This document shows, one piece after another, positions 1 to 35,638 of a DNA stretch of 35,638 bases. Position 1 is the stretch's first letter. Each line of letters starts with the position of its first letter. Position numbers and translations under genes: made by a program. A model generated the notes under the pieces. That model was not told where the DNA came from. It saw nothing but the letters and a program-made list of their open reading frames with translations, and ran no database searches. Where the stretch lies: assembly GCA_009786125.1 (NCBI GenBank), contig WQTU01000126.1, positions 1-35,638 on the forward strand. The letters run 5' to 3'. This DNA comes from Spirochaetota bacterium (GTDB taxonomy: Bacteria > Spirochaetota > Spirochaetia > CADAEX01).

Positions 1-201
1 AAAAACGGCGGGCGCATAGAAAAACGAACAGCCTATACGACAACAGATATTGAATGGATTTACAATCTGGAAAACTGGAAGGATTTATCTTGTATTGGAG
101 CAATTCACCGGGAGTTTGAGAAAATGGTTCACCTTCAACTGCTTTGTCTGACCTGCTTAAACGAAACCTCTTTGACACTGAACATCTTGCCAATTTCTTG
201 A
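1..201 (+). pseudogene. ISAs1-family transposase remnant
   Basis: The frame open from base 1 encodes a stretch with GGRIEKRTAYTTTDIEWI followed by ENWKDLSCIGAIHREFE. This resembles the middle of ISAs1-type DDE transposases (GR-E-R, then D-IEW, then W-L). The frame then degrades and stops at 199-201 without the usual C-terminal part (HW-IEN-LHW and beyond). A different frame is open from about 124 to 233 and has no recognised similarity. The 5' part lies outside the window. I infer a truncated, inactive insertion-sequence copy; family assignment is by motif only. Confidence 0.6.
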
Positions 202-305
202 ACTTTTTCAGGGCGAAGCTTAAATTAGACTGACGTGGTTTTACTCTAATTGACTTCATGTTGTTATATTCCATACAATGACAAGAATTAAAGGTGTTTC
301 TATCG

Positions 306-349
306 CTCATAACCCGAGGAGGTCGTAGGTTCAAATCCTACCCCTGCTA
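306..349 (+). tRNA. 3' half of a CAT-anticodon tRNA (attachment-site-like scar)
   Basis: From 306 the sequence reads as a tRNA from the anticodon loop (CTCATAA, anticodon CAT) to the discriminator base. The T arm is intact (GTAGG, loop TTCAAAT, CCTAC, 325-341), followed by a 7-base acceptor strand CCCTGCT and A349. The bases before 306 do not pair with the anticodon stem or acceptor strand, so the 5' half is absent. The variable region is two bases longer than usual for tRNA-Met. Tyrosine recombinases commonly integrate at the anticodon-loop-to-3' segment, so this is probably an att remnant, not a working tRNA. Confidence 0.7.
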
Positions 350-410
350 AATTAAGTTCGGGCAGGTCCCAAAACGGAAGTAGTATAACAGAAGCAAAAA
401 TAGGACGAAT

Positions 411-694
411 ATGAAAAAACAAATCCAAAATTCTATTGTGGCTGCAGGTAAAAGTACAATTAACAATGCTGCAATTAAAAAAACTGAAACAGAGAATGAC
501 AGCGAAAAAAACACAATAGCAGCCATTAAAGAATCTATTGTAGCTAAAAATGGAAGTCAGATTACCGATGCAACAATTGATATAAAACGAGAAAAAAAGA
601 AGTCTTTTTGTATTGTTTTTTTGTAGGCGTAATTACGTCTTTAGCAGGAAGTGCTATTTGGTTTTTTTTATCCAACGAATGCATAGAACAATGA
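411..694 (+). CDS. small membrane protein, possibly made by -1 frameshifting
   Basis: The zero frame from ATG 411 gives 71 residues ending at 626. It contains two similar segments (NSIVAAGKSTINNAAI and ESIVAKNGSQITDATI). At 593-599 the frame reads A AAA AAG, a classic -1 slippery heptamer. The -1 frame continues to TGA at 692-694 and adds a strongly hydrophobic span (about FLYCFFVGVITSLAGSAIWF) with a short polar tail. The joined product would be about 94 residues: a charged N-terminal domain and a C-terminal membrane anchor. It could be programmed frameshifting or an ancestral frame broken by an indel in the A7 run. Not recognised as a known family. It lies in the accessory region beside the half-tRNA. 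Confidence 0.45.
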
Positions 695-702
695 TAAAAA
701 CA

Positions 703-966
703 CTATGCCCCCGACTTTACCATAGCTTCCCGAAGGATAGCATTCATGCGAGTCTGGTAACCCCTGCCCTCACTCTGTAGCCATTCAATGATATCAGCAT
801 CAAGTCGGACATTTACAGTCTTCTTGATAGGTTTATAGTTTGCCATGTTTCGTAAATGAGAAGGCTTGAATTCCTTCATCTGCCCTTCTGTCAAAACCGG
901 AGCGTCAGAAAAATCTGTAACCTTGAAAGCCTTAATTTCCTCTAGTCTCTTTTTCGTAATGGGCAT
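703..966 (-). CDS. brnA: BrnA-type antitoxin
   Basis: This 87-residue protein (start MPITKKRLEEIKAF) ends with the BrnA signature: KKTVNVRLDADIIEWLQSEG, then GYQTRMNAILREAM. In this family that is a ribbon-helix-helix-type DNA-binding region that also neutralises the partner toxin. The start overlaps the 3' end of the upstream brnT frame by 35 bases, the usual brnT-brnA arrangement. The gene is intact. BrnA normally represses its own operon with BrnT, and a perfect palindrome lies on the promoter at 1240-1257. Because the toxin is broken, the antitoxin may persist only as a solo regulator. Confidence 0.85.
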   Translation of the reverse strand: MPITKKRLEEIKAFKVTDFSDAPVLTEGQMKEFKPSHLRNMANYKPIKKTVNVRLDADIIEWLQSEGRGYQTRMNAILREAMVKSGA

Positions 967-1227
967 AGTATAACATCTCTTCAATAGGATCCGCCTTGCG
1001 TGCAGTAATAAGGTGGATATTCTCACCTCTCTCTGTGAAAACCACAAAAAAGATGACCGTATCATGCAATCTTCCAAGACAGATATACCTATCTTCCTCC
1101 ATAGAAGAATGCTCTTTATCATACCATTCAATCAAGTATGGGCATCAAAAACTTCCATAATTTCCGACAGGTAAAAACCATGTTTCTTATAATTACGCTG
1201 ATTCTTTTCTTCAGTCCATGTAAACAC
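932..1227 (-). pseudogene. brnT: BrnT-type toxin, frameshifted
   Basis: A GTG at 1227, with AGGAGGA three bases upstream, opens a frame reading VFTWTEEKNQRNYKKHGFYL, then SEIMEVFDAHT, and stops at 1134-1132. The next frame continues with LIEWYDKEHSSMEEDRYICL, then GRLHDTVIFFVVFTERGENI and HLITARKADPIEEMLYY. Together these span a full BrnT, a ribonuclease toxin of the RelE-like fold (W-K--N-KKHG, VVFTER, I-ARKA). One base appears to be missing at about 1135 (HT/LIEW junction). The sequence there is not a slippery heptamer, so decay or a sequence error is more likely than programmed frameshifting. The conserved C-terminal ARKA motif is retained. Confidence 0.75.
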
Positions 1228-1239
1228 AACTCCTCCTGT

Positions 1240-1279
1240 CTATACATAATTGTATAGCAAACCAAAGCAACTTGTCAAG
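1240..1279 (-). promoter_or_regulatory. brnTA promoter with palindromic operator
   Basis: On the minus strand TTGACA (1279-1274) is followed after 17 bases by TATACA (1256-1251), a good sigma-70 promoter for brnTA. The -10 box is embedded in the perfect palindrome CTATACATAATTGTATAG (1240-1257), whose 7-base arms flank TAAT. That position suits autorepression by BrnA or BrnTA. Confidence 0.7.
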
Positions 1280-1379
1280 GGAAATATTATATGAAATGCC
1301 TCCAGTATTCTCAATGACACATAAAACGACATATAGAAATGGAGAACTATATAAGCTTCGATAAGTCAAGATAGATTTT

Positions 1380-1750
1380 TATTATTCAAATATTATCCGG
1401 CGGAGCCCGCGCTGGCAAGGTGTCTATGCTTGCACATCCACTGAAGAAGTGAAAGCCGCTGGCATGCTTGCACGCACATGACCGAAAGACGAGGTGGACA
1501 AAGGGGCTATGCCCCTTGCGAACTGAGCGAGGAAGCAAACAAAAGGCAGCAAAGCTATACCTTATATTTCTAAACACCTGAGGAATTGCCGCTGCCTATC
1601 ATTTTAAAAAAGAGATAAATGCTATTCTTGATTTGATTTAAAAAATATGATACAAAAGATATTATATCACAGGACAAGCCCTGCCTCCACGCTATCGACG
1701 CGTATTCCGCAGACAAGCAGCAGGGTATTAATCCTTTTATTCCTAAAAAA
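1380..1750. repeat. degenerate palindromic repeat region (no gene)
   Basis: No convincing gene lies between the brnTA promoter and efp. 1380-1600 is a GC-richer island with short palindromes (GGGGC-TAT-GCCCC at about 1504, and GCATGCTTGCACGC near 1463). Words such as GCTTGCACGCACAT-ACCGA recur at 5268-5287, so this is a diverged copy of the nested repeat module seen there and inside the GNAT gene. Near 1690-1730 there is a second CCCTGC/GCAGGG pair. A minus-strand frame of 63 codons here has no protein-like features. Confidence 0.5.
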
Positions 1751-1762
1751 ATGAGGTTTTAC

Positions 1763-2326
1763 ATGATTAAAGCAGGCGCTATCGATAAAGGAATGTTTCT
1801 ACTTATTAAGAACGAACCACACCTTGTAGTGGAAAGAGAGTTTGTGAATCCCGGAAAAGGTTCTGCATTTGCACGGCTAAAACTAAAAAATCTTATTACA
1901 GGTCAAGTATTAAGAGAAACAATGAAAACTCAAGATAATGTCGAAGAAGCTGCTGTATCGGAAAAAAGCTGCCAGTATCTCTATGCAGACGGCGAGTCAT
2001 ATCATTTTATGGAAAACAGCACTTGTGAACAATTTACCGTGCCATTTACAGGATTTGAAGAAATAAAATTTTTTATGATCGAAGGCGACACTTATAAAGT
2101 TGTAATATGGGGCGAAAAGCCTATTGATGTAAAACTCCCCGCCAAGATGGTATATACTGTAACCCAGGCAAGCGAAGGGGTAAAAGGTGATACTGTTACC
2201 AAAACAACAAAACCTGTAACAATAGAAACCGGTCTTGTCGTAAGAGTTCCTCTTTTTATTAAAGAAGGCGAAAGAGTTATGATAAACACAGAAACCAAAG
2301 AATATGTGGAGAGAGTGAATAATTAA
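1763..2326 (+). CDS. efp: elongation factor P
   Basis: The 187-residue product matches bacterial EF-P over its full length: an N-terminal KOW-like domain (MIKAGAIDKGMFLLIKNEPH), an OB domain, and the C-terminal IETGLVVRVPLFIKEGERVM plus INTETKEY block. EF-P relieves ribosome stalling at consecutive prolines. The tip residue is Lys32 in NPGKGSAF, the position that is beta-lysylated in many bacteria; no modification enzyme is seen in this window. I prefer ATG 1763 to ATG 1751 because ATGAGG lies 6 bases before 1763 and the family starts at MIKAG. The gene is monocistronic, and downstream bases 2327-2480 hold a weak CCCGG-rich dyad but no gene. Confidence 0.95.
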   Translation: MIKAGAIDKGMFLLIKNEPHLVVEREFVNPGKGSAFARLKLKNLITGQVLRETMKTQDNVEEAAVSEKSCQYLYADGESYHFMENSTCEQFTVPFTGFEEIKFFMIEGDTYKVVIWGEKPIDVKLPAKMVYTVTQASEGVKGDTVTKTTKPVTIETGLVVRVPLFIKEGERVMINTETKEYVERVNN

Positions 2327-2480
2327 GCAGGATAGTGAAGCGTATCCCGCAGTTTTATGAATAGATTCATCTTTGTTCCATAAATTTATGCGAGGCAATA
2401 GAGCATCCCGCACTGTGGTCCGGATTAAATATCCCGGGGGGTTGTATAAATTTCCGGGACAATTCTAATAGTGATGGGCG

Positions 2481-3449
2481 CTACTCGCTATTGTTTTCGG
2501 TCTTTTTGACATTATCTGTTTTTGGATTTTCCTGCTGAACAAGCAGCGGCGAGTTTAAGTTCCCATCCGGGCTTTTAAGAAGCTCTCCTATAGATGTTAC
2601 AAGCCCTGCAATATTTTGAATATCCGAAGGGATAATAATTTTTGTAGCCTGACCATCTGCAACACTTACAAGAGCGTCCAAGCTCTTTAGCGCGATAACC
2701 TGTTTATTTGGCTCTGCTTCCCGTATCATTCTTATTCCTCTTGCAGTTGCTTCCTGAACTTTTAATATTGCTTCTGCTTCTCCCTCTGCTTTTCTTATTG
2801 CAGCCATTTTTTCTGCTTCCGCATTGAGAATCGTAGATTCCTTCTGACCCTCGGCAACAAGAATAGCAGATTTTTTTTCACCTTCTGCGCGAAGAATCGC
2901 TTGTCTTCTTTCTCTTTCTGCACGCATCTGCTTTTCCATAGCTTCCTGAATATCTTTCGGAGGCATTATGTTTTTTACTTCAACGCGGTTAACTTTTATT
3001 CCCCATGCATCTGTAGCTTCATCGAGTATTGTTCTCATTCTTGTGTTAATAACATCTCTTGAGGTTAGTGTTTCGTCAAGCTCAAGATCGCCTATTATGT
3101 TTCTTAGCGTAGTTGCCGTAAGATTTTCTATGGCAACAATAGGCTGCTCAATGCCATAAGCAAAAAGCTTTGCATCTGTAATCTGAAAATAAACAACAGT
3201 ATCTATCTGCATTGTAACATTATCTTTTGTTATTACAGGCTGCGGGTCAAAATCTATTACTTTCTCTTTTAAAGAAACTCTTTTTGCTACCCTGTCTATA
3301 AGAGGTATTTTAATATGCAGCCCTACTTTCCATGTCGCAAGATATGCGCCAAGCCGTTCAATTACAAAAACGTGCGCTTGCGGAACAATTCTTACGCTAG
3401 TAACGATAAGAATAACCAGCAACGCCAACAAAATAATAAGCAATTCCAT
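2481..3449 (-). CDS. SPFH/stomatin-like membrane protein (QmcA type)
   Basis: 322 residues. An N-terminal membrane anchor (MELLIILLALLVILIVTSV) is followed by a prohibitin/SPFH domain (VPQAHVFVIERLGAYLATWK, then PVITKDNVTMQIDTVVYFQI). A long Ala/Glu-rich coiled coil with repeated AEGEKKSAILVAEGQKE-type heptads spans about 165-240, and the tail is acidic and polar. Members of this family form membrane microdomain scaffolds and are usually paired with NfeD. Here nfeD lies directly upstream on the same strand, separated by 48 bases that include part of a palindromic repeat. RBS AAAGGAG precedes the ATG. Its exact substrate or client cannot be told from sequence. Confidence 0.9.
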   Translation of the reverse strand: MELLIILLALLVILIVTSVRIVPQAHVFVIERLGAYLATWKVGLHIKIPLIDRVAKRVSLKEKVIDFDPQPVITKDNVTMQIDTVVYFQITDAKLFAYGIEQPIVAIENLTATTLRNIIGDLELDETLTSRDVINTRMRTILDEATDAWGIKVNRVEVKNIMPPKDIQEAMEKQMRAERERRQAILRAEGEKKSAILVAEGQKESTILNAEAEKMAAIRKAEGEAEAILKVQEATARGIRMIREAEPNKQVIALKSLDALVSVADGQATKIIIPSDIQNIAGLVTSIGELLKSPDGNLNSPLLVQQENPKTDNVKKTENNSE

Positions 3450-3475
3450 ATTTACTCCTTTTTATTTAATTACGT

Positions 3476-3533
3476 GCAAAGCGACCGCCAGACAGCTCTA
3501 CCCGCGGTTCTCGCTTCGTCGGCAAATAAGCTT
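3476..3533. repeat. palindromic repeat module R1, copy 1
   Basis: The stretch with GCAAAGCGACCGCCAGACAG followed by CGCGGTTCTCGCTTCGTCGG recurs at 29194-29250, inverted at 35428-35486, and degenerately at 8105-8182. This copy lies between nfeD and the stomatin-like gene and overlaps the 3' end of nfeD, supplying its stop codon and last residues (CRRSENRG). Confidence 0.8.
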
Positions 3534-3953
3534 TACACCTTTTATGTCAACTATTTCTACTTTTTCCCCAACTTCAATAGTCTCCCCGGAAGCTAAATCC
3601 GCAGACCACTCCTGACCTTTAACTTTTACATGACCTGTAGACATATCCTTAATTGTTTTTGTAACAACTCCTATTTCACCTAAAAGACTATCAGTATTTG
3701 TTTTATTTATTCCTACCTTATACTTTACAGCAAGTGGTCTTGCAAAAACTACAAGCAGTATTGAAACAAATAAAAATGCCAGTACCTGCACAGTAAGCGA
3801 AGCCCTTGCGTATGCAAATATCATAGAAATAAGCGAACCAAAAGCAAACCATATTGTAGTGAGATTAAATGTCGTTACTTCAATAATAATAAAAATAATA
3901 ACAAAAGCAAGCCAGATATAAGTTAGATTATAATCCGGAATTATAAAGTTCAT
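3498..3953 (-). CDS. NfeD-family membrane protein
   Basis: 151 residues. Two or three membrane spans (about 10-30 and 35-75, LTYIWLAFVIIFIIIEVTTF onward) precede an OB-fold NfeD domain (GEIGVVTKTIKDMSTGHVKV, then KGQEWSADLASGETIEVGEK). This is the short NfeD1b type that accompanies SPFH proteins. The last residues RRSENRG and the stop are encoded by a palindromic repeat, so the natural C-terminus was probably altered when the repeat arrived. The start overlaps the end of the upstream mscS-like gene by 26 bases, indicating one transcript: mscS-nfeD-stomatin. Confidence 0.88.
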   Translation of the reverse strand: MNFIIPDYNLTYIWLAFVIIFIIIEVTTFNLTTIWFAFGSLISMIFAYARASLTVQVLAFLFVSILLVVFARPLAVKYKVGINKTNTDSLLGEIGVVTKTIKDMSTGHVKVKGQEWSADLASGETIEVGEKVEIVDIKGVKLICRRSENRG

Positions 3954-5151
3954 TTCTTTCCTCCTTTTTTATATTAACATCCATTTGCGATACAGGGATC
4001 TTAATGCCATTTTTCTTAAACTCCCGCCATATTTCAAGGTAAATCCATGCCCTTGCAGGACCTCTCTCTACAACTTCATTTATTGCGGAATATAGGGTAA
4101 ACTCGACCCCTGCCCTGTCAAAGTTAGTAATACGGGCATCTGGTTCGTCATTTTTTTTCGAATAAGGGCTTCTCTTTGCTATTTCAATTAATAAGGTTTT
4201 TATCATCTCTACGTCAGAATCATAGGAAACTATAACCATATTTTCTATTACTACTATTCTGTCGGAGTGGCTGTCATTGTATATAACGTCAGAAAGAAGA
4301 ACAGAATTGGGCACGATAATAGTCTCATTAAGCCGCGTTAATACTATTGTGGAAACAGAGTTTACTTTTACAACAGTGCCTCGGCTGCCTCTTACATTTA
4401 TAAAATCTCCCTCTTCTATAGGCTTTGTAAGCATAATAGTAAACCCGGCAAAAATATTTGCAATAAGATTTTGAAGACCAAACCCAAGACCAATACCTAA
4501 AACCCCAAGCAATACAGCAATAGAAGAAATATCAATTCCTATTAATGACAAACCTATAATAAATGCAAAAACAACAACAACATATTTTAATATTTTTGCA
4601 ATTGCAAGCACCTTTTTATTGCTGGGCTCTACAAACATGCTTAAATTGCCAAGATAAACATTTTTTTCATGCTCTGCCTGTTTTGCGCTGCTTGTTAATG
4701 TCGACGAAAAAAAAGAAGTATCTACCAACCTATATACTACCTTTCCAGCCCATGTTGAAAAATAAAATACCGGGATTATCATAATCATGGTAAAAAGAGA
4801 TATTGTACTGTTTCCTGTTGAAAAAAGAGGCTGATTAATTCCGCTGAACAATATTTTTATATGGTTAATTGAATTCTCGCCAAATAAAATTTTTACAATA
4901 AAAACAAGTAATATTATAAAAATTATTCTAAAAACAATTCGCAGCCAGAAAACAATTTTTACTTTTTTATTGCTGGATAAACGCCTTTTTGCAATTATGC
5001 GGTATATACCCAGCATTATTGCTTTGTAAGCAGCAATCAGAACTGCTAAAGGGATAACAAATTTAAACACCATGTGCACTATAGTGCCCGCAAGGCTTTC
5101 ATCTTCTATTCTCAAAAATTGCAGCACAGACTCTATAAAAATATCAATCAT
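3928..5151 (-). CDS. MscS-family mechanosensitive channel
   Basis: 407 residues. Several N-terminal membrane spans lead into the MscS pore helix region (VLLGVLGIGLGFGLQNLIAN, then IFAGFTIM), followed by the beta domain (TKPIEEGDFINVRGSRGTVV, VLTRLNETIIVPNSVLLSDV) and the cytoplasmic alpha/beta domain (FTLYSAINEVVERGPARAWI). Such channels open under membrane tension and release osmolytes. The length is above E. coli MscS (about 286), consistent with extra N-terminal helices. The start at 5151 has little intergenic sequence except a repeat cluster. It overlaps nfeD, so it is probably cotranscribed with it. Confidence 0.92.
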   Translation of the reverse strand: MIDIFIESVLQFLRIEDESLAGTIVHMVFKFVIPLAVLIAAYKAIMLGIYRIIAKRRLSSNKKVKIVFWLRIVFRIIFIILLVFIVKILFGENSINHIKILFSGINQPLFSTGNSTISLFTMIMIIPVFYFSTWAGKVVYRLVDTSFFSSTLTSSAKQAEHEKNVYLGNLSMFVEPSNKKVLAIAKILKYVVVVFAFIIGLSLIGIDISSIAVLLGVLGIGLGFGLQNLIANIFAGFTIMLTKPIEEGDFINVRGSRGTVVKVNSVSTIVLTRLNETIIVPNSVLLSDVIYNDSHSDRIVVIENMVIVSYDSDVEMIKTLLIEIAKRSPYSKKNDEPDARITNFDRAGVEFTLYSAINEVVERGPARAWIYLEIWREFKKNGIKIPVSQMDVNIKKEERNELYNSGL

Positions 5152-5164
5152 AATTTTTATTATC

Positions 5165-5390
5165 TAAGAAATCACTGATTTATTCAATCGAGAATAAATT
5201 GCGCAGCATCCCGAACTTGTTCGGGGCTACAATACATTATTTCCGAATGAAGCGAGTGTAGCGGGCGTGCTTGCACGCACATTACCGAGCGAATAAGGAA
5301 ACGCAGCTTTGCTGCGGTATCATTTTTTCGCAGCCGGTGTTTTTTCGACCGAGCGCGGCTGCTTCGCAATGCCGCGCAATATATGACTAA
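5165..5390. repeat. composite nested palindromic repeat
   Basis: Modules in order: R2 (CTGATTTATTCAATCGAGAA at 5175-5194); a CCCGAA-CTTG-TTCGGG hairpin at 5211-5224; an X module at 5227-5301 with an internal GCGTGC-TT-GCACGC palindrome; CGCAGC-TTT-GCTGCG at 5302-5316; then R3 (TTTTTTCGCAGCCGGTG) and GCGCGGC palindromes to about 5381. The same order without the X module occurs at 18735-18840, so the X module looks inserted into R2-R3. Frames crossing this stretch are not protein-like. Confidence 0.75.
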
Positions 5391-5391
5391 C

Positions 5392-5428
5392 AAAAAAAAC
5401 TGCCAGCTTTTAAACTGACAGTTTTTTA
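5392..5428 (-). terminator. Rho-independent terminator of the flaA pair
   Basis: On the minus strand AAAAAACTGTCAG, loop TTTAAAAG, CTGGCAGTTTTTTT forms a 13-base stem with one mismatch and ends in a T run. It lies 30 bases beyond the stop of the downstream flaA gene. Confidence 0.85.
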
Positions 5429-5457
5429 TTTCCATAATAAACAAAAAGGCAAAATCT

Positions 5458-6171
5458 TTACCAGCCATCCACCATATCATCAATATCTCTGCTTTCTTCG
5501 GCAAAGAGGTCTGTAACAGCCCTAAGATCATCAAAGTAAATAAAATATGAACCCCATGTATCAACAAGGTCACACACAACTCTGAATCCAGCCCAGCTTA
5601 ATCCGCCCAAACTTGGGTGACGATGATTTCTTTGAGAAATTTCCGGCGGCACAGCAACAGTCATCTGCCTCCAGCCTGAAAAATTAAGTCTTCCCATTGT
5701 AAGCTCTTTAGGCTGACCATGCTGATCAAGCAGCATTATACTTAACATATGGTTGGTATTTCTTCCAACAACCCAAACAGAAAGTGTTTTTGTTATTCCA
5801 GGAATTGGTATAGGGCGAACAGGCATTACTGCAAAAGTGTGAACACCTCTTCTGTCAAAATTTACTCTAAGACCAAGAACATATATGTCCTCTTCCTCTA
5901 TTCCTAGACGTGCTTCAGCCTCAATAGGTATTTTACCAAGAGGACCCCCTCGATGCCTTCTCATAGTTATAAAACCAGCATCGCGAGACATTGCTGTTCT
6001 AAAAAATCCGTCGTTATTGAATTTAGTTACTGATATTTCTCTAAGCCTCTGCTGAGCAGAATTAACACCTATGTTTTCCGCAACAGGAGCGCCAGCTTGC
6101 TGCGCAAATGCTAAGCAGGGAATAGTCATTATCAATAAAAAAAGCAAAAGTTTTTTTGTAAAACTACTCAT
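5458..6171 (-). CDS. flaA: FlaA family flagellar filament outer-layer (sheath) protein
   Basis: 237 residues with a clear signal peptide (MSSFTKKLLLFLLIMTIPCL, then AFA-QQ, cleavage near 24). The mature region has FlaA-type features: FDRRGVHTFAVMPVRPIPIP, a V-VVGRN-N beta region, LNFSGWRQMTVAVPPEI, and the ending FIYFDDLRAVTDLF. FlaA forms the sheath around the FlaB core of spirochaete periplasmic flagella. It lies 7 bases downstream of a paralogous flaA gene and shares its promoter; the terminator follows at 5392-5428. It is shorter than T. pallidum FlaA1, resembling the shorter FlaA-2/3 type. Confidence 0.92.
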   Translation of the reverse strand: MSSFTKKLLLFLLIMTIPCLAFAQQAGAPVAENIGVNSAQQRLREISVTKFNNDGFFRTAMSRDAGFITMRRHRGGPLGKIPIEAEARLGIEEEDIYVLGLRVNFDRRGVHTFAVMPVRPIPIPGITKTLSVWVVGRNTNHMLSIMLLDQHGQPKELTMGRLNFSGWRQMTVAVPPEISQRNHRHPSLGGLSWAGFRVVCDLVDTWGSYFIYFDDLRAVTDLFAEESRDIDDMVDGW

Positions 6172-6178
6172 TTATTTA

Positions 6179-6922
6179 TTACCTCCTCTCGAAAGAACCC
6201 CAAATTTCTTCTACTCTTTCAGGGTCGGCAAGTTCATCGCCATCAAACCTTGTAGTAAAGATATCTGTTAATACTTTAATCTGATCCAGATAAACGTAAA
6301 AATTATCCACTCTTTCATTGGGCCGTGTCCATATAACAACCTTCATAAGGCTTAATGGCTGCTGCTGCGGTATATGCCTTTGGACCTGTCGTACTCTGCC
6401 GGGAAATTCAACGCTTAGGTTTCTCCACCCTGCAAAATTTATACTGCCGAGATCAAGCACATGCACAAAACCCCTATAGTCTCTTACATGAACTTCCATA
6501 TAAAAATCAAATCTGGATCCCCATACCCATAAGTCAAGCTCTCTTGCTCTTCCTGGTATAGGAATTCCTATAAATTCACCGGCTTCATTTCTTCTGTTGG
6601 GGATTAGTTGAATATAATTAAATCCCTGTCTGTCAAATCTGCCCCATACACCCAAAACCCTAAGGTCTCTGCCTTCTCTGTTAGCTCCATGCAATGCTTC
6701 GGGCCAAGCTCTCGGGAAAGCTATTCTTGGAAAATCCTCTGTAGCAAATCTGCTGCCAACAGCTATCCACGGACTCTCCTCCGGATTATTAAAATCATCA
6801 AGAATAATTGACACCAGATTTTGTGTTCTTCCTAAGGGTCTTTCGGGACTTGCTGCAACCGTAAAAGTAAACAGCATAGACATTAGAATGAATAAGCCAA
6901 AAACCAGGCTGGCTTGTCTCAT
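6179..6922 (-). CDS. flaA: FlaA family flagellar filament outer-layer protein, first gene of pair
   Basis: 247 residues. The signal peptide is MRQASLVFGLFILMSMLFTF, then TVAASP. The mature protein matches its downstream neighbour in layout: RFDRQGFNYIQLIPNRRNEA, IPIPGRARELDLWVWGSRFD, LGSINFAGWRNLSVEFPGRV, FYVYLDQIKVLTDIF. Both proteins are exported to the periplasm, where they coat the filament. A strong sigma-70 promoter lies at 6972-7000 and an AGGAG-type RBS precedes the ATG, so sheath protein is probably made constitutively at high level. Gene order flaA-flaA near fba matches T. pallidum. Confidence 0.92.
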   Translation of the reverse strand: MRQASLVFGLFILMSMLFTFTVAASPERPLGRTQNLVSIILDDFNNPEESPWIAVGSRFATEDFPRIAFPRAWPEALHGANREGRDLRVLGVWGRFDRQGFNYIQLIPNRRNEAGEFIGIPIPGRARELDLWVWGSRFDFYMEVHVRDYRGFVHVLDLGSINFAGWRNLSVEFPGRVRQVQRHIPQQQPLSLMKVVIWTRPNERVDNFYVYLDQIKVLTDIFTTRFDGDELADPERVEEIWGSFERR

Positions 6923-6971
6923 TATCTTCTCCTTTTTGCGAAAAGTACCGCTTTTCTATTAGTTTCTATTG

Positions 6972-7000
6972 ATTATATTTTTTACAAACTGCCTTGTCAA
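6972..7000 (-). promoter_or_regulatory. sigma-70 promoter of the flaA pair
   Basis: Minus strand: TTGACA (7000-6995), spacer of exactly 17 bases, TATAAT (6977-6972). Both boxes are perfect consensus, which is unusual and implies strong expression. No sigma-28 motif is seen here. Confidence 0.85.
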
Positions 7001-7023
7001 ATATATTTTATTCCTTCTTAATT

Positions 7024-7917
7024 TTATGGGAATAAAGTAAAAACAGCCTTATAACCTATTTTCTTTTCGGCGGTTTGGGTCATAACTTTGAATATTTTAT
7101 GTAAAGATTGCCTATAATCATAACTCAGGGACATGGAAACACCGCCGCTTTCATTTACATAAATGCTGCCTGCCAGATTGCGGCTATTAACATAATCAAA
7201 AAAGAGAATTTTCCCATCTGCTTCTGTAACCAGGTTTCTGACGCTGGGTGTTATTCTCCTTATGCATAAAACAGTTAAAGAATTATCTTCAAAAAAAATA
7301 CTGTCTCTTCTGAAATTTTCTGCAAGAGGCAGCTTTTCAACAGTACCATTATTTCGTGCAGAGTAAAAACTTTCTATTAATAAGGATATAAGCGTGTTTT
7401 CCGGCTCAACAAAATTTGCTCTTCCGTATATTGATTCAGGTATAAAAAAAATAAGCTTTTCAAGCTCTTTCAAAAAATATTTTAACCTTGGCTTGTCTGA
7501 TATAGAAACTGAAACATTTATTGCATTTGTGCTTTGCTCATAGTCAAAAAGAGGACCATAAATAAATATTCTGCTGTTATTAAAAAAATCTGCATATTTT
7601 TCATTATTTTTAAGCATTGAATACAGATGTGCAGTTATAATAATCCCTCTGCTTTTGTCCCGATCGCTCAAATTAAAAAAAACAAAAGGAAAATCATCGT
7701 AGGTTGCTGCAATAGGTCTGACAAAAAGATGATGCCGAAGCCCAATTCTTTTTATTTCAGGGATAGTAAGGTTTGAAATTCTCAGCGTGAAAGGGTCATA
7801 AATAAAAAGCACCCTCGGCGAAAAAATTACATAGCATAAAAAAGCCATAAAAATTGCAATTATCGGAATAACAACAGGCGGGATTATCAGTTTTTTAATT
7901 TTTTGTATTAGTTTCAA
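7024..7917 (-). CDS. uncharacterised membrane-anchored protein
   Basis: 297 residues with no family recognised. A basic N-terminus (MKLIQKIKKLI) is followed by one hydrophobic span (about 11-35, IPPVVIPIIAIFMAFLCYVI). The rest is soluble and probably periplasmic, with alternating alpha/beta character. IIITAHLYSMLKNNEKYADF plus FNNSRIFIYGP and a later KILFFDYVNSRNLAGSIYVN vaguely recall substrate-binding folds, but no diagnostic motif is visible. The intergenic region on its left contains the flaA promoter, and on its right lies a palindromic repeat cluster, so it is probably transcribed alone. Function unknown. Confidence 0.75.
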   Translation of the reverse strand: MKLIQKIKKLIIPPVVIPIIAIFMAFLCYVIFSPRVLFIYDPFTLRISNLTIPEIKRIGLRHHLFVRPIAATYDDFPFVFFNLSDRDKSRGIIITAHLYSMLKNNEKYADFFNNSRIFIYGPLFDYEQSTNAINVSVSISDKPRLKYFLKELEKLIFFIPESIYGRANFVEPENTLISLLIESFYSARNNGTVEKLPLAENFRRDSIFFEDNSLTVLCIRRITPSVRNLVTEADGKILFFDYVNSRNLAGSIYVNESGGVSMSLSYDYRQSLHKIFKVMTQTAEKKIGYKAVFTLFP

Positions 7918-7939
7918 TTTTTTTCAAAAAACATTTAAA

Positions 7940-8215
7940 TAAAGGGCGCAAAGCGACCGCAGGACAATCCCTGGCACCCACCCGCCTACGGCGGTTTGCC
8001 GCGACAAGCCGCGGGGTACGCGTACAGCGACCCTTTTTGTTCCTCATCGCTCGATCACACCCGCAAGGGGTACTTTGTGAAAGCTCTGCAACATGGACGT
8101 TGCGTCTGGCGCAGCGACACGGATGTCGCTATAAAGCGCCAGGCAGCTTTCGCGCGATTCTCGCTTATTCGTCCAATAGACTGCCTGCTTATCAGGCAGT
8201 CCTATTGTTATGATG
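7940..8215. repeat. palindromic repeat cluster between fba and the unknown gene
   Basis: This gene-free stretch starts with an R1-like GGGCGCAAAGCGACCGCAGG and has GC-rich dyads (GCCGCGACAAGCCGCGG near 7997). At about 8105-8182 there is an R1 copy split by the hairpin GCGACACGGATGTCGC. It ends in a long hairpin (8175-8208, arms ACTGCCTG/CAGGCAGT, extended by AATAG/CTATT with a bulge) just after the fba stop. That hairpin could stop fba transcription but has no T run on the minus strand. Confidence 0.6.
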
Positions 8216-8216
8216 A

Positions 8217-9497
8217 TTAGTCGTCAAAATCTCCGTCAGGCCCTCTGTCTACGCCCAACTTCGATGCTTTTTCTGTAATTTTTGCAGGAGTCCACTCTGC
8301 CGGATCTTCCACTCTGCCAACTTTTGCTCCAAGATCGTGAGAACCTGCTTTAAGAATTGCATCTATTGCAAGCGGAGCAGTATCTTTGGCATTAAAAACA
8401 TCTACTAGCATTTTATAGACAAAATCTTCTACATCTTTTGCCATTCTGTCTCGTACTTCTTTGCTCTGTCCGCAGAATTTATTCTCAAAAGCCAGATTAA
8501 GCTTTTTATAATCCCCTATCTTCCAGCCCTTTTCATTTGCATGAGTTACAGCAGAAGCCCACATCTCTTCGTCAGCTCCTTTGCCTTTTACTTTTACAAA
8601 ATTTCCATCTTTAACAGTTGCATTGCCGTAATCATTTACTTCGAGTCCCCAGGAAATCATCTGAAGCGCTGTTGCAACATTTGCTTTTGTTGTATTGGTT
8701 TTTTGGGCAATTTCTCTTAGTTTTTCCGAGCTATTGCCTGAAGTTCCATGCTGAGCCCCGGACATTTTGTATTTTGCAAGCTTATTATGGATTTCCGCAG
8801 TAAGTTCAACCTGAATTCCAGCTGCATTTGATGCTTCCAGCCCGTGCACAGTACCATTGTTCAGCGCAATCCAGTCTGGAAATACGCCATTTGCATTTAA
8901 GCCAGCGATCTGGAAAACAGCTTCTTTAGGCGTTGAAAGCCCCTGGTCCCCTTTTATTTCCCCAACTTCGGTCTCAAGTCCTGCCCATGCAGGCACATAT
9001 TTATTAAGTTCGATATTCGCAAGAAGGTTTTTATCTTCTGGAAGATGCGATGCATCAATCGCTATTGAGGTAATTCCTGCATCAAACATGCTTGGAATTT
9101 CCACTTTTGCAATTTCAAGGTCTTTTTCGTTTTTAATTCCGTAATGATCTGCATGAATTGCAACAGGAACAGTAATGCCAAGTTCATTACAAAGCTGATC
9201 AACATGCACTGCCAAATTCCAGGAACCTATCTGACAGTAGGTGCTTTCAGATTTTGCAATCTCAATTATTATAGCAGCATTTGCCCTTTGAGCTGCCATT
9301 AAAGTGCCTTTCATAATAAAACTGTTCCTTGCATTGGCAGCAATTGTCATTGCTTTTCCTTTAGCAATCATTGCCCGGTCAATAACCTTGCCGCTTACAA
9401 TAAGCGCTTTTGAATTCGGAAAAAGTTTTTTTATGTTTGGCGGGCGCCCGATTTCCAAAACTTTTTCAAAATTATTATTTTTATTACAACAACTCAT
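8217..9497 (-). CDS. fba: class II fructose-bisphosphate aldolase family protein
   Basis: 426 residues. Class II (zinc) aldolase features are visible: VPVAIHADHYG (zinc/catalytic HxDH region), SIAIDASHLPEDKNLL, an acidic TEVGEI-G segment, and SGAQHGTSGNSSEKL in place of the usual HGGSG phosphate-binding loop, then TTKANVATALQMISW. Class II FBA cleaves fructose-1,6-bisphosphate in glycolysis. The protein is clearly longer than the common forms (about 300-360), with an extended N-terminus (MSCCNKNNN) and C-terminal region (330-426). It may be a divergent subfamily or use a related substrate such as tagatose bisphosphate. RBS AGGAGGG lies upstream. Position beside flaA genes fits Treponema synteny. 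Confidence 0.82.
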   Translation of the reverse strand: MSCCNKNNNFEKVLEIGRPPNIKKLFPNSKALIVSGKVIDRAMIAKGKAMTIAANARNSFIMKGTLMAAQRANAAIIIEIAKSESTYCQIGSWNLAVHVDQLCNELGITVPVAIHADHYGIKNEKDLEIAKVEIPSMFDAGITSIAIDASHLPEDKNLLANIELNKYVPAWAGLETEVGEIKGDQGLSTPKEAVFQIAGLNANGVFPDWIALNNGTVHGLEASNAAGIQVELTAEIHNKLAKYKMSGAQHGTSGNSSEKLREIAQKTNTTKANVATALQMISWGLEVNDYGNATVKDGNFVKVKGKGADEEMWASAVTHANEKGWKIGDYKKLNLAFENKFCGQSKEVRDRMAKDVEDFVYKMLVDVFNAKDTAPLAIDAILKAGSHDLGAKVGRVEDPAEWTPAKITEKASKLGVDRGPDGDFDD

Positions 9498-9604
9498 TCC
9501 TATTTTTCCCTCCTAAAACAGACAACTACTCCCTATTATTATAGAGAAAATATATCAAAAAGAACAATTAAAGTGAATAACCTATTTTTTTATATATAAT
9601 GGCT

Positions 9605-10237
9605 CTACATATACCTGTTTCTATACCACAAAAAGCCGCCGGGAATTATCAGTACAAAAATTACAGCAAAAGAAAAGATTGGATACCTTATATAATAGAA
9701 AAACGGCACTAATCCTAAAATAGCAGGGAAAACAAGGATTAACACAACAAGCAGATACCTTAGCAAACCTGTTTCTGAATCTCTCATGGTCATAAAAAAT
9801 GATGTATAGGCTGCCATTATCAATAAGGAAACAGGTTTAAGAAAAAGTGTGTAGAAATCTGCGCTATTGTGGTTTTGAATAGCAGAAAAAAAGGCAAATG
9901 CTGTATAAAACCCTGCCATGAAAAGAAAATAGTGTGTCATTCTTTCGCCTGTGCTTATGCACATTACATATCTAAACCTGAAAGCGCACGATAAAATACA
10001 GAAAAAGTGGTAAAAAAAATAAACAGCAAACAAATAGTAGAAATATATGTTTGCAACAGTATAGGTCCGGCTCAAAAAGCTTATAAAAATATTAACCAGC
10101 AAAAAACTGGGAGCAAAAAGTAAAACCCCATACAGGAAGTAATTTTTCAAGTCAATAATTATCTGCCCAACAGACTGATCCTCTGAAAGTAACCATATTG
10201 AAACTATTGGAAAAAGAAGCAGTAAAAATAACAACAT
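9605..10237 (-). CDS. uncharacterised polytopic membrane protein
   Basis: 210 residues, almost entirely hydrophobic, with about six or seven predicted spans (roughly 1-17, 34-55, 66-88, 103-120, 131-150, 160-178, 185-204). It has short charged loops and a basic C-terminus (WYRNRYM). No motif of a transporter or enzyme family is recognised. It is divergent from infC: a 109-base interval between them carries the infC promoter. The start ATG is the first in frame but lacks a clear Shine-Dalgarno sequence, so a slightly different start is possible. Confidence 0.65.
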   Translation of the reverse strand: MLLFLLLLFPIVSIWLLSEDQSVGQIIIDLKNYFLYGVLLFAPSFLLVNIFISFLSRTYTVANIYFYYLFAVYFFYHFFCILSCAFRFRYVMCISTGERMTHYFLFMAGFYTAFAFFSAIQNHNSADFYTLFLKPVSLLIMAAYTSFFMTMRDSETGLLRYLLVVLILVFPAILGLVPFFYYIRYPIFSFAVIFVLIIPGGFLWYRNRYM

Positions 10238-10287
10238 AGAATAGGATTCTATTCGTTATTAATTGTTTTTGCAATCCCAAGAACCAT

Positions 10288-10316
10288 TTGACTCTTTTTT
10301 TTTGAAATGATATATT
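10288..10316 (+). promoter_or_regulatory. sigma-70 promoter of infC
   Basis: TTGACT (10288-10293), a 17-base T-rich spacer, and TATATT (10311-10316). Transcription from here would leave a very short leader (about 25 bases) before the infC start. Confidence 0.65.
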
Positions 10317-10346
10317 TTTTTGAAACAATTAAATAGGTAGGTGTGA

Positions 10347-10871
10347 TTGGCTGCAAAAGACAAAGATTTACGGGTAAATGAAGCTATCCGTGTAAAAGAG
10401 GTTAGACTTCTTGGTGAGGATGGGGAACAGCTTGGTGTTTTTCCTATAGCTGAGGCTCTTGCAAAAGCAAGGGAAGCAGGGCTTGATCTTATAGAGGTTG
10501 CTCCGCAGGCAGCTCCTCCTGTATGCAGAATTCTGAATTTTGGGAAATTTCGCTTTGATCAGGAGAAAAAGCTAAAAGAAACAAGAAAAAAGCAAAAGCT
10601 TATAAAGGTCAAAGAAGTTAGAATGCAGCCGTTAATAGAAACTCATGATCTACAGTTTAAGACAAAACATGTTAAAGAGTTTCTCGATGAGGGAAACAAG
10701 GTAAAGGTTACTATTAGGTTTAAGGGCAGACAGCTTGCGCACACAGAATTTGGAAAAGATGTGCTTACAAAAATGCTTGATCTTCTTGATGGAGATTATA
10801 TACTTGATAAGCCGCCTATGATGGAAGGCAGGTTTATGTCAATGACACTTAATCCTAAGGGAAAAAAATAG
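10347..10871 (+). CDS. infC: translation initiation factor IF-3
   Basis: 174 residues. The N-domain ([20 protein letters not shown]), the linker ([19 protein letters not shown]) and the C-domain ([36 protein letters not shown]) are all typical of IF-3, which binds the 30S subunit and proofreads start codons. The start must be TTG 10347 because TGA lies in frame immediately before it (10344). A rare start codon fits the known autoregulation of infC, where IF-3 discriminates against its own start. RBS AGGTAGG precedes it. First gene of the infC-rpmI-rplT operon. Confidence 0.95.
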
Positions 10872-10884
10872 AGGAGAAGGCTTT

Positions 10885-11082
10885 ATGCCAAAAATTAAAA
10901 CAAAAAAAAGCGCTTCTAAAAGATTTTCTTTTACAGGCACAGGGAAAGTTAAGTACAAAAAACAGGGACTTAGACATATTCTTACAAAAAAAAGTTCTAA
11001 AAGAAAAAGAAGTCTGAGACATGCCGGCATTCTTACAAAACCGGAACAAGTAAGAGTTAAGGAATTAATGCCTTACGGTTAG
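10885..11082 (+). CDS. rpmI: 50S ribosomal protein L35
   Basis: 65 residues, full family length, very basic: [36 protein letters not shown]35 is a component of the large subunit. It lies 13 bases after infC with GAGGAG as RBS, the conserved operon order. The next gene rplT is separated by 150 bases that carry a repeat, which is longer than usual for this operon. Confidence 0.97.
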
Positions 11083-11089
11083 TTATAAA

Positions 11090-11222
11090 TAAGCGTCCCT
11101 AACAGTAACGTTTTTCGCAGTAAAAACGAGAAAAACGCATGGAATCGATGATTAACTATATAAATTTTAAAGAATGGTTCTCAATCATCGATTCCGCTGT
11201 TAATTCAATAGAGAAAGCAGAA
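11090..11222 (+). repeat. R3-like repeat and long dyad inside the rpmI-rplT operon
   Basis: GTTTTTCGCAG-TAAAA-ACGAGAAAAAC (11109-11135) is an R3 module. A dyad follows with arms GGAATCGATGATT and AATCATCGATTCC around a 29-base centre, and outer TAACAG/CTGTTA words flank it. In other bacteria the rpmI-rplT region carries an L20-binding structure. Whether this repeat replaces, disrupts or provides such a site cannot be told. Confidence 0.6.
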
Positions 11223-11232
11223 GGAGAAAAAA

Positions 11233-11583
11233 ATGCCAAGAGCAATTGATGGAACACGCAGACTTAGCAGAAGAAAAAAAATATTAAAACATGCCAAAGG
11301 TTTTAGGGGTGCAAGAAGCGTCTTGTTCAAAACTGCAAAAAATGCAGTAATGAAAGCGCTCCAGACATCTTATGACCACAGAAAAATGAGAAGAAGAGAC
11401 TTTAGGGCTCTATGGATTACCCGTATATCAGCAGAGTGCAGAAACATGGGTATTACATATTCAAAATTTATTGCAGGGCTCAATAAAGCCGGGATTATAA
11501 TTAACCGAAAGGCTCTCTCAAATATGGCTATTGAAGATAAAACAGCTTTTGCAGCTTTGGTAGCTAAAGCAAAACAAGCCTAA
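11233..11583 (+). CDS. rplT: 50S ribosomal protein L20
   Basis: 116 residues, normal length. MPRAIDGTRRLSRRKKILKH, AKGFRGARSVLFKTAKNAVM and RRRDFRALWITRISAECRNM are the expected rRNA-binding segments. L20 is an assembly protein of the large subunit and in E. coli and Bacillus represses its own operon. Strong RBS AGAAGGAG. The next gene starts 11 bases after its stop, so the operon runs on into the division genes. Confidence 0.97.
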   Translation: MPRAIDGTRRLSRRKKILKHAKGFRGARSVLFKTAKNAVMKALQTSYDHRKMRRRDFRALWITRISAECRNMGITYSKFIAGLNKAGIIINRKALSNMAIEDKTAFAALVAKAKQA

Positions 11584-11594
11584 AAAGGACAGAT

Positions 11595-12056
11595 ATGGTA
11601 TCTGTAAAACAAGTCCAAAAGCTTGAAGAAAAAATATTCAGAACTGTAGAGCTTATAAAAGCTCTTAAAGAAGAGAACAAAATTCTTAAAGCAGAAAATA
11701 TATCTGCCAACAAAAGAGTCGAAGAACTGGAGCAGATTATATCTGATTACAGAAGCACGCAAATCGAAATAGAAGAAGGTATTGTAAATGCAATAAAACA
11801 ACTCGATGAGTTGGATAAAATTTCAGAGAATAGTCCGGCTGCTTCTGTCAGCAATAAGCCAAATACAGCTATCGAACATGGGCCGGCCGGAAAAAGCAGC
11901 TTTATTCAAAACAATTCTGCTTCTTTATCGAAAAAAGAAGACCACCCCGATGAAGAAGTAGAAGAAATTAGCATTGATTATTCCAAGGTATCGCAAAACA
12001 AACCCGCACCCGGCACAACAGAGAAAAGCAATACAAATCAACTAGATATTTTTTAA
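11595..12056 (+). CDS. coiled-coil protein, ZapB-like candidate
   Basis: 153 residues. Residues 5-75 form a continuous heptad coiled coil (VQKLEEKIFRTVELIKALKE, ENKILKAENISANKRVEELE). A low-complexity Ser/Pro/Asn region and an acidic stretch follow, and the protein ends in QLDIF. No enzyme motif is visible. It sits between rplT and zapA, 5 bases before the latter, which suggests a FtsZ-ring accessory role like ZapB. That role is inferred from coiled coil plus context only. The C-terminal QLDIF resembles short peptide motifs that bind the beta clamp (QL-LF), which could be coincidence. Confidence 0.7.
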   Translation: MVSVKQVQKLEEKIFRTVELIKALKEENKILKAENISANKRVEELEQIISDYRSTQIEIEEGIVNAIKQLDELDKISENSPAASVSNKPNTAIEHGPAGKSSFIQNNSASLSKKEDHPDEEVEEISIDYSKVSQNKPAPGTTEKSNTNQLDIF

Positions 12057-12061
12057 CTTTT

Positions 12062-12340
12062 ATGGACAAGCACTTTGTTGATATTAAGTTACTTGGGACA
12101 TCTTTTAAAATAGAAGTTGATGAAAATCCTGCTTATATGCAGGATATTATCAATTATCTAAAAGTCATTATTAATAAAATAGAAAACAGTACAGGTATGC
12201 ACGACCCTCTCAAAATAGCAATTTTAGCTTCAATTTACTTAACAGATGAAATATATAAAGGAAAAAACTCGGAAAAAGAGCTATCGGAATTGACTGAAAA
12301 GATAATTTCCTGTATAGAAAATGTCTTAGAGGATAAATAA
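12062..12340 (+). CDS. zapA: cell division protein ZapA
   Basis: 92 residues, typical length. The N-terminal strand-rich part (FVDIKLLGTSFKIEVDENPA, YMQDIINYLKVIINKIEN) and the helix with IAILASIYLTDEIYKGKN match the ZapA family, which cross-links FtsZ protofilaments at midcell. The C-terminal helix is the dimerising coiled coil. It is coupled to the preceding coiled-coil gene (5-base gap). A structured RNA begins directly after the stop codon, matching the zapA-ssrS neighbourhood known from enterobacteria. Confidence 0.88.
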   Translation: MDKHFVDIKLLGTSFKIEVDENPAYMQDIINYLKVIINKIENSTGMHDPLKIAILASIYLTDEIYKGKNSEKELSELTEKIISCIENVLEDK

Positions 12341-12488
12341 CCTGCGGATTTCGGGCGGAGAGTAAATCTCTTGGGACAAACCATAATAAAGGGATTCCTT
12401 TATGCGGGCCCAAAAGCTTTAGCAAACGAAACCCACTTGAACTATGAGTTCAAGAGATTTTTCCCAAGCGGATTCGCGGGATTTTTTT
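12341..12488 (+). ncRNA. ssrS: probable 6S RNA
   Basis: Bases 12341-12350 pair with 12471-12480 (10 pairs, three G-U), and a T run follows. Inside, GGG 12353-12355 can pair with CCC 12463-12465, and AAATCTCTTG (12364-12373) with CAAGAGATTT (12451-12460). An alternative hairpin is CTTGAAC-TATGA-GTTCAAG (12436-12454). E. coli 6S RNA has the very similar CCTTGAACC-AAGG-GTTCAAGG hairpin in its 3' central bubble, also preceded by ACGACACATTCA (here ACGAAACCCA). E. coli ssrS also lies just after zapA. 6S RNA mimics an open promoter and binds the sigma-70 holoenzyme. Length is about 145 bases, a little short. Exact ends and the terminal stem (including an ATAAAGG/CCTTTAT hairpin at 12385-12402) are uncertain. 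Confidence 0.72.
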
Positions 12489-12493
12489 GCTAG

Positions 12494-12531
12494 GGAATCG
12501 CTGATTAAATTTGACTCTAATCAGCAATTCC
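12494..12531. repeat. R4 hairpin repeat, copy 1
   Basis: 14-base arms GGAATCGCTGATTA and TAATCAGCAATTCC (one G-U) flank the loop AATTTGACTC. The reverse complement of the loop, GAGTCAAATT, matches the loops of the hairpins at 18841-18878 and 28425-28459, while the outer stem sequences differ. It follows the 6S RNA T run and may reinforce termination. Confidence 0.75.
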
Positions 12532-12567
12532 GTGATTTTTCCTAGAAAATAAAAAATGGAGTTCACT

Positions 12568-13761
12568 ATGAAAAAAATACAATTTTTGTTGATTTTTATC
12601 ATTATATTAACGCCAGTTGCTTTTGCCGATGAAGCTGCAATCTGGCTGAGGCTTTATGAAAGAGCTGCTGACTTTGAAAACAAATATCTTGTTTTGCAGA
12701 ATATTGCAAACACAGAAGACAGGGCACTTATTCCTGTTTTTCTGGCAGCGCTGAATGACACAAATTCTCATATTATAGTCGAAATGAGCCGCCAGGAAAG
12801 AAGATACTTTGATGAAATTCAGAGAATATCTATAATGCGTCTGGGAGATTTTAGATTCATAGAAGCTGAAGATGCTATTCATAAAGCTTACACAAACACG
12901 GATAACCTTCTAGTAAGAGCCGAAGCCATTACAGCTTTGGGCAGAATGGGCTCTGTTAAATTTATCGATGAATTTATTACTGCATTAAGAAATATCAATA
13001 TGAGAGTAGACGGCAATATCGCCCAGCATGATAATGAAGCTATTGCCTTCGCCCTTGTAAATTATTTTGAAATGGTAAGAGATATTAGGTCTTATGAAGT
13101 TGTTTTTTATGCATCTGTTGGCTGGTATAGCCCAAGATCGGGGATCAGGGAAAACGCAAGAAGAGCTCTGGCAGTAATTACAGACAATCCATTTGAGATT
13201 CTTAAAAGAATTCTGGAAACTGATGCTGATTTTAACAATAAGATTACTGCACTGGCAGCAATGAATGACTCTGCTGCGTCAGATGAGCAAAAATCCAATT
13301 TAGCTGTTGTGGGGCTTAGAGAAGGGCTGCGCCATCAAGCAAACACCCCGGCCGAAAATATGCTGCTTTCAAGGCTTAGGCTGCTCTCTTGCAGTATGCT
13401 TTTAAATTCTTCGCACAAACCGCCAGAAGCATTACCCTATCTGAGTGATATTCTTTTTGGCGGTATTGACAATCAGCGGCACTTTGATGCAAGCGAAAGA
13501 CTTGCTGTAATCGAAGTTTTAAACACATACAGGAGCAATGAATCTGTTGAAATGCTAATTAGATACCTTAGGCATCACAATACCAGACAGGCAAATAACA
13601 TTACCAGCCGCGACAGAAGAACTGTAATAGCAACCATAAATGCTCTTGGAGACAGTGAAAACCGCATTGCTGTAGAAGAGCTCATCGCAGTAACAACTAT
13701 TCGATGGGATGTTGATGTTATAAGGGCTACTCAAGCAGCGCTGGAAAAGCTCAGAAGATAA
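12568..13761 (+). CDS. exported HEAT-repeat protein
   Basis: 397 residues from ATG 12568, preferred over ATG 12556 because GGAG lies 7 bases before it and a signal peptide begins there (MKKIQFLLIFIIILTPVAFA-DE). The body consists of paired helices with HEAT-type character: DRALIPVFLAALNDTNSHII, DNLLVRAEAITALGRMGSVK-FI, AVITDNPFEILKRIL, TVIATINALGDSENRIAVEE, RATQAALEKLRR. Such solenoids bind protein partners. It is periplasmic by signal peptide, with a cleavage site but no lipobox. Function unknown. A TTTAACAGG/CCTGTTTAAA dyad at 13767-13797 lies just after the stop. Confidence 0.8.
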   Translation: MKKIQFLLIFIIILTPVAFADEAAIWLRLYERAADFENKYLVLQNIANTEDRALIPVFLAALNDTNSHIIVEMSRQERRYFDEIQRISIMRLGDFRFIEAEDAIHKAYTNTDNLLVRAEAITALGRMGSVKFIDEFITALRNINMRVDGNIAQHDNEAIAFALVNYFEMVRDIRSYEVVFYASVGWYSPRSGIRENARRALAVITDNPFEILKRILETDADFNNKITALAAMNDSAASDEQKSNLAVVGLREGLRHQANTPAENMLLSRLRLLSCSMLLNSSHKPPEALPYLSDILFGGIDNQRHFDASERLAVIEVLNTYRSNESVEMLIRYLRHHNTRQANNITSRDRRTVIATINALGDSENRIAVEELIAVTTIRWDVDVIRATQAALEKLRR

Positions 13762-13869
13762 TTGTTTTTAACAGGGCATTGATTTGTCCTGTTTAAACTA
13801 TACCTCTCTGAAATTATATGAGCATTATAATATTGACACTTGCATAAGCTAAATAATATTATTACTTGA

Positions 13870-14670
13870 ATGGCAATACTAACAGGCTTTCAAATATCAA
13901 GATTATATGATCTTTACAAAGACATAGATATAACTTTTACAAAAGACATTGTATCTGCAACTCTTTTTAGCCATAAAGAAACATATCTGAGGTTTGGCGG
14001 AACTCAAAGAAAGTGCCTTTTATACTCGACTTCAATGAAAAAAGGCAGAATTATTATAAATGTCGGAGATAATTTTGCAACAAAAGTAAAAGAAGCTGGC
14101 AGTACTGTTTCCCTTCGCCTTGCATTTAATATTCCGGGCAAAAACGATATAATTTCATTCTTTATAAATGCAAAAATAACAGAATATAACGCATATACAA
14201 ACGAAGAATCTGATTTAAAATATGCATTTTTGACTTATACTCAGCGCCCGCCAGATGATTTTATAACAACACTTGGGCAACTGCTCGAAGCAAATATAAA
14301 TTTTCAAAAGCGCCAGGATTTTCGAATAATAATTAATAACAACAATTATTTAACCCTTGGGTTTACATCAAGAGACTTAAGTCTTGTCATCGAAAATATA
14401 CCAAGAAAAGCAATACTTTTAGATATTTCCGCTTCCGGCATAATGGCAATTGGGGTAAAAGCTTTTAAATTTCATTTGAATAAAGAGGTTTTGATAAAAT
14501 TCAGTTCTATAAATGAGTGGGAAATTAAAGGCCAAATAGTACGACTAGAAGATATTGCCGGAAGAAATGATGTAATATTAATCGGAATCAAGCTTCTTCC
14601 GGAATCAATCCCTGTAAGTTTTAAAATAAGCATAGAAGATTATCTTAAATCAGTAAAAAACAAAGAATAA
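13870..14670 (+). CDS. PilZ-domain protein (cyclic-di-GMP receptor candidate)
   Basis: 266 residues. A non-enzymatic N-terminal domain (1-140) precedes a PilZ domain with both binding motifs: RxxxR at 148-152 (RQDFR) and DxSxxG at 185-190 (DISASG). These residues contact c-di-GMP in known PilZ proteins, so ligand binding is likely. The layout (N-terminal YcgR-N-like barrel plus PilZ) resembles flagellar brake proteins, but the N-terminal match is not certain. It lies upstream of a TPR gene and the flagellin cluster. No strong RBS is visible before ATG 13870. Confidence 0.85.
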   Translation: MAILTGFQISRLYDLYKDIDITFTKDIVSATLFSHKETYLRFGGTQRKCLLYSTSMKKGRIIINVGDNFATKVKEAGSTVSLRLAFNIPGKNDIISFFINAKITEYNAYTNEESDLKYAFLTYTQRPPDDFITTLGQLLEANINFQKRQDFRIIINNNNYLTLGFTSRDLSLVIENIPRKAILLDISASGIMAIGVKAFKFHLNKEVLIKFSSINEWEIKGQIVRLEDIAGRNDVILIGIKLLPESIPVSFKISIEDYLKSVKNKE

Positions 14671-14709
14671 TCCTCTTCTCAGTAAAATCAGATTAAGCAA
14701 GGTATTTTA

Positions 14710-15819
14710 GTGAATGAATTAGTTTTTATAAAAATCCCCGAGAAATTGGCTGGGGAAATCAATGGATTTAATATTGATCCCCAAATTCCATTGCCAGTAG
14801 AAAAAGATCAATCCATTGAAAACGGCAGCCTTGCAGATCTTTCGTGGGAAAAAATTATTGTGGCAATGCTAAAAATTTTGGCATTTCATAGAGATTATCA
14901 GTTTATAGATTATTACAGAAAATTTATTTTTGCAGTAAAACCGGAACTAAAAGAACAACTCATTGATGCAGGGGTGGAAAAAGCCAGAAACAATGATTTT
15001 ACTACCGCAGAAGAAATTTTTCTTGCAGTCGAGGGGCTTGAGCCGGAAAACATAATAAATATTATAAATATGGCGCTTCTTTATGAGCATAAAGCATCGC
15101 TATTAACTGATACTAACAGCGCAGAAAGCAATAAGTATCTTGATAAAGCTTTTGATCTATATAAAAAAGCGCTTAGTATCGATTCTTCGGAAGATATTCA
15201 TTTTCACGCAGGAAAGTTTTTTTTTAACAGGCAAAATTTTGAAAAAGCAAAAGAGCATTTTTCTTTTTTTCTGGAACTTGGCGACCCTGACGAAGACATT
15301 GAAAGAAGAAAAACTGTTTCGAAAATTTTACTGGAAATTGAATCAAGCAATCTGCTTGATTCGAAATTTAAGCAAGCTTATGACATGATTCGCCTTTGCC
15401 AAGAAGAAGAAGGTATAGAAATTATATCTGAATTTATTGAAAAATCGCCCGACGTTTGGAATGCGTGGTTTCTTCTTGGCTGGGGATATCGGCGGACAGG
15501 AAAATACAAAGAAGCATACAATGCATTTTCCAAAGTAATTGAGCTTGGTGAAAAATCTGTTGATGTACTAAACGAAATAGCAATATGCAGCATTGAAACA
15601 GGAAAGCGCTCAGAAGCGGAAAAATATTTACTGCAAGCCCTTAAAATGGAACCCGATAATGTAAAAATTATATCTAATCTTGGGATTCTTCACTATAAAG
15701 CCGGAGATATTGAGAAAGCAAAATCATTTTTTCTTACATCGCTGGAATTTGATGAAAACGATGAAATAGCTAAAAAATACCTTGAAATAATTGATATAAA
15801 CCCCGCGGACTCAAAGTAA
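14710..15819 (+). CDS. tetratricopeptide-repeat protein
   Basis: 369 residues from GTG 14710 (AAGG 8 bases upstream). There is no signal peptide, so it is probably cytoplasmic. TPR-like helix pairs recur from about 100 onward: AEEIFLAVEGLEPENIINII, YLDKAFDLYKKALSIDSSED, AWFLLGWGYRRTGKYKEAYN, AEKYLLQALKMEPDNVKIIS, AKSFFLTSLEFDENDE. TPRs scaffold protein complexes. It is 39 bases after the PilZ gene, likely cotranscribed. The partner is unknown; proximity to flagellin genes is the only hint. Confidence 0.85.
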   Translation: MNELVFIKIPEKLAGEINGFNIDPQIPLPVEKDQSIENGSLADLSWEKIIVAMLKILAFHRDYQFIDYYRKFIFAVKPELKEQLIDAGVEKARNNDFTTAEEIFLAVEGLEPENIINIINMALLYEHKASLLTDTNSAESNKYLDKAFDLYKKALSIDSSEDIHFHAGKFFFNRQNFEKAKEHFSFFLELGDPDEDIERRKTVSKILLEIESSNLLDSKFKQAYDMIRLCQEEEGIEIISEFIEKSPDVWNAWFLLGWGYRRTGKYKEAYNAFSKVIELGEKSVDVLNEIAICSIETGKRSEAEKYLLQALKMEPDNVKIISNLGILHYKAGDIEKAKSFFLTSLEFDENDEIAKKYLEIIDINPADSK

Positions 15820-16100
15820 TATCATTTTTGATGCTTGCGGCTGGCTGCTTACTATGGCCTCTCGGCTTACAGCCACGCTCGCTCATGCTTCGCTATGCTC
15901 AGAAATCGCGTGCGCGTCTTACGCCTGCGGCCATGCAAATCCAGTTTGGCAGCAAAAAGTGGCTAACATGAACTGCAGCGGAAGGCTGTAGACTGGTGCG
16001 TGAGCCATCCGCAGTGTCAACGAGGACTCTGGCGAATCGCACCAGCCTACAGCCATTTCCAAGCTCTTGCTCAATTTGAAAATAAATTTATTTTAAAGAA
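15820..16100. repeat. GC-rich repeat region with long inverted repeat
   Basis: No gene is seen between the TPR gene and the flaB promoter. A 17-base inverted repeat (GGCTGTAGACTGGTGCG at 15984-16000 and CGCACCAGCCTACAGCC at 16038-16054, one mismatch) flanks a 37-base centre. To its left are short palindromic words (GCTCATGCTTCGCTATGCTC, GCGTGCGCG). Base composition is GC-rich compared with flanking genes, suggesting inserted repeat material. Confidence 0.55.
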
Positions 16101-16116
16101 ATTTTTGGTAAATGAG

Positions 16117-16144
16117 TAAAGATTATAGAGGTTTCTGCCGATCA
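16117..16144 (+). promoter_or_regulatory. sigma-28 promoter of the first flaB
   Basis: TAAA (16117-16120), 16-base spacer, GCCGATCA (16137-16144). The sigma-28 (FliA) consensus is TAAA-N15-GCCGATAA, so this is a good match with one extra spacer base and one -10 mismatch. Transcription would start near 16152, giving a leader of about 130 bases that contains the hairpin at 16242. Confidence 0.65.
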
Positions 16145-16241
16145 CAAAATCAGACAAATGGGCTTTTTAAAAGAGCATAGTTTCCCCTTATCATTATTAT
16201 TATCGGTAATAATTTAGGGACTTTAACATTTTTCTAAAAAA

Positions 16242-16278
16242 AATTAGGCAAGGATGCCTAATTATAAATCATGGAGGA
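16242..16278 (+). promoter_or_regulatory. CsrA-type target hairpin and Shine-Dalgarno of flaB (first)
   Basis: 9-base perfect arms AATTAGGCA (16242-16250) and TGCCTAATT (16255-16263) hold the loop AGGA. The core CAAGGATG matches the centre of the CsrA SELEX consensus (ACARGGAUG) with GGA in the loop. A second GGA-rich element, GGAGGA (16273-16278), is the Shine-Dalgarno sequence. Two sites, one of them on the SD, is the layout of the Bacillus hag leader. Confidence 0.75.
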
Positions 16279-16281
16279 AAT

Positions 16282-17139
16282 ATGATAATTAATCACAATC
16301 TAAGTGCAATGTTTGCACAAAGATCGCTCGGTGTTACCGACAGATCAGTTATGAAAAATATCGAAAAGCTTTCTTCTGGCTTGAGAATCAACAGAGCCGG
16401 CGATGATCCTTCCGGACTTGCAGTATCTGAAAAAATGAGAAGCCAGATAAGAGGGCTTAATCAGGCTTCAAGAAATGCAGCTAATGGCGTTTCTTTTATT
16501 CAGACCACAGAAGGCTATCTGCAAACTAGTCAGGATATTCTGCACAGAATCAGAGAATTGGCAATACAGTCTTCAAATGGCATTTACACAGCCGAAGACA
16601 GAATGCAAATTCAGGTAGAAGTTTCGCAGCTTATTGCAGAAATAGACAGAATTGCTTCTCATGCTCAGTTTAATGGTATGAATATGCTCACAGGACGATT
16701 TGCCCGAGAAGCAGGTGAAAATCTTGTAACAGCTTCTATGTGGCTCCACATTGGCGCAAACATGGATCAGAGAATAAGAACTTTTATAGGAACAATGACA
16801 GCAATGGCGCTTGGCGTTAGAGCCACTGATAACTCTATTTTAAGTCTTTCAACTCCTGATGGCGCAAATATGGCAATAGGAATTATCGATGCAGCAATGC
16901 AGAGGATTAACAAGCAGAGAGCAGACTTGGGTGCATACCAGAACAGACTTGAGCACACCATAAGAGGTCTTGATATTGGAGCAGAAAACCTTCAAGCAGC
17001 AGAATCAAGAATCAGGGATGTGGATATGGCCAGAGAAATGGTTAGATACGTTACAAACCAGATTCTTATCCAAACTGGTACAGCAATGCTTGCTCAGGCA
17101 AATACAAGAGCACAATCGGTATTGCAATTATTGGGTTAA
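16282..17139 (+). CDS. flaB: periplasmic flagellar core flagellin FlaB (first copy)
   Basis: 285 residues, usual FlaB length. The N-terminal D0/D1 block ([37 protein letters not shown]) and the C-terminal block ([40 protein letters not shown]) are intact, and there is no variable D2/D3 domain, as expected for a filament enclosed in the periplasm. It is exported by the flagellar type III system, so no signal peptide. It has a sigma-28 promoter and a CsrA-type leader hairpin. It is followed after 220 bases by a second flaB. Confidence 0.97.
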
Positions 17140-17154
17140 TGTGGTATTATACAT

Positions 17155-17179
17155 AAGGGCAGCTTTATATACTGCCCTT
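17155..17179 (+). terminator. hairpin after the first flaB
   Basis: Perfect 8-base arms AAGGGCAG and CTGCCCTT with loop CTTTATATA minus its closing bases, 15 bases after the stop. It lacks a T run, so it may attenuate or protect the 3' end more than terminate fully. Confidence 0.5.
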
Positions 17180-17315
17180 CATGTTCTTTGAAATAACCTC
17201 CTTAAAGTAAGGAAATAACTGAGGAATATCTCTTAAATGGGGAGAAATATTCCTTAAAGGCAGTAAAAAAGCGGCGCGTATACTTTTTTACACACCTTAA
17301 AAAGGTTGTTTTTAT

Positions 17316-17356
17316 AAAGGCAAGGGATGCCTTTTATTTACTATATTCAAGGAGGG
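17316..17356 (+). promoter_or_regulatory. CsrA-type target hairpin and Shine-Dalgarno of flaB (second)
   Basis: 7-base arms AAAGGCA (17316-17322) and TGCCTTT (17328-17334) hold the loop AGGGA, so CA-AGGGA-TG is presented as in the first flaB leader. The SD AAGGAGGG lies at 17349-17356. The stem outside the GGCA/TGCC core differs from the first leader, so structure rather than plain sequence is conserved. No convincing sigma-28 promoter is seen between the two flaB genes. Confidence 0.72.
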
Positions 17357-17359
17357 CTT

Positions 17360-18211
17360 ATGATTATCAATAACAACATGAGTGCGATGTATGCCAGCAG
17401 ACAGTTGGGAAACACAAACTTTGATTTGCACAGAAATATTGAAAAACTCAGCTCGGGATTAAGAATTAATAGAGCCGGAGATGATGCTTCCGGACTTGCA
17501 GTATCTGAAAAGCTAAGAAGCCAGATAAGGGGTCTTAATCAGGCAGAAAGAAATATTCAAAATGGAGTTTCTTTTATCCAGACCACAGAAGGCTATCTTC
17601 AGACTTCCCAGGATATTCTTCACAGAATAAGGGAACTTTCGATACAGTCTGCAAATGGTATTTATTCGCAAGAAGACAGAATGCAAATCCAGGTTGAAGT
17701 TTCACAGCTTGTGAGTGAAATCAACAGAATAGCATCACATGCTCAGTTTAACGGCATGAATATGCTTACAGGAGCTTTTGCAAGAGACAGCGCGGTTGGC
17801 AGAGTAATGACACTGCATGTTGGCGCTAATATGGATCAGAACGAATCAATTTTTATTGGAACTATGACAGCTCGTGCTCTTGGTCTGATAAATGAGCAGA
17901 GTCCTAATGGAATGATTTCTATTTCGACCCCTGAGGCAGCAAATATGGCAATAGGAATTATTGATAATGCTCTTAGAGCTGTTAGCCAGCAAAGAGCTGA
18001 TCTTGGCGCATACCAGAACCGGTTTGAAATGGCTTCCAGAGGTGTTGCAATTGCTGCTGAAAATATGCAGTCTGCGGAATCAAGAATACGTGATGTCGAT
18101 ATGGCAAGCGAAATGGTTCTGTATGTGAGAAATATGATACTTAGCCAGGTTGGAACAGCAATGCTTGCTCAGGCAAACACAAAAACTGAAGCTGTATTGA
18201 ATTTGCTGTAA
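17360..18211 (+). CDS. flaB: periplasmic flagellar core flagellin FlaB (second copy)
   Basis: 283 residues from ATG 17360, chosen because AAGGAGGG precedes it and the family begins [12 protein letters not shown]; an ATG at 17327 lies inside the leader hairpin. It has the same D0/D1-only architecture as the first copy ([60 protein letters not shown]). The two diverge most around residues 140-200. Spirochaete filaments usually mix several FlaB isoforms. A terminator follows at 18290. Confidence 0.97.
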
Positions 18212-18289
18212 ACCCATTGAAGTAAGACAGTATGTGTAGTTTTTAAGAAGAGATCTGGACGTCATCTTCTTGAGATTACGAAATAATCA

Positions 18290-18318
18290 GGGAGAGATCG
18301 CGCCTCTCTCCCATTTTT
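18290..18318 (+). terminator. terminator after the second flaB
   Basis: 8-base arms GGGAGAGA (18290-18297) and TCTCTCCC (18305-18312) are followed by ATTTTT. It lies between flaB and flaG, so flaG probably depends on read-through or a separate promoter. A second dyad AAGAAGA/TCTTCTT lies just upstream at about 18244-18270. Confidence 0.65.
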
Positions 18319-18341
18319 AAAGTGTTTTAAGAGGTATAAGT

Positions 18342-18731
18342 ATGGAACTGGGGATTCAGGGAAGAATAAACCAGCAACCAAATCAAAGTATAACCCAGCA
18401 AACTGCTCTTCAATTGATGCAGCAGGGAAAAACAGAGGCATCAAGAGAAGCTGCAATTCAAGCTAAAAGAGAGCAACATCAGGTCTTATCAAGATGGCAA
18501 AACATATCTAGAGAAGAAATAGACAAATTTATCCGCAAAGTTTTAAGAGATGCTTCAGTTTTTAACAAAGATCTTAGATACTCTGTAAACAAAGAGACAA
18601 ATATGGTAATAGTTAAAGTGGTGGATTTATCCACCGATAAGGTGATTAGGGAAATACCCCCAGAAGCTCTGCGGAGGTTACAAGTGCGTTTGAAAGAGCA
18701 ACTAGGGCTATTAATAGATGAAAAGATTTAA
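18342..18731 (+). CDS. flaG: FlaG family protein
   Basis: 129 residues. A Gln-rich, helical N-terminus (1-60) leads to the FlaG domain: LRYSVNKETNMVIVKVVDLS, TDKVIREIPPEALRRLQVRL, then GLLIDEKI. In other bacteria FlaG influences filament length and is often found next to fliD, as here. RBS AAGAGG precedes ATG 18342. Position between flaB and fliD matches the treponeme order. Confidence 0.88.
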   Translation: MELGIQGRINQQPNQSITQQTALQLMQQGKTEASREAAIQAKREQHQVLSRWQNISREEIDKFIRKVLRDASVFNKDLRYSVNKETNMVIVKVVDLSTDKVIREIPPEALRRLQVRLKEQLGLLIDEKI

Positions 18732-18734
18732 GAT

Positions 18735-18880
18735 ATCGCTGCTTTATTCAATCGAGAATTGCGAAGCATCCCGAAGGGGCAAGCAGCATTACTTTATTGT
18801 AATTTTTTCGCAGTTTTCTAGAGAAAACGAGAAAAATTTTGTAACATATGATTAGAATCAAATTTAATCATATGTTACAA
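18735..18880. repeat. composite repeat R2-R3-R4 before fliD
   Basis: In order: an R2 relative (GCTTTATTCAATCGAGAATT, 18741-18760) continuing GCGAAGCATCCCGAA as at 5200-5215; R3 (TTTTTTCGCAG, then TTTTCT-AG-AGAAAA, then CGAGAAAAA, 18803-18836); and R4 (arms GTAACATATGATTA 18841-18854 and TAATCATATGTTAC 18865-18878, perfect, loop GAATCAAATT). Together they occupy nearly all of the flaG-fliD interval, so transcription into fliD must cross a long hairpin. Confidence 0.8.
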
Positions 18881-18907
18881 AAAAACTGGGGGAGGGCAAA
18901 ACCCTGA

Positions 18908-20941
18908 ATGTCTGACTTAATAATTCCAGGTGTAAGAAGTAATATCAACTCCGAAAGAATGATAGAAGGGCTCATGAAGATTGAGCGCATTCCTCTTGAG
19001 CGCCTTGAAGCAAGAAATGAACTTAGTAGACAGGAAAGACAAGTATGGCAAACTCTTAACAGGAAAATAGGACTTGTAAGAGATTCTGCAAGACATTTAT
19101 ACAGTTTCCAGAACCCTTTTGATGATAAAAGAGTAATATCTTCCGACAGTTCCGTATTAACAGCAACAGCAACAAGAGGGGCTATCATCGAAAGCAGAAA
19201 TTTAAAAGTTGTTGAAACAGCATCTGCAGATAGATTCAGATCTAACCCTATTCCAAGAAATGAGCGAGTTGAAGCCGGAAGTTATGTTTTTATCGTAGGA
19301 GAAAATAGAGTATCTTTCAACTTTAGGGGCGGAACTTTAAGAGAATTCGAAGACGCAATAAACAGAAATGGCAGAGATAATGTAAGAGCTTCGGTTGTCA
19401 ATTATAACAGAGAAAATATTGTTTTTGTTATTGAATCACAAAGAACAGGAAGCGATAATATACTCTCATTTGAAGGAAAAGCCGCAGATTTTGCGCTCAG
19501 AACCGGAATAATGAAGAGAAGCCGGTCAGCAGATCAAACTATAAATATTTCTGCGGAAAATATAAGAGAATGGACTGTTCCTATAAACAGAGAAACATTC
19601 ACTATAGAAGGAAATTCTTTAACAGTAAAAAGCGGAAAAGAACTAAGGATTGATATAAATCCGGCAGTTGCAACCAGAACAGCTGCTGCTGGAAATATGG
19701 TTCTTGAATTTAATATAAATGTAAGAAATCTTCCGGAAGCGCCTGTTCCGGAGTTTACTGCTCCGGCAGGACCTACTATTCCCGAAGCCGGCAGACTGAC
19801 TTTCGAAAACATTGTGATTCAAAATAATCCGTTTGAGGGAACCATGCCTGCATGGACCCCGCCGGCTGGACCAGAGAATATAACAGATCTTTCTGTTCTT
19901 TTTCTTGGCGCAGGAAACAGAATAGAGAGGCTCGACAACATTCGAGACACAGAAGAAACTCAGACAATACAAATTCCCTTGAGTCAAATTGCAAACCCTC
20001 TTTCTTCTATCAACATAAGAAACAGAAATACATTAAAAGAAATAACAATATCTGATATAAGAGTATATAATCCCGAAGCCCGCGGGGATATTGTTCCTGC
20101 GAATCCTATTTCTACAGCATCAGATGCAATAGTGGAAGTAGATGGGATAAGAGTCAGGAGACCATCGAATACTATTGATGATCTTATCCCCGAGATTACT
20201 TTAAATCTCAGGGCTCCCGGACCAAACAATGTTACTATTAACGTGGAGCCGGATATTATAGGCATAAAAAGCAGCATAATTACTTTTGTTGGACATTATA
20301 ATAACCTTATTGCCGAGCTCAATATTTTATCCCGCAATAGTGATGAGATAATAAATGAAATTACCCATTTTACTGACGAAGAACGCAGAGCAGCAAGGGA
20401 GCGATTGGGGATTTTTCAGGGTGATAGTTCAATTAATCAAATGCGCGACCGCCTCCAGAGAATTATGAGCGCCCCTCATAACTGGAATGATGACAGTTTT
20501 TTTACTCTTCTTGCACACATAGGCATTTCGACAAATTCAGGTCTTGGTGCTGGCGCTCATGCTTCAAGACTTAGGGGATACCTTGAAATCAATGAAAGAG
20601 TGCTGGATGAAGCAATAGAAAATAACCCTGCTGCCATAAAAAACCTCTTTGGGTTTGACAGAACTTCGAATATGATTATTGATTCCGGGGTAGCTTTTGA
20701 GGTTGATAACTATCTTAGAGCTTTTAATGAATCAGGCGGTATAATATCGCAAAGAATCAGAACAATAAACCAGAATATAAGCAGAACAGAAACAGAAATA
20801 ACCAATTTCAACAACAGACTTGCAAGAATTGAGCAAGACCTTAGAAGAAGATACGGAATAATGGAAGGAACTTTGCAAGAACTGGAAAGAGCCGGCAATC
20901 AATTTCGAAACCTCCCAATGAATAATAACAACTCCAGATAA
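18908..20941 (+). CDS. fliD: flagellar filament cap protein FliD
   Basis: 677 residues. The N-terminal FliD domain (MSDLIIPGVRSNINSERMIE, LMKIERIPLERLEARNELSR, VWQTLNRKIGLVRDSARHLY) and the C-terminal domain (GVAFEVDNYLRAFNESGGII, then a coiled coil RIRTINQNISRTETEITNFN, LARIEQDLRRRYGIMEGTL) are clear. FliD caps the growing filament and promotes flagellin assembly. The middle (200-420) is a large, Pro-rich variable region, so the protein is longer than enteric FliD, as usual in treponemes. SD GGGGGAGGG lies upstream and may partly pair with ACCCTG. Confidence 0.93.
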   Translation: MSDLIIPGVRSNINSERMIEGLMKIERIPLERLEARNELSRQERQVWQTLNRKIGLVRDSARHLYSFQNPFDDKRVISSDSSVLTATATRGAIIESRNLKVVETASADRFRSNPIPRNERVEAGSYVFIVGENRVSFNFRGGTLREFEDAINRNGRDNVRASVVNYNRENIVFVIESQRTGSDNILSFEGKAADFALRTGIMKRSRSADQTINISAENIREWTVPINRETFTIEGNSLTVKSGKELRIDINPAVATRTAAAGNMVLEFNINVRNLPEAPVPEFTAPAGPTIPEAGRLTFENIVIQNNPFEGTMPAWTPPAGPENITDLSVLFLGAGNRIERLDNIRDTEETQTIQIPLSQIANPLSSINIRNRNTLKEITISDIRVYNPEARGDIVPANPISTASDAIVEVDGIRVRRPSNTIDDLIPEITLNLRAPGPNNVTINVEPDIIGIKSSIITFVGHYNNLIAELNILSRNSDEIINEITHFTDEERRAARERLGIFQGDSSINQMRDRLQRIMSAPHNWNDDSFFTLLAHIGISTNSGLGAGAHASRLRGYLEINERVLDEAIENNPAAIKNLFGFDRTSNMIIDSGVAFEVDNYLRAFNESGGIISQRIRTINQNISRTETEITNFNNRLARIEQDLRRRYGIMEGTLQELERAGNQFRNLPMNNNNSR

Positions 20942-20991
20942 TCTTTTAAATTCCGAAAATTTAATATATGCTTTCCAGGAGGGAGAAATAA

Positions 20992-21837
20992 GTGAATATT
21001 AGTATTGACGGTAATATTATCGATTATAGCCTGGAAAAAGAAAAAAATGGATATGATATTATCGAAGCAATTAGTCTATGGCTCAAAAATAACTACATTA
21101 TAATAAAATCAGTAAAAATTGATGAAAAAGAGTATGACTATGATGATAAAACTCAACTTAGTGAATTAAGCATAGAATCTATTAAAAACATAGATATTTT
21201 TACCCTTACCTTGAGGGAATATAAGTATAACCAATTACTGATAATTCAGAAATATTTTGAGACCCTGATTTCTGCAATAAAGGATAACAATAAAGCAGAA
21301 ACTATAAAAATCCTTAAAAACTATGAAAAAATAAAGCCAGATATAGAAGAAGTTGTTGGTAACCTTGGATTTATAGAAACAGCAGCTTCCAAAAAAGAGC
21401 TTGCTGATTCTGACTGCGAAAGCCTGAAATTTTTTGCAGAGAATATAAATTTTATAATAGAAGAAAGAAAAAGGGAGATAATAAACCCCGAAGTAGAAAT
21501 TGAAAAAGAAAAAAAATATTTCGATACATTTCTTCCGGAAATTGAAATTATATCTGTGCTTTTGCAAACAGGAAAAGAAAGCGAAGCTTTTGAAAAAATA
21601 ATAAAATTTGTTGACTTTGCAAAAAAATTGGCGCGGCTTTTAAGTTACTATAATATGGGATTAGGCAAAATTGAGCCCGAAGAAATAGGTAAATACAATA
21701 AGCTTCTGAATGATCTTGGAGAGGCTTTAGGGAGAGGCGATTCTGTTCTCATAGGCGATATTTTGGAATATGAACTTTCACCGATTATTGAGCAGTTTTT
21801 TAATATAATGCTGTCCGAAAACAACATGAGGGGATAA
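20992..21837 (+). CDS. uncharacterised protein of the fliD-PilZ operon
   Basis: 281 residues from GTG 20992 (AGGAGGGA upstream). No family is recognised. It is acidic and largely helical, with an N-terminal beta-rich part (MNISIDGNIIDYSLEKEKNG, YIIIKSVKIDEKEYDYDDK) that looks like a small ubiquitin- or PB1-like module, then helices to the end. No signal peptide or membrane span. It sits 50 bases after fliD, and its TAA stop directly abuts the ATG of the next gene, so translation is probably coupled. The equivalent position in T. pallidum also holds an unknown gene. A role as a flagellar export chaperone is possible but unproven. Confidence 0.75.
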   Translation: MNISIDGNIIDYSLEKEKNGYDIIEAISLWLKNNYIIIKSVKIDEKEYDYDDKTQLSELSIESIKNIDIFTLTLREYKYNQLLIIQKYFETLISAIKDNNKAETIKILKNYEKIKPDIEEVVGNLGFIETAASKKELADSDCESLKFFAENINFIIEERKREIINPEVEIEKEKKYFDTFLPEIEIISVLLQTGKESEAFEKIIKFVDFAKKLARLLSYYNMGLGKIEPEEIGKYNKLLNDLGEALGRGDSVLIGDILEYELSPIIEQFFNIMLSENNMRG

Positions 21838-23007
21838 ATGACAAGCCAAATACTTCTTCAGGCAATGCCATTCGCAGAACTTCCTCAGGCAGATGCTAGA
21901 ACAACATCTATCATGATAGGAATTATTATTGGTTTTTTTTTAGTGCTGATATTAGGCGGCAGTATTGCAGGCAAAAAAGGTTCAAGCGGCGGCGGCGGAT
22001 ATTTAAAATCCGGTCTTAAAACAACAGGTGCAGTAAAGTCTGCAAATACCTGGGCAAACAGAAGAAAATTTAAAAAAATGGCAAAAAACATAGGATTATC
22101 ATCTGTTCAGATAAAAGTTCTTGAAGAGCTCGCTGATAAACATAAAATCGGTTCTCCTGTAACATTTTTTAATTCCCCAAAAGTCTTTAATATAACAATG
22201 AAAAAAGCCATACAAGAGTATGACAGCGGAGCATATTCTCCGGAAGTAAGAGAAAATTATAAAATGCTGCTTTTTAATGCAAAACAAAAACTTGATAAAA
22301 GCGCTGCAACTGATAAAAAAATTACAACTTCCCGCCAGCTATCTGCCGGAAAATCCATAACAATTACAACAGGGACCGGAGAAAAGTATAGTTCTCATAT
22401 TGTTACAAACTTAAAAGATTATATGTGCGCAGTTGTTCCAACAAGATACGATGGCACAATGCTAAAACTTAGTAAATGGGAAAATGTAAAAGTCTCTATT
22501 ATAGAAAAAGGCGACAAAGGTTTTTTCTATGATTCAAAAATAGCAGGATATACAACGGTAAAGGGGACTTCCTGCGTGATGCTGCAGCATTCAAATACTA
22601 TAAATACTTCAAAGCAGCGCAACTTCCCGAGAAAAGAGCTTGGAAAATCCTGTTATTTCTTTAAAATAAACGTAGTAACACTTACCGAAGGAAAAGAAGT
22701 TGTTAAAAAAGCAATTATCGATGATAACGCCAAAGGAAGATTGGGGAGTGTTCTTGAAATATCTGCCGGAGGATGCAGCATAAAATCTCCAAATTACCTT
22801 AACAAGGGCGAATTAATAAGAGTAGATATAGACATTGAGAAAAAACAGAGTGTTTCGGCTTTAGGCAAAATAGTGAACACCAGAAGAGCAGGTCTCGGAG
22901 CAGCAATTATGCATGTTCAGTTTACAAGAACATCTAAAAAGAATATGAATTCAATAAATTCCTATATTTATGGTATAGGAGAGAGAACAAGTATTCTTGA
23001 TTATTAA
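21838..23007 (+). CDS. membrane-anchored PilZ-domain protein
   Basis: 389 residues. One N-terminal span (about 22-43, TTSIMIGIIIGFFLVLILGG) is followed by a Gly/Lys-rich linker (GKKGSSGGGGYLKSGLK), a helical region (80-150), a beta-rich N-domain (175-250) and a C-terminal PilZ domain. The PilZ motifs are RxxxR at 261-265 (RNFPR) and a variant ExSxxG near 310 (LEISAGG), with Glu replacing the usual Asp/Asn. It probably senses c-di-GMP at the membrane near the flagellar motor; the variant residue could alter affinity. Coupled to the preceding gene. Confidence 0.85.
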   Translation: MTSQILLQAMPFAELPQADARTTSIMIGIIIGFFLVLILGGSIAGKKGSSGGGGYLKSGLKTTGAVKSANTWANRRKFKKMAKNIGLSSVQIKVLEELADKHKIGSPVTFFNSPKVFNITMKKAIQEYDSGAYSPEVRENYKMLLFNAKQKLDKSAATDKKITTSRQLSAGKSITITTGTGEKYSSHIVTNLKDYMCAVVPTRYDGTMLKLSKWENVKVSIIEKGDKGFFYDSKIAGYTTVKGTSCVMLQHSNTINTSKQRNFPRKELGKSCYFFKINVVTLTEGKEVVKKAIIDDNAKGRLGSVLEISAGGCSIKSPNYLNKGELIRVDIDIEKKQSVSALGKIVNTRRAGLGAAIMHVQFTRTSKKNMNSINSYIYGIGERTSILDY

Positions 23008-23010
23008 TTA

Positions 23011-23048
23011 AATAATATTGTTGATAGAAAATAATATTGTTGATAGAA
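23011..23048. repeat. 19-base perfect tandem duplication
   Basis: AATAATATTGTTGATAGAA is present twice in direct succession (23011-23029 and 23030-23048), just after the PilZ stop and before the small gene at 23067. Confidence 0.9.
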
Positions 23049-23066
23049 TAATTAGCAATTAAGCAA

Positions 23067-23339
23067 ATGAAACTTAAAACTATAGAAAACATTAGAAAAA
23101 AAGAAAAAGAATCTCTTTTGTATTATCGGAGTGATTATCTGGCCGATGCTATATTTGAGTATGGAAAAAATTCTACAGAAGAAAAAGTTTCAATCGAAAT
23201 TACAATTGAAAAAACTGCACTTGGGGAATCAAAAGTTAGCGTTGCTATAAACGAGCATATTAATTATCCAATGTTAAGTGCAATAAAAATGCTCAAAGAA
23301 GAAGTTTTTAAAATGCAATTAGAAGGAATATTCACCTGA
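23067..23339 (+). CDS. small uncharacterised protein upstream of tsaE
   Basis: 90 residues, charged, with a predicted helix-strand-strand-helix pattern (IRKKEKESLLYYRSDYLADA, EKVSIEITIEKTALGESKVS, LSAIKMLKEEVFKMQLE). No known family or cysteine/metal motif. The RBS before ATG 23067 is weak. Its stop TGA (23337-23339) touches or overlaps the start of tsaE, so it is probably translated in one unit with it. Some treponemes appear to carry a similar short gene here, but I cannot confirm this. Confidence 0.65.
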   Translation: MKLKTIENIRKKEKESLLYYRSDYLADAIFEYGKNSTEEKVSIEITIEKTALGESKVSVAINEHINYPMLSAIKMLKEEVFKMQLEGIFT

Positions 23340-23758
23340 TAACAATTGCATCATGCTCAACCGACGATACTATTAATGCAGGAAAAAAGCTTGCTCTAAA
23401 ACTTGTTCCAGGCTCTATAATAGCGCTATCGGGATCTCTGGGCAGCGGTAAAACAGTTTTTGCAAAAGGAATCGCAGAAGGACTTGGGGTTTCCAACATT
23501 ATTACAAGTCCGACTTTTACCCTTATATGCGAATATGAAGGGAATATACCCTTCTTTCACATGGATTTATATAGATTAAATGAAATAAACGAATTTGAGA
23601 TGGCAGGCGGCAAAGATATTATGTATTCCAATGGAGTATCTGTTATAGAATGGGCAGAAAAAATAGCAGACTATTTTCCGGATAATACAATAAAAGTTAA
23701 CATAGAAATAGAAAAAAACGGAAAGAGAAAGATAACAATAGAAAATATCAGTTTATGA
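23339..23758 (+). CDS. tsaE: tRNA t6A37 biosynthesis ATPase TsaE, non-canonical start
   Basis: About 139 residues. TsaE features run in order: a Walker A (IIALSGSLGSGKTVF), SPTFTLICEYEG, FHMDLYRLNEINEFEM and VSVIEWAEKI. TsaE is the ATPase of the TsaBDE complex that makes N6-threonylcarbamoyladenosine on ANN-decoding tRNAs. The conserved frame is open from 23312 but holds no ATG, GTG or TTG before Met at 23561, which lies after the Walker A. Candidate starts are ATA 23339 or CTG 23336, both overlapping the upstream TGA, with AGAAGGA at 23321-23327. The 3' end overlaps tsaB (ATGA). Confidence 0.85.
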   Translation: MTIASCSTDDTINAGKKLALKLVPGSIIALSGSLGSGKTVFAKGIAEGLGVSNIITSPTFTLICEYEGNIPFFHMDLYRLNEINEFEMAGGKDIMYSNGVSVIEWAEKIADYFPDNTIKVNIEIEKNGKRKITIENISL

Positions 23759-24435
23759 ATATACTAGCATTTGATACCAGCACAGAAAATCTTGGAATAG
23801 CATTAAAAACAGGTAATAACGTATATACAATTGCTTTAAATGAATCACTAAAACACTCCGAAAAACTCTTGCCGTTTGCAGAAACTTTACTTCAAGCTGC
23901 CGGTATAAAAGCAGAAAACATAAATCTTGTTGTTTGCTCAAAAGGACCAGGTTCTTTTACAGGTCTCAGAATCGGTATGGCAACAGCAAAAGGAATAGCT
24001 TTTGCACTTTCAATTCCTCTTGTTTCGGTGCCCACACTCGATTTTCTTGCTTTTAGTCTTTCGATTTTTGACGGAGCTGTTATACCTGTAATCGATGCAA
24101 AAAGAAAAAGATATTACTCTGCTATATACGAAAAAGGAATCAAAAAAACCGATTATCTCGATGCAGAGTATAAAGAACTAATAGAATTGGCAAATAAATA
24201 CCAGAAAACATTACTTACAGGTCCTTATGCCGAAAAATTATATAATGAAATATTGTCCAATAAAGATATGGCAAAAGATAATCTTTTTCTGGACCCATGT
24301 GCAAAAGAAAGCAAAGTTACTGTATGCCTTGAAGTAGGCGCTGATATGCATAGCAAAGGAGTAAAAGATAATGATCTTACAGGACCAATCTATATACGAA
24401 AAAGCGATGCCGAAGAAAAAGCTTCAATAATCTAA
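23755..24435 (+). CDS. tsaB: tRNA t6A37 biosynthesis protein TsaB
   Basis: 226 residues. The ASKHA-fold start (MNILAFDTSTENLGIALKTG), LKHSEKLLPFAETLL and the signature VVCSKGPGSFTGLRIGMATA-KG are classic TsaB. TsaB is the scaffold that activates TsaD in the t6A complex. It overlaps tsaE by four bases, so the two are translationally coupled. It is convergent with csrA; the 87-base gap between them shows no clear terminator. tsaD itself is not in the window. Confidence 0.95.
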   Translation: MNILAFDTSTENLGIALKTGNNVYTIALNESLKHSEKLLPFAETLLQAAGIKAENINLVVCSKGPGSFTGLRIGMATAKGIAFALSIPLVSVPTLDFLAFSLSIFDGAVIPVIDAKRKRYYSAIYEKGIKKTDYLDAEYKELIELANKYQKTLLTGPYAEKLYNEILSNKDMAKDNLFLDPCAKESKVTVCLEVGADMHSKGVKDNDLTGPIYIRKSDAEEKASII

Positions 24436-24522
24436 TTTTTTATTTAAATTTTGCTTGCCCTGAATCCCGGACTACAAAAGCTTGCATATTACAGGAATGT
24501 TGTGTCCAGCAAGAATTTGCGC

Positions 24523-24753
24523 CTACTCTTTTTTAAACACTGAATCAAGCGAAGGAATACTTTCTGTGTTAAACTTTGCAGCAGCTATATTTTCTTCCTG
24601 GATAGCCATATAAATTTCTTTTCGATAAATAGGAACCGACTTCGGAGCGCTAATCCCAAGCTTTACCTGATCCCCTTTAATTTCAAGAACTATAACCTCA
24701 ATATTGTCATTTATTATTATACTTTCATTTATCTTCCGGGCGAGCGCCAGCAT
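24523..24753 (-). CDS. csrA: carbon storage regulator CsrA
   Basis: 76 residues. [40 protein letters not shown] and IYRKEIY carry the RNA-binding residues of CsrA (Arg6 region and the V-IYR-E strand). It has a C-terminal extension of the type found in FliW-dependent CsrA proteins. CsrA binds GGA motifs and blocks translation. The start overlaps the fliW stop by one base (TGATG), with AAGGAGGGG inside fliW as SD, so FliW and CsrA are made together. Likely targets lie in the flaB leaders in this same window. Confidence 0.95.
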
Positions 24754-25202
24754 CAGTGCCCCTCCTTGGAAGCTAGCTCGTCAATAATATAGTGTTTGAT
24801 TTGCCATTTTTTGTTAAATGAAATAAACTGCCTGCCTATTCTTAGTTCCTTATTGATTATTACAGGACCCTGCAAATTAGCTGTCATTTTTTTCGGATCT
24901 GCCGGCACTGTAACAATAGCAAATATAAGCATTTTGTCTTTGTCTTCCGCTTTAAGCTCAAGCTCTGCAAGATCACCAGCGTCAACATCCGGCATATAGT
25001 CCGACCTGAAGATTACAGGCTCAATAAGAACAAAAGCAACATCCGGAGCTTCTATTGCCTGCAGCCAGTAAAATGGCCATTGGCTTGCATTAAGAAGAGC
25101 ATATTCTTTAATATTTTCAAATCCGAAAATACCTTTGTCAAAAGATACTTTCTGTTTTTCATCTATATTTATTATGCCAAAAGGTTTTGTTTCAAGTTTC
25201 AT
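24753..25202 (-). CDS. fliW: flagellar assembly factor FliW
   Basis: 149 residues. [59 protein letters not shown]-type segments and [11 protein letters not shown] match FliW. FliW binds CsrA allosterically and releases flagellin mRNA from repression; free flagellin in turn sequesters FliW. It lies 4 bases after flgL and overlaps csrA, the conserved flgL-fliW-csrA order. Confidence 0.95.
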
Positions 25203-25206
25203 TTTA

Positions 25207-26454
25207 CTACCTTAAAAAATCGAGTAACGTAGGGGGTAAAATTCTTGCAGCTGTCTGAAGAGATGCCTGGTGAACATGTTCAAGCATTCTAAGCTCCATA
25301 ATAGCTTCAGCAAGATCAATATCTACCAGTTTTGAGTTCATAGCCTGTACTTCGTGTGTTTGATGAGCAAGTCTGTTTTGAATAATTTGCAGCCGCTCAT
25401 CCCTTGCTCCAAGTTTTCCTGCCTGCAGAATAAGATGGTTTAGTCCGTTTTGTATTCCCTGAAGACCCCCGCTTCCAATTTCAATAACATTGCCGGTAAA
25501 AAGGCTGTCTCTTAGTCTTATTACCACATCAAAAAGAGAACCGCCGGAAACTCTTGCGTCATTAGCAATGTTATGCGGCGGTCTTTGGGTTATGTTTCCG
25601 ATAAGCCCTATTTCCTGAAAAACAGTTCCGCTGCCCAAGTCTTCAATCCAAATCTGGTGCGGCTGCGTTGTTGTAAGAACAATAGAATTTCTTACAGGAT
25701 CAAGACTCGCTCTTACAGGAGCGCCGGAATCATTAATCTTGGCAACAACCGCATGAATATTATCTCCTGTTCTTAGATCAATGGTAACCCCGCTTACATA
25801 TATAGAAGAATCTTCCCTTACAAAAAAACTGTCTGCATTTCTGGAAGACATAAGCACCTGATTTTCTGCCCAAAAAACCGAATTTCCCGGAAAAGATGAT
25901 TCTATATAGCTGTTTTCCGATATTTCCGTAAGACTGTTTCTGTTGGTTCCTATAAATTCAACGTTAGTTACCAGAGACCTGCCGCTTCCTTCAACATGGC
26001 TCGAAGTAGTCCTGAATGCAAGGCTTAAAGTTCTGTCTCCCGAAAACATTGTTGTGCCATCGCCGTATCTTGCATTTGAAATTTCAATGAGTTCACTCAA
26101 AAGCTGATTAACCTCTTCAGCCATCATTACTGTGTCTTCTCTTGAGAAAGTGCTGTTGGCTCCCTGAACAGCAAGCTCATTTATTCTGTGCATTATGCCA
26201 ATAGCTCCCTGGAGATGCGCCTCAGCAACTCTTCCCCTGCCCTGTATTTCTCCTGCATTGGCTGCAAATTTTTGCAGCCGCGAGATATTGGATTGCAGAA
26301 CAACAGAGTGCGCAGCAGCAATAGGATTATCCCGCAAATTTAGAACCTTGCTTTGCGATGCTATTTTATTTTGCATCCTGTGGAGACCAACTTGCTGTTT
26401 TCTCATAAAGTGCTGAATATTGTCATTAGGAAGATTTGTACTTACTCTTTTCAT
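25207..26454 (-). CDS. flgL: hook-filament junction protein FlgL
   Basis: 415 residues. The flagellin-like N-terminus (MKRVSTNLPNDNIQHFMRKQ, LNLRDNPIAAAHSVVLQSNI) and C-terminus (VDIDLAEAIMELRMLEHVHQ, ASLQTAARILPPTLLDFLR) identify FlgL (HAP3). The central region (150-330) is the variable domain. FlgL joins the hook, via FlgK, to the filament. It is 68 bases downstream of flgK and 4 bases upstream of fliW. Confidence 0.95.
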   Translation of the reverse strand: MKRVSTNLPNDNIQHFMRKQQVGLHRMQNKIASQSKVLNLRDNPIAAAHSVVLQSNISRLQKFAANAGEIQGRGRVAEAHLQGAIGIMHRINELAVQGANSTFSREDTVMMAEEVNQLLSELIEISNARYGDGTTMFSGDRTLSLAFRTTSSHVEGSGRSLVTNVEFIGTNRNSLTEISENSYIESSFPGNSVFWAENQVLMSSRNADSFFVREDSSIYVSGVTIDLRTGDNIHAVVAKINDSGAPVRASLDPVRNSIVLTTTQPHQIWIEDLGSGTVFQEIGLIGNITQRPPHNIANDARVSGGSLFDVVIRLRDSLFTGNVIEIGSGGLQGIQNGLNHLILQAGKLGARDERLQIIQNRLAHQTHEVQAMNSKLVDIDLAEAIMELRMLEHVHQASLQTAARILPPTLLDFLR

Positions 26455-26522
26455 CTTTTATTCCTTATTTTAATCTCATTTTTTTAATGGTACATCAGGC
26501 GCACACAGCAGCTGCGCTGTGA

Positions 26523-28409
26523 CTATGTTTTTAGCCTGTTAACAATAATATCAAGCATCTCATTCATGGTTGCTATAAACCTTGCAGCAGCAGCATACCC
26601 ATGCTGAAACTTAATCATATTCGCAAGCTCTTCATCTATATTTACTCCCGATATTGATTGCCTCATTTCTTCAAGGTCTCTCATTATAAGATTCTGTGTT
26701 GCAAGCGTTATTCTCGCCCGCTCTCCCTTAAGCCCTATATCCGCAACAACAAATGAAAAATATTGATCAAAACTTGTAAAATTCCCAACCATAAGCTGCT
26801 GGTTCCGGAGTGATGCTATTGCAAGAGCTGCAGAACCATCACCAGGATTTGCCGGTCTGCCATTTACGCCAAACCCGGCAGCAATATTCATTATATCAGC
26901 AGATATTGCCCTGTTTACTTCAATCCAGCCGGACGGATGACTTAGCGGAGCAACCGCAAACTGGCTATTGCTGTTAAGCGCCTCCACCGCATAAGCAGTT
27001 TCCCAGGTATAAGCGCCTTCGCTTCCGCTAGCAGCAAGAACACCTGCATACCCCACAAGAAATTCGCCGGAATCTTCAATATGCTTGATTACAAAATCAG
27101 GATTGCGCCTGTCTTGAGCAGTCATTGCCCTAAATACAAGTTTCCCTTCCATATTTAATGTAGCGCTTATTCTCGCAGGCGAATTATTTATTCTGTCAAG
27201 AACATCCTGAACAGTATCTGTAGGAAAATACTCTACCGCAACATTAGCATCTGCTCCGGAGAGAATCATTGTTCCCCTTAATCCTATGAGGTCCTGCGGG
27301 TTAAGAGTATTTGCGCCCGTGATTCTAAAAATATAAGTTGAATCAAAAACACCATCGCCGCTTCTGTCAAAATTTCCTACAGCAGACAGTACAAACGGGA
27401 ACTCTGTAAAAAAATCAATGCCTGTCGAGCCATTTGCTCCCCACGCATTTTTATGCAAGTAATTTACATTATCAATAAAATTCATAGTCATAAGGTCAAG
27501 TTTTTGAATCTCTTCCCGCACATCCCGGTCCCTAAGGTTAAGAAAGGCCGCAAGACTGCCGCTTCTGACTTGCACTTCGTCGTTATTATGTTTACCCGCC
27601 CATACAACTTTTGAGTATCCGTTGTTTTCTGTGTCAACTACCGTATTTAAAAAACTCGGCACCCTGCCTTGCACAAGATGAAAGCCGGAGGTGTGTATCA
27701 GAAACTTATCCGGCGGTCCGCCCCTGTGTTCCACAGTAATATTTATGATAGATGCCAATTGATTTACAAGAAGATCTCTTCTATCGAGAAGATCATTGGG
27801 ACTGTCTCCCATTGCCTTAACTTTAAGAATTCTTTCATTCAAATTTGCTACATCTGCCAAAATTGTGTTAATTCTTCTTACAGCGCCTACAACTTCTGTT
27901 TCGAGCATATCCCTAACCTGGCGAAGCGAATTGTATCTCGTATGAATTGCATCGATTAACGATCTTCCCCTTTCAAGAACACTCTGCCTTGTAGCCATTT
28001 CTGCCGGGAACACGGAAAGCTCTTGCCAGCCTTCCCAAAACTTATCCATAGCAGCTCTTACAGAAAAATCTCCGGGCTCATTATGTATATTTTCCAGCAT
28101 TAAAATATACTTATCCCTTTCCTGCCAGTAACCCCGCACGCTCGATTGAAAATTGATACGGTTCTCAAGAAGCTCATCTCTTATTCTCTCAACGCTTACA
28201 GAAGTAACGCCCTGCCCTATTTGCCCAGGAACATGCACCCTGTTAAGCTGAGGGGCATATAACGGTTCAAATGTTGCCAGCTTTACCCGCTGCCTGCTGA
28301 ATCCTTCGGTTGAAGCATTAACTATATTGTGCCCTGTTGTAACAAGACTTTTGTTGTGCGCCATAAGGCTTCTCTTGCCTATTTCAATTCCCATGAACGT
28401 GGAATGCAT
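26523..28409 (-). CDS. flgK: flagellar hook-associated protein 1 FlgK
   Basis: 628 residues. The rod/hook-type N-terminal motif (MHSTFMGIEIGKRSLMAHNK, SLVTTGHNIVNASTEGFSRQ) and the C-terminal ISGVNIDEELANMIKFQHGY plus AAAARFIATMNEMLDIIVNR are diagnostic of FlgK (HAP1). FlgK caps the hook before filament growth. The SD AAGGAG lies at the edge of an R4 hairpin (28425-28459) that fills the flgN-flgK gap. Member of the flgN-flgK-flgL-fliW-csrA operon. Confidence 0.95.
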   Translation of the reverse strand: MHSTFMGIEIGKRSLMAHNKSLVTTGHNIVNASTEGFSRQRVKLATFEPLYAPQLNRVHVPGQIGQGVTSVSVERIRDELLENRINFQSSVRGYWQERDKYILMLENIHNEPGDFSVRAAMDKFWEGWQELSVFPAEMATRQSVLERGRSLIDAIHTRYNSLRQVRDMLETEVVGAVRRINTILADVANLNERILKVKAMGDSPNDLLDRRDLLVNQLASIINITVEHRGGPPDKFLIHTSGFHLVQGRVPSFLNTVVDTENNGYSKVVWAGKHNNDEVQVRSGSLAAFLNLRDRDVREEIQKLDLMTMNFIDNVNYLHKNAWGANGSTGIDFFTEFPFVLSAVGNFDRSGDGVFDSTYIFRITGANTLNPQDLIGLRGTMILSGADANVAVEYFPTDTVQDVLDRINNSPARISATLNMEGKLVFRAMTAQDRRNPDFVIKHIEDSGEFLVGYAGVLAASGSEGAYTWETAYAVEALNSNSQFAVAPLSHPSGWIEVNRAISADIMNIAAGFGVNGRPANPGDGSAALAIASLRNQQLMVGNFTSFDQYFSFVVADIGLKGERARITLATQNLIMRDLEEMRQSISGVNIDEELANMIKFQHGYAAAARFIATMNEMLDIIVNRLKT

Positions 28410-28424
28410 ATTAAATCTCCTTAT

Positions 28425-28459
28425 AAGCCTATAATTAGAGTCAATTTAATCATAGGCTT
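28425..28459. repeat. R4 hairpin repeat, copy 3
   Basis: Arms AAGCCTATAATTA and TAATCATAGGCTT (one mismatch) flank the loop GAGTCAATT. The loop and the inner ATTA/TAAT are shared with the hairpins at 12494 and 18841; the outer stem is unique. It lies between flgN and flgK within one operon, directly before the flgK SD. Confidence 0.75.
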
Positions 28460-28464
28460 TTTTA

Positions 28465-28965
28465 TTAAAGCTGCCTGTCAAGCAAAAGTGGCGGAGCAGC
28501 AGCAGCTTTATTTGCTCCCTTGTCGTCATATATTGTTCCCTTTCTCATCGGAAATGCTTCCTCGAGAATCTTCGTTACCGTAGCTGTAATTGTAGAAAGA
28601 TATGAGTCTATTCTTATAGTTAAAGCCTTAACCTTAACCACACTAACCTTCAAGTCTCTGTAAAGCGAGTTTAGGTAAACACTTTTCTCCGGGCAATGCT
28701 CAGATACAAAAGTGTAAAAACTATCAGAAGAATCATCATTGCAGCAGCGCTTCATGGCATCGTAGATATCGCCCCGCTCCAGCTCCATTTTCTCGATTTC
28801 GCCCGCCTGTTTTTGCAGATACGAAATCTCGCTGTCAAGTTCTTCCCAGTTTTTCGACACAATCTGCTGTTTTATTTTTTCTTCTGATGCGTGAAATTTT
28901 TTAAAAGCTTCAATCTGCTTTTTGAGGCACTCTTCCATTTTAACCGTATATTCATCTAAACTCAT
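28465..28965 (-). CDS. flgN: FlgN-like flagellar export chaperone
   Basis: 166 residues from ATG 28965 (AGAGGG at 7 bases), preferred over TTG 28968. It is helical and rich in coiled-coil character: LDEYTVKMEECLKKQIEAFK, EEKIKQQIVSKNWEELDSEI, LQKQAGEIEKMELERGDIYD. FlgN chaperones FlgK and FlgL, and its position directly before flgK supports that. Sequence similarity in FlgN is low, so the call rests on length, helicity and context. Confidence 0.75.
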   Translation of the reverse strand: MSLDEYTVKMEECLKKQIEAFKKFHASEEKIKQQIVSKNWEELDSEISYLQKQAGEIEKMELERGDIYDAMKRCCNDDSSDSFYTFVSEHCPEKSVYLNSLYRDLKVSVVKVKALTIRIDSYLSTITATVTKILEEAFPMRKGTIYDDKGANKAAAAPPLLLDRQL

Positions 28966-29153
28966 CAATATTCCCTCTAAAAAGTTTCAGAAATCATTCT
29001 GATGGTCCGAATTTTCTCAAAATCCGTCCTAAAAACCCTTTCTATGCAATTATCGGAATATTTGAAAAGTTTTTAATTAAAATCACCCGAAGCATTGAGA
29101 AGACAAGCGTATCATTGTCTATTGTTGCATAAATTACAGGAAAAAAACTAAGC

Positions 29154-29486
29154 CTAGATTTTATTTGGAAAGTGATTTTTCTGATAAATAAAAGGCGCAA
29201 AGCGACCGCCAGGCAGCTTACCCGAGGTTCTCGCTTCGTCGGTAAATAAAGATTCCGGATTATCTCTGGTTTCTTCTTCCGAAGGCATAAAAAGCTGAAA
29301 AATTTCAACTTTTAGAACATTTTCAAGTGTTTCCGCTGTTTTATCACTTACCCATGTCCGGCAATCTTCAATATCGCTAATTGTTTGCGCAGAGACTTGC
29401 AGCCTTAGCCAGTTTTTCTTGAGAAAACCCCATTTTTTTCTCAGAATTTTAATATTCAAGGCCAAAAGCTCTTTGGCGCGCATCAT
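29154..29486 (-). pseudogene. Xre-family helix-turn-helix regulator, altered by indels and a repeat
   Basis: About 110 residues. The frame reads MMRAKELLALNIKILRKKWG, then FLKKNWLR, then LQVSAQTISDIEDCRTWVSD, KTAETLENVLKVEIFQLFMP. Residues around FLKKNWLR are abnormal; reading one base shifted gives GFSQEKLAK, the normal HTH helix-2 sequence. A missing T after GGTTTT and an extra base before CTGCAAG would explain this. The C-terminal TDEARTSGKLPGGRFAPFIY is encoded by repeat R1. The DNA-binding helix is therefore probably damaged unless these are sequence errors. Start is taken at ATG 29486. A TGGTTATA/TATAACCA dyad upstream (29517-29560) could be its operator. Confidence 0.6.
29194..29250. 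repeat. palindromic repeat module R1, copy 2
   Basis: GGCGCAAAGCGACCGCCAGG followed by CAGCTTACCCGAGG and TTCTCGCTTCGTCGGTAAAT, nearly identical to 3476-3533. It lies inside the 3' end of the Xre reading frame. Confidence 0.85.
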
Positions 29487-29603
29487 TGACTCAATCAACT
29501 GCTACCCCTTAGTTATTGGTTATAAGTTACAATTTGGCAGTAGTGGGTTTTGTATAACCATTGGGTTTAGTACATATTTTTAGTTTTTGAGCTATAGCAA
29601 GCC

Positions 29604-31052
29604 CTACTCCCGTCTCAGGCGCTCGCGGTTTTGAAGCAGCATCCGGTTATCCGGAACAATGCTAAGTCCCTCTTCCAATACAGCAGCCGCAGCAGCCCTG
29701 TCGCCTCGGTTAAAATAAGCTGCAAACCTGTTATGGTACACGACGCCAATATTGTGTTTTACAGCCTCTTCGAGTCTTAACATTCTGGAATCACGGCCAA
29801 TTTCTTCTATGCCCTGCCGCACTATTTCAATAGCTTTTACCCAGTCGCTGCTGTTTGATAACCGATTAACTTCTCTGGAGTAAACAAAAACAAGGTAATT
29901 GATTTTATCGGTATTATTAAGTAAATTTTGATTAAAGTGCTCGAATGTTTTTCTGCGCGACTCCGCAAACTCGTTGTTCTGAATAAACAACTGAAGCTCT
30001 TTCTGGCTAATAAGAATAAAAGTCTCCTGCCTCACCTCCGAAGGAATTATAGGGTTAGGCTCAAAGTAGCTGAAAAAATTCTGCGCTTGCGTTAAACGGT
30101 TCTGGTTAAGGTCGCGCGCAATCTGATTATGAAACAGTTTGCCGGCAGTATTTGTTAATACAGGCTCAAAACCATAAACCAGCGCTGCGGACGAAAGAAA
30201 ATTTATGGCATTTCTGTGCCCGTCTGCCCCTCTGTTACTCAATTGCACAGAATGATTTCTAAACTCATTTATCATCTCTGCAAAAGAAGCGTCGGTGCCA
30301 AGTACCGCATTTCTGTCAACAGCAAGAGAAACAGTATCCATAAAATTGCCTCTGTGCTGCAATTCTGCTATTCTGTTCTGGAGCACAAGAGAAAGCAATT
30401 CTTTGGCGCTAATTTCGAACCTGTCCTTGTGGTTAGACGGCGGTGTATAAACAAACCCCATTCTGCCGAAAGCGTCTATAAATTCTCTTTTTTCTCCCGG
30501 ATCAAAACCATGCCTGTTCGTTGTCTCTACATCTACGATCTCGCCGTCTATTATAAGCGCGCAAAAAGCATGATCTTTGGTTCTTATTGCTCTTACATCA
30601 AGATTATTTCGCATCGCAAGAGCGTAATATATAATTGCCGATGAAACACAGTTAAAAACACCTCTGTTAAAAAGCTCGTTGAGCCGCGTTTCTTTTTCAA
30701 CATATCTTCGTAAAAGATTGTCATGAAGAAAAATCAATATCGCTTCGCCTGTTTGACGGTGGTTTGCTGGGTTGATATTATTTGTTCTTAAATGCGCAGC
30801 AAGATTTTCCGCCAAAGCTTCGTATTTTCTTACAAAAGTTTCTGCATTTTCTCTGGTTACGCCCGAAAAACGAAACGCATAATAGATAAATTCTCTGTCA
30901 TTAAGAGATACGGCTCTGTTTAGCGCAACAGCATCAGGGTCCGGAATAAAAACAGAGGGTGTTGTTCCAGGCGCTTGCTGGGTTTGCTGCGCAAAAGCGC
31001 TTACTGTAAAGCAAAAAATCAGTACAAAAACTAAATATTTGAATCTTTTCAT
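29604..31052 (-). CDS. exported transglutaminase-like protein with TPR-type C-terminus
   Basis: 482 residues. The signal peptide is MKRFKYLVFVLIFCFTVSAF, then AQQ. A transglutaminase-like core has a plausible Cys-His-Asp triad: Cys135 in NRGVFNCVSSAIIYYALA, His161 in RTKDHAFCALIIDG, Asp174 in EIVDVETTNRHGFDP. Members of this superfamily act as cysteine proteases or amidases as well as cross-linkers. The C-terminal 200 residues are helical and TPR-like (ECF-type AAAVLEEGLSIVPDNRMLLQ). Its substrate is unknown; periplasmic or outer-membrane protein processing is possible. It is divergent from trxB. Confidence 0.75.
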   Translation of the reverse strand: MKRFKYLVFVLIFCFTVSAFAQQTQQAPGTTPSVFIPDPDAVALNRAVSLNDREFIYYAFRFSGVTRENAETFVRKYEALAENLAAHLRTNNINPANHRQTGEAILIFLHDNLLRRYVEKETRLNELFNRGVFNCVSSAIIYYALAMRNNLDVRAIRTKDHAFCALIIDGEIVDVETTNRHGFDPGEKREFIDAFGRMGFVYTPPSNHKDRFEISAKELLSLVLQNRIAELQHRGNFMDTVSLAVDRNAVLGTDASFAEMINEFRNHSVQLSNRGADGHRNAINFLSSAALVYGFEPVLTNTAGKLFHNQIARDLNQNRLTQAQNFFSYFEPNPIIPSEVRQETFILISQKELQLFIQNNEFAESRRKTFEHFNQNLLNNTDKINYLVFVYSREVNRLSNSSDWVKAIEIVRQGIEEIGRDSRMLRLEEAVKHNIGVVYHNRFAAYFNRGDRAAAAAVLEEGLSIVPDNRMLLQNRERLRRE

Positions 31053-31110
31053 AAAACCTCAATAATGTTATTTTAGTAGTATATCACAAAATCAGAAAAA
31101 GGGGGAAAAA

Positions 31111-32070
31111 ATGCAGGCAGAGAGAGACATAATAATTATCGGCGGAGGTCCTGCAGGTCTTACTGCTGCCCAGTATAGTGCGAGGGGCAATTTAAATACT
31201 TTGCTGATAGAAGAGCTTGCAACAGGCGGGCAGATGCTTCAGATATACGAGCTTGAAAATTATCCGGGAATTAACAAGCAGATTTCAGGCGCAGAGCTTT
31301 CCAAAGAAATGGAAGATCAGGCGCTCAAGTTTGGCGCTAAAATTATTAGTGCAAGTGTAAAAAAAGTAGAAAAAAAGAACAATATTTTTCATGTCTCAAC
31401 AGACGCAGGGGACTTTACTGCTTATGCGGTTATTATTGCAACCGGCGCGAAACCAAAGATGCTTGGCGCAGAGGGCGAAGAGCGGCTTCTGGGCATGGGT
31501 GTCTCATACTGTGCGACCTGCGACGGTCCGTTTTTTAAGAATAAAAAAATACTTGCGATTGGCGGAGGAGACACTGCTTGCAGCGAAGCTCTTTATCTTT
31601 CCCAAATTGCAGATAAAGTTGTTATGATTCACAGGAAAGAGAGATTTCGGGCACAAAAAGCGCTTGCAGAAAGGGTGCTTAGCAATAAAAAGATAGAGGT
31701 AAGATTTAATACTGAGTGCAAGGAAATAAAAGGCGATACAAAAGTGGAAAAAGCTGTTCTCGTGGACGCTGCCGGAGGCGTAAAATGCGCTGCGGGCAGT
31801 GCAAAATACGAAGAAAATTTTGATGCTGTTTTTATTTTTGTTGGCACTGCGCCTAAAACAGAGAGCCTGCCGCCGGATCTTGAAAAAGATGAATCCGGCT
31901 ACATAGTTTCGACTAACAAGATGGAAACTTCGATTCCCGGGCTTTTTGCGGCAGGCGATGTAAGAAATACTCCGTTTCGGCAGGTGGTTGTATCGTGCGG
32001 AGACGGCGCAATTGCTGCTCACTGTGCAGATATTTATATAAGCGAACTTAAGGGGATGGCATATAAATAA
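31111..32070 (+). CDS. trxB: thioredoxin reductase
   Basis: 319 residues. FAD-binding IIIIGGGPAGLTAAQYSARG, redox-active CATC (134-137) in SYCATCDGPFF, NADPH-binding AIGGGDTACSEALYLS, and the C-terminal FAD motif GLFAAGDVRNTPFRQVVVSC-GDG are all intact. It transfers electrons from NADPH to thioredoxin. RBS AAGGGGG. Its end overlaps the apparent start of the following GH3 gene. Confidence 0.96.
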   Translation: MQAERDIIIIGGGPAGLTAAQYSARGNLNTLLIEELATGGQMLQIYELENYPGINKQISGAELSKEMEDQALKFGAKIISASVKKVEKKNNIFHVSTDAGDFTAYAVIIATGAKPKMLGAEGEERLLGMGVSYCATCDGPFFKNKKILAIGGGDTACSEALYLSQIADKVVMIHRKERFRAQKALAERVLSNKKIEVRFNTECKEIKGDTKVEKAVLVDAAGGVKCAAGSAKYEENFDAVFIFVGTAPKTESLPPDLEKDESGYIVSTNKMETSIPGLFAAGDVRNTPFRQVVVSCGDGAIAAHCADIYISELKGMAYK

Positions 32071-33817
32071 ACTTGGAATAATTATAATTTCTGCCTGCTT
32101 CCTGGCTATTGTAACAGCAGGTTTTACTTTGCATTGGGGTAACGGCGCAGCAGAAAACCTCTTTGGAAAAAAAGATTACTCTTCTGAAAACCCTGAAAAC
32201 CGCAGGGCTGGGTTGGTAAAAACAGAGCTTGATACAGAGGCGGCGCCTTCCCGCGCTCGCAAAATAGCAGAGAAAATGAGCTTTTCGCAGCTTGCAGGCC
32301 AGGTTATGATGATAGGATATGCCGGGAGCGTTCCGTCGCCCGAAACATTCAGATGGATAAGAGAAAACGAAGTTGGCGGAATAAAAATCTTTGGCTGGAA
32401 CACGAATGATCTTACGGTTCTGCGAAACAGCATAGAAGAAATGCAAAGAGCTGCTCTGCAAACAGAATTTAAACTTCCCCTGTTTATTGCAACAGACCAG
32501 GAAGGCGGCTGGATACGGCATGTGCGGGGAAACACATCTATTACGCCCGGCAACATGGCGCTTGGCGCAGCCGGAATTATGAATGACTCTTATATGTCTG
32601 GCTTTTTTATTGGCAAAGAGATGAAAGCTCTGGGAATAAATATGAACTTTGCGCCCACTATAGATATATTGATAAACCAGGATGCTTATGTTATAGGACC
32701 AAGGGCTTTTTCCGATGACGCGCTCCAGACAGCAATTCTTGCAACAGCATTTGCCAATGGAACAAGATCTGCAGGAATAATTGCGACTGCAAAACATTTT
32801 CCCGGGCATGGAAGAACACCTGTTGATTCACACGGCAGGCTGCCTGTTCTTGATACAACCCTTGACGAGCTTTTTTCCGCAGACCTGCTTCCATACGAAT
32901 TTCTTATACGTGAAAATATTCCGGCCATAATGAGCGGGCATCTTGCTTTTCCTGTTATTACAGGGCACAGGCGGCCTGCGTCTTTATGCTCGTTTTTTCT
33001 TCAAGATGTGCTTAGGAGGAAAATGCAGTTTAATGGAATAATTATTACTGATGATATGCAGATGCGCGGTGCATTGTATAAAAGAAGCGTTAGCGAAAGC
33101 AGCCTCGCAGCGCTTAAAGCAGGGAATGATATAATCCTGATTTCAAGAAACATGGCAGACTACGAAGCGACAAGAAATTTAATAATAAGAGAACTGAATA
33201 TTAATCCGGAGTTTGAAAAGCAGATACGAAAAAGTGTAGAGCGGATAATCAGCTTAAAAGATAAATATCTGGCAGACAAAACCATATCTGTTTCTGAATT
33301 AAGAAGTAGATATCCGATTCCTGCAGAAGGAGCTCCTGCATTTTTTCAACAGCAGGCATTTAGAAGCGTTTCTCTTTTGCGCAGCGATAAATTAATTAGA
33401 AAACCAGAAGAAAATGAGAGAATACTTTTGGTGGGTTCTCCAAGGCTTTTTTTTCAGGAAGGCTTAAGGCGGTTTCCAAATGCAAATACTTATACTTTTC
33501 AATTTAGCTCATTTTTTAGGGTGCGGGAATATGATTTTGCAAGGCTGCCTAATGTTGCGTCAAGATATGATGTTGTTATTTTCTGCTCCTCAAATACTGC
33601 AAGCCTGGAACTTCTAAGAACTCTGGAGAATAGCAGAGCCAGGGTTATTGTATTATCTGTACTTTCTCCGGCAGGGCTTCAGGAACTTGACTGGCTTGAC
33701 GGAGGGGTAGCTGTTTTTGGAACAGGCAGGGAATCTTTTGCTGCAGGTTTTGCTGCAATTGCAGGGGATTTTATACCGGAAGGCATTTTGCCGATAGTTT
33801 CGCAAAAAAACAATTAG
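32063..33817 (+). CDS. glycoside hydrolase family 3 beta-N-acetylhexosaminidase (NagZ-like)
   Basis: About 584 residues. The catalytic GH3 domain shows GQVMMIGYAG, FIATDQEGGWIRHVRG, MNFAPTIDI, FSDDALQTAILATAFANGTR, AKHFPGHGRTPVDSHGRLPV (the NagZ KHFPGHG loop with His), and the nucleophile region GIIITDDMQM. A C-terminal domain (390-584) follows. NagZ enzymes remove GlcNAc from peptidoglycan fragments. The frame extends upstream of TTG 32129 to encode KLGIIIISACFLAIVTAGFT, a signal anchor. The only well-placed start for it is ATA 32063, 6 bases after AGGGGA and overlapping the trxB stop. With that anchor it would act in the periplasm, unlike cytoplasmic NagZ. Confidence 0.85.
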   Translation: MNKLGIIIISACFLAIVTAGFTLHWGNGAAENLFGKKDYSSENPENRRAGLVKTELDTEAAPSRARKIAEKMSFSQLAGQVMMIGYAGSVPSPETFRWIRENEVGGIKIFGWNTNDLTVLRNSIEEMQRAALQTEFKLPLFIATDQEGGWIRHVRGNTSITPGNMALGAAGIMNDSYMSGFFIGKEMKALGINMNFAPTIDILINQDAYVIGPRAFSDDALQTAILATAFANGTRSAGIIATAKHFPGHGRTPVDSHGRLPVLDTTLDELFSADLLPYEFLIRENIPAIMSGHLAFPVITGHRRPASLCSFFLQDVLRRKMQFNGIIITDDMQMRGALYKRSVSESSLAALKAGNDIILISRNMADYEATRNLIIRELNINPEFEKQIRKSVERIISLKDKYLADKTISVSELRSRYPIPAEGAPAFFQQQAFRSVSLLRSDKLIRKPEENERILLVGSPRLFFQEGLRRFPNANTYTFQFSSFFRVREYDFARLPNVASRYDVVIFCSSNTASLELLRTLENSRARVIVLSVLSPAGLQELDWLDGGVAVFGTGRESFAAGFAAIAGDFIPEGILPIVSQKNN

Positions 33818-33821
33818 TAAA

Positions 33822-34811
33822 ATGGCATGGGCATATCTAAAACTTTCACAGCTTGAAGAGCTCAAAAACCTTATTCAAATGCGGGAACACTGCTGCATGA
33901 ATTTCTCTGCCATATTCAGAAAGAAATATCTTAATTACTTTGCAGAGTCCGGCGCAACTAATGGGACCTATCAGTATGAATCAAAGGGTATGCTTCGCAA
34001 CCTTCTGTTTCCTCGCTTGCTCGGTCATGAACCCTCGCCCCATTCGGAAATAAAAAATATTGTAGTTCATCGCAGCGAGGAAGATAATTCCCTTGATTTT
34101 TCTTTTAAACTCACGGAAAACGGAAAGCTTTTGCCAATTTGCAGTAACAACATAACAAGTAAAGTTATCAATTTAGGCAAAGGGTTAGAGCTTTTTGGCA
34201 GCTCTCTATCTAAAGTAAATACTGTAATGGGAGACAAAAAATCTGTAAATAATATACTTAAAACTTGTTTTAGCAGCAAAAAAGCGTCCGAAGGAGATAA
34301 TTCCTTTTGTTATTACACAATGACGCTTGATAAAGCGCAGGGCGCGGCATCTGCGCTGCAGTATCTGCACCCACGCTTGCATGGGCTAAATATCAGACTG
34401 GCTGGTCAAAAAGATCTTGAAAATCTTATGCCTCTGCAAAAAAATTATGAAATTGAAGAAGTCCTGCCTCGTCCGGAAGTGTTTAATAAAGCTATATCCA
34501 AAAAGAATCTTACAATGGTGCTTAGAAACCAGATAACTGTGGTTGCAGAAAAAGCCGGAAAAATTGTAGCAAAAGCGAATACCAATGAAAAAGGGTTTGT
34601 CTACCACCAAATAGGCGGGGTTTATACGCTTCCTGAATATAGAAATAGCGGGATTTCAACAATTCTTGTAAGTTATCTTCTCGAAAATATTTTTTCCACT
34701 GGAATGAAAGCTTCTTTATTTGTTAAAACAAGTAATTCGGCAGCCTTAAAAGTATATGAAAAATTGGGGTTCAGTAAAAACGAGGAGTTTCAGATTACCT
34801 ACTTTAATTAG
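33822..34811 (+). CDS. GNAT-family N-acetyltransferase with N-terminal extension
   Basis: 329 residues. The C-terminal half (about 190-329) is a GNAT domain: LAGQKDLENLMPLQKNYEIE, VVAEKAGKIVAKANTNEKG, then VYHQIGGVYTLPEYRNSGIS with the acetyl-CoA loop R-xx-G-x-S (RNSGIS), and ALKVYEKLGFSKNEEF. The N-terminal half resembles the DUF4081-type extension sometimes seen in such proteins but is not firmly assigned. Residues about 63-81 (PRLLGHEPSPHSEIKNIV) are encoded by a palindromic repeat module. The substrate is unknown. It lies 4 bases after the GH3 gene and may be cotranscribed. Confidence 0.82.
   Translation: MAWAYLKLSQLEELKNLIQMREHCCMNFSAIFRKKYLNYFAESGATNGTYQYESKGMLRNLLFPRLLGHEPSPHSEIKNIVVHRSEEDNSLDFSFKLTENGKLLPICSNNITSKVINLGKGLELFGSSLSKVNTVMGDKKSVNNILKTCFSSKKASEGDNSFCYYTMTLDKAQGAASALQYLHPRLHGLNIRLAGQKDLENLMPLQKNYEIEEVLPRPEVFNKAISKKNLTMVLRNQITVVAEKAGKIVAKANTNEKGFVYHQIGGVYTLPEYRNSGISTILVSYLLENIFSTGMKASLFVKTSNSAALKVYEKLGFSKNEEFQITYFN
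34008..34065. repeat. X repeat module inside the GNAT coding sequence
   Basis: The stretch from TTTCCT to ATTGTAG aligns with the reverse complement of 5227-5301: TTTCCT, then GCTCGGT-ATG, then CATTCGGAAATA, then ATTGTAG are shared. The intergenic copy differs mainly by a 19-base insert containing a GCGTGC/GCACGC palindrome. Here the module is in frame with no stop. Confidence 0.75.
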
Positions 34812-34848
34812 CAATGGGTTTACAATGACTTATCGATTTTGCAGTAAT

Positions 34849-35358
34849 TTACCAATGATTAAAGGCGATTACTCGTTTAAGCGGCTGCCTGTTCCTGACA
34901 ATTAAATGCTCATCTGTGTAGCCAACAAGAAGCATCATTACAACTCTCATTGAATATGGTACCGAGATAAGGTTTTTTATCTCTTGTTCGTTGTAAGTTG
35001 TTACAACACAGCTTCCAAGCCCTTCGTGCTCTGCCTGGAGCGTCATAAATGATACTGCAAAAGATATATCAATTGGATATGATTGTTGCCCATTTGGCAT
35101 TACATAGTCTATATTGGTTGAACATGCCAATATAATAGCCCCTGCTTTTCCGACATATTCCTGGTCATATGCAGCTTCTTGAATCTTTTGCTTAAACGCA
35201 GGGTCATCAATAACCACAAATCGCCAAGGCTGCCTGTTTTTGGCAGAAGGAGCAAGCTGCCCAGCTTCGAGTATTCTTGACATAACATCTTTTTTTATAG
35301 CTGTATCCTTAAAATTACGGACACTAATTCTATTTTTTATTTCAGATAATATTTCCAT
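34849..35358 (-). CDS. nitroreductase family protein
   Basis: 169 residues, the short form of the family. NRISVRNFKDTAIKKDVMSR, ILEAGQLAPSAKNRQPWRFV (FMN-binding R-S-R and P-S---QPW motifs), IDISFAVSFMTLQAEHEGLG-SC and a C-terminal P-KRV are typical. These FMN enzymes reduce nitro compounds, quinones or flavins with NAD(P)H; the physiological substrate is not evident. It is convergent with the GNAT gene (37 bases apart) and has a repeat cluster upstream. Confidence 0.92.
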   Translation of the reverse strand: MEILSEIKNRISVRNFKDTAIKKDVMSRILEAGQLAPSAKNRQPWRFVVIDDPAFKQKIQEAAYDQEYVGKAGAIILACSTNIDYVMPNGQQSYPIDISFAVSFMTLQAEHEGLGSCVVTTYNEQEIKNLISVPYSMRVVMMLLVGYTDEHLIVRNRQPLKRVIAFNHW

Positions 35359-35427
35359 GTTTGCGCAAGTATAACATATATTTTTATATATACAATAACA
35401 TATTTATAATTTTAAAATAATTTTGTT

Positions 35428-35638
35428 ATTTACCGACGAAGCGAGAACCGCGGACAAGCTGCCTGGCGGTCGCTTTGCGTACCTTTTATTAGGAACCCGC
35501 TGATTTATTCAATCGAGAATAAATCAGCATTACCTTGTTATCCTTTTTTCGCAGCCGGTGTTTTTTCGCGACATCCATGTCGCTACACCGAGCGCGGCGT
35601 CCATGCCGCAGTTTTCTGCAAGAAAACGAGAAAAAATA
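35428..35638. repeat. repeat cluster R1-R2-R3 at the right edge
   Basis: An inverted R1 (TACCGACGAAGCGAGAACCG to CGGTCGCTTTGCG, 35431-35479) is followed by a perfect R2 hairpin (GCTGATTTATTC, loop AATCGA, GAATAAATCAGC, 35499-35528). An R3 module then opens at about 35546 and ends with CGAGAAAAAATA at the window edge. Its interior is occupied by further palindromes (GCGACATCCATGTCGC, GCGGCGTCCATGCCGC). No gene is present after 35358. Confidence 0.8.

Follow-up and report, generated by a model that had tools for sequence, protein, structure and literature searches.

The DNA analysed here, hereafter the window, is a contig of 35,638 nucleotides (WQTU01000126.1) from a Spirochaetota assembly (GCA_009786125.1), and it encodes a GNAT acetyltransferase whose catalogued domain spans residues 235-317 and whose orthologues in three congeners share 61-66% identity with it. 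A variable linker joins the N-terminal region to the GNAT domain, and within this linker sits an in-frame copy of a repeat that recurs throughout the genome (Table 1). The preliminary description had placed the insert at 34008-34065, i.e. about 58 nt or 19 residues, while family boundaries in other copies indicate that it probably comprises the 23 residues listed in the table. The shared AA/ATAA leaves its breakpoints uncertain by a few bases, and with the flanks joined across the element the sequence reads in frame as E-S-K-N-I-V-V-H. The heptamer ATTGTAG (34056-34062) had been counted as a block of the repeat, but it supplies codons of the conserved I-V-V-H, which is present in element-free congeners as well (ATTATAGTTCAT), with ATTATAG at the same position; judged from this alignment, it is ancestral coding sequence outside the element. 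The gene also has a second lineage-specific addition of 5-6 residues at 34335-34380 (residues ~172-185, SALQYLHPRLHG), which was rejected as a repeat copy as it matches no repeat in the genome.

Table 1. Element copies, their parts and their host genes. Positions refer to the window or, elsewhere in the genome, to contig and position; the last column gives the stretch that congener orthologues lack at clean empty sites.
Feature	Position	Strand	Basis	Absent from congeners
GNAT acetyltransferase gene, 329 aa	33822-34811	+	ORF; Pfam Acetyltransf_1 E 3.4e-13; orthologues	
In-frame element copy, predicted extent 69 nt = 23 residues (K55-I77, KGMLRNLLFPRLLGHEPSPHSEI)	33985-34053	+	family boundaries, profile match	
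Presumed host target TCAA; most copies have ATAA	33981-33984	+	left 4-mers of 35 copies	
Left stem-loop (AAAGGGTA...AACCTTCT), degenerate in GNAT copy	33983-34006	+	pairing vs canonical copies	
Module A (GTTTCCTCGCTTGCTCGGTCAT)	34007-34028	+	3 mismatches to consensus	
Module B, invariant right end (CTCGCCCCATTCGGAAATAA)	34034-34053	+	2 mismatches to consensus	
Intergenic copy, modules A to B, in longer composite repeat	5237-5302	-	profile E 1.7e-20, 68 bits	
Weaker intergenic copy	1437-1505	-	profile E 2e-4	
Subfamily 2 right end (TTCTCGCTTCGTCGGCAAATAA), at 3' end of opposite-strand gene	3508-3529	+		
Subfamily 2 right end	29228-29249	+		
Subfamily 2 right end	35426-35447	-		
Host gene RecF	C84:10140		Pfam-supported name	105 nt (35 aa)
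Host gene M28-like membrane protein	C88:1575		no Pfam match; named by reading sequence	75 nt (25 aa)
Host gene HflX	C112:10852		Pfam-supported name	
Host gene FolC	C118:15462		Pfam-supported name	87 nt (29 aa)
Host gene HemW	C129:20295		Pfam-supported name	156 nt (52 aa)
Host gene RsmB/F-like methyltransferase	C132:37232		Pfam-supported name	48 nt (16 aa)
Host gene 253-aa Met_synt_B12-like protein	C136:61856		Pfam-supported name	126 nt (42 aa), in two of three orthologues
Host gene MutS2	C77:9053		named from sequence, outside Pfam scan	87 nt (29 aa)
Host gene outer-membrane beta-barrel (OMP)	C77:5159		Pfam-supported name	
Host gene phosphopantetheinyl transferase	C123:16870		Pfam-supported name	
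Host gene NeuB	C46:1765		Pfam-supported name	
Host gene GNAT	C126:34034 (in window)		Pfam-supported name	

A lineage-specific repeat family

The genome (2.42 Mb, 139 contigs, 99.2% complete) contains 75 matches to the right-end 20-mer CTCGCTTCATTCGGAAATAA at up to three mismatches, 30 of them exact, and none to the reversed pattern used as a control. One match, in a helicase gene (C138:54102), has no other feature of the element and was discarded as a chance three-mismatch hit, leaving about 74 true copies, so that the further copies anticipated earlier are indeed present. Left module A (GTTTCCTCATTCGCTCGGTCAT) was found in 38 copies, again with no match to its reversed control. The 20-mer matched 0, 0 and 1 times in the three congeners, a 25-mer version recovered 59 copies in the own genome and none among 394 other genomes of the class, and an exact 20-mer scan of viral contigs found nothing. 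Many copies are identical over the 20-mer, which implies recent spread, and these comparisons identify the family as a lineage-specific, recently spread repeat. The congeners are Spirochaetaceae MAGs of the Lab288 series, which we take to derive from termite-gut metagenomes; the host is an uncultured spirochaete, probably of the termite gut. Two intergenic copies lie in the window, and the stronger one corresponds to the reverse-complemented second copy that had been proposed at 5227-5301. It is embedded in a composite repeat (5176-5390) that occurs at least 11 times in versions 84-99% identical. A module GGTATTGTAGCCCCGAACAAGTTCGGGATGCTGCGC and a TTTATTCAATCGAGAATAAA unit come next, the latter also occurring near 35490.

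Aligned copies adjoin (A)TAA on their left and run through A-G/T-GGTA, a loop, TACCCTTTG, TTTCCTCATTCGCTCGGTCATG, an arm such as GTGCAAGCTCCGCTTGC and the CCGCGACTCTCGCTTCATTCGGAAATAA end, with a canonical length of about 70-130 nt. The ends are thus (A)TAA-AGGGTA on the left and, on the right, an always present CATTCGGAAATAA with the constant terminus AATAA. RNA folding predicts two adjacent stem-loops, AAAGGGTA/TACCCTTT on the left and TTGTTTCC/GGAAATAA on the right, with z-scores of -2.5 to -4.1 in three copies and of -1.4, -0.3 and +0.1 in three others including GNAT; with DNA parameters the structure is weak. The left stem still pairs where its sequence differs between copies (AAAGGATT/AATCCTTT in the RecF copy, AAAAGGTA/TACCTTTT), and 6-8 of its 8 bases pair in canonical copies, with compensatory variants. 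The family is therefore self-complementary in structure, as the preliminary description had it with the word palindromic, but this applies less to the GNAT copy, which lacks the central hairpin (~20 nt), pairs 5 of 8 bases in the left stem and folds no better than shuffles (z +0.13). A pattern search located the left end of 35 copies, and the 4-mer flanking it is ATAA in 27, ACAA in three, GTAA and TCAA in two each and CCAA in one. Since the right (A)TAA is constant while the left one varies, a target-site duplication is not demonstrable, and terminal inverted repeats are absent, the left AAAGGGTA and the right TCGGAAATAA not being mutual inverted repeats.

In-frame copies and a stop-bearing sister subfamily

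Open reading frames were called mechanically on both strands in the stretches around the 75 sites, and at least 12 copies turned out to lie in frame within convincing genes, including those for DNA repair and other core enzymes; Pfam backs 10 of the 12 gene names. This amounts to 12 of 74 copies inside genes (~16%), and bacterial DNA is mostly coding. Several further candidates were set aside: a PgsA-like gene (C118:10903) has its likely start codon and ribosome-binding site just after the element, the copy at C131:31995 is N-terminal and on the opposite strand, and the ORFs at C89, C90, C70, C94 and C139 look spurious. All 12 genic copies read the same element strand and 10 share one frame with the typical peptide DPLFPHSLGHERASTSRLSLHSEI, while those in HemW and the phosphopantetheinyl transferase use another frame and hence encode another peptide. 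In-frame insertions are translatable because two of the three forward frames of the element lack stops. The reverse strand is often open as well, and the orientation bias is only partly due to reverse-strand stops (residual p ~0.004-0.02).

Characteristic motifs of the host proteins are intact, namely Walker A in RecF and MutS2, CxxxCxxC in HemW and GSKGKG in FolC, and the MutS2 insert contains HERASTPRLSLHSEITK. Open frames and preserved motifs together suggest that translation of the insert adds a loop to proteins that are normal in other respects and would retain their function. A position in surface loops is likewise suggested by the alignments; the AlphaFold2 model of GNAT with its orthologues had a mean pLDDT of 33, too low for use. 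That all genic copies are in frame is partly built in, as they were recognised by their open frames, a bias of which the clean empty sites and the contrast between subfamilies are free.

The 30 noncoding copies with both ends called fall into length classes modulo 3 of 6, 15 and 9, i.e. 6 of 30 are multiples of three. When the flanks of noncoding copies were joined, no gene was clearly seen to be interrupted, and out-of-frame hits in genes have therefore apparently not survived. Furthermore, a sister subfamily (subfamily 2) ending in TTCTCGCTTCGTCGGTAAATAA (GTCGGTAAATAA) has 47 matches in the genome, and none of the 44 distinct sites examined lies inside a gene, compared to 12 of 74 for the main subfamily (p=0.0034). 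Its right end places a TAA in the chief frame of the main subfamily (gene-tolerant CAT TCG GAA ATA A vs gene-excluded CGT CGG TAA). Several copies of subfamily 2 are located near position 80 of contigs, and this repeat probably breaks the assembly. In the window, a helix-turn-helix-like ORF (29154-29498, minus strand) has a C-terminal tail, FTDEARTSGKLPGGRFAPF, that is read from a subfamily 2 copy.

These patterns bear on whether the element reaches the protein at all. If it were removed before or during translation, as an intron-like, bypassed or spliced segment, the proteins would be normal, in line with its structured nature and its presence in core genes where relatives have nothing. However, removal demands neither a stop-free frame nor a length of 3n, yet every genic copy found has both, noncoding copies are not restricted to 3n and the stop-bearing sisters never enter genes, which makes this explanation highly improbable. 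We judge it just as improbable that the element has been domesticated and the added peptide kept for a benefit to its hosts such as regulation, interaction or stability. The same peptide motif does recur in unrelated proteins, two of them of DNA metabolism (RecF, MutS2), and intragenic REPs elsewhere are also found in replication and repair genes (PMC3733652). Nevertheless, the element's own reading frame yields the peptide, whose recurrence therefore requires no selection, the host proteins are functionally unrelated, two copies give another peptide through another frame, and the GNAT copy is decaying. A different kind of adaptation, on the side of the element, is conceivable but doubtful: the gene-tolerant subfamily might have kept its stop-free frame in order to enter genes with little harm, a selfish translational camouflage. 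If true, this would have widened the usable target space of the element, which would be in frame not by luck.

The GNAT copy and empty sites in relatives

The GNAT copy is short, degenerate and without its central hairpin, and its linker varies among orthologues, all of which would fit an ordinary linker that resembles an intergenic repeat by chance. Still, 34000-34075 produced 53 BLAST matches in the own genome, in two halves that correspond to module A (34000-34030) and module B (34031-34061) of other copies, while 81 nt from another part of the gene, taken as a control, gave no match below E 0.59. A profile that excluded GNAT and was built from 31 copies located elsewhere recognised 34007-34053 with 20.7 bits (E 9.3e-6), as opposed to at most 9.1 bits when the gene was codon-shuffled 1000 times. 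Together with the 11 other genes that carry the element in frame, mostly in the same frame, this leaves chance with a very slim probability, and the resemblance noticed initially is real.

The residues are missing from the GNAT orthologues of all three congeners. Overall, the protein is 10-14 residues longer than these orthologues, but its linker exceeds those of two of the congeners by just 5-7 residues and differs by other indels too. Due to this further variation GNAT is not the cleanest case, and the clean insertion that had been expected from its alignment is instead seen in seven other genes. For this comparison, pieces of the host proteins were searched in the three congeners and then aligned. 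At the seven clean sites the congener orthologues align directly across and lack 16-52 residues (Table 1), whereas the linkers of HflX and NeuB, like that of GNAT, contain further indels; the OMP and the phosphopantetheinyl transferase have no counterpart among the congener sequences compared. Without the 87 nt that follow ATAA, MutS2 reads PERITKG against PEIIEKG in the orthologue, the methyltransferase orthologues still show the target GAAATAA, and in the solved RecF structure 5z67 residue 178 runs on to 179 where our protein has the insert. The case is therefore far stronger than it would be with the GNAT gene alone.

Two of these sites show additional details. The left flank in RecF (GAGTATAA) has one base more than the orthologues' GAAATAA, which may represent a compensating indel by which the frame was regained once the element had inserted. 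At the linker of the 253-aa protein, congener G003 has an unrelated in-frame tandem repeat (DDVVGNQ, 4-5 units), which suggests that this linker is an insertion-tolerant site.

Old, vertically inherited insertions that were lost in the congeners are the least probable explanation of all, as only the variable linkers of GNAT, NeuB and HflX could conceal such losses, while the clean sites are empty in all three congeners wherever an orthologue was available, the congeners are essentially without the family and the many identical 20-mers imply a recent spread. Mobility of the repeat, claimed at the outset, is hence supported in the sense of lineage-specific spread with empty sites in relatives, and not of observed transposition.

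Spread of the element and its known counterparts

Very probably, a short non-autonomous repeat confined to this lineage spread beside (A)TAA, and its open-frame genic copies are translated and tolerated as loops. The spread through the genome would have followed the split of the species from its closest sequenced relatives, with each insertion placed next to a host (A)TAA and with the same right end throughout. Insertions of 3n length with an open frame would then be translated as loops of 16-60 residues rich in S, R, H and L, and would survive where they landed in surface loops or linkers, while selection would have purged the remaining genic insertions. Copying presumably depended on an enzyme acting in trans. 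By Pfam, Y1_Tnp (PF01797; IS200/IS605, RAYT) is absent from this nearly complete genome although control genomes matched, which is compatible with a diverged or unassembled copy; the IS110 domain Transposase_20 is likewise absent by Pfam, and in the Y2_Tnp search no control genome matched.

The closest parallels are the Rickettsia palindromic elements (RPE-1 and others) and the Wolbachia WPEs, which enter ORFs in frame and encode an extra peptide (PMC2229807, PMC3767692, PMC10969869, PMC4224334). Compared by description and behaviour, the sequence search having covered the genomes of this class, they share with our element a short structured sequence, an open frame and occurrence both in intergenic regions and in frame in many unrelated genes. 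As befits an in-frame palindromic element, ours has about 74 copies, 12 of them in frame in unrelated genes, with empty sites in seven genes and, for RecF, also against 5z67. The analogy to RPEs drawn in the preliminary description is thereby strengthened by 11 more in-frame insertions. However, our element occurs in a different phylum, consists of two neighbouring stem-loops whose (A)TAA-side ends are fixed instead of a long stem-loop with terminal inverted repeats, and occurs, within the class searched, in a single species, whereas the members of a genus have RPEs in common at identical sites.

Similarities also exist to GTAG/CGTC REPs, small stem-loop units that are often doubled, lineage-specific and sometimes located in ORFs including DNA-repair genes, with intragenic cases in O. 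terrae, Thauera and Rickettsia conorii (PMC3733652). Yet the spirochaete element has the constant end AATAA and no GTAG or CGTC end tag, and its genome has no RAYT-type Y1 transposase by Pfam, in contrast to the RAYT-mobilised GTAG REPs; CGTC-type REPs likewise have no known transposase (PMC3733652). Bacterial MITEs (Correia/NEMIS, ERIC, RUP) are equally short, non-autonomous and high-copy, but our element differs by its missing terminal inverted repeats and by having no demonstrable target-site duplication. In Neisseria, too, an open-frame subfamily is found in ORFs, and its sister, which has stops in every frame, is almost exclusively intergenic (PMC2229807). We class the spirochaete element as a new family within a known kind; the phylum is new for this kind, and the anatomy differs. 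No spirochaete example of a translated repeat was found in the literature searched, the coverage of which was incomplete; this weak negative evidence is consistent with the initial view that such elements are undescribed in treponemes.

Translated selfish repeats have been reported as peculiar to the reduced genomes of intracellular Rickettsia and Wolbachia and to some REP-bearing species. What appears to be the same outcome is now seen in a spirochaete, where it was reached via an element of different anatomy. The genome of this spirochaete has 2.4 Mb, and its closest named relatives are presumably termite-gut MAGs. The spread is so recent that occupied sites can be compared directly with their empty counterparts in congeners. 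The insert-bearing and insert-free forms of RecF, MutS2, FolC and HemW thus offer ready pairs for studying the tolerance of proteins to added loops, and in the two subfamilies nature has set up a test of whether an open frame admits an element to genes.
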